Positions 1-64,000 of a DNA stretch of 64,000 bases are shown piece after piece. Numbering within the stretch: position 1 is the first letter of the stretch; every line of letters begins with the position of its first letter. The DNA is from an uncultured Pseudomonadales bacterium (GTDB lineage: Bacteria; Pseudomonadota; Gammaproteobacteria; Pseudomonadales; Balneatricaceae), in contig CALSNA010000006.1 in NCBI GenBank assembly GCA_943787595.1, forward strand, positions 1 to 64,000, read 5' to 3'. The notes below the pieces were generated by a model that ran no database searches, was not told the DNA's origin, and saw only the letters and a program-made list of their open reading frames with translations. Made by a program: the position numbers and the translations under genes.

Positions 1-112
1 AATCATATACCAGTATTTCTAGGCGAAATAGAGCTCAAACAAAAATGCTAGTATTATATGAGCTTAAGTGATCATGGTATTTCGTACTCTGGCGGTGTTT
101 AATCAAGCCAAC

Positions 113-382
113 CTATTCATCTTCACCGAAACGATCATTAATTAGCTGAACCAACTCATTAAAAGCTATTTCAGCGTCCTCACCCTCTATTTCGAAGTTG
201 AGTACCGTTCCCCGGGTTGCCGCCAGTAACATAACGGCCATAATACTTTTGGCATCCACCCTACTGGATTCCAGACCAATTTGTATATCACAAGCATATC
301 TACTTGATAAATCCACTAGCTTGGCTGCCGCTCGGGCATGTAGACCAAGTTTATTGATAATGGTGACTTGTCCGGTAATCAT
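113..382 (-). CDS. ptsO: Phosphocarrier protein NPr (HPr-like, nitrogen PTS)
   Basis: An 89-residue HPr-fold protein. The phosphorylation site is visible near the N-terminus as GLHARAA (His about residue 16), and the regulatory-serine region reads KSIMAVMLLAA. Length and sequence fit NPr, which receives phosphate from PtsP (EI-Ntr) and passes it to PtsN (EIIA-Ntr) in the cytoplasmic nitrogen-related phosphotransferase relay. It lies downstream of rpoN on the same strand, the usual gammaproteobacterial location, but hpf, ptsN and rapZ, which normally separate the two, are absent. Its usual phospho-acceptor is therefore not encoded here. The product call is firm; whether the relay still works is unknown. 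Confidence 0.9.
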   Translation of the reverse strand: MITGQVTIINKLGLHARAAAKLVDLSSRYACDIQIGLESSRVDAKSIMAVMLLAATRGTVLNFEIEGEDAEIAFNELVQLINDRFGEDE

Positions 383-895
383 GCTAGATCCTGATAGGCA
401 TTATATTCAGAATAATTCACGATGAGCATCTTGTATATAACCAATTTTAACAACACAGCGATTTTAAACCCATGCCCAGTTTTTAGGAATGATGGTAACG
501 GCATAATTCTAGTAGAGTTCCATCTAATTTTCTAGATCAATACAATAAACAGCGATGACTTTGCAAAGCATTGGTCAGCATATACTTTTTACCATTGTTA
601 TATGACGGTTTAACCAAAAATAAACATGGCATTTGTGACTCTTTTTTACACCACTGCCCAAAAGTTAATCAGTGCTACAGCATCAAACTAACTCACAACA
701 ACATGTTTTTTTGCAGCTTAGCAGTGTTTTAAATAACCGCGTGGTTGTACACACCATCAGATCGCAGATCTAATTCATACATAGTTCCTTGCTAAAACAA
801 AGTAGTTAGGTAAAAATTAGACTGAAGATTCATATATCTCTGAGGTCAACAATTAGCACGGTTATGGTTCCTTTTACCCATGCTTAGCAAGCCCA
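383..895. other. Gene-free gap where hpf-ptsN-rapZ are expected
   Basis: About 510 bases between ptsO and rpoN contain no convincing reading frame. In related gammaproteobacteria this interval carries hpf, ptsN and rapZ, roughly 1.8 kb. I see no recognisable remnant of any of the three on either strand. The AT-rich sequence with scattered stops looks like decayed DNA left after deletion. Confidence 0.6.
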
Positions 896-2392
896 TTATG
901 CCAATCGTTTACGCTCGTTGGAAGGTGGTATACTCATCTCTTCACGGTACTTAGCAATAGTACGGCGAGCAATCTTAATACCTTGCTGTCCGAGTAAATT
1001 AGTTAGTTTATTGTCACTCAAAGGCTTTCTAGGCAGCTCAGCTCCAATTAATTTACGGATAATAGCGCGAATAGCGATGGATGAACGTTCACCACCATTG
1101 GCGGTACCTACATGGCTAGAAAAAAAATACTTCAATTCAAAAATCCCACGAGGTGTATGGATATACTTTTGGGTGGTTACTCGAGAAACAGTGGATTCAT
1201 GCATGTCAATGTGCTCAGCAATATCAGCCAATATCAATGGCTTCATAGACTCTTCACCACTATCGAGAAAACCTTGCTGTATTTTACAAATACACCGAGC
1301 TACCCTCAGCAGTGTATCATTACGGCTTTGCAGACTTTTTAAAAACCATCGGGCTTCCTGCAAATGGCTTTTGATAAAGTTGTTGTCCTTATCATTACTA
1401 ACTTTGCTAAGTACTGCATATTGCTGGTTGATACATATTTTGGGAGCAATTTCAGGGTTAAGTTCCACTCGCCAGATTTGGTTAACTTTGCGAACAATTA
1501 CATCAGGAATCAAATGTGGCACAGTGGTCGAACTGATTGCATCACCTGGATATGGAGTCAGTGTGGTGATCAGATTGAGTATTTCCTGGAGTTCAGGTTT
1601 GCAAAAACCGGTACGACGTTGCAATAGATTGTAATCATGGTTACCCAATAATTCCAGATGATCTCTAACTAAAGTAATAGCATGATCACGTTGAGCTATC
1701 TTTGGGCCCAGGTCCCGTAATTGCACCAGTAGGCATTCTCGCAGATCCCAGCAACCAGAGCCCATCGGATCGAATTGTTGAATGTGGTGCCGCACAGCTT
1801 CAACTTCATCAATCTCAACTGCATCCTCTGATTCTGTGGCCAAATTAGAGTTAATGCTTTGTACGAGTTCATCTAAGTTTTGAACTAAATAACCACGTTC
1901 ATCAATTGCATCAATAATGCTAATACCGATAAAACGATCCACATCACTCATGGAAACTAAGTTAAGTTGCCATAATAGATGTCCCTGTAAGCTCTCTTGT
2001 ACAGTTTCTTGACTTTCAAATTGACCGTTGTGGTATATGCTCGCTGAACTTGCAGACTGAAAAGTGTCTTCCCAGTTTGCATCAATAGCCATTTCCATCG
2101 GAATTTGCTCACACCATTGACTATCAGTCTGGTGCTCATCGGCTAAGTGACTACTATCAATGGATTTGGTTGCAGAGGGTGGAGAAAACTGTTTTTCAGA
2201 CTCAATATCCCTGTCAAAGGCCTCAGGGTACGCTAACTCCTCCTCAAGTTCCAACAATGGATTACTGTCAAGCGCTTTCTGGATTTCTTGTTGCAGGTCT
2301 AAGGTTGATAACTGCAGCAATTTAATGGCTTGCTGCAGCTGTGGTGTCATAGCAGTTTGTTGGTTAATTTTTAGCTGCAGTGAAGATTTCAT
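896..2392 (-). CDS. rpoN: RNA polymerase sigma-54 factor
   Basis: A 498-residue RpoN directs RNA polymerase to -24/-12 promoters, which need an AAA+ enhancer-binding protein for open-complex formation. The Gln/Leu-rich region I is clear at the N-terminus (QLQQAIKLLQLSTLDLQQEI, then NPLLELEEE). An acidic region II follows, then the core-binding region and helix-turn-helix. The RpoN box is at the C-terminus as ARRTIAKYREEM. Length is typical. I start at the ATG giving MKSSLQLKINQQ; a TTG two codons upstream is less likely. The lptB gene lies upstream on the same strand with a 79-base gap. The intact gene implies that sigma-54 promoters remain in use. Confidence 0.96.
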   Translation of the reverse strand: MKSSLQLKINQQTAMTPQLQQAIKLLQLSTLDLQQEIQKALDSNPLLELEEELAYPEAFDRDIESEKQFSPPSATKSIDSSHLADEHQTDSQWCEQIPMEMAIDANWEDTFQSASSASIYHNGQFESQETVQESLQGHLLWQLNLVSMSDVDRFIGISIIDAIDERGYLVQNLDELVQSINSNLATESEDAVEIDEVEAVRHHIQQFDPMGSGCWDLRECLLVQLRDLGPKIAQRDHAITLVRDHLELLGNHDYNLLQRRTGFCKPELQEILNLITTLTPYPGDAISSTTVPHLIPDVIVRKVNQIWRVELNPEIAPKICINQQYAVLSKVSNDKDNNFIKSHLQEARWFLKSLQSRNDTLLRVARCICKIQQGFLDSGEESMKPLILADIAEHIDMHESTVSRVTTQKYIHTPRGIFELKYFFSSHVGTANGGERSSIAIRAIIRKLIGAELPRKPLSDNKLTNLLGQQGIKIARRTIAKYREEMSIPPSNERKRLA

Positions 2393-2477
2393 GATCAAAT
2401 CGCAATGCTTTAGTTTATGACGTAGTGTGATTATATTTAGTCATAATTGCCACAAAATGAGGTGATTTATGATGTAA

Positions 2478-3203
2478 TTAGAGTGTGAATCTATTGCCTA
2501 AGTATACCTCTTTTACCTGAGGATTAGCCAAAATATCATTGCTAGAACCAGAAGCCAAAATGTAACCTTCACTAACGATATAGGCTTTGTTACAAATATC
2601 TAGCGTATCACGTACATTATGGTCGGTAATCAATACACCAATATCACTGTTCGCCAAATGACGAATAATCTGTTTAATATCACCCACAGCAATGGGATCA
2701 ATTCCAGCAAAGGGCTCATCTAAGAGTATGAATTTTGGTTCACTAGCCAATGCTCGAGCTATTTCCACTCGACGGCGCTCACCACCAGAAAGACTCATCC
2801 CACGGCTATTCTGTATATGCTGCAAACCAAATTCCTCCAACAGTGCGTTTAGCTTGTAGAGCTGCTGCTGGCGGGTTAAATCTTTCCGGTTTTGCAAGAT
2901 AGCCAGGATATTTTGTTGTACCGTAAGCTTACGAAATACTGACGCTTCTTGAGGTAAATAACCGATGCCTTTTCGAGCTCTGGCATGCATGGGTTGGCAA
3001 CTCAGGTCATTTGTACCAAGAAATATCTGTCCCTGATCGACTTCAATAAGGCCAGTTATCATATAAAAACAAGTGGTTTTACCAGCACCATTTGGGCCCA
3101 ACAAGCCAACAATTTCTCCTTGTAGAACACTGAGGCTGATATCTTTAACAACGGAGCGCTGACCGTAAGACTTAGCAAGATTTTTAGCCTGCAGACAAGT
3201 CAT
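2478..3203 (-). CDS. lptB: LPS export ABC transporter ATPase LptB
   Basis: A 241-residue ABC ATPase that powers extraction of lipopolysaccharide from the inner membrane with LptF/LptG. The Walker A motif is GPNGAGKTT near residue 36. The signature is LSGGERRR near 138 and Walker B is [12 protein letters not shown] near 158, followed by the switch histidine in [15 protein letters not shown] and [11 protein letters not shown] are characteristic of LptB. It follows lptA by 9 bases in the lptC-lptA-lptB-rpoN arrangement. The membrane partners lptF/lptG are not in this window. Confidence 0.96.
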
Positions 3204-3212
3204 AATCGCATC

Positions 3213-3722
3213 TCAAGGTTGCTGCTTAGGGTTAATGATCATCTGTACTCGTTGCTGACCTGATGTATTGGAGAATACGTTGACTTTATCCTGTTGTAGC
3301 AGATAAATAATTCGGTCTCCTGAAGTAGTATTACCTTGCTGCTCTAGTTTGGCTGATTTGATGATCTCCAACTGCTCGTTACTCAATTGATAGCGGATAT
3401 TATCTCCCCATACTTGGGTAAGATCTTCATGATGATTAACCTGTTTCCGGAAATATGCTGGCTTCCCAGTCGCTACGATTAGACTGAGTTCATCATTTAC
3501 ATTATGGATTTCAACCTGATCAGCGTTAATGGTCATACTGCCCTGAGTGACAACTACTGTGCCAGAATAAACAGAAAGCCCCTCATTTTGAGCTATTTCT
3601 GCCTGATCAGCACTAATAGATATAGGCTGTTGCTGATCTTCTGGTAGAGCCATTAATACTGAACTGCTAGCGCTGTTAGCTAATATCAATATGGAAAGCA
3701 AAATACGTTTTGTGGTGATCAT
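3213..3722 (-). CDS. lptA: Periplasmic LPS transport protein LptA
   Basis: A 169-residue periplasmic protein that forms the beta-jellyroll bridge carrying lipopolysaccharide from LptC to LptD. A signal peptide (MITTKRILLSILILANSASS) is followed by an OstA-like domain including ISADQAEIAQNEGLSVYSGT and the GDRIIYLLQQDKV segment. I choose the internal ATG because an AAGGTG ribosome site lies 8 bases upstream and it places the signal peptide at the N-terminus. The longer frame, starting 11 codons earlier, would overlap lptC. The gene sits between lptC and lptB in one transcription unit. Confidence 0.93.
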   Translation of the reverse strand: MITTKRILLSILILANSASSSVLMALPEDQQQPISISADQAEIAQNEGLSVYSGTVVVTQGSMTINADQVEIHNVNDELSLIVATGKPAYFRKQVNHHEDLTQVWGDNIRYQLSNEQLEIIKSAKLEQQGNTTSGDRIIYLLQQDKVNVFSNTSGQQRVQMIINPKQQP

Positions 3723-3735
3723 ATCAATAACACCT

Positions 3736-4299
3736 TTAGTTGTTGTGGATACCATTCACATCATCAAGTAGCAACAGTCGCTGATTGATAAACCACATTT
3801 TCACACCTCTACCTGTTAACAAACTTTTTTTATCGGTAACAGTTACTTTTTCACTACTCTGTGCATAGTCCTTGTCGGGAAATATTCTAAGACTTTCACC
3901 AGATAAACTAAAAGGGTTCATAGACTCCGCAGGGCTATTTATACGAAAGCCTTGCTTCAGTAGTACCAGAGAACCAGAATCACTCATACTACCCTGTGCT
4001 GCTCGGGCCTGCCACTGTAACTCACTCAGTCGATGCATGCGCATATACGGTCGTTCAAATTTAGTCAGTTGCAGCTGTGGCCAATGTTGCAACTGGTCAG
4101 CCTGGATACTATATTTTAGCTGACCGTTAATGTAGCGACGCGTCAGAGACTGAGTGGCAAAATAATCTAACGCCCCATTGTCTCTGATCTGGCTACTCAT
4201 TGATGGATGACGACTATTCCAGAGAATAACCGAAGCAACCACTAATGTCGTTACAACTAGGCTGATTTGCAGCCATAGTCGACTTGTAAAACGCATCAT
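3736..4299 (-). CDS. lptC: LPS export protein LptC
   Basis: A 187-residue bitopic inner-membrane protein with one N-terminal transmembrane helix (LQISLVVTTLVVASVILW) and a periplasmic jellyroll domain. It passes lipopolysaccharide from LptBFG to LptA. Sequence conservation in LptC is weak, so the call rests on the single anchor, the size, the YFATQSLTRRYINGQL-like start of the domain and the diagnostic position between kdsC and lptA. Its ATG overlaps the kdsC stop by four bases (ATGA), indicating translational coupling. Confidence 0.9.
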   Translation of the reverse strand: MMRFTSRLWLQISLVVTTLVVASVILWNSRHPSMSSQIRDNGALDYFATQSLTRRYINGQLKYSIQADQLQHWPQLQLTKFERPYMRMHRLSELQWQARAAQGSMSDSGSLVLLKQGFRINSPAESMNPFSLSGESLRIFPDKDYAQSSEKVTVTDKKSLLTGRGVKMWFINQRLLLLDDVNGIHNN

Positions 4300-4841
4300 G
4301 GTAAATCAGATTTTAGGTAGACAGCCAATTGGTCTGACCAAGTATTCTGCGCCTGCATCAATAGTTCACAAACTTCACGAACAGCACCGTCACCACCTTG
4401 ACGGCGGGTACAGAAAGCCACATGTTGCTTTAGCTCAGGAGAGGCATTAGGAACGGTGATACCGAGTCCAACTTTGCGTATGGCAGGTAAATCAGGTAAA
4501 TCATCACCCATATAGGCGACTTGGTGCAAATGTAAATCCATCCTGGCAATCATTTCAGATAGCGCAACCAGTTTATCTTCCCGCCCTTGTATCAAAGATT
4601 CGATATTCAGGTCTTGGGCTCGTTTAGCCACAATTGATGATTGTCTACCTGTGATAATGGCGACCTTAACACCTGATCGTTGCAACATCTTGATACCTTG
4701 GCCATCTAGGCTATTAAAAGCCTTCAGTTCTACACCTTGATCAGTAAAATATAACTTGCCATCGCTCATCACGCCATCAACATCCAATACTAAAAGGCGA
4801 ATATGGCAAGCAAGTTCAAGATAGTAACTGGGCTCTAACAT
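4296..4841 (-). CDS. kdsC: 3-deoxy-D-manno-octulosonate 8-phosphate phosphatase
   Basis: A 181-residue C0-type HAD phosphatase that converts Kdo-8-phosphate to Kdo, the LPS core sugar. Motif I is LDVDGVMSDG near residue 19, with nucleophile and acid-base aspartates. Motif II lies in AIITGRQS and motif III/IV in VAYMGDDLPD. The C-terminal GGDGAVREVCELL is typical of KdsC, which works as a tetramer. The gene overlaps lptC and follows kdsD by 30 bases, keeping the two Kdo-supply enzymes together with the LPS export genes. Confidence 0.96.
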   Translation of the reverse strand: MLEPSYYLELACHIRLLVLDVDGVMSDGKLYFTDQGVELKAFNSLDGQGIKMLQRSGVKVAIITGRQSSIVAKRAQDLNIESLIQGREDKLVALSEMIARMDLHLHQVAYMGDDLPDLPAIRKVGLGITVPNASPELKQHVAFCTRRQGGDGAVREVCELLMQAQNTWSDQLAVYLKSDLP

Positions 4842-4871
4842 AATTATTTACTGTACCAAACAATGTGGCAT

Positions 4872-5840
4872 TTACAAAACTCCTGCACGCAGTAGATCAT
4901 GCATATTGATAGCGCCAACTGGATGATGATTACGATCCACCACCACCAATGCGTTGATTTTTTTCTGCTCCATTATTTTCAGAGCTTTGGCTGCCAGCAT
5001 GTCAGCCTTAGCTGTCATGGGCTGTAGGGACATCAAATCAACGATGGCCGTCTGTCGTAAATCCAAAGGCTGCTTTAGGCCACGACGCAGATCACCATCG
5101 GTATAAATACCCACCAGTTGCCCTTTACTATTGGCCACAGCTGCCATCCCTAATCCTTTTCGGGTCATTTCTAGTAAAGTATCAGCCAAACTGGTTTGCT
5201 CTGAAACTAGTGGCAGATCAATTCCCCGATGCATGATATCACCTAGTTGCAGTAGCAGTCGACGCCCCAAGGCGCCGCTCGGATGCGAAAATGCAAAATC
5301 TTCAGCAGTGAAACCACGAGCTTCCAGCAAAGCAATAGCAAGAGCATCTCCCATAACCAAGCAAGCTGTGGTACTGGAGGTTGGCGCTAGTCCCAATGGA
5401 CAAGCCTCAGCGTTGACACGGACATTAAGATTAATGTCCGCATGCTGGGCAAGTGTGGATTTAGTATCACCAGTCATAGCAACTAGAGGAATGCCTTGGC
5501 GCTGTAACAGCGGCAACAGGGTTAGGATCTCTGCTGTCGTGCCAGAATAAGACAAAGCCAAGACTACATCAGTAGAGGTAATCATACCTAAGTCACCATG
5601 ACTGGCTTCTCCAGGATGCATAAAGAAAGCTGGGCTACCAGTACTGGCCAAGGTAGCTGCAATCTTGCCAGCAATGTGACCAGATTTACCCATACCAGTG
5701 ACAACAATGTGTCCCTTACAATTGAGCAGTAGCTGGCATGCCTGTTCAAAATCATCGTCAATACGGTGTTCAAGATCAGCAATAGCAGACTTCTCTATAC
5801 TGATAGTCCGTAGGGCAGCTAAGCAAAAGGTATTGGACAA
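4872..5840 (-). CDS. kdsD: Arabinose-5-phosphate isomerase KdsD
   Basis: A 322-residue enzyme interconverting ribulose-5-phosphate and arabinose-5-phosphate, the first committed step of Kdo synthesis. An N-terminal SIS sugar-isomerase domain is visible (VVTGMGKSGHIAGKIAATLA, then HPGEASHGDLG and LALSYSGTTAE). Two CBS domains follow, each about 55 residues (GIDLPLVSEQTSL.. and MTAKADMLAAKALKIMEQKK). Length and order are standard. It is upstream of kdsC on the same strand and downstream of the yrbG antiporter gene, as in Escherichia coli and Pseudomonas. Confidence 0.96.
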   Translation of the reverse strand: MSNTFCLAALRTISIEKSAIADLEHRIDDDFEQACQLLLNCKGHIVVTGMGKSGHIAGKIAATLASTGSPAFFMHPGEASHGDLGMITSTDVVLALSYSGTTAEILTLLPLLQRQGIPLVAMTGDTKSTLAQHADINLNVRVNAEACPLGLAPTSSTTACLVMGDALAIALLEARGFTAEDFAFSHPSGALGRRLLLQLGDIMHRGIDLPLVSEQTSLADTLLEMTRKGLGMAAVANSKGQLVGIYTDGDLRRGLKQPLDLRQTAIVDLMSLQPMTAKADMLAAKALKIMEQKKINALVVVDRNHHPVGAINMHDLLRAGVL

Positions 5841-5927
5841 TATACTTCCTCTGTCTATAGTAGAGGATTAGCTGTCTGGCTAATCCGTGTTAAGTGAAAA
5901 TCATCCATGGTATGGCAGACTGTGTGT

Positions 5928-6866
5928 CTAATTGACATTAGTATAAAGCAAAGCCAAGTAGCCCACATATACTAGCAATAGCAACCCTCCTACGGGTCGA
6001 TTGATGCTGTTGCCATTGCGGATCCGAAAGTTAGCTATTAAGGCTACGGTTAACAGCAGCAGTAATCCATAATCACGCCACAATGAAGTTATGGCGATAG
6101 CTGATGGTTGAATTAGTCCTGGCAACGACATAACCGCGAGCAAATTAAAAATATTAGAACCGACCACATTACCTATAGCCATATCATGCTGGTTTCGTAA
6201 GACACTGATAATTGAGGTTGCAAGCTCTGGAATACTAGTTCCAATGGCCACTACAGTCAGACCGATGATTAGTTCACTAACGCCGAGCCGGACCGCTATA
6301 TCGATAGCTCCCCAGACTAGCAGACGAGAACTGAGTATCAATAATGTTAATCCAGTTACTAGCCAGAATAAGCTGCGCAAGCGCCCCATGGACACAATCT
6401 CAGTACTAGGTTGAGATGCATTTTTTGAGGAGCATTTGAAAAGATATAGGCAAATAATCAATCCAGTGAACAGCAATATGCCATCCAACCGCCCCAGATA
6501 CTGATCTGCCAATAGTATTCCAGCTAAAATTGTGGCGCCGAGTAATATATTTAGTTCTAACTGGATATTAGATCTTTGTGAACACAGTGGCACAATCAGC
6601 GCTGTCAAGCCAAGTACTAGAGCAATATTAGCGATGTTAGAGCCCACGGCGTTACCAATGGCTAACGCTGGGGCATCTTGCCAAGCGGCTACACCTGAAA
6701 TCAATATCTCTGGCGCAGAAGTACCAAAAGCAACAATGGTAAGACCAACCAACATAGGTGACATACCTAAGCTATGGGCAATAGATGCAGCACCATTAAC
6801 AAAACAACTAGCACTCCAGGTAATCAGGCACAGGCCAATGACAATGGCAATTAAAGCTAACAACAT
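5928..6866 (-). CDS. yrbG: Calcium/sodium antiporter, CaCA family (YrbG-like)
   Basis: A 312-residue integral membrane protein with about ten hydrophobic helices. The two inverted alpha repeats of Ca2+/cation antiporters are clear: GLTIVAFGTSAPEILISG with NAVGSNIANIALVLG in the first half, and GLTVVAIGTSIPELATSI with NVVGSNIFNLLAVM in the second. The acidic residues in GTSAPE and GTSIPE coordinate the ion in this family. Gene position next to kdsD is the classic yrbG location. The transported ion is inferred from the family only. Confidence 0.92.
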   Translation of the reverse strand: MLLALIAIVIGLCLITWSASCFVNGAASIAHSLGMSPMLVGLTIVAFGTSAPEILISGVAAWQDAPALAIGNAVGSNIANIALVLGLTALIVPLCSQRSNIQLELNILLGATILAGILLADQYLGRLDGILLFTGLIICLYLFKCSSKNASQPSTEIVSMGRLRSLFWLVTGLTLLILSSRLLVWGAIDIAVRLGVSELIIGLTVVAIGTSIPELATSIISVLRNQHDMAIGNVVGSNIFNLLAVMSLPGLIQPSAIAITSLWRDYGLLLLLTVALIANFRIRNGNSINRPVGGLLLLVYVGYLALLYTNVN

Positions 6867-7421
6867 AATAATCGGATTATTTGAGATTAATTGATAAGAT
6901 CAATACGGAACTTAATAAATAATTAAGTTTAGATAACTGTTACAAACAACGTCATTATAATAATTGTGTTGGAAAACTGCATCATGGATTGTATAAATTT
7001 AGAAAGATATTGCATACTCTTAGATTGTGGTTCAATGAGGTGAAATCCTGTGGGTAGATATATGATAATTGCCTTAGTATATGAAAAATGGCATGGACAC
7101 CAGGCATTGAAAGAATTTAAAACGTTATTAACAATCGGTCGCATTGACAACCCAAGGTAAAATATGTGGTAGCTTTAGACAACAGGTTTTCCATTGCTGC
7201 TTTCGAGTGCTACAATTTACTTAAATAAACTAACATCAAACAAGTTTGCCAATGCTAGGAAATATAGTGAGCATGTGTAACACCAATTAAAAGTGTATTC
7301 TAGTACGCTACACTGTAATTATCCTGAATCTAATTACAGTCCATTGTTATGGGCCTTGGCTATCCTGTGTCACATTAAACAATACCATTTAACTAGGGAT
7401 GCTAAAATTAAGGGAATGAGC
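6867..7421. other. Divergent intergenic region yrbG / mlaF
   Basis: About 555 bases separate the divergent yrbG-kdsD-kdsC-lpt block from the mla operon. It should contain both promoters. I could not place either with confidence, because the region is AT-rich with many TATAAT-like hexamers. The plus frame running into mlaF extends upstream to about 7293 but lacks conserved sequence before the MSGKG start, so that extension is probably untranslated. Confidence 0.5.
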
Positions 7422-8192
7422 ATGTCCGGAAAAGGTGTGATTGCGCTTGAAAAGCTAACCTATTATAGAGGTCAAAAACTGATATTTGAGCAACTAGACC
7501 TAGTAGTTGAAACTGGTAAAATCACTGCCATCATGGGCCCCAGTGGTTGCGGTAAAACCACCCTGCTTCGGTTAATCGGTGGCCAATTGCAGCCATATAG
7601 TGGCACGATACACATATTGGGGAAGGATTTACAACAACTTAATCGACGAGAATTAAGTCGTTTGCGCAGCCGTATGGGAGTTCTATTTCAAAGCGGTGCT
7701 CTGTTCACTGATCTAAATGTATTTGAAAATGTCGCATTTCCAATGCGAGAACATGGTAACCTGACTGAAGAACAGTTAAGTGAACAGGTACTATTGAAGC
7801 TGGATGCGGTCGGTCTGCGTAGTGCTCGCCATCTTTTCCCTGCCCAATTATCTGGCGGTATGGCTCGTCGGATAGCGTTAGCACGAGCGGTGGCTATGAA
7901 TCCAGAAGTTGTATTCTATGATGAACCCTTTGCTGGTCAAGACCCAATTGCAACGACTGCAGTGATGCGTTTAATTCAATCACTTGCTCAGGCTCAGGGG
8001 CATACTAGTGTGTTAGTTTCACATGACCTTGCTGAAACTTGTGCTATAGCTGACCATATTATACTGTTAGGGCATGGTCGGATGTTGGCGCAAGGTACTC
8101 CAACACAATTGCTGGCCAGTGAAGACCCCGTGGTTCAGCAGTTTACACGTGGTGAAGTTGATAGCATGATGCCACTTTGTGATCCGATTTAG
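7422..8192 (+). CDS. mlaF: Phospholipid ABC transporter ATPase MlaF
   Basis: A 256-residue ATPase of the MlaFEDB inner-membrane complex, which moves phospholipids between the inner membrane and periplasmic MlaC to maintain outer-membrane asymmetry. Walker A is GPSGCGKTT, the signature region is LSGGMARRIALARA, Walker B is VVFYDEPFAGQDP, and the H-loop is VLVSHDLAET. I choose the ATG giving MSGKGVIALEKL because AAGGGA lies 6 bases upstream and homology begins there. The frame is open about 43 codons further upstream. First gene of mlaFEDC-ibaG-murA. Confidence 0.94.
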   Translation: MSGKGVIALEKLTYYRGQKLIFEQLDLVVETGKITAIMGPSGCGKTTLLRLIGGQLQPYSGTIHILGKDLQQLNRRELSRLRSRMGVLFQSGALFTDLNVFENVAFPMREHGNLTEEQLSEQVLLKLDAVGLRSARHLFPAQLSGGMARRIALARAVAMNPEVVFYDEPFAGQDPIATTAVMRLIQSLAQAQGHTSVLVSHDLAETCAIADHIILLGHGRMLAQGTPTQLLASEDPVVQQFTRGEVDSMMPLCDPI

Positions 8193-8206
8193 GCAGTAAG
8201 CAAACC

Positions 8207-8995
8207 ATGATTAATCTAGTCTCACAGTCATTGCAGTGGCTTGGTATGATAACCCTGCAGCGATTGACTTTATTGGGACGAGCAGGCTTGATGCTACCCA
8301 AAGCGCTATTGGTATGGCCCAGTTCCCAGGCGTTCGAGCGACTGCTGCAACAATTGTATATTGTTGGTGTGCAGTCAATGCTAATTATGTTGGTTTCTTC
8401 ACTATTTATTGGAGCGGTACTGGGCTTGCAAGGATATACTGTATTGGTAGACTTTGGCTCAGAAGAAGCTGTTGGGCAGTTAGTTGCTCTGACACTAGTA
8501 CGCGAATTGTCACCTGTGGTGGCCGCACTTTTATTTGTCGGACGAGCAGGATCAGCATTGACCGCTGAAATTGGCTTAATGAAAGTCACCGAACAGCTGG
8601 CTAGCTTGGAAATGTTTGGTGTGGATCCGTTGCATCGTATTATTGCACCTCGTTTTCTTGCTGGACTGATAGCTTTACCATTGCTGACCACCATATTTAG
8701 TATAATGGGCATATATGGTGGCCATATCATTGCAATTGAATGGCTGGGGGTTTATAGCGGTTCATATTGGGGTAATATGCAACAGAGTGTCAGCTTTGAT
8801 GCAGACATTATGCAGGGTGTCGTTAAATCTCTGGTATTTGCAGTGGTGGTGACTTGGATTGCACTTTACCAAGGTTACGCTGCTCATCCCACTGCTAAGG
8901 GTATCAGTGTTGCCACCACACGTACTGTTGTGTTGGCATCATTAGTGGTGCTAGGCCTTGACTTTTTGATGACAGCATTGATGTTTGGGAGATAG
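8207..8995 (+). CDS. mlaE: Phospholipid ABC transporter permease MlaE
   Basis: A 262-residue MlaE-family permease with about five to six hydrophobic segments. It forms the membrane channel of the MlaFEDB complex. Diagnostic stretches include the ALTLVRELSPVVAALLFVGR segment, GSALTAEIGLMKVTEQ, and the conserved end of the family. The start is 14 bases after the mlaF stop, and mlaD follows after only 3 bases, so the three genes are clearly cotranscribed. Confidence 0.94.
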   Translation: MINLVSQSLQWLGMITLQRLTLLGRAGLMLPKALLVWPSSQAFERLLQQLYIVGVQSMLIMLVSSLFIGAVLGLQGYTVLVDFGSEEAVGQLVALTLVRELSPVVAALLFVGRAGSALTAEIGLMKVTEQLASLEMFGVDPLHRIIAPRFLAGLIALPLLTTIFSIMGIYGGHIIAIEWLGVYSGSYWGNMQQSVSFDADIMQGVVKSLVFAVVVTWIALYQGYAAHPTAKGISVATTRTVVLASLVVLGLDFLMTALMFGR

Positions 8996-8998
8996 TAA

Positions 8999-9454
8999 AT
9001 GAATAAACCCTGGCTTGAGATCAGCGTTGGCACTTTTATTGTTGCAGGCATAGCAGCATTACTGATGCTAGCAGTACAGGTAGGTGGTTATCATTTGAAC
9101 CGTAGTACAGATACTTATCGACTTACAGCACTGTTTGATAATACCGCAGGGCTTGCCGTGAGAGCACAGGTAACCCTTTCTGGCGTCACTATTGGTAAAG
9201 TTGTGGCTATTCGTATTGACAAGAACCAGTTGATGGCAAGGGTTGATATGGATATCAAGGCTGAAATAGATTACCTGAGCTTGGATTCTACGGCTAGTAT
9301 CTTAACCTCTGGTTTACTGGGTGAAAAGTATATTGGCATTACAGTGGGTGCGGAAGAAGCATCTTTAAAGCATGGTGACCAGATAGCTGATACCCAATCT
9401 GCATTGGTACTGGAAGACTTAATTGGTCGGATGCTGGTCAATATGACGCAATAG
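8999..9454 (+). CDS. mlaD: MCE-domain lipid-binding protein MlaD
   Basis: A 151-residue protein with one N-terminal transmembrane helix (VGTFIVAGIAALLMLAVQVG) followed by a single MCE domain. The domain contains YRLTALFDNTAGLAVRAQVT, then SGVTIGKV and the TSGLLGEKYIGI segment. In this family it forms a periplasmic hexameric ring that channels phospholipid between MlaE and MlaC. It lies 3 bases after mlaE. The length is near that of Pseudomonas MlaD and somewhat shorter than the E. coli protein. Confidence 0.94.
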   Translation: MNKPWLEISVGTFIVAGIAALLMLAVQVGGYHLNRSTDTYRLTALFDNTAGLAVRAQVTLSGVTIGKVVAIRIDKNQLMARVDMDIKAEIDYLSLDSTASILTSGLLGEKYIGITVGAEEASLKHGDQIADTQSALVLEDLIGRMLVNMTQ

Positions 9455-9481
9455 AAAAAAATTTACTCAGAGAGTAACATC

Positions 9482-10081
9482 ATGACACTGATTATCCATC
9501 GTCTAGTAGTATGTACATTACTATCGGCCGCACTTATAGGCCTTAACCGAGCACAAGCTGATGAGTGGGAAGCAGCCAGCCAGATTATTAACCAGGCATC
9601 AGTGCAAATGTTGGAACTACTGGGTTCCACGGCCAACAAAACGGAAATTTTTGCGAGTGCTCAATTGATACTGGAACCAGTAATCAGCTTCGAGACTATA
9701 TCTCGAGGGGTAATGGGTAAGTTTTTCAGACGCGCTAATGATGATCAAAAGAAACGCTTTGAAAATGTGCTCAAGCAAACATTATTACAAACCTATATAG
9801 CAGTTTTGTCAACCTACAAAATTGAAGCCTTTACTATTAACCCTAATCCTGTGAATGAAGATAAGGTTAATTATGAGCGGGTTTGGGTCAAAGTAGTGGC
9901 TGGTGGTTCAGCATTTGATATCTATTACTCCATGCGCCTAATTGACAGTCAGTGGAAACTGACCAATTTAATTATTGACGGAGTCAATCTTGGCCTGGTA
10001 TTCCGTACCCAATTTGCTAGCGCTATGAACACACACAATAGCGATATGAACCAGGTTATCGAAAAGTGGCTATCTTCCTAA
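9482..10081 (+). CDS. mlaC: Periplasmic phospholipid shuttle MlaC
   Basis: A 199-residue MlaC/Ttg2D-family protein with a signal peptide ending near AQA-DEW (about residue 26). Its family carries phospholipid through the periplasm between the MlaA-porin complex and MlaD. Typical blocks are FETISRGVMGKFFRRA, the YERVWVKVVAGGSAFDIYYS strand pair and KLTNLIIDGVNLG. It is fourth in the operon. In most relatives mlaB (a STAS-domain activator of MlaF) follows at once. Here it is missing, and ibaG comes 147 bases later. Confidence 0.93.
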   Translation: MTLIIHRLVVCTLLSAALIGLNRAQADEWEAASQIINQASVQMLELLGSTANKTEIFASAQLILEPVISFETISRGVMGKFFRRANDDQKKRFENVLKQTLLQTYIAVLSTYKIEAFTINPNPVNEDKVNYERVWVKVVAGGSAFDIYYSMRLIDSQWKLTNLIIDGVNLGLVFRTQFASAMNTHNSDMNQVIEKWLSS

Positions 10082-10228
10082 AGTCTGTTCATTAAATGGG
10101 TAGTTTGCTATTATCGGTTAGTTTTTAGAAATTCAATAAATCCACTGCTCAATTCAGCCATAATATAGCCCCGATATGTATTGATGGTCTTTTGCCCCTA
10201 CTCGGGCTTGATCAACAGGAATGTGATA

Positions 10229-10468
10229 ATGGATGCACAACAGATCAAACAGATAATAGAATCACACTTGCCAGGTAGTGAGGTATTGCCTAGTGGCGAA
10301 GGCTGTAACTTTAATGTCACTGTCGTGTCAGAAGTATTTTCTGGGATGCTGCCTGTTAAAAAACAGCAGTTGATCTACGATTGCCTGACCGAATACATCG
10401 CTGACGGGAGTATTCATGCTATTGGCATCAAGACTTATACACCACAGCAATGGGAACAAAAAGTCTGA
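10229..10468 (+). CDS. ibaG: BolA-family protein IbaG
   Basis: A 79-residue BolA-like protein. The fold is recognisable from the N-terminal helix (MDAQQIKQIIESHLPGSEV), a helix-turn-helix-like region with FSGMLPVKKQQLIYDCL, and the C-terminal IHAIGIKTYTPQQW. IbaG/YrbA proteins bind monothiol glutaredoxin with a shared [2Fe-2S] cluster and sit between mla genes and murA. The chosen ATG has AGGA 8 bases upstream and removes a 16-codon unconserved extension. The cysteine in GEGCNFNV replaces the ligand position less conserved in the family; this is an observation only. Confidence 0.9.
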   Translation: MDAQQIKQIIESHLPGSEVLPSGEGCNFNVTVVSEVFSGMLPVKKQQLIYDCLTEYIADGSIHAIGIKTYTPQQWEQKV

Positions 10469-10608
10469 GCCAAACTGACGATGCATCTGTATAACTCCTA
10501 TTCGATTTAATCTAAATCAAGCGCTTGTATTAAATCTGAGTCTTTTATTGGCAGCAGATTCAAAACATTGACCACAATTTCCCACTAATTTCCTATAAGC
10601 TTTAATAA

Positions 10609-11892
<1,284 letters not shown>

Positions 11893-11952
11893 GTCTGAGT
11901 AACTTATTAGACTGGCTATGCCTATACCCGTATATTTGAATGAACAAACATC

Positions 11953-12600
11953 ATGACAACCACCTTAACCATTGCCTTGTCAAAAGGCCGTATCCTCAAA
12001 GAAACTCTACCTTTGCTGGCCGACGCTGATATTAGACCCAGTGTTGATATAACCAATAGCCGTAAACTGTTGTTTGAAACTAATCACCCACATATCCAGT
12101 TATTGGTTATTCGTGCTACTGATGTACCAACCTATGTAGCACACGGAGCCGCTGATATTGGGGTGGCTGGTAAGGATGTTTTGCTGGAGCATGGTAGTGC
12201 TGGGCTGTATGAACCTCTGGATTTAAATATCTGTCGCTGTCGGTTGATGACTTGCGCTATGGTAGGCGCTAGACTGGGAAATCAACGTCCGCGGGTTGCA
12301 ACTAAGTTTGTTAACATCACCCGACGTTATTTTTCTAAACAAAGTCGCCAAGTCGATATTATTAAGCTATATGGTGCTATGGAACTGGCCCCTATCATGG
12401 GACTAGCAGATCAAATAGTTGACATTGTTGATACAGGTAATACCCTGCGTGCCAATGGTATGGAGCCACTTGAAACTATCGCTAACATTAGTGCTCGAAT
12501 GGTGGTGGGGGGAACAGCTATGAAACTAAAACACGCCCGTATCCAGCCTGTTATGGACAGTTTGACAGCAGCAGTAAGCCAAAGACAGCATAACAACTAA
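11953..12600 (+). CDS. hisG: ATP phosphoribosyltransferase, short form
   Basis: A 215-residue short-form HisG (HisG-S) that condenses ATP with PRPP in the first step of histidine synthesis. Conserved blocks are [34 protein letters not shown], the [20 protein letters not shown] region and [12 protein letters not shown]. The C-terminal regulatory domain of long HisG is absent, so this form is expected to need HisZ, which is not encoded in this window. It is separated from hisD by one base, so the two are coupled. Confidence 0.95.
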
Positions 12601-12601
12601 T

Positions 12602-13915
12602 ATGCAGACCTTACAATTGACTCGCCTGGATGCGTCATCAGTAAATTTTGAGGCCCAGCTAAAGTGCCTACTCAGTTGGGACAGTATCTCGGATCAAGAT
12701 ATCCAGAAAACTGTGGTTGACATTATTAAGCAAATTCGCCAGCACGGCGATGATGCCTTGTTGCAGCTGACTAAACAGTTGGATCGGGTTCATTTTACAG
12801 CCATGACTGAACTGGAAATCAGTGCTGATCAGATAGCATTGGCAAAAGTTGATTTACAGCACTGCCAACTGGAAACATTGGAACAAGCAGCAACGCGGAT
12901 TCGCACTTACCACCAGCACCAACTGCAGAATTCATGGTGTTACCAAGAAACAGACGGCACCTTGCTAGGTCAACAGATTACGCCTATGGATCGAGTGGGA
13001 ATCTATGTCCCGGGTGGCAAAGCCAGTTATCCATCTTCGGTGTTAATGAGCGCCATTCCTGCCAAAGTAGCGGGCGTTAAGGAGATAATTATGGCGGTGC
13101 CTACACCCAACGGTGAAATTAATCCAATGGTATTGGCAGCTGCATCAATAGCTGGTGTAGATCGAGTTTTTGCCATGGGTGGTGCCCAAGCTATCGCAGC
13201 TTTGGCTTACGGTACTGTCACTATACCCAAGGTTGACAAAATTGTAGGGCCTGGGAATATCTACGTCACCGCAGCCAAGCGTTCAGTATTTGGCGCCTGT
13301 GGCATTGATATGATTGCTGGACCCTCAGAAATTCTGGTGCTTTGTGACGGACAGACTAACCCCGACTGGATTGCGATGGACCTCTTTGCCCAAGCCGAAC
13401 ATGACGAACATGCACAGTCTATATTGATTTGCCCCGATGTTGGTTATCTTGATCAGGTGTACGCCAGTATGGCAAAGCTATTACCAGAGATGGAGCGCCA
13501 AGATATTATTGGTACTGCTCTGCGGCAACGCGGTGCTCTGATCGCAGTGACTGATATGCAACAAGGACTCGAACTGATTAATCGGATTGCACCAGAACAT
13601 CTGGAGCTTTCAGTGGGAGACCCGCAGGCGTTGTTACCCGGCATCCGTCATGCTGGAGCAATTTTTATGGGACGTCATACGGCTGAAGCTTTAGGGGATT
13701 ATTGTGCTGGGCCCAGCCACGTGCTGCCAACTTCTGGGACCGCTCGTTTTTCATCACCACTGGGTGTGTATGACTTCCAGAAGAGATCTTCACTAATGAT
13801 GTTTTCTGCGACAGGCGCAGACAGGATGGGTAAAGTAACATCAGTTCTAGCAAGAACAGAGGGTTTGACAGCGCATGCTCGCTCAGCAGAATATCGTATA
13901 AAAAAGTCAGATTAA
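12602..13915 (+). CDS. hisD: Histidinol dehydrogenase
   Basis: A 437-residue zinc enzyme that oxidises L-histidinol to L-histidine in two NAD-dependent steps. Diagnostic stretches are [18 protein letters not shown], the [17 protein letters not shown] block, [11 protein letters not shown] and the [12 protein letters not shown] segment. The catalytic Glu/His pair lies in RIAPEHLEL, and zinc ligands are in the C-terminal [15 protein letters not shown] region. Length is standard. hisC, which usually follows, is absent. The gene instead meets cmoB tail to tail with a four-base overlap. Confidence 0.97.
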
Positions 13916-14892
13916 CCGGGCTTAATACCAATCGCAATTGCCCGGCGCGGAGCTGGGTAACCTTCTGAGGTCATATTTTTATTATCTGGATGCAAAAATT
14001 GTGGCAAAGAATGAAACGGCATCCATTCGGTAGATCTCTGCTCACATATTTGGGTTTGGTTAATGTCTACAATTCTGACATTCACAAGTCCCAAGCGCCG
14101 GAGCATATTCTCCAGCGCTATCGGACTTGGCAAGAACCAAACATTAGCCATACTGGCATAACGGTCGCCAGGGATCAATATGGTATCATCGGTGCCCGGC
14201 ACAACTAGTGTTTCTAACACCAGTTCACCGCCAGGGCGCAAAAAACTAAGTAATTCAGAAATATGGTTAAGAGGGGCACGGCGGTGGTAAAGTACCCCCA
14301 GTGAAAAAACACTGTCAAAATAATTAAAAGGAGGCAGGTGTTCGCTACACAGAGGCAACATATGGGCATTGTTGGCTGGAAGTAAATTCTGTATCGCTTG
14401 GAATTGATACAAAAATAGACGATTTGGGTCAATGCCCAACGCGGAGGTTGCACCATCTCCAAGCATGCGGTATAGAAAATAGCCATTGCCAGTGCCAACA
14501 TCCAAAACTCGGCGGCCTTGCAACGGAGTGATATGTAATTGTAAACGGCGCCATTTCCAATCTGACTGCCATTCACTATCAATCCTCACGCCCAGTAGAT
14601 TCCATGGACCTTTACGCCAAGGTGTCAATGCCTTCAGATTGTATTTGAACGAGTCCAGATCTATTTTTGCTAAAGTGGTCACGCTGATCGAATTTTGGTC
14701 AAAGCAATAGTGACTATTGTCCAATTTAGGTAACAGTTCAAGTACATGATTCCACTGTGTAGTTCGACCATGGCTGGATTGCTCGTAATGTTGGGCCAAT
14801 GCCTGATGTAAAGCAGGATGAAATGTTGCCAAATCAGTGTTTCTGGTAGCTGTAAAAAAGTGTTCCAACTTAATTGGACAATTAGTAAACAT
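13912..14892 (-). CDS. cmoB: tRNA U34 carboxymethyltransferase CmoB
   Basis: A 326-residue SAM-fold enzyme. CmoB transfers the carboxymethyl group of carboxy-SAM to 5-hydroxyuridine-34 of tRNA, giving uridine-5-oxyacetate for wobble decoding. The methyltransferase motif I is [18 protein letters not shown] near residue 126. Family signatures are [32 protein letters not shown] and [20 protein letters not shown]. cmoA, the carboxy-SAM synthase, normally lies just upstream; the 311 bases upstream hold no such gene. Its 3' end overlaps hisD by four bases on opposite strands. Confidence 0.94.
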
Positions 14893-15203
14893 ATCAACCT
14901 AATGCTCTTCGGATGCAGGCATGGCTGCTTCGACTGGTTTAAAGATAGCCATGACATTGGCTATCTGAATATTTAGACTGTTTCATGCCGAATTGGCTGC
15001 GTTTATGTTACGAAAAAATCCTACTTTTGGGGTCAATTAAATTTCGGAGGGGATGGCCTATAGGCTGTTACACATTTGAAGGAAAAACTATTATCAATCT
15101 GGATAACTCATTGCAATAGTGACAAACATACAGTTATAAGTAGAAAACTACTGTGCTAAGAATTTAGCTTAGTGATAAGCTTTTAACCGTTTAAAAGAAT
15201 AAA

Positions 15204-16214
15204 TCAACCTTGGGCTAGTAATTCCCGTAAATCGATAATGGCAGCATGGGCGCGCGATATGTAAGAAGCCATGACTAGAGAGTGATTAGCCACGAGTCCA
15301 AAACCACTACCATTAAGAATAATTGGACTCCAGATTGCTGTTTGAGTTGTTTCCAGCTCGCGAATAATTTGCCGCAGGCTAACCAAAGCGTTCTTCTTTT
15401 GCAGCACATCAGAAAAATCAATTTCGACCGCACGCAGTATTTGGACCAATGCCCAGCTGGCACCGCGAGCTTCATAAAAAACATCATCTATCTGATACCA
15501 GGGTGTCTTGATCTCCATCTCAACGGCATTAGCTGTAGTTTGGGTCGCCGCTGTATCGCCTGCTAGGTCAGTATTCAGTCGTTTTTGTCCGACGCTAGCG
15601 GTTAAACGCTGGGATAGGCTACCCAAGCGCGTTTCGACATCACCTAACCAATGTGTTAAGTTATCAGCTCGAGCGTAGAATTGAGCTTCTGGACTAGCAG
15701 TCTGAGTCAGACGCTCTAAATAACTTTGCAAGGATTTAATGCCTGTGAGGTATTCCCCTTCAGAAGATGGAAGCATCCAACTGGTACTGTCAAAATTAAA
15801 CTGTGGCTCAGCAGTGGCCAAATCAGAATCTTCAGTGGACTGAGATTGAGAGCGGCTGAAATCCTTACGTAGAGCACGAGCTAAGTCGCGCACCTGAATT
15901 AGTACACCAAGTTCCCAGTTTTGCATATTATCTAGCCAGATACCAGGAGGAGCTATGTCATTGCGCAATAGCCCTCCTGGCTTATCTAATAGTGTACTGG
16001 CCACCTGTAACAGAGTGGTGGTGATGGTAGTGCCGGTAAATTCTGGTGTTGTCGCTATAGTGGTTGATTCAGGCTCAATACTCCAAGACAGCCCTATTGC
16101 AAGAACCAGAAATAAGTAGCCTACAACGATACCTGCCAGCAACCGACTACCCAATTTATATTGCCAATTCGACACTACAGCGCGTTTAAATGCTGTGCAG
16201 TATTGCTGAAGCAT
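15204..16214 (-). CDS. DUF2333 family inner-membrane protein
   Basis: A 336-residue protein with one N-terminal transmembrane helix (LLAGIVVGYLFLVLAIGLSW) and a large predicted periplasmic helical domain. It matches, from memory of the family, the DUF2333 proteins of Pseudomonas and Cellvibrio relatives. Typical stretches are LLDKPGGLLRNDIAPPGIWL, QVRDLARALRKDFSRSQSQS, QFYARADNLTHWLGDVETRL and SLRQIIRELETTQTAIWSPI. Function is unknown. It stands alone on the minus strand between cmoB and accB. The poly-helical C-terminus ends in RAHAAIIDLRELLAQG. Confidence 0.82.
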   Translation of the reverse strand: MLQQYCTAFKRAVVSNWQYKLGSRLLAGIVVGYLFLVLAIGLSWSIEPESTTIATTPEFTGTTITTTLLQVASTLLDKPGGLLRNDIAPPGIWLDNMQNWELGVLIQVRDLARALRKDFSRSQSQSTEDSDLATAEPQFNFDSTSWMLPSSEGEYLTGIKSLQSYLERLTQTASPEAQFYARADNLTHWLGDVETRLGSLSQRLTASVGQKRLNTDLAGDTAATQTTANAVEMEIKTPWYQIDDVFYEARGASWALVQILRAVEIDFSDVLQKKNALVSLRQIIRELETTQTAIWSPIILNGSGFGLVANHSLVMASYISRAHAAIIDLRELLAQG

Positions 16215-16837
16215 ATTGGAATCCTTGTAAGTTGAACCTTTTTAATCATTGAGGAAGAACTGCAATATAACCACATGCAGTGGTATCACATCAAATACGG
16301 GCGCAATATTTGTTATATTGCAGAGCCTCTTTAAGCCACCTGAGACTAAGAATCGAAGATTACTGATATCAGGTTAGCTAGAACATCATAACAGTGGGTC
16401 AAACAAGTGCTAGAGACAACTGAATGAAATTTATTGACTAATAAATGTTGTGGGCAACTACGTCAATTGTCTTTAAAATGCAAATATCTCCGTACAACTG
16501 GACATGCGCCATAGTTTTCGGCACACTATTCAAAATAATGCTGATTTATCTACCATGGTGTTTAGTAGGGAGCAAGTAACTAGCCTTTGGTTGGTCTGGC
16601 ATCTTCACATTAAACTTTATGCAGTGGGCAGTGTACGAAGAGTTCAATACAAATTGTATATTTTTGACTTGCATTGAACTACTGATAAGTCTTATAACAT
16701 TTCACACGTGATTAATAAAGTTTTAAATGGTTCAGCACAAAGCAATTATACAGATTGTGATAACTGATAACCTATTGTTGTTGTCGCGTTAAGTATTATG
16801 GTATTGGTCCAGAATTAACTTTATACAGAGAACCAAA
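16215..16837. other. Intergenic region upstream of accB
   Basis: About 620 bases with no convincing gene. In related genomes aroQ commonly precedes accB; no aroQ remnant is visible. The region is AT-rich and probably holds the divergent promoters of the DUF2333 gene and accBC. Confidence 0.5.
16669..16698 (+). promoter_or_regulatory. Candidate sigma-70 promoter for accBC
   Basis: TTGCAT and TATAAC are separated by 18 bases, about 140 bases upstream of the accB start. This is the best match to a housekeeping promoter that I see in the gap. It is weak evidence, because AT-rich DNA throws up such pairs by chance. Confidence 0.35.
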
Positions 16838-17281
16838 ATGGATATTCGAAAAGTAAAAAAGCTCATTGAATTACTGGAAGAATCAGATATTCATGAAATT
16901 GAAATCAAGGAAGGCGAAGAATCTGTACGTATTAGCCGTGCCTCATCGGTAGCTACCCCTGTAGCAACACCGCCGATTGTAAACAAACCACAGCCAGTGC
17001 CGGCAGTCGCTACAACCGTATCACCAGAGTCAAATAAATCACATTCCGGGCACCAATTGTTATCTCCTATGGTTGGAACCTTTTACAGAGCATCTTCGCC
17101 CGATGCTACAAACTTCGTTGAAGTAGGTCAGAACGTTAAAATTGGCGATGTGTTATGTATTGTTGAAGCCATGAAGATGATGAACCAAATTGAATCAGAC
17201 AAAGCCGGTATCATTGAAGCCATATTGATTAAAGATGGCGATGTAGTAGAGTTTGATCAGCCTCTATTTGTGATTGCTTAA
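16838..17281 (+). CDS. accB: Biotin carboxyl carrier protein of acetyl-CoA carboxylase
   Basis: A 147-residue BCCP. The N-terminal segment [20 protein letters not shown] is typical. A proline/alanine-rich linker (about residues 45-75) precedes the biotinyl domain, whose biotinylated lysine lies in EAMKMMN near the C-terminus. It carries the carboxyl group from biotin carboxylase to the carboxyltransferase in malonyl-CoA synthesis. accC follows after 15 bases. accA and accD are not in this window. Confidence 0.97.
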
Positions 17282-17296
17282 ATCAGGGACGCCACC

Positions 17297-18637
17297 ATGT
17301 TGGAAAAAATTGTCATCGCTAACCGCGGCGAAATTGCCCTGAGAATCCTGCGTGCTTGCAAGGAACTGGGTATTAAAACTGTGGCAGTATATTCTAGGGT
17401 AGACCGGGATCTGATGCACGTTCGTCTGGCCGATGAAGCAGTTTGTATTGGTCCCAACCCATCCACTGAGAGCTATCTGAATATACCGCGTATTATTAGT
17501 GCTGCCGAGGTTACTGGTGCTTGCGCCATTCATCCTGGCTATGGATTTTTAGCTGAAAATGCAAATTTCGCAGAAATGGTCGAAAATAGTGGCTTCACCT
17601 TTATTGGTCCCAGCGCTGATGTGATTCGCACTATGGGAGATAAAGTTGCAGCCATCCAGACTATGCAAAAATCCGGTGTCCCCACAGTACCCGGCTCAAA
17701 TGGTCCCTTGGATGAAAACCATGAACGTACCCTGCACATTGCTCATGAAATTGGCTATCCAGTGATTATAAAAGCATCAGCCGGTGGAGGTGGGCGTGGC
17801 ATGCGAGTAGTACACTGTGAGACAGCTTTATTGAGCGCTATTGAAATAACCCAGACTGAAGCGAAAGCAGCATTTGGTGATGGCACAGTGTACATGGAAA
17901 AATTCCTACAAAATCCTCGTCATGTCGAAGTCCAGGTGTTAGCTGATGGTCAGGGCCAGGCTATTCATCTGCATGATCGTGATTGTTCCATGCAACGCCG
18001 TCACCAAAAAGTGGTTGAGGAAGCACCAGCCCCACATATTGATGCACAAGCACGTGCTAACGTGCTTAAGAGCTGTACTGACGCCTGCCTGTCACTTGGT
18101 TACAGAAGTGCAGGTACCTTTGAATTCTTGTATGAGTATGGTCACTTCTACTTTATCGAGATGAATACCAGAGTGCAGGTAGAACACCCAGTAAGCGAAA
18201 TGATCACCGGTATTGATATCATTAAGCAACAGTTGTTGATTGCCAGCGGCCAGCCTCTAGCTATTATGCAGAATGATGTGCAAATCAGGGGTCACGCATT
18301 TGAATGCCGTATCAATGCGGAAGATCCCAAATCGTTCCTGCCTTGCCCCGGCCAGGTCACTCAATTTCATGCTCCTGGAGGTCTTGGCGTACGGGTGGAT
18401 TCACATCTTTACAGTGGTTATTGTATTCCTCCTTACTACGACTCCATGATTGCCAAACTGATTACTGTAGCAGATACTCGTGAACAAGCTCTAAACCGCA
18501 TGCGTGTGGCTTTGGATGAAATGATTATTGACGGTATTCGTACCAATATTACCTTGCAAAGGGATATTGTGTGTGATGCTAAATTTGCTGCTGGAGGTGT
18601 TAACATTCACTATCTTGAAGAAAAATTAGGAATCTAG
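17297..18637 (+). CDS. accC: Biotin carboxylase subunit of acetyl-CoA carboxylase
   Basis: A 446-residue ATP-grasp enzyme that carboxylates the biotin of AccB with bicarbonate and ATP. The start [20 protein letters not shown] is nearly invariant. The glycine-rich ATP loop is [12 protein letters not shown]. Other conserved blocks are [40 protein letters not shown] and the CRINAEDP region. Length equals typical AccC. It is cotranscribed with accB. prmA, which often follows, is absent. Confidence 0.98.
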
Positions 18638-18810
18638 TTCAGCTACGCTATTGCTAAAAATCGGCTTGAGCAGCAAACCATGCAATCTTTACACAAAATG
18701 AATGCCCACATATACTCAACTTTGTTATTTTTAGATAATTAAACAAATTAGTTGTTCAGCCTCTATATTTCCATTAATATCGCGCTAGTTTATGAGGCAG
18801 TTTTGTATGA

Positions 18811-19586
<776 letters not shown>

Positions 19587-20187
19587 AAGCCCAAACGACA
19601 TCGTTGTTGAAACGTCCAGAAATTTTATTCTAATCACCGTACTACAGCGCTGTTTTGACAAAGCCACAATAGCTTGAGTTGTTGTCAGCTTGCGTTGGAG
19701 CAAAAGTGACACAGATAAGGCTTCCATATCGGTGATTGTATAGTTCAGCCCCTAATGAAAAAGCTGACCTCGATCATTACAAAATATACCGCTTACCAGA
19801 TAGCCAAAAAATACAAGTATAGTGACACATGGCTTGATCAGTATCCTAGAATACGTAAAGGTATACATGGCACCATGCAACTGCTGAACGTCGCCTTGGT
19901 AGCTTAAAGCATGACTGGATTTCACAAGCGCCAAAGCGGACTAGCGAACGTATGCTAAAAGATACCTCCACTTAGATGGGATACGCCAGCGCAGTAAAGT
20001 GCTGTTCATGCCACAAACATAGATTCCTTGTTGAATATCAAGATGCCCTAGGCCAAGCCGGCTATATTTGAAAGCTGATAACGGCTCCTATCTTGGCAGA
20101 ATGATTTCTAATACTAGTTTTTTGTATCTTGAATTGAATCCAGTCCATTGTGAAAATATAAAAATTGATGCATGGATCATTGATTAA
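19587..20187. other. Gene-free, apparently decayed region
   Basis: About 600 bases without a recognised gene. A 47-codon plus frame begins near 19755 (MKKLTSIITKYTAYQIAKKY) but has no family match that I know. In relatives mutM commonly follows the ferredoxin gene; no MPELPEVE-like start is visible on either strand. Confidence 0.45.
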
Positions 20188-20847
20188 ATGGAGTCAATCT
20201 TTACTATTTATGAGACTACAGTAAGATATCTATGGATCATGTTTGCTACACTGATGCCAACTGCTCTGCAAGTGTTACAGGCTGATAATGTAAGGTCAAG
20301 GGGATACACTATTGTGCAGTCGCGGCCTCAGGAGCATGATTATCAGTGGTCTTACATCATTAGAGTTCCTGAGCGTGTTCAGGGTAAGATGCCTGTAGTT
20401 TTCTTTCTTCACGGTAACAGTGGCAGCGCAGAAGAAGCATTAAATTCATCTATTGATCGCAACAAGAGCATAGCAGACCGATATATCCTTGTGTTTCCAG
20501 ATGGATATCAGCATAGCTGGAATATCATCTCTGAGCTGCCCAAAGCAGATGATCGAGGTTTTATTGAAGCAATCATAATACAACCGGCAAGTTATGATAA
20601 TGTTCAGGATGAACTTGCAGCCAATTTATTCCGTCTAACTCAAACAGAGCTAAAGCTAAAAAACGAATCCATTCAAGGCCAAAGGGCTGCTGAGACCATA
20701 GCAAGTAAGGTAGGACAAAGAGTAAGAAAAGCAATGCTTGATATTAGTGGGGTTAAGCCAGAGGACATGCCCTTGCATGAAGATATTAACAAGGTTAAAA
20801 CTTCACTGAAACAAACACATAGAGGATTAAAGAAGATAGATGATTAA
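20188..20847 (+). pseudogene. Chimeric ORF: truncated LpqC-type esterase fused to DinD C-terminus
   Basis: A 219-codon open frame that looks like two unrelated genes joined. Residues about 35-130 resemble the N-terminal half of polyhydroxybutyrate-depolymerase/feruloyl-esterase (LpqC-like) proteins: MPVVFFLHGNSGSAEEAL, YILVFPDGYQHSWNI and the DDRGFIEAI segment. The chain stops before the expected GxSxG nucleophile. From about residue 140 it matches the C-terminal part of DNA-damage-inducible DinD: ELAANLFRLTQTELKLKNE, IQGQRAAETIASKVGQRVRK and the PEDMPLHEDI segment. The junction is near 20590-20605. With no catalytic serine and only a DinD tail, function is doubtful. The frame is nevertheless uninterrupted and ends 50-odd bases before a clear terminator. 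Confidence 0.6.
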
Positions 20848-20903
20848 TTATGGTAGCTCTCTCTAAAATCAAGTGCAATAGCCACCTTTGTATCGCTGAT
20901 GTA

Positions 20904-20925
20904 ACCCGCCTGACGCGGGTTTTTT
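20904..20925 (+). terminator. Rho-independent terminator
   Basis: The inverted arms ACCCGC and GCGGGT are separated by CTGAC and followed by a run of six T. It lies 57 bases after the chimeric ORF and 40 bases before the Sel1-repeat gene. Nearly the same hairpin recurs at 63874-63894. Confidence 0.8.
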
Positions 20926-20964
20926 ACTGTTGGTGGTTTTACCAGAAAGACAAAAGCAGGTTAA

Positions 20965-21456
20965 ATGATGGGTATGAAAAAAATAATCATCATTCCTTTA
21001 CTGCTGGCCTCATTGATCACCCCCATTAGTTGGCGGGGCGATTTTGATAAGGGCCTTGCTGCTGCCCTACGTGGTGACTACGCAACTGCCTTAAATGAAT
21101 GGATGCCTTTAGCTAAGCAAGGTGATGTCAGAGCACAGTTTAATCTGGGTTTGATGTACTATAACGGAACAGGTATTACTCAAAACTATAAGACAGCAAT
21201 GAAATGGTACACACTCGCTGCTGAACAGGGTCATGCCAGAGCACAGAACAATCTGAGTGTTGTGTACCTCCAAGGAGAGGGTGTTACAGAAAATTATATT
21301 AAGGCCCACATGTGGGCAAATATTGCTCGGTATAATGGATCTGAAAATACCAAAGAACTTATAGAAACCTTAGTTGAAAGAATGACTCAAGAACAAATTG
21401 CAAAGGCGCAAGACCTTGCTCAAGAATGTGTTGAGAAAGCCTATAAAGGGTGTTGA
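20965..21456 (+). CDS. Secreted or periplasmic Sel1-repeat protein
   Basis: A 163-residue protein with an N-terminal hydrophobic segment (KKIIIIPLLLASLITPISW), probably a signal peptide. Two Sel1-like (TPR-type) repeats follow at about residues 50-120: AKQGDVRAQFNLGLMYYNGT and AEQGHARAQNNLSVVYLQGE, each with YxxAxxWxxLA helices. The C-terminal tail has two cysteines (QECVEKAYKGC). Sel1 proteins act as scaffolds; the partner is unknown. Three near-adjacent ATG codons make the exact start uncertain. It lies between a terminator and the left copy of the long inverted repeat. Confidence 0.75.
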   Translation: MMGMKKIIIIPLLLASLITPISWRGDFDKGLAAALRGDYATALNEWMPLAKQGDVRAQFNLGLMYYNGTGITQNYKTAMKWYTLAAEQGHARAQNNLSVVYLQGEGVTENYIKAHMWANIARYNGSENTKELIETLVERMTQEQIAKAQDLAQECVEKAYKGC

Positions 21457-21555
21457 TTACATAGATCAACTCAGCACATTGGCATCTTTCATCACGACCC
21501 AGCACAACTCACACTGACCATTCTGGTCGCACTTCCCTCTAATTCCTTATACCCG

Positions 21556-22032
21556 TTAAACATTACCTGACAGGCTTTTGAGCCTAGACCAGCTGTGCCA
21601 TTACGCTCGGCCAAAAAAATTTATTGCCTGAAAAAATCACTACTCCTACCCCACCTGCGGTTTGTGTGGGTTATTTTTGTGCAGATGCACGGTCCGTGCA
21701 ATGGGTCAATGAAATCGATCGCAAAAGCCCAGCAGGGTAGGGTGCCTGGCTATCAAATCATATAAATTAGCGATTATTCTATAACGCACGATATGCACAT
21801 GATTTGCACTACTTTGGTGGCCAAAATGACCTGTAATTGTTATTTGGCGGGGGTTGTCAGAGGTATCTATTAATCAATCAATGTTGACATAAAGTTGACA
21901 TTTTTAGAGTTAAAATGCTGTTTGACATTCAGTTGACATAAAATATATTTTTAAAAAAATATATAAATTACAGTTACTTAATAATAACTAAAGCTAGCTT
22001 AAAGTTTAATAAATATGTGATTTTAGGATGAA
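21556..22032. repeat. Left copy of a ~480-bp inverted repeat (partner at 63317-63804)
   Basis: This segment aligns almost end to end, in reverse orientation, with 63317-63804. The match runs from the GTTTAA end, through a GCTCGGCC/GGCCGAGC block, a cluster of TTGACAT motifs and an AT-rich tract, to the TTCATCC end. Differences are mostly single substitutions and short gaps, plus a divergent patch around 21740-21800. The right edge coincides with an abrupt switch into GC-rich phage-tail DNA. No complete gene lies inside. In the minus direction a short frame, seen also in the other copy, encodes an AERNGTA..GSKACQVMFN stretch. Confidence 0.85.
21884..21939. promoter_or_regulatory. Four iteron-like TTGACAT motifs in two phased pairs (left repeat)
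   Basis: TTGACAT occurs at 21884, 21895, 21922 and 21933. The spacing is 11, 27 and 11 bases, so each pair places both motifs on nearly the same helical face. A tract of almost pure A/T follows. The layout resembles a repressor operator, integrase arm sites, or replication iterons next to an unwinding region. Which of these applies cannot be told from the sequence. The array is preserved in the right repeat copy. Confidence 0.6.
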
Positions 22033-22034
22033 CT

Positions 22035-22124
22035 GTACCTGGTGCCCCAGGCCCGATCGAAATATCTGGCCAGCGCTTTGGCTTTGGTGAGCACCACCTG
22101 GCCATTGCCCGGACCCTGGGCTAG
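22035..22124 (+). pseudogene. 3' fragment of an upstream phage tail/baseplate gene
   Basis: About 29 codons (ending FGFGEHHLAIARTLG, then TAG) are open immediately after the repeat boundary and stop 9 bases before the fibre gene. The tail LGEHHLxIA-like sequence is reminiscent of phage tail-protein-I C-termini. The gene appears truncated at the repeat edge. The assignment rests on position and a short match. Confidence 0.35.
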
Positions 22125-22132
22125 GAGATTTT

Positions 22133-23032
22133 ATGCCATCCATTATTAAAACCACCGTCACCGTCAAACTGTATGGTCCTGATGGTACCGTGATCAACCA
22201 GCACCGCAACCAGGTGGTCAACACTGGCCAGCACTGGATCGCTACCCGCATCACCGGTGGCGGCAAAGCCGTCAGCCACATCGAAGTGGGCACCGGCACC
22301 TCACCCGTGGCCAGCACCGACACCCGGCTGCAGTTACCCCTGCACCGCCAGTCACTCAAGGCCGGCGACTGGTGCAACCTGACCATCGGCTCTCAGGCCG
22401 ACGGCCACAAGGAGGTGGTTAAATGCACGGCGATTGAGGGCAATACCATCACCGGCCAGGCCCTGCGCCTTGGCTATCGCTCGGGCACCCTAGTGGCCCT
22501 GCAGTTCTGTGTCGAGACGGTGCAGGATATCGTGGCCGGAATCCGCCAGGACTGGATCGGCCGTTTCTTCTGGTCCGCCCTTGACGCCAGTGATGAACCC
22601 AGCGCCCTGTGTTGCGATGGGGCCGAGTACAGCCGCAGCGAGTACCGCACGATTTACACGATGCACGGCCCGGATGGCACCTACATCCTGGGACCGGGCA
22701 ATGGTTCTACCACCTTTACCATGTTTGATGCCCAGGGCCGGTATCGCCCCCGATGCCGGCCCTGGCTGGCCATGTTTCCAGACCACAGCAATTCCGGCGA
22801 TGTGCCCGGGTCCATTGAGGATGACCAGAACCGCCAGCACACCCACACCATCAACAGGGGTTCTACAGAGAACAAAGGCGGGCGCGATCGCCACGGGTAT
22901 GTCCAGACTGACACCACCGACGTACATACCGCTGATCCCGAACAAGCCAAAGCGGATGCCCTGAGCATCAGCGGTGGTGATGAGGCCCAGCCCAAAAATG
23001 TGGCCCTGCGGCTATTTATGTATTACCGGTGA
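22133..23032 (+). CDS. Phage tail-collar / tail-fibre protein
   Basis: A 299-residue phage structural protein in GC-rich DNA. The N-terminal ~110 residues (KLYGPDGTVINQHRNQVVN, GKAVSHIEVGTGTSPV) resemble tail-fibre N-terminal domains. The C-terminal half has the Tail-collar fold: a CDGAEYSRSEYRTIY block, GNGSTTFTMFDAQGRYRPR, a HTHTI segment, and the typical ending GGDEAQPKNVALRLFMYY. Such proteins attach to the baseplate and contribute to receptor recognition. AGGAG lies 5-6 bases upstream of the ATG. No frameshift is visible. Codon use is far more GC-rich than in neighbouring chromosomal genes. Confidence 0.85.
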   Translation: MPSIIKTTVTVKLYGPDGTVINQHRNQVVNTGQHWIATRITGGGKAVSHIEVGTGTSPVASTDTRLQLPLHRQSLKAGDWCNLTIGSQADGHKEVVKCTAIEGNTITGQALRLGYRSGTLVALQFCVETVQDIVAGIRQDWIGRFFWSALDASDEPSALCCDGAEYSRSEYRTIYTMHGPDGTYILGPGNGSTTFTMFDAQGRYRPRCRPWLAMFPDHSNSGDVPGSIEDDQNRQHTHTINRGSTENKGGRDRHGYVQTDTTDVHTADPEQAKADALSISGGDEAQPKNVALRLFMYYR

Positions 23033-23046
23033 CCGGAGTGTAGCCC

Positions 23047-23461
23047 ATGACTTTGACCATCAGCATCAGTGGTGCCACAAACCTGCAACGCCAGTTACAG
23101 GCCCTGTGTCTGTCCCGTGCAGATCGGTTGCGCTATCACCGCTATCTGGGGCGTGAGGCGGTCAAACTGATCAGGGCGAAGCTGGCCAGGCCACCCGGTC
23201 CCAGGCCAGGGCATTGCTGAATGCTGGCTACCGAAAACCCCACGGGGGGCGGTTCTCCCAGCGCTGGATTATGGATCATATGACCCAAAAACAGGCGGGC
23301 CTGATCCTGCGCCTGCTGCGGGACGAACCGGACGGCCGCAAGGGTTAGTGGACCATTGACCTGCCGGCTGGTCATTTTTGGGACTCACCCGGGAGGAACG
23401 GCGCCAGGTGGGTCAACAGGTACTTAACAGGATGCAACAGGCTGCACGGCACAGGAGGTAA
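23047..23461 (+). pseudogene. Frameshifted phage virion-morphogenesis (tail-completion) protein
   Basis: Starting MTLTISISGATNLQRQLQAL, the frame is open for 57 codons and stops at 23218-23220. Recognisable protein continues in other frames: GYRKPHGGRFSQRWIMDHM, then MTQKQAGLILRLLRDEPDG, then LTREERRQVGQQVLNRMQQA ending at 23461, just before the sheath gene. The pattern LGREA..IR.. followed by a late LGLT-type segment fits the phage virion-morphogenesis/tail-completion family, which sits next to tail-sheath genes. At least two frame changes make it non-functional. Family identification is moderate. Confidence 0.6.
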
Positions 23462-23465
23462 CACC

Positions 23466-24593
23466 ATGGCCATCGGATCAGTCACAATCAATCACAGTAA
23501 CCGCAACCAGGGCAGTTTTGCCGGGGTGGAAAAGAAGTTTTTATTTACTGGCCCGGGGAGCAACAGCGACAACGACGACCAGGTGCTGTCACTCAATGGT
23601 GACAGTGATCTGGATGCCCTGCTCGGAGCCAGTGCATCATTACTTAAAACCCAGCTGCTGGCAGCCCGGGTTAATGCCGGCAATCAGTGGCTGGCCTGGG
23701 CCATACCCACCGCCGGCGACTGGGCCGATGCCGTCAATCTGGCCCTGGAAAAGCCCCACGACCTGGAACCGGAGGCGGTGGTGGTCTGCACCCCCGTGAC
23801 CGAAGCCAGCCAGATCAAGGCCGCACAGGCCAAAATGGTCGACGTCAATCTCAAACACGGCCTGTTTTTAACCGCCCACCTGTGTGTGGCCGGTATTGAT
23901 GCCGCCAGTGAAAGCTGGGCGCAGGCCCTGGCCCGCATCAGGGGGCTGGTCAGCACCCTGGTGGCCCATCGGGTATCGGTGACCGCCCTGCTGCACGGCA
24001 ACGATCTGGGCGTGGTCGCTGGACGCCTGTGTCATACGGGCGCAAGAGTAGCCGACACCCCCATGATGAACCGCACCGGGTCGCTGGTTAATCTGGGTGA
24101 CAGCCCGGTAGACAAGGACCAGCAACCCCTGACCATGGCCCACATCAGTGACCTGGCCACGGCCCGGATCTCGGTGCCCCAGTGGCATGCCGGCCAACCG
24201 GGCATGTACTGGGCCGATCACCCCCTACTGGACAAGGCCGGGGGCGACTTTCAGGTGTATGAACACCTGCGCATCCTGGACTATGTGGCCCGGTGGGTGC
24301 GGGTGCTGGCCCTGGCCAAAATTGGCGACCGTAGTCTGAACGGTACGCCTAAATCCATGGCGTTCCATACCAGCTATTTTATGCGGCCCCTGCGGGAGGC
24401 CAGCCACGAGGTGATCGTGGACGGTGAACCCTTCCCCAGGCGGATTCAATCACCGCAACCGGAGCACCTGATCATCACGTGGGCAACCCGGACGAAGGTG
24501 GATATCTATATTAAAGTCCGGCCCCTGAACTGCCCCAAAGACATCGGCATCAACCTGATGCTGGATCTCAACCCAGCCCCTGCAGCGGAGTAA
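23466..24593 (+). CDS. Contractile phage tail sheath protein (DUF2586 family)
   Basis: A 375-residue protein matching the DUF2586 tail-sheath-like family. Characteristic stretches are LDALLGASASLLKTQLLAAR, EPEAVVVCTPVTEASQIK, LLHGNDLGVVAGRLCHTG, PLTMAHISDLATARISVPQW, FHTSYFMRPLREASHEVIV and the C-terminal KVRPLNCPKDIGINLMLDL. A strong AGGAGG precedes the ATG. Length is full for the family. In contractile tails the sheath surrounds the tube and drives injection. It lies directly before the DUF2597 gene, the usual order. The frame is intact although its neighbours are damaged. Confidence 0.9.
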   Translation: MAIGSVTINHSNRNQGSFAGVEKKFLFTGPGSNSDNDDQVLSLNGDSDLDALLGASASLLKTQLLAARVNAGNQWLAWAIPTAGDWADAVNLALEKPHDLEPEAVVVCTPVTEASQIKAAQAKMVDVNLKHGLFLTAHLCVAGIDAASESWAQALARIRGLVSTLVAHRVSVTALLHGNDLGVVAGRLCHTGARVADTPMMNRTGSLVNLGDSPVDKDQQPLTMAHISDLATARISVPQWHAGQPGMYWADHPLLDKAGGDFQVYEHLRILDYVARWVRVLALAKIGDRSLNGTPKSMAFHTSYFMRPLREASHEVIVDGEPFPRRIQSPQPEHLIITWATRTKVDIYIKVRPLNCPKDIGINLMLDLNPAPAAE

Positions 24594-24600
24594 CCCAGCC

Positions 24601-24873
24601 ATGACCACCCAGCGACTAAGCAGCCAGGCATTTGACATTACCATCGGTGACATTGCCGTGAATGTGACGAGCCTGACCCTGGACATCACCGACAACACGA
24701 CCATTGAGGTGTTCGGCTGCAAACTGGTGCTGACCAGTCTGCTGAACATTGACAACAGCAACAGCCCGACCCAGAGCACCGTCAAGGTAGATTTTATGGT
24801 GACCGCCAGCGATTTTGTGCGCATCAATGGCATTCCGTATCTGGCGCAGGACAACCTGCCCAGCCTGAACTGA
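24601..24873 (+). CDS. DUF2597-family phage tail protein with internal deletion
   Basis: A 90-residue protein whose two ends match DUF2597 (probable tail tube partner of the DUF2586 sheath). The N-terminal SSQAFDITIGDIAVNVTSLT with LDITDNT and the C-terminal EVFGCKLVLTSLLNID, VTASDFVRINGIPYLAQD are both typical. From memory, family members are about 135-150 residues, with a 50-60 residue domain between LDITDN and the FGCKL block. Here those blocks are directly joined, suggesting an in-frame deletion near 24690-24710. The product would lack the centre of the fold and is probably inactive. The gene follows the sheath gene by 7 bases. Confidence 0.75.
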   Translation: MTTQRLSSQAFDITIGDIAVNVTSLTLDITDNTTIEVFGCKLVLTSLLNIDNSNSPTQSTVKVDFMVTASDFVRINGIPYLAQDNLPSLN

Positions 24874-24883
24874 GGACAAAATC

Positions 24884-25125
24884 ATGGCCAAGATCACAGC
24901 CCTTTATCTGGAACGCTTTGCCTATACCCCTGAAGGCACCCTGGGCCGGCTGGCCCTGCCTGAGCGAACGATCTACACCCTGAAGCCGCCCTGGCGCGAC
25001 AATCAGGTGAACATCAGCTGCATACCCGAGGGACCTACACGGTCAAACGCAACACCACCGGCCGCTGGAAATATTACAGGGTGCAACAGGTGCCCGGCCG
25101 AACCCACATTATTTTTTGTAACTGG
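24884..25125 (+). pseudogene. Frameshifted, truncated DUF5675 phage protein
   Basis: Begins MAKITALYLERFAYTPEGTL and continues to PPWRDNQVNISCIPEG, the hallmark LPWRDNxxxISCIPxG of DUF5675. One base is then missing near 25031, and TYTVKRNTTGRWKYYRVQQV, then PGRTHIIFCNW, continues in another frame. Homology stops at about 25125, where the sequence runs into a gene on the opposite strand. DUF5675 genes occur in phage tail or lysis regions; the function is unestablished. Confidence 0.65.
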
Positions 25126-25349
25126 TTCAGCTGCTGGCTGATTTTTTCCAGCTGGTCCTGGCGTTGCTTTTGTTCGGCAATCCATTGCTCCACATGATTC
25201 AGCCGCCGGCTGTTGATCTCAATGTCATGCTCGATACCGCTGCTGTACTGGATCACGCCCACGATCATCACGATGATGGTCAGAATAGTGGTGATCCATT
25301 TGGGCATAATCCCCAGCCACCTGATTTGATCTGTTTTTCGTAGCCCCAT
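25074..25349 (-). CDS. Small membrane-anchored coiled-coil phage protein, 3'-truncated
   Basis: A roughly 91-residue protein with one transmembrane helix (WITTILTIIVMIVGVIQYSS) and a Gln/Glu-rich coiled coil (RLNHVEQWIAEQKQRQDQLE, ISQQLNQLQK). I chose the internal ATG giving MGLRKTDQIRW because GAGGGA lies 7 bases upstream. The last ~12 residues are read through the antisense of the DUF5675 remnant, so the natural C-terminus has been replaced. Size and topology resemble phage lysis-cassette accessory proteins (spanin- or DUF2730-like), but no family is certain. It faces the tail genes, which suggests a deletion junction. Confidence 0.5.
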   Translation of the reverse strand: MGLRKTDQIRWLGIMPKWITTILTIIVMIVGVIQYSSGIEHDIEINSRRLNHVEQWIAEQKQRQDQLEKISQQLNQLQKIMWVRPGTCCTL

Positions 25350-25405
25350 GGCCCGGTCCCTCAATGGTCAGGGACCACACCCCATGTTACACTTGACCTG
25401 CCGTA

Positions 25406-25422
25406 AAAGGCCGGGGGCCTTT
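25406..25422. terminator. Compact GC-rich hairpin at the end of the phage remnant
   Basis: Perfect 7-base arms AAAGGCC and GGCCTTT enclose a three-base GGG loop. A-rich sequence precedes the stem and T residues end it, but no long T-run follows. It is probably a phage-derived bidirectional terminator. It is close to the right-hand limit of the GC-rich segment (about 25490). Confidence 0.45.
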
Positions 25423-25695
25423 GGTCGCATAACAGGATGTGGTCCTGCTTTGACAGCTGGCCGGGGTTTAGGAAGTTTCGGCTAGCTGCCCTCGTTTTTA
25501 TGTCACTGTATTTTGGGTACCGAGTTATACACTCAACGAATAAATTTAAATTCATTTCAATATTTTATATTGGAATCAAGTGTATCTACCCTTACCGCCA
25601 TTCCCTATGAACAATGAAGATAGTGTATGACTGACATCGCAGCACAAATCTAGAATGTAACGACAAATTTTAAATTACCTAGGCTAAATGAGAAT

Positions 25696-26490
25696 ATGCA
25701 ACAACTCCAACACCAGGCGCGTAAACGTTTTGGTCAAAACTTTTTACAAGATAGCATTGTCATTCATCAGATACTGATTAGTATTGCAGCTAAACCGGAG
25801 CATCATTTAGTTGAAATCGGCCCTGGTTTGGGTGCTATAACCGCACACTTGTTGAAGGCTTGTGACAGACTTGATGTTGTGGAACTGGATCGCGATTTAG
25901 TTACTATACTGCAACAACAGTTCAGCGGTTATGAGGCCAAGCTGGCGATCCATCAGGGAGATGCTCTAACTTTTGATTTTGATGCCTTGGCTAAGGATAA
26001 CCAGCCTATACGTGTGGTTGGCAATTTGCCTTACAATATCGCCACTCCGTTGATTTTTCACCTGTTGGCACAAACTAGAGCCATTGCAGATATGCATTTT
26101 ATGATGCAAAGGGAGGTAGTACAGCGGCTTGGCGCTGTTCCAGGTCAGAAACACTATGGGCAGTTGAGCATTATGGTTCAATATTACTGCCAGGTTGAAA
26201 TCTTGTTTGCAGTCCCACCGGAAGCCTTTAAACCTAAACCTAAGGTTAACTCAACTATGGTAAGGCTCATTCCTCACCAAAAACCGCCTTGGCATGCAAT
26301 GGATTTCAGTTGCTTTACTATGGTCGTCAAAACGGCCTTTACTCAACGTCGCAAAACTTTAGGCAACAATCTGAAGCCACTGCTAGATGCAATGACGCTA
26401 AAACATCTAGGTATTGACCCAGAGTTACGGCCAGAATGCCTTTGCGTTGCAAAATATGTACAAATAAGCAATCATTTATCTATGTATTGA
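25696..26490 (+). CDS. ksgA: 16S rRNA dimethyladenosine transferase KsgA
   Basis: A 264-residue enzyme that dimethylates A1518 and A1519 of 16S rRNA late in small-subunit assembly. The N-terminal KRFGQNFLQD is diagnostic. SAM motif I is VEIGPGLGAITAHLL. The catalytic motif is VGNLPYNIATPL, and the C-terminal domain has PPEAFKPKPKVNSTMVRL and AFTQRRKTLGNNL. Length is near the E. coli protein (273). First gene of ksgA-apaG-apaH; pdxA and surA, usually upstream, are absent, and phage DNA lies there instead. Confidence 0.97.
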   Translation: MQQLQHQARKRFGQNFLQDSIVIHQILISIAAKPEHHLVEIGPGLGAITAHLLKACDRLDVVELDRDLVTILQQQFSGYEAKLAIHQGDALTFDFDALAKDNQPIRVVGNLPYNIATPLIFHLLAQTRAIADMHFMMQREVVQRLGAVPGQKHYGQLSIMVQYYCQVEILFAVPPEAFKPKPKVNSTMVRLIPHQKPPWHAMDFSCFTMVVKTAFTQRRKTLGNNLKPLLDAMTLKHLGIDPELRPECLCVAKYVQISNHLSMY

Positions 26491-26737
26491 ATAATGAACA
26501 AAAATATTTTATGAGAACGCACTGAATTGCTAAAAAAAATATTATTATAGTGATATTGTGTCGCCTCCTAAAATCGACTTTTAGGTTCAGTTTCTGCGTA
26601 AGCTTTATTTTTTGTGACTTTATTTTTTTTAACAATGGCTATATATCTATAGTTGACTACAACACATCAGACACAAATGTCATAATATCGAAATATTTTG
26701 TGAAATAACTAAGTTAAGAAATTGCATTGGTGAAGCC

Positions 26738-27124
26738 ATGAATCAAAATCTAGATGACTACAATTTCGCTGTTGAGGTAACCAGCAACTTTTTACCAGAA
26801 CAATCTGACCCACAGCGCCAGCGTTATGTATTTGCTTACCATATCACCATTACCAATTGTGGCAACCTCAGTGCTCAATTACTCGCTCGCACATGGATTA
26901 TTACCAATGGCGATGGTAAGGCCCATGAAATATCTGGCGCAGGTGTGGTAGGCCAGCAGCCGTTTATTGGGCCAGGTCAGCACCACCAATATACCAGTGG
27001 TGCTGTACTGGAAACTGAGGTGGGTAGTATGCGCGGCTACTATAAAATGAAAGGTGAAGATGGCCAGATGTTTAATGCAGATATCAAGCCATTTACCCTG
27101 TCTTGTCCCAATGTATTACACTAG
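26738..27124 (+). CDS. apaG: ApaG (DUF525) protein
   Basis: A 128-residue fibronectin-III-like protein of the ApaG family. Conserved parts are RYVFAYHITITNCGNLSAQL, ARTWIITNGDG, EISGAGVVGQQPFIGPGQ (with the GxGxxG-like loop) and FTYxS-equivalent HHQYTSGAVLETEVGSMRGY. The biochemical role is not settled. It sits between ksgA and apaH, the standard gammaproteobacterial order, though with unusually long 187- to 247-base gaps. Confidence 0.95.
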   Translation: MNQNLDDYNFAVEVTSNFLPEQSDPQRQRYVFAYHITITNCGNLSAQLLARTWIITNGDGKAHEISGAGVVGQQPFIGPGQHHQYTSGAVLETEVGSMRGYYKMKGEDGQMFNADIKPFTLSCPNVLH

Positions 27125-27311
27125 ACTTTACTATAGCCAGATCAACAACAGGCTGTGGTATTAATAGCAAAAGTGGTACATAGAGGTAACGTATGGAATT
27201 GCTATTATTTGGGTTTTTATCAAGGATTAAGACAGTTACCAGCAAACATTATTCAGCACCTGATTATCCTATTATAATTCGATATATCGTTTAAAGTACG
27301 AGAACCAACCC

Positions 27312-28112
27312 ATGCCAACCTATGCTGTAGGCGATATACAGGGCTGTCTACAACCTCTGCAGAAACTGCTTGATCATGTTAGTTTTGGCTCCGGGGATTA
27401 TCTTTGGATTGCTGGGGACTTGATTAATCGTGGGCCCCAATCATTACAAACTCTTCGTTTTATTTACTCCATCAAAGATCTAGTTCAAATTGTGCTGGGT
27501 AACCATGATTTGCATCTATTGGCTCATCATGCTGTTTTTCAGGATGCTCCCCTCAATAAAACCCTACAGCCGATCATGCAAGCCCATGATCGTAATCAAT
27601 TGATGAATTGGCTACAAAACCAGCCTATACTGCACTATGACCAAGTTCTAGATACCGTTATGACTCATGCGGGTATTCCACCATACTGGGATTTATCCCA
27701 GGCTATTCAGCAGGCCATGGAACTAGAGCAGGTTCTCAGAGGAAACCAAGCTGATGAGTTTTTTACTCATATGTATGGTAATCAACCAGATCAATGGGAT
27801 GAAAGACTACAAAATTTAGACCTCTGGCGTTTTATAGCCAACAGTTTTACCCGCATGCGCTTTTTACATCTTGATGGGCGATTAGAATTCCGTCACAAAG
27901 GTGGAATATTTGAGGCACCAAAGCATCTAATACCTTGGTTTAAATTACCTCCCAAGGTCAAGGCTCGCCAGGTATTTGGACATTGGGCCTCATTAAAAGG
28001 TGAAACTGGACTGGAGAGTATAGTTAGCCTTGATGGAGGTTGCGTCTGGGGCGGGTGTCTCAAATTAATATGTCTTGAGACTTGCCAAAACTTCAGTGTC
28101 GCTTGTGCTTGA
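27312..28112 (+). CDS. apaH: Symmetrical bis(5'-nucleosyl)-tetraphosphatase
   Basis: A 266-residue calcineurin-like phosphoesterase that cleaves Ap4A into two ADP and also removes Np4 caps from RNA in E. coli. Metal-binding motifs are present: GDIQGC near the N-terminus, GDLINRGP, LGNHDLH, then HAGIPP and the C-terminal GHWASLKGE. FTRMRFL is also typical of ApaH. Length is close to other gammaproteobacterial ApaH. It ends the ksgA-apaG-apaH group. Confidence 0.96.
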   Translation: MPTYAVGDIQGCLQPLQKLLDHVSFGSGDYLWIAGDLINRGPQSLQTLRFIYSIKDLVQIVLGNHDLHLLAHHAVFQDAPLNKTLQPIMQAHDRNQLMNWLQNQPILHYDQVLDTVMTHAGIPPYWDLSQAIQQAMELEQVLRGNQADEFFTHMYGNQPDQWDERLQNLDLWRFIANSFTRMRFLHLDGRLEFRHKGGIFEAPKHLIPWFKLPPKVKARQVFGHWASLKGETGLESIVSLDGGCVWGGCLKLICLETCQNFSVACA

Positions 28113-28453
28113 ATCATCAGCTTTACATTTGGCAAATTTGAGAGTTGCTGTAATCTGGTATAGTGTGGGTATTCTATAAACGACATTTAGTAAGTAGTCT
28201 GTCCCAGACTAAGACAATATCGTAATCACGCAACAGAAAAAATATATAGTCTCTTGATACAAACAAAACCAATATTGTCTTTAGGAGAATTTACTGCATG
28301 AAAGATACCTTGGCAAGGTAGTTTGTTTCCATGGAACACCTAATCTTAACTCCTTCATTGATTGCCATATTAGAATAGACCCACTATCGTCTTTGTGCTG
28401 CCTTGTTCGGCACATCCCACCAATCAGGATCGTCTCATCAATGGTGCCAGAAT

Positions 28454-29602
28454 ATGCTTGATTTAACGGCCGGGAAATTGCAATGCTATCTGGTGGGTGG
28501 CGCTGTGCGGGATAAATTGTTGGGTCTACCAGTACGTGAACGAGACTGGGTAGTGATAGGCGCAAGACCAAAGCAGATGTTAGCACTTGGATATACTCAG
28601 GTAGGAATCGATTTCCCAGTCTTTTTACACCCAAAAACTAAAGAGGAGTATGCCCTAGCACGTACAGAGCGAAAATGTGGTACAGGCCATAATGGCTTCC
28701 GTATCCATACTGACTCGAATATTACTTTGGAACAGGATCTGCTGCGCCGTGATCTAACTATCAATGCTATAGCTAGCACTGATACCGGTAAACTGGTGGA
28801 CCCCTACGGAGGCCAGAGAGATATTCAATTGCGCCAGTTACGTCATGTCTCGTCAGCCTTTAATGAAGACCCATTGCGAGTGCTACGATTAGCACGCTTT
28901 GCCGCACATCTGTGGCAATTTAATTTCAGTATTGCTAAACCTACATTGAAGTTAGTACGCCAGATGGTTAGCAGAGGAGAATTACAACAGCTGGTGCCTG
29001 AGCGCATTTGGCAAGAAACCCACAAGGCCCTGCAAACTCGCAACCCCGAAGTTTTTTTCTACCGGCTGTATCAATGGGGTGCTCTGAAACAGGTTATGCC
29101 TGAATATGGCCAATTTTTTCAGCATACCCGTTCACCAATACAACCTCTAAAAAAAATAAGCCAGTTACATGAAAACCCGGTATTACGACTGGCTAGCTTA
29201 CTATTTCAGCTTAACCAAAATCAGATTAGGTACCTTGGCAAGCGCTTTCGAATACCAGGCAGCTATCTCCAGCTAGCCATCGCCATCAGCCGTTATCAAC
29301 GTCAATTACGCCAATACACAGCCCTGAATGCATCACAAAAGCAGCAGCTGTTAAGAGTGACTCGTCTGCTCAAAGAGCCCCACCGGCTAGCAGACCTTAT
29401 AAGGTTATGCGTTGTTATCAGCCTTTGTGAACAACATAAACCCGGTATTTTAATGGACTCCCAACGCATCATGCAGGATATTCAGACGGTAAATTCTGTG
29501 ACGGCAGCAGAATTTATGTCCCAGGGTATCACTGGCCAAGCCTTGGGAGATGCCCTACAAAAGGCCCAAGTGCAAGCGCTTGAACTGAGTATTGATAGTT
29601 AA
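28454..29602 (+). CDS. cca: CCA-adding tRNA nucleotidyltransferase with eroded HD domain
   Basis: About 382 residues. The nucleotidyltransferase domain is intact: [20 protein letters not shown] with [26 protein letters not shown] containing the DLxRRDxTINAIA motif, and the [16 protein letters not shown] segment. It adds or repairs the 3' CCA of tRNA. The C-terminal half is poor: where gammaproteobacterial Cca has an HD phosphohydrolase (a HDLGK-like motif), this protein has [20 protein letters not shown] without the His-Asp pair. The start is uncertain: the ATG here gives [13 protein letters not shown], while a TTG at 28478 would give MQCYLVGG, closer to homologues. Transferase activity is likely retained and HD activity lost. 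Confidence 0.9.
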
Positions 29603-30292
29603 GCAAACATGAAATATTGAAAACGGAAATGCACTCCTATAGTAATTTAAACAGTACATCAGAATTATTGTATAAGTCCTGGCCAAACACTGATGCCGGT
29701 ATCGGCGTATCATATTTAGATCGCCTGATATTCTGCATCACAACGTATGATCACAATAGAACAGGATTATCGATAGAAAGACCTCATTTTTAACTTTAAT
29801 TATTTCCAAAACATGAGATGATAGGTTAAAAATCCCAGAAGGTAGGTGTTAATGCGCCGTTTTTGACACTTTCTCCTAACATAAGTAAGATCTACGATAT
29901 ATATCGTGAAATAATTGGGCAAAATATTCTGCCCAATTAATTTATTAATTTTTAATTGAAGCAGTGCTAAATCTTATCCTGCGATGACCAGAGTAACACT
30001 GGTAAATTCTTACCGTATAGGGATGTATCAAGGTTTGGCATTGATCAAGCCTAAACAGGTGTACTTATGTGTTGCTCATGGAAAATGATTGTATGCTAGA
30101 GACATGGTTTGGATTATTAAAATATGATGTTCAGGCATGGGAATTATCACCTTAATCTATCTATTAACGTGATAATTCATTTGATTACAGGATTTGCAGT
30201 TGATGTGATGACGCTATTTAAAATATCTATCATCTGTTTTCAGTGGTGTCATTGCGGCTCAAGACTCGCATATAAAAAAGGCATTTAACCAA
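29603..30292. other. Gene-free region between cca and the TPR gene
   Basis: About 690 AT-rich bases with no supported gene. It holds a perfect 12-base palindrome CGATATATATCG near 29894 and an AATTGGGCA/TGCCCAATT hairpin (29913-29938) followed by an A/T-rich tail that may terminate cca transcription. Confidence 0.5.
29913..29938 (+). terminator. Possible terminator hairpin downstream of cca
   Basis: Nine-base arms AATTGGGCA and TGCCCAATT enclose an 8-base AAATATTC loop and are followed by AATTTATTAATTTTT. It lies about 310 bases past the cca stop, so linkage to cca is uncertain. Confidence 0.4.
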
Positions 30293-31906
30293 GTGCAATT
30301 AAGCCAAACTTTCTCCGTAATTTTCATGGTCTTTATAACCCATGTGATGTTGACAGTTGATTTGACTCAAGCGCAGTCAGAATCTGAAGATGAGATTGTT
30401 GCACAAAATAATCTGGGTCTCGCATATCAAGCTATGGGCCAATATGACCAAGCTATTGAATACTTTAAAATGGCCTTGTCCTCCAATTTGAGTGCCTATG
30501 GGGAAAATCACCCTAAAGTGGCCATAGGACGCAATAATCTGGGTGAAGCATATAGTCAACTGGGCCAGTATGATGAAGCCGTTAAATATTTCAAATTAGC
30601 TCTACTTTCAAGTATGAACGCTTATAAAGAAGGCCATCCCCATATATCAGTATATGGACATAATCTGGACTCGAATCCTAGCACTTATGATGAAGACCAT
30701 CCTCATGCAGCGGTATACCTCAATAATCTCGGTTCAACGTATCAAGCCTTAGGTCAGTATGAACTAGCCATTGAACAGTTTGAACTGGCCCTAGCCGAAA
30801 ATTTAACCATCTATGGTAAAGACCACCCTTATATCGCCATAGATCGCCACAGTCTGGGCTTGACATATGTTTCACTGGAACAGTATGGCAAAGCCATTGA
30901 GCACTTTAAATTGGCTTTAGCTTCCAGTTTGCACACTTACGGTGAAGACCATCCCGATATAGCAATATATCGTAATGATTTAGGTTCAGTTTACCAAGCA
31001 CTGGGACATTATCAGCAAGCTATCAAGCTCTATAAGCTAGCACTGGCCTCGGATTTAAAAAATTATGGTAAAACGCATGCTACTACTGCCAGGGATTACA
31101 ACAACTTGGGTCTAGCCTATCAGACAATGGGACAATTTGACCTGGCTATCGAATACTTTAAACAGGCGCTGTCGTCAAGTTTGCACATTCTCAGCGAAGC
31201 TCACCCTAATGTGGTTCAATATCGCAATAATCTGGGCCTGGTTTATCAGGCACTTGGCAAATATACTCAAGCCATTGATTATTTTGAATTAGCCCTAACT
31301 GCAAATTTGAATGCTCATGGTGAAGCACACCCTGATGTAGCCAAAGATCACAACAACTTGGGCTTAACCTATCAAGCGTTAGGACAGTTTGAGTCGGCTA
31401 TGAAGCATTTTGAACGTGCTTTAGCTGTCAATCAAGATGCTCATGGCGAAAATCATCCTGATGTTGTTAAAGGATATCGCCATTTAGGCTCAACTTATGC
31501 AATATTAGGTCAGTATGATCAGGCTATTCATCAATATGAGCTAGCCCTAGCTACCGCTTTGAGGGCTTACAGCGAAGATCATCCCGTGGTGGCATTACAG
31601 CGTAATAATCTAGGCCAAACATATCAGGCGCTGGATCAGCATGAAATAGCTATTGATTACTTTAAATTGGCTTTGGCTGCAAACTTGAACAACCATAATG
31701 GAAGCACCGCTGATGTTGCTATGGACTATAACAATATGGGCCTATCGTATCAGGCACTGGGCCAATATGACCAAGCTATTCAGTGCTTTTTCAAGGCACT
31801 GTCTATCTTGCAAGAAAAATTACCAGCAGGTCATCCTGCAATCAATGTACTCAAGCATAATATCAGCACGATACAGCAGTCATCTCAAGCTAAAATAGTG
31901 CAATGA
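30293..31906 (+). CDS. Secreted kinesin-light-chain-type TPR protein
   Basis: A 537-residue protein with a probable signal peptide (LSQTFSVIFMVFITHVMLTV, then AQA-like QAQSES). The rest is a tandem array of 42-residue TPRs of the kinesin-light-chain type (pattern NNLGLAYQALGQYDQAIEYF). I count eleven full repeats plus a third unit shortened to half length (HNLDSNPSTYDEDHPHAAVYL region lost 21 residues). There is no fused enzymatic domain. Such arrays bind peptides or partner proteins; the periplasmic or extracellular partner here is unknown. The initiation codon appears to be GTG at 30293; the ATG 11 codons later is an alternative. The gene stands alone between long empty gaps. Confidence 0.8.
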   Translation: MQLSQTFSVIFMVFITHVMLTVDLTQAQSESEDEIVAQNNLGLAYQAMGQYDQAIEYFKMALSSNLSAYGENHPKVAIGRNNLGEAYSQLGQYDEAVKYFKLALLSSMNAYKEGHPHISVYGHNLDSNPSTYDEDHPHAAVYLNNLGSTYQALGQYELAIEQFELALAENLTIYGKDHPYIAIDRHSLGLTYVSLEQYGKAIEHFKLALASSLHTYGEDHPDIAIYRNDLGSVYQALGHYQQAIKLYKLALASDLKNYGKTHATTARDYNNLGLAYQTMGQFDLAIEYFKQALSSSLHILSEAHPNVVQYRNNLGLVYQALGKYTQAIDYFELALTANLNAHGEAHPDVAKDHNNLGLTYQALGQFESAMKHFERALAVNQDAHGENHPDVVKGYRHLGSTYAILGQYDQAIHQYELALATALRAYSEDHPVVALQRNNLGQTYQALDQHEIAIDYFKLALAANLNNHNGSTADVAMDYNNMGLSYQALGQYDQAIQCFFKALSILQEKLPAGHPAINVLKHNISTIQQSSQAKIVQ

Positions 31907-32904
31907 ATATAAGCAAAATCTGTTTTAAATACTCCTGAATAGATATGAATTAATTCAATCAAGCCGATTATTTCAGTTAGTTTCTGAAAAAAGTAAACAT
32001 TGGCAATAAACAGGAATATATTATTCTCATGAACATTCAATGATGGTTTTGGGCCAGCATTAATAACTCTCTGGCAGCTAATTTAGAGACGTAATCGTCA
32101 TTACTATAATAAGTTAAGTAAGGACTTACTGATCTTCGACTTGGACAATGTAACTCCCTAAACTTGTTAAGAACAAGGTTCTTCCTCCAGTTCGTATATT
32201 TTTTGATGCTTATCTAAGTAAGGTCTTTGGATCATTCAACTCTAATATTATATAATTCATGAACTTTGGTATATCCAGTTATTATCTCTTAGATTGAACC
32301 ACAATATATAAATCCTTACATTGTAGTTGTTCTGGGTTGCCAAGGCTTTTCACAATTACAATTGCGTCCTAGATGTTATTAAACTCGTCTAATATATCTG
32401 TTTCATCATAGACTGCGTGAAAAATGTATCTGCCATCTTTATACATATACTGCAGGGGTATCAAACTCATAGGTCTGATTCCAAACTTGAATAGCATCTA
32501 CCCAATATGGCTTCTGGTCTTTAAAAATGGAACCAAACTGTTCTGCCACCGACTCATTAAGCACTACTTCTACTCCTTGAAACACAATGCCTGCGGAATC
32601 AGATAAATAGCCGATGCGCCGATTATCAGACACGAATATAGTACCTGGATCGTGCACGAACTTTTTGGTGCCCTAGCGTTGATGCAATTTATTTTTACTA
32701 AAGGTAAGTTTATTTTTCATAAGCTGATACAGCTACACTCGATGAAATAAGCGGTAATCCAGTCATCATAATGAATGGCATCGTATTTAAGGTTATCCTT
32801 AGGCCATAAAAATATTTCATGGAGCTGAATTTTATTAGTCAATTTTTACGTAGTGTTCAGACTGAACCAACTGAGCACAAAGGCATGCTGAAACGTTGAT
32901 ATAC
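31907..32904. other. Gene-poor region with one possible protein remnant
   Basis: About 1 kb with no confident gene. On the minus strand at 32439-32657 a 72-codon frame reads like real protein (DPGTIFVSDNRRIGYLSDSA, then VEVVLNESVAEQFGSIFKDQ and KPYWVDAIQVWNQ). It has an upstream in-frame stop and no family match that I recognise. The remainder is AT-rich with frequent stops. It may be the relic of a lost gene. Confidence 0.4.
32439..32657 (-). pseudogene. Protein-like fragment of unknown family
   Basis: Amino-acid composition and the run FVSDNRRIGYLSDSAGIVFQ look like genuine coding sequence rather than noise. Protein-like sequence (GTKKFV) also precedes the first methionine back to a stop near 32680. 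No start signal, partner or family is recognised. It may be a small hypothetical protein or the end of a deleted gene. Confidence 0.3.
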
Positions 32905-33975
32905 TTAATTTTTTTGATGATAGGGTACACTGAGTTCGTGGACTGCATCGACAAAAATTTTAGCTTTGTCAGGTTCAACAAATTGATGAATACCATGGCC
33001 TAAATTGAATACATGTCCATTGTAAGCACCAAAATCTGCCAAGATACGGCTAACCTCCTGTCGAATCACAGGCTTGTCAGCATACAATAGAGCTGGGTCC
33101 ATATTTCCTTGCAAGGCAACGCGCTTTCCCACTTGCTGGCGAGCAGCTCCAATGGCTGTCGACCAGTCTAGGCTCAAGGCATCGGCACCAGTAGCAACCA
33201 TAGCTGATAGCCACTGGCCACCATTTTTGGTAAATAGAATGACTGGTACTGGGCGACCTTCAGACTTTCTCTTCAATTTTTGGACAATCGCGTGCATGTA
33301 GTCCAAAGAAAATGCTTGGTAGCATGGCTCGCTGAGCACTCCTCCCCAGGTATCAAAAATTTGTACTGCCTGAACACCATGGTCAATTTGCGCATTCAAG
33401 TAATCTGCCACTGTATCAGTGAGTACAGCCAATAACTGATGCATCAATTCTGGACGATTATACATCATGGCCTTAATATGGCGAAAGTCCTTACTAGCAC
33501 CACCTTCGACCATGTAACAGGCCAGTGTCCATGGACTCCCAGAAAAACCAATCAAGGGCACTGTGCCATTAAGAGCGTTCCGAATGACGCGTACTGCTCG
33601 TAACACATAGTCTAGCTCTGTCTCAATTTTTGGTGGTTTAAGCCTCGCCACATCCAACTCAGTACGGACGCATTGACGAAACTTAGGACCTTCTCCTTCA
33701 ACAAAGTACAGTCCCAGGTCCATGGCATCGGGTATAGTCAGGATATCAGAGAATAAGATAGCTGCATCCAGATCAAAGCGGTGTAATGGCTGTAAGGTAA
33801 CTTCACAAGCAAACTCAGCGTTCTTGCAGAGGCTGAGAAAATCACCTGCTTTAGCACGAACTGCACGGTATTCAGGCAAATAACGACCAGCCTGTCGCAT
33901 CATCCAGACGGGCGTACAATCTACTGGTTGGCGCATTAAAGCACGCAAAAATCGATCATTTTTAAGAGTTTTCAT
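32905..33975 (-). CDS. hemE: Uroporphyrinogen decarboxylase
   Basis: A 356-residue cytoplasmic enzyme converting uroporphyrinogen III to coproporphyrinogen III in haem synthesis. The N-terminal signature is [20 protein letters not shown] with the substrate-binding arginines. [45 protein letters not shown] and the C-terminal [14 protein letters not shown] are all family hallmarks. I start at the ATG giving [13 protein letters not shown], which matches homologues; the frame runs 14 codons further upstream. It lies downstream of gltD as in Pseudomonas and, unlike gltBD, is intact. Confidence 0.96.
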
Positions 33976-34220
33976 AGGGTAATTTTTTTGTAAAAACGCT
34001 GAAGTGGACTTTAACAATTAACTGCATGTGATACTTTCCATAAAACTTGCTTATTTTATGAAATATCTAAGCAAAAAGGCCATAGTAACTCGGCTGACCG
34101 TAAAAGTCATTTTATGACACAATACTAAGCCTAAATCATACATCGCTAGTAATGCTGTGGCTTAGGGCAAAACTGGTTAGTGCTGTTATGTGAAAGCCAG
34201 TTGGCGTTACATTTAATGTA

Positions 34221-35553
<1,333 letters not shown>

Positions 35554-35644
35554 AATTACCCGACTCCAGTGCAGTCACTTGACTGTAGCAAACTATTTGA
35601 AGGTCATGTCCTTATTCAGTTCATGAACGATTATTTTGTAATAA

Positions 35645-38600
35645 TTACTGCAAGTCAGTTGATTTTGGCTTAACAAGCCAGAACTTACTGATGTAATCAT
35701 CAAAGTGATCACTAAGTTCAAATCTCCAATGGCTACCTTTTACCATTGCAAATTCTTGCATCATAGTTCGTAGGTAACTGCGGTATTCTTCCATCTGTTC
35801 ACCACGAATGAGGTGAATATCCACTAATTCACGATTAAATTTATCCACAAAGGTACGATTCATATCCAGAACATAGGCAAAACCTCCAGTCATGCCAGCA
35901 CCAAAGTTATAGCCCGTCTCACCCAGTATGGCCACAACACCACCTGTCATATATTTGCAGCAATGATCACCAGCACCTTCAAACACAGCATATGCACCTT
36001 CATTACGTACTGCAAAACGTTCACCAGCTCGGCCTGAAGCAAACAAGACGCCACCTGCGTTCCAAGCCCCAAAGCTAACCCCAGCCACACCCTTGAAATT
36101 AGCTATTAGAGGAGTACCAAACATGCCCAAGCTACCATGTTGTTTGACAATGGCACCAGAAACCCGAGCACCTATAGATCCATCACAGTTATTAATATCG
36201 AAACTAAAATCACCACCATGCCCAGCAGTAATGAAGGAGCTCATTACATCCAGCATATGTTGGTTCAAAGTAGCTTTATCATACGGCACATTGCGTTCTA
36301 CTTGGCAAATATGTAGCACATTTGTGGCAATTCCAGCTTGACTGAGCAGAGGCTTGAGATTTAATTTTTGCTGTTTGGCTGTTATTCCAGAATCAGTTTG
36401 TAACAGGTCAGTACGTCCAGCCAGATGATCAAGGTTAGATGCACCTAGTTTTGCCATCCATTCATGAGTTTCTTGAGCAATAAAGGTAAATAGGTGTTTA
36501 ACCATGTCCACTGTACCGGAGAAATGATCTTCTCGCAGTTGCTGGTTCTGGGTGGCTACTCCTGTGGCACAATTATTGAGATGACAGATGCGCAAGTATT
36601 TGTAGCCCAGTGCTACCATGAGCAATGTGCCAAAGCTAAAGCTCTCAGCTCCTAAAGGAGCTGCCTTGATGGCATCCAATCCAGTTTTCTGTAGTTTAAC
36701 TTTGCTTCGCAGGCCATTACCGCGCAAGGTTTGGTGACACTCAGCTAGACCCAGCTCCCACGGTGAACCTGCAGGGCGGATGGAAATTAGAGGACTGGCT
36801 GCAGTACCGCCATCATAACCAGATATGGTGATCAAATCAGCGTAAGCCTTAGCTACTCCTGCAGCAATAGTACTCACACCTGGGCGTGATACCAGTTTTA
36901 CCGACACCAGTGCTGAAGGGTTGACTTGTTTAAGATCAAATATCAATTGTGCTAGGTCTTCAATGGAATAAATATCGTGGTAGGGAGGTGGTGAAATCAA
37001 AGTAACCCCAGGCACTGAATAGCGCAATGAGGCAATTATTTCATTGACCTTAGTACCAGGTAACTGGCCTCCTTCACCTGGTTTAGCACCTTGGGCAATC
37101 TTAATCTGAATGACTTCAGCATTCACTAGGTAATGCGTTGTCACTCCAAAGCGTCCGGAAGCGACCTGCTTTATCTTAGAGCAACGATTACTACCGTAAC
37201 GCGCTGGATCTTCGCCACCTTTACCAGAGTTAGAACGGCCACCGAGCAGGTTCATGGCTACTGCCAAATCCTCGTGGGCTTCAGGCGACAATGCCCCCAG
37301 TGACATAGCAGCAGTGTCAAAGCGTTGTAATATGGCACTTAATGGTTCAACTTCAGACAGTGGTATAGATTTGACCTCCCGTAACTGCAACAAATCACGT
37401 AAAGTGGTGATTGAACGCTGATGGACTAAATTCGCATAGCACTGATAAGCTTTGTGATCACCAGTTCTTACTGCTCGTTGTATAGTCTGTATAACATCTG
37501 GATTAAATGCATGGTACTCCTGTGCATGAACATACTTAATTAAACCACTGGGATGAACTGGTTGACGAGGTTTCCAGGCTCTATCGGCAAGCAACTGATG
37601 ATCTGCTTGGAAGTCTGTAAAGCAAGCTCCGGCAATGCGGTTATTCACCCCAGTAAAACATAGGCTGACCACCGACTGACCAATCCCAACTGCCTCGAAT
37701 AATTGAGCCCCGCGATAGGACGCAATGGTAGCAATCCCCATCTCGAGAGAATTTTCACAAGGCTCTTGTTAATGCCTTTTCGATAAGCTTTGTGACAGAC
37801 CTTAGGCTCACCTAGGATGATGCCGCTGATGATCATATCGTTCATGATCCGATAACTGAGGTAAGGATATACAGCAGTGGCACTAAGGCCAATTAAAACA
37901 GCAAAGTGATGAGTATCCCGAGCACTGCCAGTATCAATAACCAGATTGGCTTGACAACGCAGTCCAACATTGGCCAAGTGGTGATGTACCGCACCCGTAG
38001 CCAGAGCTGCTGGCACTGGCAGCTTTCCTTCCTTAAGATTTTGGTCAGTAAGGATAATGATAATCTTGCTTTTATGTACAGCTGTTTTATCAGCAGTACA
38101 AATATCCTTAATAGCCTGTTGTAAACCTGATCTAGGCTCATAGTTTAGATCAATCAATTGGATGGCATATTAGGCATAACATGCCTCAAGGCAGTGAATT
38201 TACTGGCTGACATCACAGGCAAACCTAACACGATACGTCGAGCTAATTCAGGACTTTCCTGAAAAATATTGCGCTCATGACCCAAACAGGTTTCTAAAGA
38301 CATCACCATTGCCTCTCGCAATGGATCAATAGGTGTATTAGTTACTTGGGCAAATTGCTGGCGGAAGTAGTCATATACTGGACGACATTGGCTGGATAAT
38401 ATCGCCATGGGTATATCATCACCCATAGAACCTACTGCTCCACGACTATTTTCGGCTAGGGGGCGGATTACCTGATCACATTCCTCAGTGGTCACTTGAA
38501 ACATCTTCATGTGTTGTTGGAGCTTAGCATGACTAAAATCTTCAAAGGATTGGCCATCGTCAAATTTTGACTCAAATCGGATAGCTGATTTATGCAGCCA

Positions 38601-39878
38601 TTTTTTATATGGCCGCATTGTTTTGAGACGTTGATCAACATCCTTTGTATGCATCACCTCACCAATATAAGTGTCCACCGCTACAATTTGGCTAGGCCCT
38701 ACACGTCCCTTGGCAACTACTATTTCAGGAGCATAGGCAAATGTACCAACTTCTGATGCTGCACAAAGATAACCATCCTCGGTAATCATTCAGCGAGAGG
38801 GCCGCAAACCATTTCGATCCAGCATACAAATAGCATAACGACCTGTTTTTATGACTACGCCGGCAGGTCCGTCCCAGGCTTCCATATGCATAGAGCTATA
38901 TTCATAGAATGCACGTAAATCTGGATCCATCAGTTCATCATTTTGCCAAGCTGGTGGCATAACCACACGTATAGCGCGGAATACATCCATACCACCTAGT
39001 ACTAGCAATTCAATCATGTTGTCTATACTGGAAGAATCTGATCCAGTAGTATTAATCAATCCTTCCAAATCCTGTAATTATGGAATTAATGGTGTGGTTA
39101 ATAGGGATTGTCTTGCACGAACCCAATTCCGATTTCCGTAAATGGTATTAATTTCGCCATTATGGGCCAAGAATCTAAATGGTTGAGCTAGGTGCCAGCG
39201 CGGTTCTGTATTGGTAGAAAAGCGCTGGTGGAATGTGCAAATTGCTGTTGTTAGGTTTGGATTACTCAGGTCCCGATAAAATACCAGCAAGTCAGCTGGC
39301 ATCATTAGACCTTTATAGGAGAACACACGGTGAGATAAACTACAGATATAAAACGCAGTATCCGTGATTAAGGCATACATGGTTTTTTTCGCGCTACCAG
39401 AAGACCTGCTTCCATTACTTCACCACGCATATGGTGGCTGTTAACAAAGACCTGCTCAATACGTGGCATCGTGGCTTTGGCGATGTGGCTGACAAGCTTT
39501 ATTCACCGGCACATCACGCCAACCGACTACCGTCATACCACTGTTTTCAAGTGCTTGATTAAGAGTATTGCGTGAATGAACTGCCTGGTCATGATTTTGC
39601 GAAAAAAATACCATTCCGACAGCAAAACATTCGGTTAACTCAACAGCAAAACTATCATAAGCAGCCTGACACATAAATTGATCTGGCATCTGCAATAACA
39701 GGCCACAGCCATCACCAGTTTTGCCATCTGCCGCTATACCACCTCGGTGGGTCATACAAGTCAGGGATTTAATGGCTTCCTGCAATAGACCATAACTGGC
39801 ATAGCCATGCAGATGGGCAATCAGTCCAAAACCATAGTTATCCTTAAATTCCTTGGGGTTGTATAAGCTGCTGTTCAT
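35645..39878 (-). pseudogene. gltB: Glutamate synthase large subunit, degraded
   Basis: Nearly the whole GltB sequence is recognisable, starting MNSSLYNPKEFKDNYGFGL, but split over six frames. Breaks are a frameshift near 39380-39456, a TAA at 39078-39080 (LIP-stop-LQDLEG), a TGA at 38790-38792 (LRPSR-stop-MITEDG), a frameshift near 38155 and another near 37741. The last 698 codons remain open and contain the FMN and 3Fe-4S synthase region ([37 protein letters not shown]). In addition the N-terminal amidotransferase cysteine expected in DNCGFG is a tyrosine (DNYGFG). The gene is non-functional. Confidence 0.94.
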
Positions 39879-40311
39879 AGATTTTACTCTCATTACAAGC
39901 ACATACTGCACAGGGTTTGTTGCAGCGGAATTGACAGTTGTCGCATACTGGCATTTTAGTGATAAAACCCTGGCTGAAATTTCATACAGTAATTCACACC
40001 AATAGAAAAACCTTATAATAGTCAAATCATAATTTATATCAACAACATTGTTTTTATCTTAAAAAAAGCGCTATACAGGGAAAAAGATGTTGATTTAAAA
40101 AAACTTCTATCGTCGATATAGATTTTTATGTGAATCATCCGACGCTTTAGTCAACGTATTGATAGGACTAGCTACAATAGCAGTAACTTCCCCAATACCA
40201 TAACTGCACGCATCATGTATTAGGTATATATAGTCAGGATAGTAATTCTCCTGAGGATTAACAGGAGTCAAAAGTAGCATTTTCTTGTAACCTAAACGCA
40301 GGAGATTCTGC
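39879..40311. other. Gene-free region upstream of the gltB pseudogene
   Basis: About 430 bases. Apart from a possible former gltB promoter and ribosome-site region, nothing is recognised. It ends at the start of an IS3-type orfA remnant with its own GCAGGAGA ribosome site. Confidence 0.45.
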
Positions 40312-40938
40312 ATGAAAAAGCCCCGATACACCGACAACCAGATTCTGGCGATTTTAAAGCAAGTCAAGAGCGGCATATCTGTCTCAGAATAATGAGTAGC
40401 GCCCTATTTTATAAATGGTGCGCAAAATATGGCGGAATGGACGCATCGTTGATGGGTAAGCTTAAAGAGTTGGAGGATGAGAACCATCGCCTCAAAAAGA
40501 TATCTTTAGAAGGACGCTTGAAGTCAGAACTGCGTAAGGAATCCCACGAAAAAAATATCATCGATGGCTGTTGTTGCGAAGGATTAGCAGTTGAGGCTGG
40601 TTTTTCATTGCCGACGTTGAGAGTGACTGGGGTGTTAAACTAGCCCTTGTAGTGGCGGAAAAAGCCGTCTGTAATTTGCGGTGACAACGGAGCTGAGTTT
40701 GCCAGCGATGGGTTCATAAGATTGGGCCAAACAACAGGGAATACGAATCGGGTATACCTAATCTGTAAATCCTTAGCACAACGCATATATTAAACGAGCA
40801 AATTAGACCATTCGCTACAGCTAGCTCAGCAAACACCTATTTGAAACTCTCGAAGAGGTAAAGGACTATGCCACTGACGGGCTATGGTTTTACAATCACG
40901 AACAGCCACATAAAGCTAACGGTGGCAAACCACCGTGG
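40312..40938 (+). mobile_element. Degraded IS3-family element (orfA/orfB remnant)
   Basis: orfA begins MKKPRYTDNQILAILKQVKS and stops after GISVSE. It resumes in another frame as MSSALFYKWCAKYGGMDASL and KLKELEDENHRLKK, the typical IS3 orfA helix-turn-helix and leucine-zipper region. Pieces of orfB follow: a VICGDNGAEFAS block (the DDE second Asp), then ETLEEVKDYATDGLWFYNHE and HKANGGKPP in mixed frames near 40840-40935. The DNA between is mostly deleted and full of stops. No complete ends are visible. The element is inactive. Confidence 0.8.
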
Positions 40939-41253
40939 CTGTCTGCATAGTTTCTACTTCTGAACCTCCTTAAAAATAGGAAAATTAACAGATCAGCAGT
41001 GATTCTAATAAAAACTTCTTTGCACTGCACCAGTGATCCACCAAGCTAGCTTTTCATAGGTAAATGGTTAACTTGCTTTAGTTCTTATCATCTACAAAAA
41101 ACTGATTCATCATGTAATCGTACATCATAGTTATATGCACATATTTTAATCTGTATCAGATAATCTAAATGGCATATTACCTTTGAAAACGGTTAGTTGC
41201 TCAATTAAGGTTTAGCTATTAGAATACTGCTTAATGCAGTGATGTAAAGAATC

Positions 41254-41282
41254 TGCCACAGCAATGGCATCTAGTGTATAAT
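41254..41282 (+). promoter_or_regulatory. Candidate sigma-70 promoter for glyQS
   Basis: CTGCCA and a perfect TATAAT are separated by 17 bases and end about 18 bases before the glyQ ATG. Spacing is ideal and the -35 match is 4 of 6. The very short predicted leader would leave little room for a ribosome site, and none is obvious. Confidence 0.45.
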
Positions 41283-41300
41283 AACGCGCCAATTTAATTA

Positions 41301-42263
41301 ATGAGTGATGGCGTGAAAAAAATAGCCGAAGCCCTTACCTTCCAAGGGTTAATATTTACTTTACAACAATTTTGGTCGGAACAGGGTTGTGTCATCATGC
41401 AGCCACTGGATATGGAAGTGGGCGCAGGCACTTTTCATCCGGCCACTTTTTTAAAAGCCATTGGCCCTGAAAGCTGGCATGCAGCTTATGTCCAACCTAG
41501 CCGAAGGCCCACAGATGGTCGTTATGGAAATAACCCCAATCGTCTACAACATTACTATCAGTTTCAAGTTGTTTTAAAACCATCACCACCAAAATTTCAG
41601 GAATTATATCTGAAGTGCCTGAGCTACCTAGGAATTGATACAGGCATTCATGATATCCGCTTTGTTGAAGATAATTGGGAATCCCCAACTCTGGGTGCTT
41701 GGGGACTAGGCTGGGAAGTCTGGTTAAATGGTATGGAAGTTTCACAATTTACTTATTTTCAGCAAGTTGGCGGTCTGGAATGCTATCCAGTTATGGGTGA
41801 AATCACTATTGGCCTAGAGCGGATTGCTATGTATCTACAGAATATTGATAACGTGTATGAATTAGTATGGACACACACACCAGATGGTCAATCGGTAACT
41901 TATGGTGATATCTTTCATCAACAGGAAGTTGAATTATCTACTTATAATTTTGAGCACGCTAATGTTGCTAATCTTTCCAATGATTTTGACCATTATGAAG
42001 TCGCCTGTAGAAAGTTAGTTGCTCAAGGGTTGCCCTTACCTGCGTATGAACTGGTGTTGAAAGCATCTCATATTTTTAATTTGCTCGATGCCCGTCATGC
42101 TATTTCTGTTACCGAAAGACAACGTTTTATTTTGCGTGTTCGAACCTTAGCGCGCTTGGTAGCAGAAGAGTATTTCCAAGTTCGTAAACGACTTGGATTT
42201 CCATTGGCACCAGAACAGTTACGTAAAGAATCTTTGCTGTTACGAGATAATCTGTATGGATAA
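41301..42263 (+). CDS. glyQ: Glycyl-tRNA synthetase alpha subunit
   Basis: A 320-residue class II aminoacyl-tRNA synthetase subunit that activates glycine. The N-terminal block [20 protein letters not shown] is near invariant. [40 protein letters not shown] and [20 protein letters not shown] are equally diagnostic. Length fits the alpha2beta2 enzyme type of Proteobacteria. glyS overlaps its last codons by 8 bases (ATGGATAA), implying coupled translation in equal amounts. Confidence 0.98.
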
Positions 42264-44325
42264 AGCTGACTTCTTATTTGAGCTGGGTACCGAAGAACTG
42301 CCATCTAAATCACTTCTGCAACTAATGAAACGTTTGCAGGAGTCGTTATGTCAACAGCTAACTGAAAAAAACCTGGCTTACGGTGCCGTACAACCCTATG
42401 CCACACCGAGACGACTAGCGCTAATAATCTCCGATTTGCAAACTGTACAATCTGACTGTTTAGAAAGTCGTCGCGGGCCTAAAACCAACGCCACTGAACA
42501 AGCCATTGCCGGGTTTGCCCGGTCCTGTCAAGTAACCGTTACTCAGCTCCAAATCATTGATACCAATAAAGGCCACTACTACCAGTTTAAAAAAAGAGTG
42601 GAAGGACAGCCCACTGCCAATCTTTTACCACAGATGATAGAAAAAGCCTTAGCCGATTTGCCCATTGCGAAACGCATGCGTTGGGGAAGCTCCCGCGAAG
42701 AATTTGTAAGGCCAGTACAATGGTTTATCTTAATGCTAGGTGAACAACTAATTGAGAGTCGCTTGTTTGGGCTTAATAACGACAATACCAGTTTCGGTCA
42801 TCGTGCTTACGGCGGCAAGAATATTATTATAAATTCACCGTCTACCTATGTGGAGCAACTTCGTAACGAAGGTTTTGTTGTAGTTGATTTTTTTGAGCGC
42901 AAGCAGATAATTGAACAACAGCTTCATGAGCAAGCTATTCAGGTAAATGCTGAAGCCGTTATTGATGCAGCTTTATTGGATGAGGTAACCGGATTAGTTG
43001 AGTGGCCTGTGTGTTTTAGAGGGCGCTTTGACAAATCATTTTTAAGCATACCAAGTGAAGCACTGGTGTCTTCAATGAAAGTGCACCAAAAATATTTTCA
43101 TCTAGTCGATCATCAAGGCACGATACTGCCTTATTTTATTACCGTGAGCAATGTGGGGCCGAATAATCCAAATCATATTATTGCTGGTAACGAGCGAGTC
43201 ATCAGGCCGAGGTTAGCCGATGCAGCGTTTTTTTATGAAAGTGATAAAAAACATAATTTAGCCAGTCGCAATAATGCATTAAGCACAGTTATATTCCAAG
43301 AACAGCTAGGTTCAGTCCTAGTTAAAACCGAACGTATAGCAATGCTTGCCCAAAATATTGCCGAACGCGTCGGTAGTGATGGAGCAAAGGCCGCTCGTGC
43401 TGGACATCTTTGTAAAGCAGATCTAAACAGTGATATGGTGCTTGAGTTCAGTGAACTTCAAGGCATTATGGGACATCATTATGCCTTGAGTGAAGGTGAG
43501 GATCCCTTGGTATCTGCCGCATTGGAACAACATTACTGGCCTAGATTTTCTGGTGATCAATTGCCCCAGAACCCCACTGCAACAGCAGTTGCTCTAGCTG
43601 ACCGTCTCGATACTCTGGTAGGGCTATTCGGCATTGGCAAGCCACCTACTGGTACTAAAGATCCATTTGCCTTGCGACGTGCCAGCATAGGCGTAATTAG
43701 AATTATTATTGAACTTGAACTAGAGCTCGATCTACAGGCATTAATCCAGTTAAGCTACAACCTTCACGCAAAACAAAATGTGTTGCCACTTACATTAAAG
43801 CAAGTTAGTGACCAATTACTAACGTTTATTTTCGAACGTCTTCGATCTTATTATGAAGATCAAGATATCAGCGTTGAGGCTTATCTGGCCGTCCTAGCCC
43901 AGCGTAATAATTCAGCTCTGGATTTCGATCGTCGAATAAAGGCTGTTAGCGATTTTATGAAACAGCCAGAAGCAGCTGATCTTGCCGCTACTACTAAACG
44001 GGTAAGCAGCATACTGTGTAAAAACGCTACAGGACAGGAACAACTTCAGTTGGCTAAGCTACAGGAACCTAGCGAAATTAAATTGGCAGAAGCACTGACA
44101 GACCTGCAAAATAAAAGCCAAAGCTGGGTTGTAAACGGAAAATATTCAGAAATGCTGCAAGCATTAGCCAATTTAGCAGAGCCTCTGCAACAGTTTTTTA
44201 CCAGCACGATGGTTATGGATGAAGATACAAGCATTCGTGATAATCGACTTGCCCTACTAACTTCTCTGCAACAACAACTAAGTTTAATTGCTGACATGAG
44301 TCTTTTAGCGGTTGTTCAACAGTAA
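42256..44325 (+). CDS. glyS: Glycyl-tRNA synthetase beta subunit
   Basis: A 689-residue subunit, the same length as in E. coli. It binds tRNA-Gly for the alpha2beta2 enzyme. The start [20 protein letters not shown] is typical and overlaps the glyQ stop. Other conserved segments are [70 protein letters not shown] and [20 protein letters not shown]. The C-terminal anticodon-binding domain is present. gmhB and plsC, which usually follow near the origin in Pseudomonas relatives, have been replaced by IS debris. Confidence 0.98.
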
Positions 44326-44350
44326 ATATAAGGATAGTAAATTAAGTGTT

Positions 44351-45010
44351 TTAGTTCAGAATTTTGCTGACAATTACCGGCTTTTGACGAAATGTCTGCA
44401 AGTTTAGATTTGAGCTAAGTTTTTTTGCCCAGACCATTTTACTATCTAGTAGGGTTTCTATCAGTATCCTTTCACAAAACATTGTTTCCTGATGGGTTTG
44501 ATCATCATTGTGGTTAGTCACGCTTTCGTCCAGATCTTTTTGTAAATCAGCGCTATCATTACATAGCTTTTTTCTAAAATCGATCTGATACAATTTGTTG
44601 AGAATGGTTTTAGGAAGCATATCTCAGATACCATTCATTTGTACAGATATGGCTTTAGTCCTGGTATGATCAATACGTCCAATAGTTTCTTGAAATTATC
44701 TACATAAAGCGCATCTTAAGACCCCAGATAACCGAGGTGAGCCATCTCTATATGCCTAAAAACTTAATCGTTATACGCTTGATTCTTAAAGTTCAGTGAA
44801 CGATGGATTTTGTTAGTTAAGGAGTTAACACTTCATTCTTTAACCAGTTCCTGATAATAATAGAGTGTATTTCGCGATACACCCATCACCTTACAAACTT
44901 TGACTATACTGCTGGTTTCTTGTACTAGGCTCAATAAAGCGGCTTGGTATTTGATAATCAGGTTGTTAATGCTGAACTTAAACCTATGTTTCAGATTTTT
45001 GCGAATAATA
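44351..45010 (-). mobile_element. Degraded IS481-family transposase
   Basis: Reading the minus strand, the N-terminal helix-turn-helix survives near 44830-44990 (VQETSSIVKVCKVMGVSRNT, LYYYQELV). The catalytic middle is deleted. C-terminal pieces follow: IDHTRTKAISVQMNGI near 44640-44680 (the IDHSRTKxxSPQTNGICERFHK motif), then RFHKTILNEFYQIAFRKKL in pieces and LQKDLDESVTNHNDDQTHQ to 44351. Several frameshifts and stops separate these blocks. The match to IS481/IS-like transposases is by motif memory. It is inactive. Confidence 0.7.
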
Positions 45011-45060
45011 TTTTCTTTCAGTCTGTTGCTTTTTATTACATTATCATTGGTTTTTGAACT

Positions 45061-45320
45061 GGTTTCTTTATCATGAAAAACAACGGCTCCGAGATATCAT
45101 TTAACCGATCAAGCACTTCATTCAGAATTGTCATTCCAATTCGATTGGCTGAAAAGGTTGTAACCGACTCAATCAAACCTTTCTCATCTATTGTAAAACT
45201 GGCACTGTATCTGTGAATACTCTGTTTATCTTTCTGGACCCAGTTGGGTTACTGATCATCATAATGGTTCACTCCGATTACGCCTTCCTGTGAAGCAAGT
45301 ATTTTATGAGCACAATGTGC
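45061..45320 (-). pseudogene. Decayed gene of unknown family
   Basis: The minus frame from 45320 reads AHKILASQEGVIGVNHYDDQ, then TAA, then PNWVQKDKQSIHRYSASFTI, DEKGLIESVTTFSANRIGMT and ILNEVLDRLNDISEPLFFMI. Apart from the single stop the translation is strongly protein-like for about 85 codons. I do not recognise the family. It is in the place where plsC or gmhB would be expected but resembles neither. Confidence 0.4.
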
Positions 45321-46266
45321 CCTTGTATTTAAAGTTTTATCATTGTTCAAGCATTTTCTGTTAAGAACTTTAAGGCTTTGTGCCTTTAAACAATGATTGA
45401 TTTACACAAGTAATGTTCCCAATAACCTCACATCAACCAGATACTTGCTAAAGTAACACAGAGTGGAAGAATTAAGCTTCGAATCTGCGAATGTAAAACC
45501 GCAAAACTGAATAAAACTCAAATCGTATTTTAGCACTCTCATTATAGATTCATTCTCAGTGGATCATAATCGCCTCGCATGCTTGCCAACAGCTCAGCTA
45601 TTTAGTTCCAGTCCATCATTGATGCCAAACTGAACTACTCAGTAGAAATGCCATCTAATTAAAACATAGAAATTAATGCAGTAATTTCTTATTAAAGGAA
45701 TGTGTTTTGGGGTAATGATACGTGAGCTAAAGCGGATTACAATCTGAGCACTATTTGCCTCATGATAAAAGTAAAGTGTTGATAAGGTAGTTAATCACTA
45801 GAAATTGAACACACGGGCACATAAAGGAACGTTAGGTTGTATCGAACGGGTTATTTTAGTTCTACAAATACACTATTTAAAAAACTAAGCCAAACTGACA
45901 CGCATAGTTTAAAAGTGGTGGTTGCTAAAGTGTAACATTAAGCCATATAACCAGCTGAATTATTGCAACACCACATTTTTAAAGCCTTAATAAAACTGAA
46001 ACATGCATTATACCTATCTTGTTGATTGACAGGCACACCATAATACCCTTTAAAATTGAAGCTATTTTCCTCTGGATAAATTATGATGTTTTTATACACG
46101 CGGATCAAATTTATTTAATCAAAAAATTTGATCAATGAACTTCAAACTAGGAGACATTGTGATAAAAGCCAGTGTTTCACGTGAAACAACAAGCTAAGTT
46201 CTCAAATATATTTAGAATAGAGTTAACCAAATTTTTTCTACTAAGACAGATAAAAAGAATATAGGT
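45321..46266. other. Gene-free region downstream of gyrB
   Basis: About 950 AT-rich bases without a recognised gene on either strand. The only clear feature is a perfect parS site at 46173-46188. A run GATCAAATTTATTTAATC-like around 46100-46135 is A/T-rich and partly self-complementary. Confidence 0.5.
46173..46188. promoter_or_regulatory. parS: parS centromere site (ParB binding)
   Basis: TGTTTCACGTGAAACA is a perfect 16-base palindrome equal to the consensus chromosomal parS. ParB loads there to organise the origin for segregation. It lies in non-coding DNA 79 bases past the gyrB stop. Confidence 0.93.
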
Positions 46267-48687
<2,421 letters not shown>

Positions 48688-48747
48688 TTAATACTCCATT
48701 AATTTATTTAGGACAAAAAACATACATCAAGACAAATACGTTAATAA

Positions 48748-49833
48748 TTAATTTTGGATCAATTGGCCATGTTTCACGTGAAACATTTTTACAGAAACTG
48801 CTTCAGGCCAACAGTCGGCTAAATCATCATTACTAACACAAGTTACAAAGACTTGGCTCTTTAAAGCAGAAAGCTGTTGGCACACCTTGCGTCTGTAATG
48901 TTGATCTAGTTCAGCCGATAAATCATCGACCAAGTATACACAAGGTTTTCCCAACGCTTGAGTTAGTAATATACCTTGTGCTAATTTCATAGCAATAATC
49001 ACCAGTTTTTGCTGGCCTCTAGATAAAATATCTACTGCATCCTGCCCGTTTACTTGCAAACGCAGGTCCGCTCGATGAGGCCCGTAGTGAGTATGTTTGA
49101 CAGCCATATCTCGTTGCAAGCTAGACTCTAACACTGCAGCCAAATCTCGTTCCCGGGACCAGCCTCGATAATATGACAGCCCAAAATCAGGCAAAGCTAA
49201 CAACTCATTTAAAACCTGAGTGAAAACTGGTTCCAGTTGTTGAATATAATTCTGACGTAATTGGTCTACAGCATTGGCCACAGACACAAAACCCTGCTCA
49301 AAACTAAGCCTTACGCAATCATCCATTTTACCAAATTTTAAAACTCCGTTTCGCTGTTTCAACAACCTTTGTAGTTGACGCCAATAACTAAGAAAAGAAG
49401 GGTAATGATGAAAAGCGCCCCAATCAATGAATCGCCGACGCTTGCTCGGACCACCAACAAACAATTGAAAGCTGGCTGGCTCAATGAGTTGTAATGCAAC
49501 TGCACCAGCCAGTTGTGCAGCTGTATTCACGGAAACACCATCTATACGCAACTGATGATCACCATTGAGGTTACGTTGCATACCGACAAAAACACAACGA
49601 TCAGTGATATTTAACTTGGCACAGACAGTCGCATGAGTCTTATCCTGCTGGATAATACGATGCATCTTCTGGCTACGAAATGAACGTGCAATGATAAGTA
49701 GATAGATAGCTTCCAGCAAGCTGGTTTTGCCGCTTGCATTAGCTCCATGAAGTACATTAATACCTGGCCCAGGTTTTATAGAAACATCAACCAGGTTGCG
49801 CAACTGATCTATCCTAAGCTCTTTTATTGCCAC
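48748..49833 (-). CDS. recF: DNA replication/repair protein RecF
   Basis: A 361-residue SMC-like ATPase that helps load RecA at gaps with RecO and RecR. The start IKELRIDQLRNLVDVSIKPG is typical. Walker A is HGANASGKTSLLEAIYLL, the ABC signature is LSRGQQKLVIIAMKLAQG and Walker B is CVYLVDDLSAELD. The last codons (KMFHVKHGQLIQN) overlap a perfect parS site at 48770-48785, so the C-terminal sequence is partly dictated by the DNA site. It starts 97 bases after the dnaN stop. Confidence 0.96.
   Translation of the reverse strand: MAIKELRIDQLRNLVDVSIKPGPGINVLHGANASGKTSLLEAIYLLIIARSFRSQKMHRIIQQDKTHATVCAKLNITDRCVFVGMQRNLNGDHQLRIDGVSVNTAAQLAGAVALQLIEPASFQLFVGGPSKRRRFIDWGAFHHYPSFLSYWRQLQRLLKQRNGVLKFGKMDDCVRLSFEQGFVSVANAVDQLRQNYIQQLEPVFTQVLNELLALPDFGLSYYRGWSRERDLAAVLESSLQRDMAVKHTHYGPHRADLRLQVNGQDAVDILSRGQQKLVIIAMKLAQGILLTQALGKPCVYLVDDLSAELDQHYRRKVCQQLSALKSQVFVTCVSNDDLADCWPEAVSVKMFHVKHGQLIQN
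48770..48785. promoter_or_regulatory. parS: parS centromere site inside recF
   Basis: A second perfect TGTTTCACGTGAAACA, embedded in ATGTTTCACGTGAAACAT, lies within the last dozen codons of recF, where it encodes MFHVKH. It is 2.6 kb from the first site. Confidence 0.93.
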
Positions 49834-49929
49834 AAGGGTGATGTTACTTCAGTAAAAGGTTTAAAAGTCATCCATAAATAAAATCAATATATTATAGACG
49901 GTCTTAACAGAATTTGTGAGTCATGTTCA

Positions 49930-51033
49930 CTAAAGTCGCATTGGCATGATAACGTACTGACTAGTACCACCACCAGCGTCTTGTATTAAGACACTGCTAT
50001 TGGCATCACTAAGAGTGATTTTTACCTCGTTACTACCCAAGACAGACAGAACATCCAATACATAACCAACATTAAACCCAATTTCAATCTGACTTCCCTG
50101 GTAATCAATTAGCAAGGATTCTTCTGCTTCTTCTTGCTCTAAATTGCTAGCGACCACTTTCAGACTACTCTCACTGAAAAGCATACGCACACCTCGATAC
50201 TTTTCGTTAGAAAGAATAGCAGCACGACTCAATACAGCACGTAATTTAATGCGGTCAATCAAAACAATTTTATTGCCATTACGCGGTATTACTCGTTCAT
50301 AATCAGGAAACTTGCCATCGACTAATTTAGAGGTAAAAGTAAATTCTTCTGTAAAAACTCGAATATGGTTACTGCCAATAACCAGTTTAACAAGTGTATC
50401 CTCTTCAGCAAGCAATTTTGCCAATTCAAGAATTCCTTTGCGAGGCACAATCAACTGCTTACTGACTTGCTCAGGCAAATCGACTATCATGGTGCTAGTT
50501 GCCAATCGGTGTCCATCAGTGGCTACAGCACGCAGTTGACTGCCCTTGATTTCCAACAACATGCCATTAAGGTAATAGCGCACATCCTGATGTGCTATGG
50601 CAAAACCATTTTGTTCAATTAATTTAAGTAGGCTAGATTGAGATAATTCCAACTCAAACGATTCAGGACTGTCATCAATATTAGGAAAGTCACCAGATGG
50701 TAGAGTAGAAAGCTTAAATTTACTACAGGCAGAACGAAGAACCAAATGTTCATTAATCTGTTCGATGTCAACCCTAGCATGATCGGGAAGTGATTTGCAG
50801 ATATCTAACAATTTACGAGCAGATACCGTAATGATACCGTCGGACTTAATAAGTTCAGGCGCTACCTTACCCATCATTTCAACTTCCAGATCAGTACCTG
50901 TAAGTGTCAATTGTTGATTCTCAATGCGAAGAAGTACATTAGACAGTACTGGAAGTGTATGACGTCGCTCAACCACTCCAGCAACGAGAGTTAAAGGCTT
51001 CAGCAATGCTTCCCTATTAATGGAGAATTTCAT
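49930..51033 (-). CDS. dnaN: DNA polymerase III beta sliding clamp
   Basis: A 367-residue ring-forming clamp that tethers DNA polymerase III. The start MKFSINREALLKPLTLVAGV and the segments RRHTLPVLSNVLLRIENQQL, YLNGMLLEIKGSQLRAVATD, DGHRLA and the C-terminal YVIMPMRL are standard. Three clamp domains of about 120 residues fit the length exactly. It lies between dnaA and recF but is separated from dnaA by 314 bases, longer than usual. Confidence 0.98.
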   Translation of the reverse strand: MKFSINREALLKPLTLVAGVVERRHTLPVLSNVLLRIENQQLTLTGTDLEVEMMGKVAPELIKSDGIITVSARKLLDICKSLPDHARVDIEQINEHLVLRSACSKFKLSTLPSGDFPNIDDSPESFELELSQSSLLKLIEQNGFAIAHQDVRYYLNGMLLEIKGSQLRAVATDGHRLATSTMIVDLPEQVSKQLIVPRKGILELAKLLAEEDTLVKLVIGSNHIRVFTEEFTFTSKLVDGKFPDYERVIPRNGNKIVLIDRIKLRAVLSRAAILSNEKYRGVRMLFSESSLKVVASNLEQEEAEESLLIDYQGSQIEIGFNVGYVLDVLSVLGSNEVKITLSDANSSVLIQDAGGGTSQYVIMPMRL

Positions 51034-51347
51034 AATTTATCCTGTCTGTATCAATCAAGTTTTTCCTTGAAAAGGTCTTCATCACATGTAAAAAAATTCA
51101 CCTATTAAAAAGCTAAACAGCATACATATTTATGATCAGCAATTAAATTTATGCCATCTAAAAAATATGGTGTCTGGTGTCTATTTATAGAAGATTGCAC
51201 CGGAATTTTACATAAACAACCATATCAACTTTGGTTGCAATTTAAAGGTAAATAACACATATAAAAACGTTGTGATCAAAACTTTCCAATATAGGCAACT
51301 GAAAAACGGCTTAAACAATTAATTATCTTAAAAAGAACTCAGGCTGA
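51034..51347. other. dnaA-dnaN intergenic region
   Basis: About 314 bases with no gene. It probably contains a separate dnaN promoter on the minus strand; no specific one stands out. A tandem TGGTGTC/TGGTGTC pair occurs near 51169-51180. No perfect DnaA box is seen. Confidence 0.45.
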
Positions 51348-52775
51348 TTAGCTTGTCAACGCATGTAATAAGTTACTATAGCCTGTACGAATTTCCCCAT
51401 CAGTTTTTTGTAGTTCTTTTATCTTACGACAAGCATGTAGCACAGTGGTATGGTCTCGCCCACCAAAAGCATCACCTATTTCTGGTAAGCTATGGTGAGT
51501 TAGTTCTTTGGCCAAGGCCATAGCCAACTGACGAGGTCTTGCGACTGAACGACTGCGCCGTTTAGATAGCATGTCTGCCACTTTAATTTTATAATAATCA
51601 GCAACTATCTTCTGTATGTTATCAATGCTAACCTGCTTATCCTGTAATGCTAGCAGATCTTTCAAACATTCTTGAATAAAAGGCGTAGTAATTGGTTGAC
51701 CCGTAAAGTGTGCATTGGCAATAACACGCTTTAATGCTCCTTCAAGCTCACGAACATTGGAGCGAATTTTTTGTGCAATAAAAAAGGCTGCCGCTTCCGG
51801 AACGTTGATATCTGCTTCAGCAGCTTTTTTCATCAAAATAGCGACTCTAGTTTCTAATTCTGGTGGTTCCACCGCTACTGTCAAACCCCAACCAAAACGA
51901 GATTTTAAGCGTTCTTCAAGGCCAACAATTTCTTTTGGATAACGGTCACAAGTTAGAATCATCTGCTGGCCACTCTCTAACAATGCATTAAAGGTATGAA
52001 AAAACTCCTCCTGTGAACGTTCCTTGCCAGCAAAAAATTGGATATCATCAATCAATAACGCATCGACAGAGCGGTAAAATCGCTTGAAGTCATTAATGGC
52101 ATTCAGTTGTAGCCCTTTGACCATATCAGCCACAAAGCGCTCTGAGTGTAAATAGACAACTTGAGCGCTAGGATTTTGAGACAACATTGCTGCGCCTACT
52201 GCTTGCATAAGGTGAGTTTTGCCTAACCCTACACCACCATACAAAAAAAGCGGATTATAGGATCCTCCCGGATTATCGGCGACCTGTTGGGCAGCAGCCA
52301 AAGCTAATTGATTCGATTTGCCCTGAACAAAGCTGGCAAAAGTAAAAGCCTTGTTTAGATGGCTTTGATGCTTGACAGAGCCTTCTACTTGTACTTGCTG
52401 TCGCTGCTTTGTAAGTGTACGCTGTAAGTTCATTTCAGAGTGATCGTCTGAAGGAACGCGAAGCAACTCACTGGCAACTGATTTGGAAGTAGAATTCAAC
52501 TGCGATCTGGAAATCGAATTTGAATGCATCTTTCGAGTTGCAGTCACTAGCTCTACAACCAAGGCACCTTGGTCAGAAAACTCAGCTACCAATTGGCGAA
52601 TTCGGGAAAAGTATTTGTCATTGACCCAATCTTGAACAAATCGGTTTGGAGCAACCAGCTGAATAATATTTTGCTTATCAATAAATTTCAGCGGGCGAAT
52701 CCAAGTATTATATTGTTGGCTGGATAATTCGTCTTGTAAACATGCCAAACATTGCTGCCATATTACTGTAGACAT
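51348..52775 (-). CDS. dnaA: Chromosomal replication initiator DnaA
   Basis: An AAA+ initiator of about 475 residues that binds DnaA boxes and melts oriC. Domain I begins [20 protein letters not shown] with NTWIRPL. A linker follows, then Walker [16 protein letters not shown], Walker [21 protein letters not shown], sensor regions, and the DNA-binding domain IV with [17 protein letters not shown] start at the ATG aligned with homologues (MSTVIWQQC). A longer start ten codons upstream ([10 protein letters not shown]) is open, and an AAGGA 13 bases before the chosen ATG is far for a ribosome site, so the start is uncertain. Confidence 0.97.
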
Positions 52776-52941
52776 AGAAGGGTCTAATTCCTTTACTTTT
52801 GACATTTAAAACCAATTATCTGCAGAACTGTAGTAAACTAAAAAGTCATCGCCCGATAAAGGGCATAATAGATAAAAGAGTAACTAAACTTATTTTTTTA
52901 ATGCAATATTACAACAGCATACTAGCATTAAGCTAAGCAAG

Positions 52942-52950
52942 TTATCCACA
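52942..52950 (+). promoter_or_regulatory. DnaA box
   Basis: TTATCCACA matches the consensus DnaA box exactly and lies 137-167 bases upstream of dnaA depending on the start. It may serve in origin firing or in autoregulation of dnaA. Confidence 0.7.
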
Positions 52951-53092
52951 GGCTTGCAATGTTTTTTCGCGTATTCTAGTTAAATCGGTCCATGGGGTAA
53001 TTAACACCATCAGCTATCCTGAATTGACAGAAGCAATAGCACCCAACAAAAAAAACAATAGCAAGCTAAAGATCTAAAAATCCCTTAGGTTA

Positions 53093-53121
53093 TTGCTTGC
53101 AAATCAGCTATTGCATATAAT
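53093..53121 (+). promoter_or_regulatory. Sigma-70 promoter for rpmH-rnpA
   Basis: TTGCTT and a perfect TATAAT are 17 bases apart and about 50 bases upstream of the rpmH ATG. Spacing and position are good for the strong promoter expected of rpmH. Confidence 0.6.
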
Positions 53122-53171
53122 TAGCTGCTAAAATTTTTCCTAGTTTAGCCTAAACTAAAACGAGACCAATT

Positions 53172-53306
53172 ATGAAAAGAACCTTTCAACCAAGCGTCCT
53201 AAAACGCAAACGTAGTCATGGCTTTCGCGCCCGTATGGCAAATGCTGGAGGACGGGCTATTATAAATGCTCGACGCGCTAAAGGCCGTAAGCGCCTTAGC
53301 GTTTGA
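53172..53306 (+). CDS. rpmH: 50S ribosomal protein L34
   Basis: A 44-residue highly basic ribosomal protein. It reads [20 protein letters not shown] and then [12 protein letters not shown] with KGRKRLSV at the end, near identical to other gammaproteobacterial L34. It is transcribed away from dnaA. A TTG that could begin a longer rnpA overlaps its stop codon, but the likely rnpA start is 30 bases beyond. Confidence 0.97.
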
Positions 53307-53335
53307 CAAAGTATTGCTTCACCATTGGTGTTTGC

Positions 53336-53710
53336 ATGGGTTCATATCCTTTTACTCAGCAAAAGCGATTGCTTAAAGCCCAAGAGTATCGACAAGTATT
53401 TGACCAAGCCTCCTATAAAATTTCTGACCGGCACATGCTAATTCTAGCAACCGCTAACCAGTTCGGCCAGTCTCGTTTGGGTGTGATCATTGCCAAAAAA
53501 AATATACGTTTAGCCGTAAATCGAAATAGAATCAAGCGTCTGTTGCGTGAATCATTTCGTCATCAGACGCAGTTTCCTATATCAGTCGATTTAGTTGTAA
53601 TGGCACGTAGTGGAATTAATGATCTCAGCAACACTGAATTACGTCAATTATTGGAATGCCAATGGCAGAGGCTGATAAAAAGGCTACTGAAAATATCATA
53701 TCAAACTTAG
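53336..53710 (+). CDS. rnpA: Ribonuclease P protein component
   Basis: About 124 residues; the basic protein subunit of RNase P, which matures tRNA 5' ends with the RnpB RNA. The family start FTQQKRLLKAQEYRQVFDQA is clear. The RNR signature appears in AVNRNRIKRLLRESFR, preceded by RLGVIIAKKNIRLA. I use the ATG giving MGSYPFTQQKR; the frame is open back to a TTG inside the rpmH stop. yidD, which normally follows rnpA, is absent: only 107 bases separate it from yidC. Confidence 0.94.
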   Translation: MGSYPFTQQKRLLKAQEYRQVFDQASYKISDRHMLILATANQFGQSRLGVIIAKKNIRLAVNRNRIKRLLRESFRHQTQFPISVDLVVMARSGINDLSNTELRQLLECQWQRLIKRLLKISYQT

Positions 53711-53817
53711 CAATATGACTATCAAAGAAACAAATGTCCTATAATCCAGCTGTTATTCAGCACCATTTTAGGGGTATTAAATGCTCCTCCAACAGTCCCT
53801 TAAAGATGATTTAATTT

Positions 53818-55482
53818 ATGGATATTCAACGTATCATTCTAATCGCTGGTATCACCATCATTTCTTATCTACTCGTTCTACAATGGCAACAAGATTATAG
53901 TTCAACTACCTCCACTCCCAAGCCTAATAAGAGTGTTTCAGCTTATCAAGCTGAGCCAATCAAAGCAGACTCTATTACTGAATTTGTCAGTGTTATGCCT
54001 GATAACCCCATTGATATAGCACAAGTAGAGACCACAATAACTGGTGATTTAATTGAAGTTATCACCGATACCCTAAAAGTAGTCATTGATCCTCGTGGTG
54101 GCGATATAATTCATGTCGACTTACCGAAGTACCTAGCCAATATTGATAATCCAGATATTCCCTTTACCCTGCTGGAACAAAATAGTGAACGCACCTACGT
54201 TGCCCAAAGCGGACTGACTGGAAAAAACGGGACAGATATCAAAGCTCGACCCATGTACCAAGCCACTCAAAGCAAATTTGAACTTGAAGATGGCCAAGAT
54301 CAACTGCAAGTAGTTATGTCGCTGAGTGATGTGACCGGCTCGAAGATAAGAAAAGTTTATACTTTTGACCGCAATAGTTACCTAATTAATCTAACCTATA
54401 TGGTAGATAATCAAGGTAAATCACCTTGGTCTGCTAATTTATTCGGTCAAATTAAGCGTGATAGATCCGATGATCCCAATAAAACCACCGATATGGGAAT
54501 GAGTGCTTATCTGGGACCAGCCTTCTCTCTAGCTGAAGACAAGTATCTTCGCTATGATTTTGGTGATATGGAAAATACGAATTTTAAACGCCAAGCGCCT
54601 GCCGGTTGGGTAGCAATGCTACAACATTATTTTGTCAGTGCCTGGATTCCTAGCCCTAATGCTACACACACTTATTCAACTCGAATAAGTCAGGGTAACT
54701 ACATTGCTGGCTTCGTTAGTCCAAGTCTAAATTTAGCACCCGGAGAAAGTGGTAGTGTTAGTGCCAAATTCTACGCTGGGCCTAAAATACAGGACACTCT
54801 GAAAGCTATTGCACCAAATCTAAATCTGGTCGTTGATTACGGATGGCTATGGTGGATTGCCCAACCTCTGTTTGTATTAATGAAAGCAATGCATGATTTG
54901 GTTAATAATTGGGGGGTTGCTATCTTACTGGTAACCCTGTGTGTTAAAGCCATATTCTTTTATCCGTCCGCGATCAGTTACCGCTCTATGGCTAAAATGC
55001 GAGCACTAGCCCCAGAAATAACCAAATTAAAGGAACGCTTTGGCGATGACCGACAAAAAATGTCTCAAGCTGTAATGGAATTATACAAACGTGAGAAAGC
55101 CAATCCCATTAGCGGCTGCTTTCCTATCTTAATCCAAATGCCAGTTTTTCTGGGGCTCTACTGGATGCTTATGGAAAGCGTCGAACTGCGCCATGCGCCT
55201 TTCTTTCTTTGGATTAATGATCTATCAGTAATGGACCCATACTTTGTGCTCCCACTAATTATGGGTGGTTCCATGTTTGTGCAACAACTGCTGAACCCAA
55301 CACCACCTGATCCTATGCAAGCCAAGATAATGAAAATGCTACCGGTGGTATTTACGATATTTTTTCTCTGGTTTCCATCTGGTCTAGTGCTTTATTGGGT
55401 ATGTAACAACATATTATCGATTGCCCAGCAATATGTTATCACTCGCAGAATTGAAGCGGCTATGAACAAATCTAAATACTAG
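53818..55482 (+). CDS. yidC: Membrane protein insertase YidC
   Basis: A 554-residue Gram-negative YidC that inserts proteins into the inner membrane alone or with SecYEG. An N-terminal transmembrane helix (IILIAGITIISYLLVLQW) precedes the large periplasmic domain (about residues 60-340). The five conserved helices begin near WLWWIAQPLFVLMKAMHDLV and include GWGVAILLVTL-like NWGVAILLVTLCVKAIF, the ANPISGCFPILIQMPVFLGL motif and VFTIFFLWFPSGLVLYWVCN. A hydrophilic groove arginine lies in SYRSMAKMRAL. Length is standard. mnmE starts 12 bases later. Confidence 0.97.
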   Translation: MDIQRIILIAGITIISYLLVLQWQQDYSSTTSTPKPNKSVSAYQAEPIKADSITEFVSVMPDNPIDIAQVETTITGDLIEVITDTLKVVIDPRGGDIIHVDLPKYLANIDNPDIPFTLLEQNSERTYVAQSGLTGKNGTDIKARPMYQATQSKFELEDGQDQLQVVMSLSDVTGSKIRKVYTFDRNSYLINLTYMVDNQGKSPWSANLFGQIKRDRSDDPNKTTDMGMSAYLGPAFSLAEDKYLRYDFGDMENTNFKRQAPAGWVAMLQHYFVSAWIPSPNATHTYSTRISQGNYIAGFVSPSLNLAPGESGSVSAKFYAGPKIQDTLKAIAPNLNLVVDYGWLWWIAQPLFVLMKAMHDLVNNWGVAILLVTLCVKAIFFYPSAISYRSMAKMRALAPEITKLKERFGDDRQKMSQAVMELYKREKANPISGCFPILIQMPVFLGLYWMLMESVELRHAPFFLWINDLSVMDPYFVLPLIMGGSMFVQQLLNPTPPDPMQAKIMKMLPVVFTIFFLWFPSGLVLYWVCNNILSIAQQYVITRRIEAAMNKSKY

Positions 55483-55494
55483 GTTTTAGTACCC

Positions 55495-56850
55495 ATGCAA
55501 GCTGAACTAGATACTATTTGTGCCCAAATTACTCCATCGGGATGTGGCGGCGTTGGTATCATTCGTTTATCTGGCCCACAGGCTCTTCCAATCGGTCAGA
55601 GCCTAACTCACAACCCTGGATTTGCCAGACAAGCACATTATGGTCCTTTCTATGACACTAAAGGTGAGCAGCTGGACATCGGTATTAGTTTGTACTTCCC
55701 AGAGCCCAATTCCTTTACCGGTGAAGATGTATTTGAGCTACAAGGCCATGGCGGTCAAGTAATTCAGGATATTTTATTAAAACAGTTAAATCAAATGGGT
55801 GCCCGACTGGCACGGCCAGGAGAGTTTTCTGAACGAGCTTTTATAAATAACAAGTTGGATTTAGCTCAAGCTGAAGCAATTTCTGACCTAATTCAGGCCA
55901 GTTCCGCTCAGGCAGCCCGTAACGCAATACGCTCCCTAAAAGGTGACTTTTCCAAGTATATTAATCAATTAGTTGAAGCGCTAACTAAATTACGCTTATA
56001 TCTTGAAGCTACAATTGATTTTCCTGAGGAGGAAATTGATTTACTAACCGACAGCTATATTGTTAACCAGCTAACAAGCATTAAAGACCAGTTAAATATG
56101 GTTCTACAGCAAGCAAAGCAAGGTAGTTTACTACAAGAAGGTATGCAAGTTGTTATTGCGGGGAAACCCAATGCCGGAAAATCTAGCTTGTTAAATGCAT
56201 TGGCAGGGCAGGAACGAGCTATAGTCAGCAATATTGCCGGAACCACCCGTGACTTATTGCGGGAAACAATCCAGATTGATGGGTTACCCATCCATATCAC
56301 TGATACTGCCGGCTTACGAAAAGCTAAAGATCAAATTGAGCAACTTGGTATTGAACGGGCTAAGGCCGCTATTGAACAGGCTGACCGGTTAATATTAGTT
56401 CAAGATATCAAAGATACAACGCCATTAGCTGAGCTTTGGAAACAATTAATGGGAAATCATCCTTTACCGCAACACTTAACTTTAGTAAGCAATAAGATAG
56501 ATTTATGTGAGCAAAATCCAACCATTAAAATAACACCTCAGGTAACCTGCATTACGGTAAGTGCCAAACATCAACAAGGTATTGATTTGATACGACAGCA
56601 TTTACAGAATTGTGCTGGTTACCAAATAACCAACGAAGGTAGTTTTAGTGCCCGCCGTCGTCATATGGATGCACTATGTCGAGCTCAGCATCACCTTACC
56701 CGAGGTGCCAAGCAATTAGCTAAACGGCATATTGAACTATTAGCGGAAGACTTACGGCAAGCTCAAAACAGTTTGGGCGAAATCACTGGTACCTTTACCA
56801 GTGATGATCTACTAGGGCGTATTTTCAGTACATTCTGTATTGGAAAGTAA
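55495..56850 (+). CDS. mnmE: tRNA uridine-5-carboxymethylaminomethyl modification GTPase MnmE
   Basis: A 451-residue GTPase which with MnmG modifies U34 of several tRNAs. The N-terminal folate-binding domain has TPSGCGGVGIIRLSGPQA and FTGEDVFELQGHGG. The G domain carries GKPNAGKSSLLNAL, AGTTRDLLRE (G2 loop), DTAGLRKAKDQIE and a NKIDL motif. The C-terminal DDLLGRIFSTFCIGK ends with the catalytic CxGK. Full length. In relatives mnmG, rsmG, parA and parB follow; here the gene is followed by about 1.9 kb of decayed DNA. Confidence 0.97.
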   Translation: MQAELDTICAQITPSGCGGVGIIRLSGPQALPIGQSLTHNPGFARQAHYGPFYDTKGEQLDIGISLYFPEPNSFTGEDVFELQGHGGQVIQDILLKQLNQMGARLARPGEFSERAFINNKLDLAQAEAISDLIQASSAQAARNAIRSLKGDFSKYINQLVEALTKLRLYLEATIDFPEEEIDLLTDSYIVNQLTSIKDQLNMVLQQAKQGSLLQEGMQVVIAGKPNAGKSSLLNALAGQERAIVSNIAGTTRDLLRETIQIDGLPIHITDTAGLRKAKDQIEQLGIERAKAAIEQADRLILVQDIKDTTPLAELWKQLMGNHPLPQHLTLVSNKIDLCEQNPTIKITPQVTCITVSAKHQQGIDLIRQHLQNCAGYQITNEGSFSARRRHMDALCRAQHHLTRGAKQLAKRHIELLAEDLRQAQNSLGEITGTFTSDDLLGRIFSTFCIGK

Positions 56851-58224
56851 ATCACTATTTGAGTTTGTTTCCAGACGATTCATAAAAATATATCTTATTA
56901 TTTTCTGGACCAGCCATAAGTAAATATGACCGTTGTTTATGTATCAAATACTCAATGAATTTATAGTCCATTATAATGACTGGACCAAAACCCTCTGATA
57001 AATCATCCTTTCTTGTATTCAAAGAACAAGGCTCAACAGAAATGTAAATCAATGATCAGAGTAAGCACCCACTACCTGTAATCAACATTGAAATTGGATC
57101 AATTGCTAGAGAGAACATTCAGCTTTCGCTTTGAAAAAGCTATTAACATACCTAAATAAAAACCTATGTTTTAACTAAAAATACCTGTACCCAGTTTTTC
57201 TAACTATGGGGTTAAATCATATTCTTAGAATAAAGGAATTTCTACCAAAACAGCAACTCAAGCTGCTTAAAGTCAATTGCCAATGAGTTAATACAAATCT
57301 TTCAAAGATAGCCGGCTATTGAACCATAAAAATACAGAGAAATGGTTTTGTAATACAGTTTAATAAATTATTCTGTAGGGAGGTTGTTTTGATGCTTATA
57401 TATTAGATGGTATAAGACAGGTTGATGAAATGACTTAGTCATAATAGCTGTATTATAACAATATATAAATAAATGATTGAAAGCCAAGCACCAGTTGCGG
57501 ATCGATAGTATCCATTTTTTTAATGCCTCTAATAGTGATCAGATAAACTGCTTTTCTAACCACATCATCATTGGAAAACAGCTTGATGTATATCCTCTGG
57601 ATAGGTGAAGAAGGTATCCAAACTGACTTAATTTTGACACCAACTTCAGCTAATCTAAAGCTCATTTGGCCTGAGCTTCATCCATTTTTTACAGAACTTC
57701 CTTCTTTATCGCAGAGTGAGAAATACTTTTCAGATCGGCCGACACAGCATTGTAGGTTTTCTAGAGTAAAAATTTTATGCAATGACTCACCACATATGTA
57801 ATTTATAATTTCAAATGGGTTTGTGAATCAATGCTCTGCATCTCTTTAGAGAAGCCCTTTAAGCCATATATGGTTAAAAGGATCTATCCTGGTCTCGTGG
57901 CATATTATTGATGATATCGCAGAGGCTCCCCGTTTTCACGAACGACTTTGATTTGGCAAAACTCAAACGCTAAATCCTCAGTAGCCTATATTCTAAACAT
58001 ACAAAGATTATGAAATCGTTCAATATAATTAAACGCATCCATTTTTGCTGAAGTTTAGACTAAATCTAATAAATATTCTTGAAAAAGAGAGTTTTACTGA
58101 TTTTGATAGATGGTACATAAACCCGAAATAAAAACAAACAAATGGCTGGTGTAGGTTATAGGCTGTCATCATGGCTTTGCTAATCAAATCTGTGGTCATG
58201 CGATGATCTGTAATCCCCCTATTA
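56851..58224. other. Decayed region after mnmE
   Basis: About 1.37 kb with no confident gene. Short frames exist on both strands (a 65-codon minus frame at 56855-57052; overlapping 70-76 codon frames at 57453-57801 on opposite strands, one reading AEVGVKIKSVWIPSSPIQRI). None has a recognised family or a good ribosome site. No remnant of rsmG, mnmG or parAB is recognisable. Confidence 0.5.
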
Positions 58225-58794
58225 ATAATATCAGCCATAAGTAGAGGATGAAGCCACATCCAGTAATCGACGAAGCGGTATGTTTCCAATTGCAGTATGT
58301 GGCCGTTCGTTATTGTATGCCCAAAGCCACTGTGTCGCTAACAATTGCGCATGCTCGATATTGTTAAATGGATGTAACTCCAGACATTCATGTCGAGCCG
58401 TTCGGTTAAATCGTTTGATACAGGCCCATTATTACAGCATGTCGCATGAGGCTTTACTTCCCTCACCATCTGATGATTTGTTTCAGTGCGCTTTTACACG
58501 AAGGCTTGGCAGCGACAGATCAACTTCAATACCCAAAGCACCAGCATTTATTAGTTCTGGTTAAGGGTAATAACTAGTCTACAATTTCTGCATTTTCGTC
58601 TGACAGTTTACGCTGATAGTGATAACAGCCCAGCAAAATAGAGAACACCAGACAAGCCACACGAATACTCACCAAGTAATCATTATAGGCACGCAGTAAC
58701 ATCTCTCTACGTCGAGATGGTGTTGTAACTATCCCCTAAACTAATACACATCACTCGTAGAATTTTTTATAAGATATCCCAGAGCAGTTTTACG

Positions 58795-59055
58795 ATGAGC
58801 AAACGCATGACCGAAAGCCAAATAGTGGCAATTTTGAAAGAAGCTGACGCTGGTATGGCAATAAAAGATATCTGCCGTAAATATAGCGTAGCCAATTCAA
58901 CTGTTTACAAATGGCGAGAAAAGTATGGCGGCATGGAAGCCTCTGATGTTAAACGCTTAAAAGAGCTTGAAGAAGAGAACCGTAGGCTTAAGCAAATGTA
59001 CGCTGACTTAAGTCTTAAATCTCAGCTACAGGAAGAAATCATAAAAAAGCTGTAG
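58795..59055 (+). CDS. IS3-family transposase OrfA
   Basis: An 86-residue protein with a helix-turn-helix (ESQIVAILKEADAGMAIKDI, CRKYSVANSTVYKWREKYGG) and a leucine-zipper-like tail (DVKRLKELEEENRRLKQMYA). It binds the terminal repeats and forms the N-terminus of the frameshift fusion with OrfB. The last codons read ATA AAA AAG CTG TAG, containing a slippery A_AAA_AAG heptamer in the correct phase at 59043-59049. Confidence 0.9.
   Translation: MSKRMTESQIVAILKEADAGMAIKDICRKYSVANSTVYKWREKYGGMEASDVKRLKELEEENRRLKQMYADLSLKSQLQEEIIKKL
59043..59049 (+). promoter_or_regulatory. Programmed -1 frameshift site (A_AAA_AAG)
   Basis: The heptamer AAAAAAG is phased as A AAA AAG in the orfA frame, four bases before the orfA stop. 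OrfB lies in the -1 frame. Slippage would yield an OrfAB fusion continuing AVVPVAERK. This is the standard way IS3 elements make active transposase. Confidence 0.8.
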
Positions 59056-59870
59056 TGCCTGTGGCAGAGCGCAAAGTCTGGGCTCAGGAGTTACAGGCCA
59101 CACACCAAATCGGTGTAACAATGAGCTGTAAAGTCGTTTCTATAAGCCGAACGGCGTTTTATTATCAGCCAACGCTGACAGATGATAGTGCCATTATCGA
59201 TGCACTGAATGACTTGGTGGAAAAACACCAGAGGTGGGGCTTTCCTAAGTGTTTTAAGCGGCTGCGTAAGCTAGGCTATCACTGGAACCATAAGCGCGTA
59301 TATCGCGTGTACACGGAGTTAAAGCTCAACCTTAGGCGCAAATCCAAACGAAGGTTACCGCCAAGAAACCCCGAACCATTAACGGTGCCAAATCATCAAG
59401 GGCACACATGGTCAATGGACTTTATGAGTGACCAGCTGCATAACAAGGTGCGTTATAGAACATTTAACATCATCGATGACTTTAACCGCCAGCTATTAGG
59501 CATTGATATAGCCACCAGCATTCCATCGTTGCGTGTTATACGTTATTTAGACAGGTTGTGCGAATGGCATGGTTATCCAGAGAAGATTCGGGTTGATAAC
59601 GGCAGTGAATTCACGTCAAGCGTGTTTACCGATTGGGCTTTAGCTCACAGTATCAGAATTGACTATATCAAGCCTGGTTGCCCGTATCAAAACGGCTATA
59701 TAGAGCGTTTTAATCGTACATATAGGCATGAAGTATTGGACTTATATTGGTTTAAAAACCTACAGGAGGTTAAGCAGATAACGGACGAATGGATTGAAAT
59801 TTATAACACCCAAAGGCCGCATGACTCGCTCAATGATATGACGCCCACTGAGTATAGGAATGCAGCTTAA
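59055..59870 (+). CDS. IS3-family transposase OrfB (DDE catalytic domain)
   Basis: A 271-codon frame with an N-terminal HTH_21 region (KHQRWGFPKCFKRLRKLGYH, WNHKRVYRVYTELKLNLRRK) and an rve integrase core. The DDE residues are visible: Asp in TWSMDFMSD, Asp in IRVDNGSEFTS and Glu in NGYIERFNRTYRHEVLDLYW, spaced as in IS3. The C-terminus has WIEIYNTQRPHDSLNDMTPT. It overlaps the OrfA stop (TAGTG) and is probably made mainly by -1 frameshifting rather than from its own GTG. Confidence 0.92.
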   Translation: MPVAERKVWAQELQATHQIGVTMSCKVVSISRTAFYYQPTLTDDSAIIDALNDLVEKHQRWGFPKCFKRLRKLGYHWNHKRVYRVYTELKLNLRRKSKRRLPPRNPEPLTVPNHQGHTWSMDFMSDQLHNKVRYRTFNIIDDFNRQLLGIDIATSIPSLRVIRYLDRLCEWHGYPEKIRVDNGSEFTSSVFTDWALAHSIRIDYIKPGCPYQNGYIERFNRTYRHEVLDLYWFKNLQEVKQITDEWIEIYNTQRPHDSLNDMTPTEYRNAA

Positions 59871-60114
59871 ACTGTCTACGAGGTGGCTGTGTTAAGAATG
59901 GGGTATTTACAGTGTGACCACTTTTTTCCAGTAGCTTCGTGAGTAATTTCAGCCTTAAGCTTTTCTTTGGCATATATTTTCTTGAAGTGGCGATTGTAGA
60001 CAATTGTAGAAAGTCGCACTCCTCATGCCGTGTTTTCGGCACAGGTCTGTGATGGCAGGGCCTGACTCTGCTTGCTTTAAGTCGGTATAACGTGATTTTT
60101 CCATAAAAAATCAT

Positions 60115-60453
60115 CTGGCTAGTTTACAAGTATTTTCTACTTATAACTGATCCGATTTTTCAGGGAAATTACATGTAAAGTATATTAATTCCAGCTAGCT
60201 CAAGGTAGACATGCTGTCATTATAATGCTTTCAGATTAAAAGATAAGGACTGTACTGACTAAATTATTAGTGAAGAAAAGTAGAAGGTTGACAATTATTT
60301 TTGATAAGGTTAGCTTAAGCATGCCTGTGCGTCAGGCATACAAAGAATGGTATGTTGGGAAGCGATAGTTTTATACAATTAGTTTATTGATTATAATTCT
60401 TATTACAATAATTTTTTTCACTTCTAATTTAAGCCTAGGAGAAGTTATAAGCT
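60115..60453. other. Intergenic region upstream of the imelysin gene
   Basis: About 340 AT-rich bases containing an ATGCCTG/CAGGCAT hairpin at 60321-60339. Close to the gene, around 60388-60408, is an imperfect GATTATAATTCTTATTAC stretch that faintly resembles a Fur box. Iron control would fit imelysin genes, but the match is weak. AGGAG lies 12 bases before the gene's ATG. Confidence 0.4.
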
Positions 60454-61725
60454 ATGAAATTACTTAAGTATTTATCTTGTATGCTGTTTGCAACTGCTTT
60501 ACTTCCGGGTCCTGTAGTAGGTAGTCAGGTTGGTAAAATCATTGATAATTATGCCGATATTGCATTGGCAAACTATGAAGATTCACTTACTACAGCTGTT
60601 GCATTGCAGGATGCAATCAACCAGCTTTTACATATGCCTATAAAAGCCAATCTTACTGCTGCCAAAGCTACGTGGAAGACGGCTCGTGCCTCCTATCAAC
60701 AAACCGAAGTCTTTCGCTTTGGCAATGTCATTGTTGATGATTGGGAAGGTCGGGTTAATGCTTGGCCTCTGGATGAGGGGCTGATTGACTATGTATCACT
60801 TGGCCATATTACTTCATCTGAAGAAAATCCATATTACAACGCTAACATAATAGCTAATCCATATTTGAATATTGGTGGTGTCATGGTTGATGCCAGTACA
60901 ATTAACAAGCAATTGTTATCAGAAACCTTGCATGAAATTGATGCTATTGAATCCAATGTAGCTATTGGTTATCATGCTATTGAATTTCTGTTGTGGGGCC
61001 AGGATCTCAATGGAAACAATTCAGGCTCTGGTAATCGACCAGTTACTGACTTTGATCTGGAGAGCTGCACTAACGATAATTGCGATCGCCGTCGAGACTA
61101 TCTTCTTGCAGTCACCAACCTATTAGTGGACGACTTGCACGAGATGGTCAAGAACTGGCAAATTGATGGTGCTGCCCACGTTGATTTAATGGCCAAGAAT
61201 GATATTAGTGGTTTGGCCACCATAATCACTGGTATGGGTAGCCTAGCCTACGGTGAATTGGCTGGCGAACGCATCAAATTAGGATTAATGCTACATGACC
61301 CTGAGGAAGAGCAGGATTGTTTCTCTGACAACACGCACTGGTCACATTTCTATAGTGCCAAGGGTATAAAAAACGTCTATCTAGGCTCTTATACCCGCAT
61401 TGATGGGTCACAGGTCAAGGGCCCTAGTTTATCTGGCTTGTTGCGCACTAGATATGGCTCTATAGACGATAACATGCGAATGGCTCTGGAAAACACTGAA
61501 GCAGCCATGCAGAAAATGGCTGACGTTGCCGAAGCAGGTGCACCGTTTGACGTACTTATTGGGAAAAATAATCTTGCCGGCAACCAGGTAGTACAAGATG
61601 TAGTTGATGCCTTGGTAGCAGAGGCTGCTGTGATTGAACGCGCTGCTGTCGCCCTGAAACTGACTGACATTGAGCGGGCTGGTTCCAGCAGTCTTGATAA
61701 TCCAGATGCAGTCTTATCACAATAA
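60454..61725 (+). CDS. Imelysin-family (IrpA-like) periplasmic protein
   Basis: A 423-residue protein with a signal peptide (LLKYLSCMLFATALLPGPVVG). The imelysin/insulin-cleaving-metalloproteinase fold is recognisable: KATWKTARASYQQTEVFRFG near residue 68, the W-P-L-D region NAWPLDEGLIDYV, and the GxHxxE motif in IGYHAIEFLLWGQD near residue 170. The C-terminal repeat includes HFYSAKGIKNVYLGSYTRID. Members are periplasmic or outer-membrane proteins often induced by iron limitation. In the common operon, imelysin, a DUF1111 di-haem protein, a second imelysin and DUF1513 occur together; only the first two are present. The biochemical role is not settled. Confidence 0.9.
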   Translation: MKLLKYLSCMLFATALLPGPVVGSQVGKIIDNYADIALANYEDSLTTAVALQDAINQLLHMPIKANLTAAKATWKTARASYQQTEVFRFGNVIVDDWEGRVNAWPLDEGLIDYVSLGHITSSEENPYYNANIIANPYLNIGGVMVDASTINKQLLSETLHEIDAIESNVAIGYHAIEFLLWGQDLNGNNSGSGNRPVTDFDLESCTNDNCDRRRDYLLAVTNLLVDDLHEMVKNWQIDGAAHVDLMAKNDISGLATIITGMGSLAYGELAGERIKLGLMLHDPEEEQDCFSDNTHWSHFYSAKGIKNVYLGSYTRIDGSQVKGPSLSGLLRTRYGSIDDNMRMALENTEAAMQKMADVAEAGAPFDVLIGKNNLAGNQVVQDVVDALVAEAAVIERAAVALKLTDIERAGSSSLDNPDAVLSQ

Positions 61726-61842
61726 TAAAATTGACTAAAACTGAAACTCAGACCATATTCATTTTATTACCTTAATCATTGCCTTAGAGGCTTGCAGTTT
61801 TTTGCTGACAGGAGCAAACAGCTTAGAGCAAGCAATATTGAT

Positions 61843-63309
61843 ATGTCCTTTTTATCAGCTATATTGTTTCTAGGCTTTTTGCTCCATTTTGGTTTGGCTA
61901 TCATGCCAGTCGGAGCAGCTATAGACTTCTCTCAACCCCAGGCTAGTGAACACCAGCCTGGTGGACGTGGTTCACACTTCAATGATAAAACCAAAAACGC
62001 TTTTTTATATCCTGCCCGTAACCTCCCGTTTATAGACCGGCTTGATTTTGAAATAGGTGGCAGTATTTTCAGTAAGATTTGGATTGGTTCCCCTTCAACG
62101 ACAACTTCGAGTGATGGGCTAGGCCCGCTTTACAATGCCCGATCTTGTCTGCGTTGCCACGTCAACGGTGGGCGAGGGCAGCCACCAGTACCGAATTCAC
62201 TCAATAAAAACTCTACATCAATGGTACTGCGGTTGAGTATACCTCCTCAAACTAAAATCCAGCAAAAATGGTTGGATATGGGGCAATTGCCAAATATTGC
62301 CGAACCTAACTATGGTTATCAATTGCAGAACTTTGCTGTTACGGGCATGCCTGCTGAAGGGCAAATTGCTGTAGCCTACCAGACGATCACCAAAATACTA
62401 GCTGATGGTATCAAAGTGAATCTACGTCAGCCTCAATATACCATTGTCGATGCAAGGTATGGTGACCTGCATAATCAGTTACAGATATCGCCCCGGGTAG
62501 CGCCGCCGCTCATCGGCTTGGGCCTATTAGATGCTATTACAGATCATGACTTGCTGTCTGTAGAGGATACTGACGACCAGAATGGTGATGGTATATCGGG
62601 CCGGGCCAACCGAGTATGGAATCAATATGCTGGTGATTTGGATGTGGGGCGTTTCGGCTGGAAAGCCGGAAATTCATCGCTCATTCAGCAAAATAGCAAT
62701 GCGCTATATCAGGATATTGGAATTGCCAATGACGGTGCAGTTTTTCCAGCTGGGGATTGCACATTAACCCAGCTTGTTTGTCTTAATGCACCTCATGGTA
62801 ATACTAATCGTCAAGATGATCTGGAAGCATCACAGCAAATGACTCGTGCACTACTGTATTATACTCAAAACTTAGCTGTTCCAGCACGTACCAAGGCACA
62901 CCAACCATCGGTGTTGGCTGGTAAACGTGTATTTTATAAAATTGGATGCAATCAATGTCACCGAGCGAGCTACATTGTAACCGATGATCCTGCTGATGCA
63001 ACTAACAAAGCACCACAAATCATCTGGCCCTACACCGATTTGTTATTACATGATATGGGTCCGGAACTGGCAGATAACAGGCCTGAGTATCTTGCCAACG
63101 GCCAAGAGTGGCGTACGCCACCATTGTGGGGCATTGGCTTAACTTATAAGGTCAGTGGCCATACCTATTTTCTACATGATGGCAGGGCACGTAATTTACT
63201 GGAAGCTATTTTATGGCATGGTGGTGAGGCTGATGCCACGCGACAAGCAGTGATCAATTTGCCTACTCAAGATAGGGAAAACTTGATTGATTTCCTAGAA
63301 TCTCTGTAG
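61843..63309 (+). CDS. Di-haem oxidoreductase family protein (DUF1111)
   Basis: About 488 residues with a signal-like N-terminus (MSFLSAILFLGFLLHFGLAI). Two CxxCH haem-c sites are present: SCLRCHVNGGRG in the N-terminal third and GCNQCHRAS in the C-terminal third. DLDVGRFGWKAGNSSL, LLHDMGPELADNRPE, WRTPPLWGIGLT and the YFLHDGRARNLLEAILWHGG segment are hallmarks of the 'thiol oxidoreductase' DUF1111 family. I start at the ATG before the hydrophobic stretch; an in-frame TTG 17 codons earlier is less likely. It is encoded with imelysin, suggesting a periplasmic redox role linked to iron. It ends 8 bases before the long inverted repeat. Confidence 0.9.
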   Translation: MSFLSAILFLGFLLHFGLAIMPVGAAIDFSQPQASEHQPGGRGSHFNDKTKNAFLYPARNLPFIDRLDFEIGGSIFSKIWIGSPSTTTSSDGLGPLYNARSCLRCHVNGGRGQPPVPNSLNKNSTSMVLRLSIPPQTKIQQKWLDMGQLPNIAEPNYGYQLQNFAVTGMPAEGQIAVAYQTITKILADGIKVNLRQPQYTIVDARYGDLHNQLQISPRVAPPLIGLGLLDAITDHDLLSVEDTDDQNGDGISGRANRVWNQYAGDLDVGRFGWKAGNSSLIQQNSNALYQDIGIANDGAVFPAGDCTLTQLVCLNAPHGNTNRQDDLEASQQMTRALLYYTQNLAVPARTKAHQPSVLAGKRVFYKIGCNQCHRASYIVTDDPADATNKAPQIIWPYTDLLLHDMGPELADNRPEYLANGQEWRTPPLWGIGLTYKVSGHTYFLHDGRARNLLEAILWHGGEADATRQAVINLPTQDRENLIDFLESL

Positions 63310-63316
63310 TGGCTGA

Positions 63317-63804
63317 TTCATCCTAAAATCACATATTTATTACACTTTAAACTAGCTTTAGTTATTATTAAGTAACTGTAATTTATATATTTTTTAAAAA
63401 ATATATTTTATGTCAACTGAATGTCAAACAGCATTTTAACTCTAAAAATGTCAACTTTATGTCAACATTGATTGATTAATAGATACCTCTGACAACCCCC
63501 GCCAAATAACAATTACAGGTCATTCTGGCCACCACAGTAGTGCAAATCATTTGCAATCATCTGCATACTGTGCAATATAAATTAATGCTTAATTTGTATA
63601 ATTTGTTAGCAAAGTGCCTGGCTCTGCTGGGCTTTTGCGCTCGATCTCACTGACCTATTGCACGGGCAGTGCATCTGCACAAAAATTACCCACACAAACC
63701 GCAGGTGTGGTGGGAGTAGTGTTTTTTTCAGGTGATAAATTTTTTTTGGCCGAGCGTAATGGCACAGCTGATCCAGGCTCAAAAGCCTGTCAGGTGATGT
63801 TTAA
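63317..63804. repeat. Right copy of the ~480-bp inverted repeat (partner at 21556-22032)
   Basis: Read in reverse, this segment matches 21556-22032 with high identity. It begins 8 bases after the DUF1111 stop. A short frame at about 63614-63806 (LPTQTAGVVGVVFFSGDKFF, LAERNGTADPGSKACQVMFN) spans part of it but is interrupted in the left copy, so it is unlikely to be a gene. The flanks of the two copies are unrelated, so the ends given are good to a few bases. Confidence 0.85.
63410..63465. promoter_or_regulatory. Four iteron-like ATGTCAA motifs in two phased pairs (right repeat)
   Basis: ATGTCAA, the complement of TTGACAT, occurs at 63410, 63421, 63448 and 63459 with spacing 11, 27 and 11. 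The same array with the same spacing occurs in the left repeat. The AT-rich tract is conserved alongside. Confidence 0.6.
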
Positions 63805-63873
63805 TTAGAGCAGGGGGAGGTAATACATGCACACTGGGTCAGTGTGGTCCAAGGACATGTAATGCAACAAAAA

Positions 63874-63894
63874 ACCCGCCTGATGCGGGTTTTT
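63874..63894 (+). terminator. Bidirectional rho-independent terminator
   Basis: ACCCGC and GCGGGT arms around CTGAT are preceded by six A and followed by TTTT. The sequence is nearly the same as the terminator at 20904-20925. It lies just outside the right repeat copy. Confidence 0.75.
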
Positions 63895-63918
63895 AATCAT
63901 CAATCATCAATCACTGGG

Positions 63919-63963
63919 CAAGTTTCCTAGCTTACTAAATGAGCCTGTAAGCTAGGAAACTTG
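63919..63963. repeat. Perfect 17-bp inverted repeat (long hairpin)
   Basis: CAAGTTTCCTAGCTTAC and its exact complement GTAAGCTAGGAAACTTG enclose an 11-base loop, and the right arm is followed by TGTTTTT. It may be a strong terminator, an operator, or the end of a small mobile repeat. It follows a triplicated ATCATCA stretch. Confidence 0.75.
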
Positions 63964-64000
63964 TGTTTTTACTTAAATCTAACAGTAGATATTAGCCTTT

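Follow-up and report, generated by a model that had tools for sequence, protein, structure and literature searches.

An array of four TTGACAT words in a 64,000-nucleotide stretch of Pseudomonadales DNA (the window) is very probably a set of arm-type tyrosine integrase sites, located on the lysis-side (P') arm of attP in HP1/P2-like temperate phages whose decayed prophages lie across the genome. This assignment rests on the att context in related phages, where similar arrays accompany a tRNA, att repeats, and an integrase gene (int). The position, spacing, and orientation of the array, and its att context in homologous phages, can be read directly. In the arrangement that we propose by analogy with known systems, the N-terminal domain of the integrase would hold the two TTGACAT pairs, the words of each pair lying one helical turn apart, and the catalytic domain would work at a core about 90 bp from the arm words. 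The A/T-rich DNA between arm sites and core would be bent, Int rather than another phage protein would bind the words, and the crossover point would probably lie at GGAT plus about seven bases. Systems of this kind are already known; the interesting parts are a distant integrase family and apparently relaxed targeting. So read, an anonymous intergenic repeat becomes a mark of phage integration.

The window holds two copies of the array, in opposite orientations. Exact TTGACAT occurs in copy 1 on the plus strand at 21884-21890, 21895-21901, 21922-21928, and 21933-21939, and in copy 2 on the minus strand at 63410-63416, 63421-63427, 63448-63454, and 63459-63465. The earlier note had described four exact words with 11-27-11 spacing next to an A/T tract, and both the spacing (starts at 21884, 21895, 21922, and 21933) and the adjoining tract were confirmed in the sequence. 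The total number of TTGACAT words in the window is unremarkable (17, versus a mean of 14.56 in shuffles). Clusters of at least four TTGACA words within 60 bp occur three times in 297 kb of DNA from the same genome, some stretches of which were counted twice, and not once in 60 dinucleotide shuffles. Thus, the clustering of TTGACA words, unlike their number, is far beyond chance.

Features of the repeat, its attachment region, and its near-full copies
Feature	Position	Strand	Basis
Terminator-like hairpin, left homology limit among Sel1-bearing copies	20903..20921	+	
Cargo gene ahead of the attachment region, encoding a 163-aa Sel1-repeat protein	20965..21456	+	
Non-coding attachment-side region of the repeat, copy 1	21612..22029 (start about)	+	
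Terminator-like hairpin, best conserved part of the non-coding region	21653..21671	+	
Array of four TTGACAT in two pairs, proposed P'-arm integrase binding sites	21884..21939	+	words and spacing; matching plan in relatives
A/T-rich tract from arm sites to junction, possible bend	21940..21970	.	sequence
Right terminus of the repeat, GTGATTTTAGGAT, a proposed half of the att core	22017..22029	+	nine copies aligned
HP1-type tail gene remnant, apparent integration site of copy 1 (tail fibre-like, DUF2586, HP1 Orf24)	22022..25532	+	
Seven variable bases plus two positions, the last a C; proposed overlap and target half-site start	22030..22038	+	
Non-coding region in copy 2, which lacks Sel1	63320..63804	-	
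Identical inverted TTGACAT array in copy 2	63410..63465	-	
Near-full copy, window copy 1			
Near-full copy, window copy 2			
Near-full copy (L015/L083)	C3:218k		
Near-full copy (L016/L084)	C4:358k		
Near-full copy (L017/L085)	C3:185k		
Near-full copy (L018/L086)	C5:134k		
Near-full copy (L019/L087)	C3:90k		

The array belongs to a dispersed repeat with 14 whole or partial matches over all six contigs of its own 2.28-Mb genome (two of them pieces of one place, C5:304.7k) and none in the 56 other genomes searched. Seven matches are near-full copies of the non-coding part, and the others are fragments. A Sel1-type ORF stands beside the repeat at five loci (window copy 1, L083, L085, L087, and L091), and L084 keeps the last few Sel1 codons; the L091 copy stops short of the array. 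The earlier note had the array preserved in both repeat copies. This is true of the two window copies, but all four words are exact in just three of the seven near-full copies (the two in the window and L086): one word is changed in L083 and three in L084, L085 is without the fourth, and L087 has lost part of the third. Copies with unconserved motifs, which the earlier note would have counted against its proposal, thus exist in part, yet they are compatible with the decay of dead prophages. The comparison of substitution inside and outside the motifs that the note had called for favors constraint, with a mean pairwise difference among the seven copies of 0.048 at motif positions and 0.121 outside the array; when the same layout was placed elsewhere, 8 of 250 placements were as conserved as the actual motifs. 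Positions 21612-21735, which include the hairpin, are also well conserved (pairwise difference 0.067), so the array is not the sole constrained part. To call it the most likely functional core of the repeat, as had been done, is therefore right in part only; the repeat also has the Sel1 gene, the conserved hairpin, and the junction at 22029.

An insertion sequence or MITE finds no support: none of the 11 inverted repeats of 20850-22150 forms a terminal pair, and the one gene of the unit is Sel1. A structured RNA was rejected as well: no Rfam family reached its gathering score in the window, and three weak matches in 20850-22140 all fell below it. As a separate observation, the two repeat copies are inverted around 41 kb of chromosome (window 22033-63316), and homologous recombination between them might invert this segment.

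The repeat resembles the right-hand end of HP1/P2-type prophages that have decayed. Beside its copies lie 1.9 kb with 97% identity to the lysis/tail genes of a prophage on contig C1 (in L083) and 2.1 kb with 95% identity to the tail region of that prophage (in L086). Integrase pieces adjoin copies in L088 and L093, and integrase fragments lie just past the window beside copy 2 (C6:64875-65441 and 66613-66723); L084 gave no phage match beyond the repeat itself. The C1 prophage is a near-complete sibling in the same genome; Pfam recognized its integrase, terminase, portal, and DUF2586 genes, and it has further tail-type ORFs. Its lysis-side end is at a tRNA-Leu(TAA) (L095:2165-2251). The stretch ahead of this tRNA aligns with the part of the window repeat that holds the hairpin, and, by eye, the two have the box GGCGGGGGTTGTC in common. 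The C1 array of (T/G)TGACA words is irregularly spaced (10-9-10-36-11), its nearest word 55 bp from the tRNA-Leu. No 12-mer shared with the tRNA region, which might mark the second att end, was found up to the contig end. Two further features of this prophage are a pair of TIR-domain and HEPN-domain genes outboard of its integrase (L096:16954-17715 and 18204-18668), possibly anti-phage cargo, and, at its other end, a ParA-like gene split into two ORFs (L095:2759-3869).

The C1 integrase has no close relative in the genome contig, viral contig, or phage collections, and no match in 50,697 phage records. Nor was one found among 115 other genomes of the family search (E 1e-40) or in the class sample, which covered 368 others (E 1e-12). 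An order-level search yielded a homologous integrase in 6 of 389 other genomes. The contig of one (G430) ends inside int, and in four of the remaining five, pairs with 11-bp spacing adjoin int or lie at the att end opposite to it. In G449, the att cores are marked by a 49-bp direct repeat, and one of them overlaps tRNA-Met; there are four TTTGACA words (11-18-11) on the lysis side and a single pair on the int side. G371 has a 46-bp att repeat in tRNA-Arg and, beside it, four GTGACA words with the 11-27-11 spacing of the window. The int-side pair is present in G198, whose core is a tRNA-Leu 3' half by eye, and in G423, where no core was recognized. The exception is G240 (integrase 40% identical), which carries no such pairs, not even at a tentative 15-bp att repeat.

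Two viral contigs carry both arms. L170 (near-duplicate L187), with an integrase 35% identical to that of C1, has in order four sites (11-37-11), a core that resembles a tRNA 3' end by eye, one pair, and int, along with tail-type and primase genes resembling those of C1. L227 (integrase 39% identical) has four sites (11-27-11), a similar core by eye, one word, and int. In two Oceanobacter loci, L289 and L340, the array is separated from tRNA-Arg by 68 and 57 bp, respectively; L289 carries genes like two C1 tail-type ORFs, and L340 has no match to C1 proteins. These four loci were found by the array pattern and so are not independent evidence of its presence. With integrases about 35 to 40% identical, the relatives show, as far as sequence can tell, a common plan of four (T/G)TGACA words in two 11-bp-spaced pairs, a probably tRNA-derived att core, a further pair, and int. 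Across seven aligned regular arrays, the step from pair to pair is 27 (window, G371, and L227), 18 (G449 and L340), 17 (L289), or 37 (L170), and these steps would differ by about one helical turn.

Other features of the arrays fit an integrase arm at least in part. On the lysis side, each four-site array points toward the core, and the int-side pairs are oriented alike. The sites lie within about 150 bp of the att core, as seen directly in G449 and G371; the C1 array is beside tRNA-Leu, and the att core of the window copies is inferred from the junction at 22029. The same word is found on both arms in G449 and L170, L227 has a single int-side word, and G371 is without a clear int-side pair; only one arm was seen in C1, G198, and G423; in the window lineage, a degenerate int-side pair was seen by eye near the end of contig C6, and none was detected by script. 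A cognate integrase gene lies beside attP in L170, L227, G449, G371, G198, and G423, and window copy 2 has integrase fragments only. Six aligned integrases have N-terminal residues in common, such as RG.RR near residues 31-35 of C1 Int, and Pfam recognized no arm-binding domain in these integrases.

TTGACA is also the consensus of the sigma-70 -35 hexamer, and the region might be a promoter at the end of the repeat; TTGACA-16-TATATT at 21922-21949 matches 11 of 12 positions. Such promoter-like sites are no commoner than in shuffles (3 versus a mean of 3.4), the word is GTGACA in G371, L170, and L227, and a promoter leaves unexplained both the four copies in phased pairs and the same plan at tRNA att sites. 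We consider this explanation highly improbable.

The main rival to integrase arm sites is that the words bind an excisionase, that is, a recombination directionality factor of the Cox/Apl type, in which a small HTH protein covers direct repeats at att, spaced by one turn, and thereby bends the DNA there. There is precedent in Apl of phage 186, which binds five direct repeats 10 to 11 bp apart at att and also binds the lysogeny switch (PMC7498355). C1 has a candidate for such a protein in a small HTH-like gene (L096:15010-15330, judged by eye) adjoining a repressor-like gene. Against this, the same words occur on both arms, four plus two, in G449 and L170. Moreover, pairs at 9 to 12 bp are found only at att in C1, G449, G198, G371, G423, L170, and L227 (some spans partial), with none between the two HTH-like genes of C1. 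Since Apl binds both att and the switch, the 186 pattern is not reproduced in C1, but not every excisionase binds the switch, so the absence of pairs there is not conclusive. Overall, we regard excisionase sites as unlikely and integrase arm sites as the better reading.

To assess the array pattern as a detector, we counted it in viral sequences, where 108 stretches carried it, versus 25 and 20 for two control patterns. The PF00589 domain was present in 17 of 50 array records, mostly kilobases from the array, and in 6 of 42 controls; the 50 were drawn from the 108 by dropping near-duplicates by eye from the first 80 and taking the first 50 of the remaining 56, and the 42 were drawn from 45 loci by dropping three further loci on one contig. 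With an integrase profile built from six sequences and a proximity cut-off of 600 bp, 4 of 108 arrays lay near a profile-found integrase (1.6 expected), two of the four being near duplicates, and 0 of 25 and 0 of 20 controls did so. None of 72 genome stretches with the pattern was near a profile-found integrase, and five had a tRNA no more than 250 bp away (0.91 expected), although two of the five are long tandem repeats. The pattern was therefore rejected as proof on its own, being diagnostic in neither the viral nor the genome collection, and we used it only together with integrase, tRNA, or phage genes. Used so, the rule of (T/G)TGACA pairs one turn apart, at steps of 17/18, 27, or 37, is of help in locating att sites for an integrase family that is without a close match in the phage records. 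On one viral contig, an 11-28-11 array (L188:5128-5182) lies between a tRNA-like 3' end, judged by eye, and an integrase; no protein of the C1 phage finds a match on this contig at E 1e-5, which suggests a similar arm plan in another phage type. Viral contigs L127-L234 carry KTGACA arrays with 11-bp spacing, about four to five times commoner than controls and with few near an integrase, and form a second, unexplained class.

Arrays of this kind, many of them in viral contigs away from any profile-found integrase, invite another explanation, namely, that the words serve a plasmid, satellite, or phage as repressor operators or as iterons for replication, and direct repeats beside an A/T tract do look iteron-like. 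No replication gene was recognized among the neighboring ORFs scanned, which include genes for Sel1, tail proteins, imelysin, and a di-haem oxidoreductase (a 219-aa ORF at 20188-20847 had no Pfam match). At E 1e-5, a search with repeat copy 2 gave no relatives among 72,556 plasmid and 50,697 phage records, and the putative C1 switch region lacks matching pairs. Thus, of the three options in the earlier note, integrase arm sites gain support from the att context in related phages, and repressor operators and iterons, which we rate as very improbable, gain none.

The right ends of the repeat bear on where the integrase would act. Nine right ends were aligned; GGAT is exact in seven, with GTAT in L083 and GCAT in L087. 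The next seven bases are variable, and the ninth base after GGAT is C in all nine (GGAT-N8-C). Among 20,000 random sets of nine flanks, 2 had a C or G column conserved in all nine anywhere in 50 columns, and 24 had such a column of any base. Window copy 2 and L086 both carry CCACTACA just past the variable bases and so may not be fully independent. Copy 1 is flanked by DNA from inside a tail-region gene, and the C1 prophage has this gene without interruption (sequence TTTATGGATGAACTGTACC at the target, TTTAGGATGAACTGTACC in the window); within the genome, the other half of the interrupted gene was found only in the C1 prophage itself.

ARAGORN found no tRNA in the window, and the only tRNAs at the loci from this genome are the C1 tRNA-Leu and one tRNA-Leu about 7 kb off in L083. 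The window-type ends lie at nine unrelated places, none with an adjoining tRNA. From this we read that the lineage uses short degenerate targets for its integration, whereas its relatives target tRNAs; that the integrase family uses tRNAs is drawn from relatives whose target could be read. The nine junctions with GGAT-N8-C suggest that the window-repeat lineage integrates with relaxed specificity. More tentatively, and with somewhat less than even confidence, we propose that the lineage switched from a tRNA to a short degenerate target (GGAT, seven free bases, one more, and C) and could insert almost anywhere, and that it came to occupy nine or more sites of this genome, including one within another prophage, and brought a Sel1 gene family along. 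Elements of the Tn916 type, which insert almost anywhere, offer a comparison. Alternatively, the ends may have been scattered by rearrangement and deletion of fewer original prophages. We found no left junctions of window-type copies, and with the left ends missing, the crossover itself is no more than probable; the junction pattern common to the ends argues against such scattering. The nine natural junctions provide material for asking how a tRNA-targeting integrase might lose specificity.

Among the closest known systems are mycobacteriophages, whose arm sites have been predicted as pairs of short repeats flanking the core (PMC3203893; PMC10865867). In the attP sites of CrimD, Pixie, Giles, and L5, short-repeat pairs likewise flank a core overlapping an RNA gene, a prediction based on repeats beside int; Giles and L5 have directly oriented pairs, as here, whereas CrimD has two pairs that are mutually inverted (PMC3203893). 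The arrays described here differ from those of mycobacteriophages in a lysis-side arm with two pairs, in the word (T/G)TGACA, and in hosts that are Gammaproteobacteria or same-order relatives. P2, HP1, and 186 share with our phages HP1/P2-type tail genes, a tyrosine integrase, direct repeats at att, and an HTH-like gene near a repressor-like gene (PMC4111918, PMC7498355). The integrase is distant from theirs, with C1 Int unmatched in phage records and the best matches of the G449 integrase at about 20% identity. Like the lineage suggested by the window-type ends, phi24B has a tyrosine integrase that can use several host sites; it differs in being lambdoid, and the nine sites here are inferred from dead copies (PMC7581858). 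We found no published match for TTGACA integrase arm sites at attP, which says little, since most subscription papers lay outside the scope of the search.

Two features of the window stand apart from the repeat. A segment of about 1.19 kb (58721-59911) recurs at 99.7 to 99.9% identity in L086 (11659-12849) and where contig C4 begins (L094:1-1189), and its ORF in L086 encodes what we take to be an IS3-type transposase. At 35645-38789, the glutamate synthase large subunit is spread over separate ORFs, like a decaying gene.
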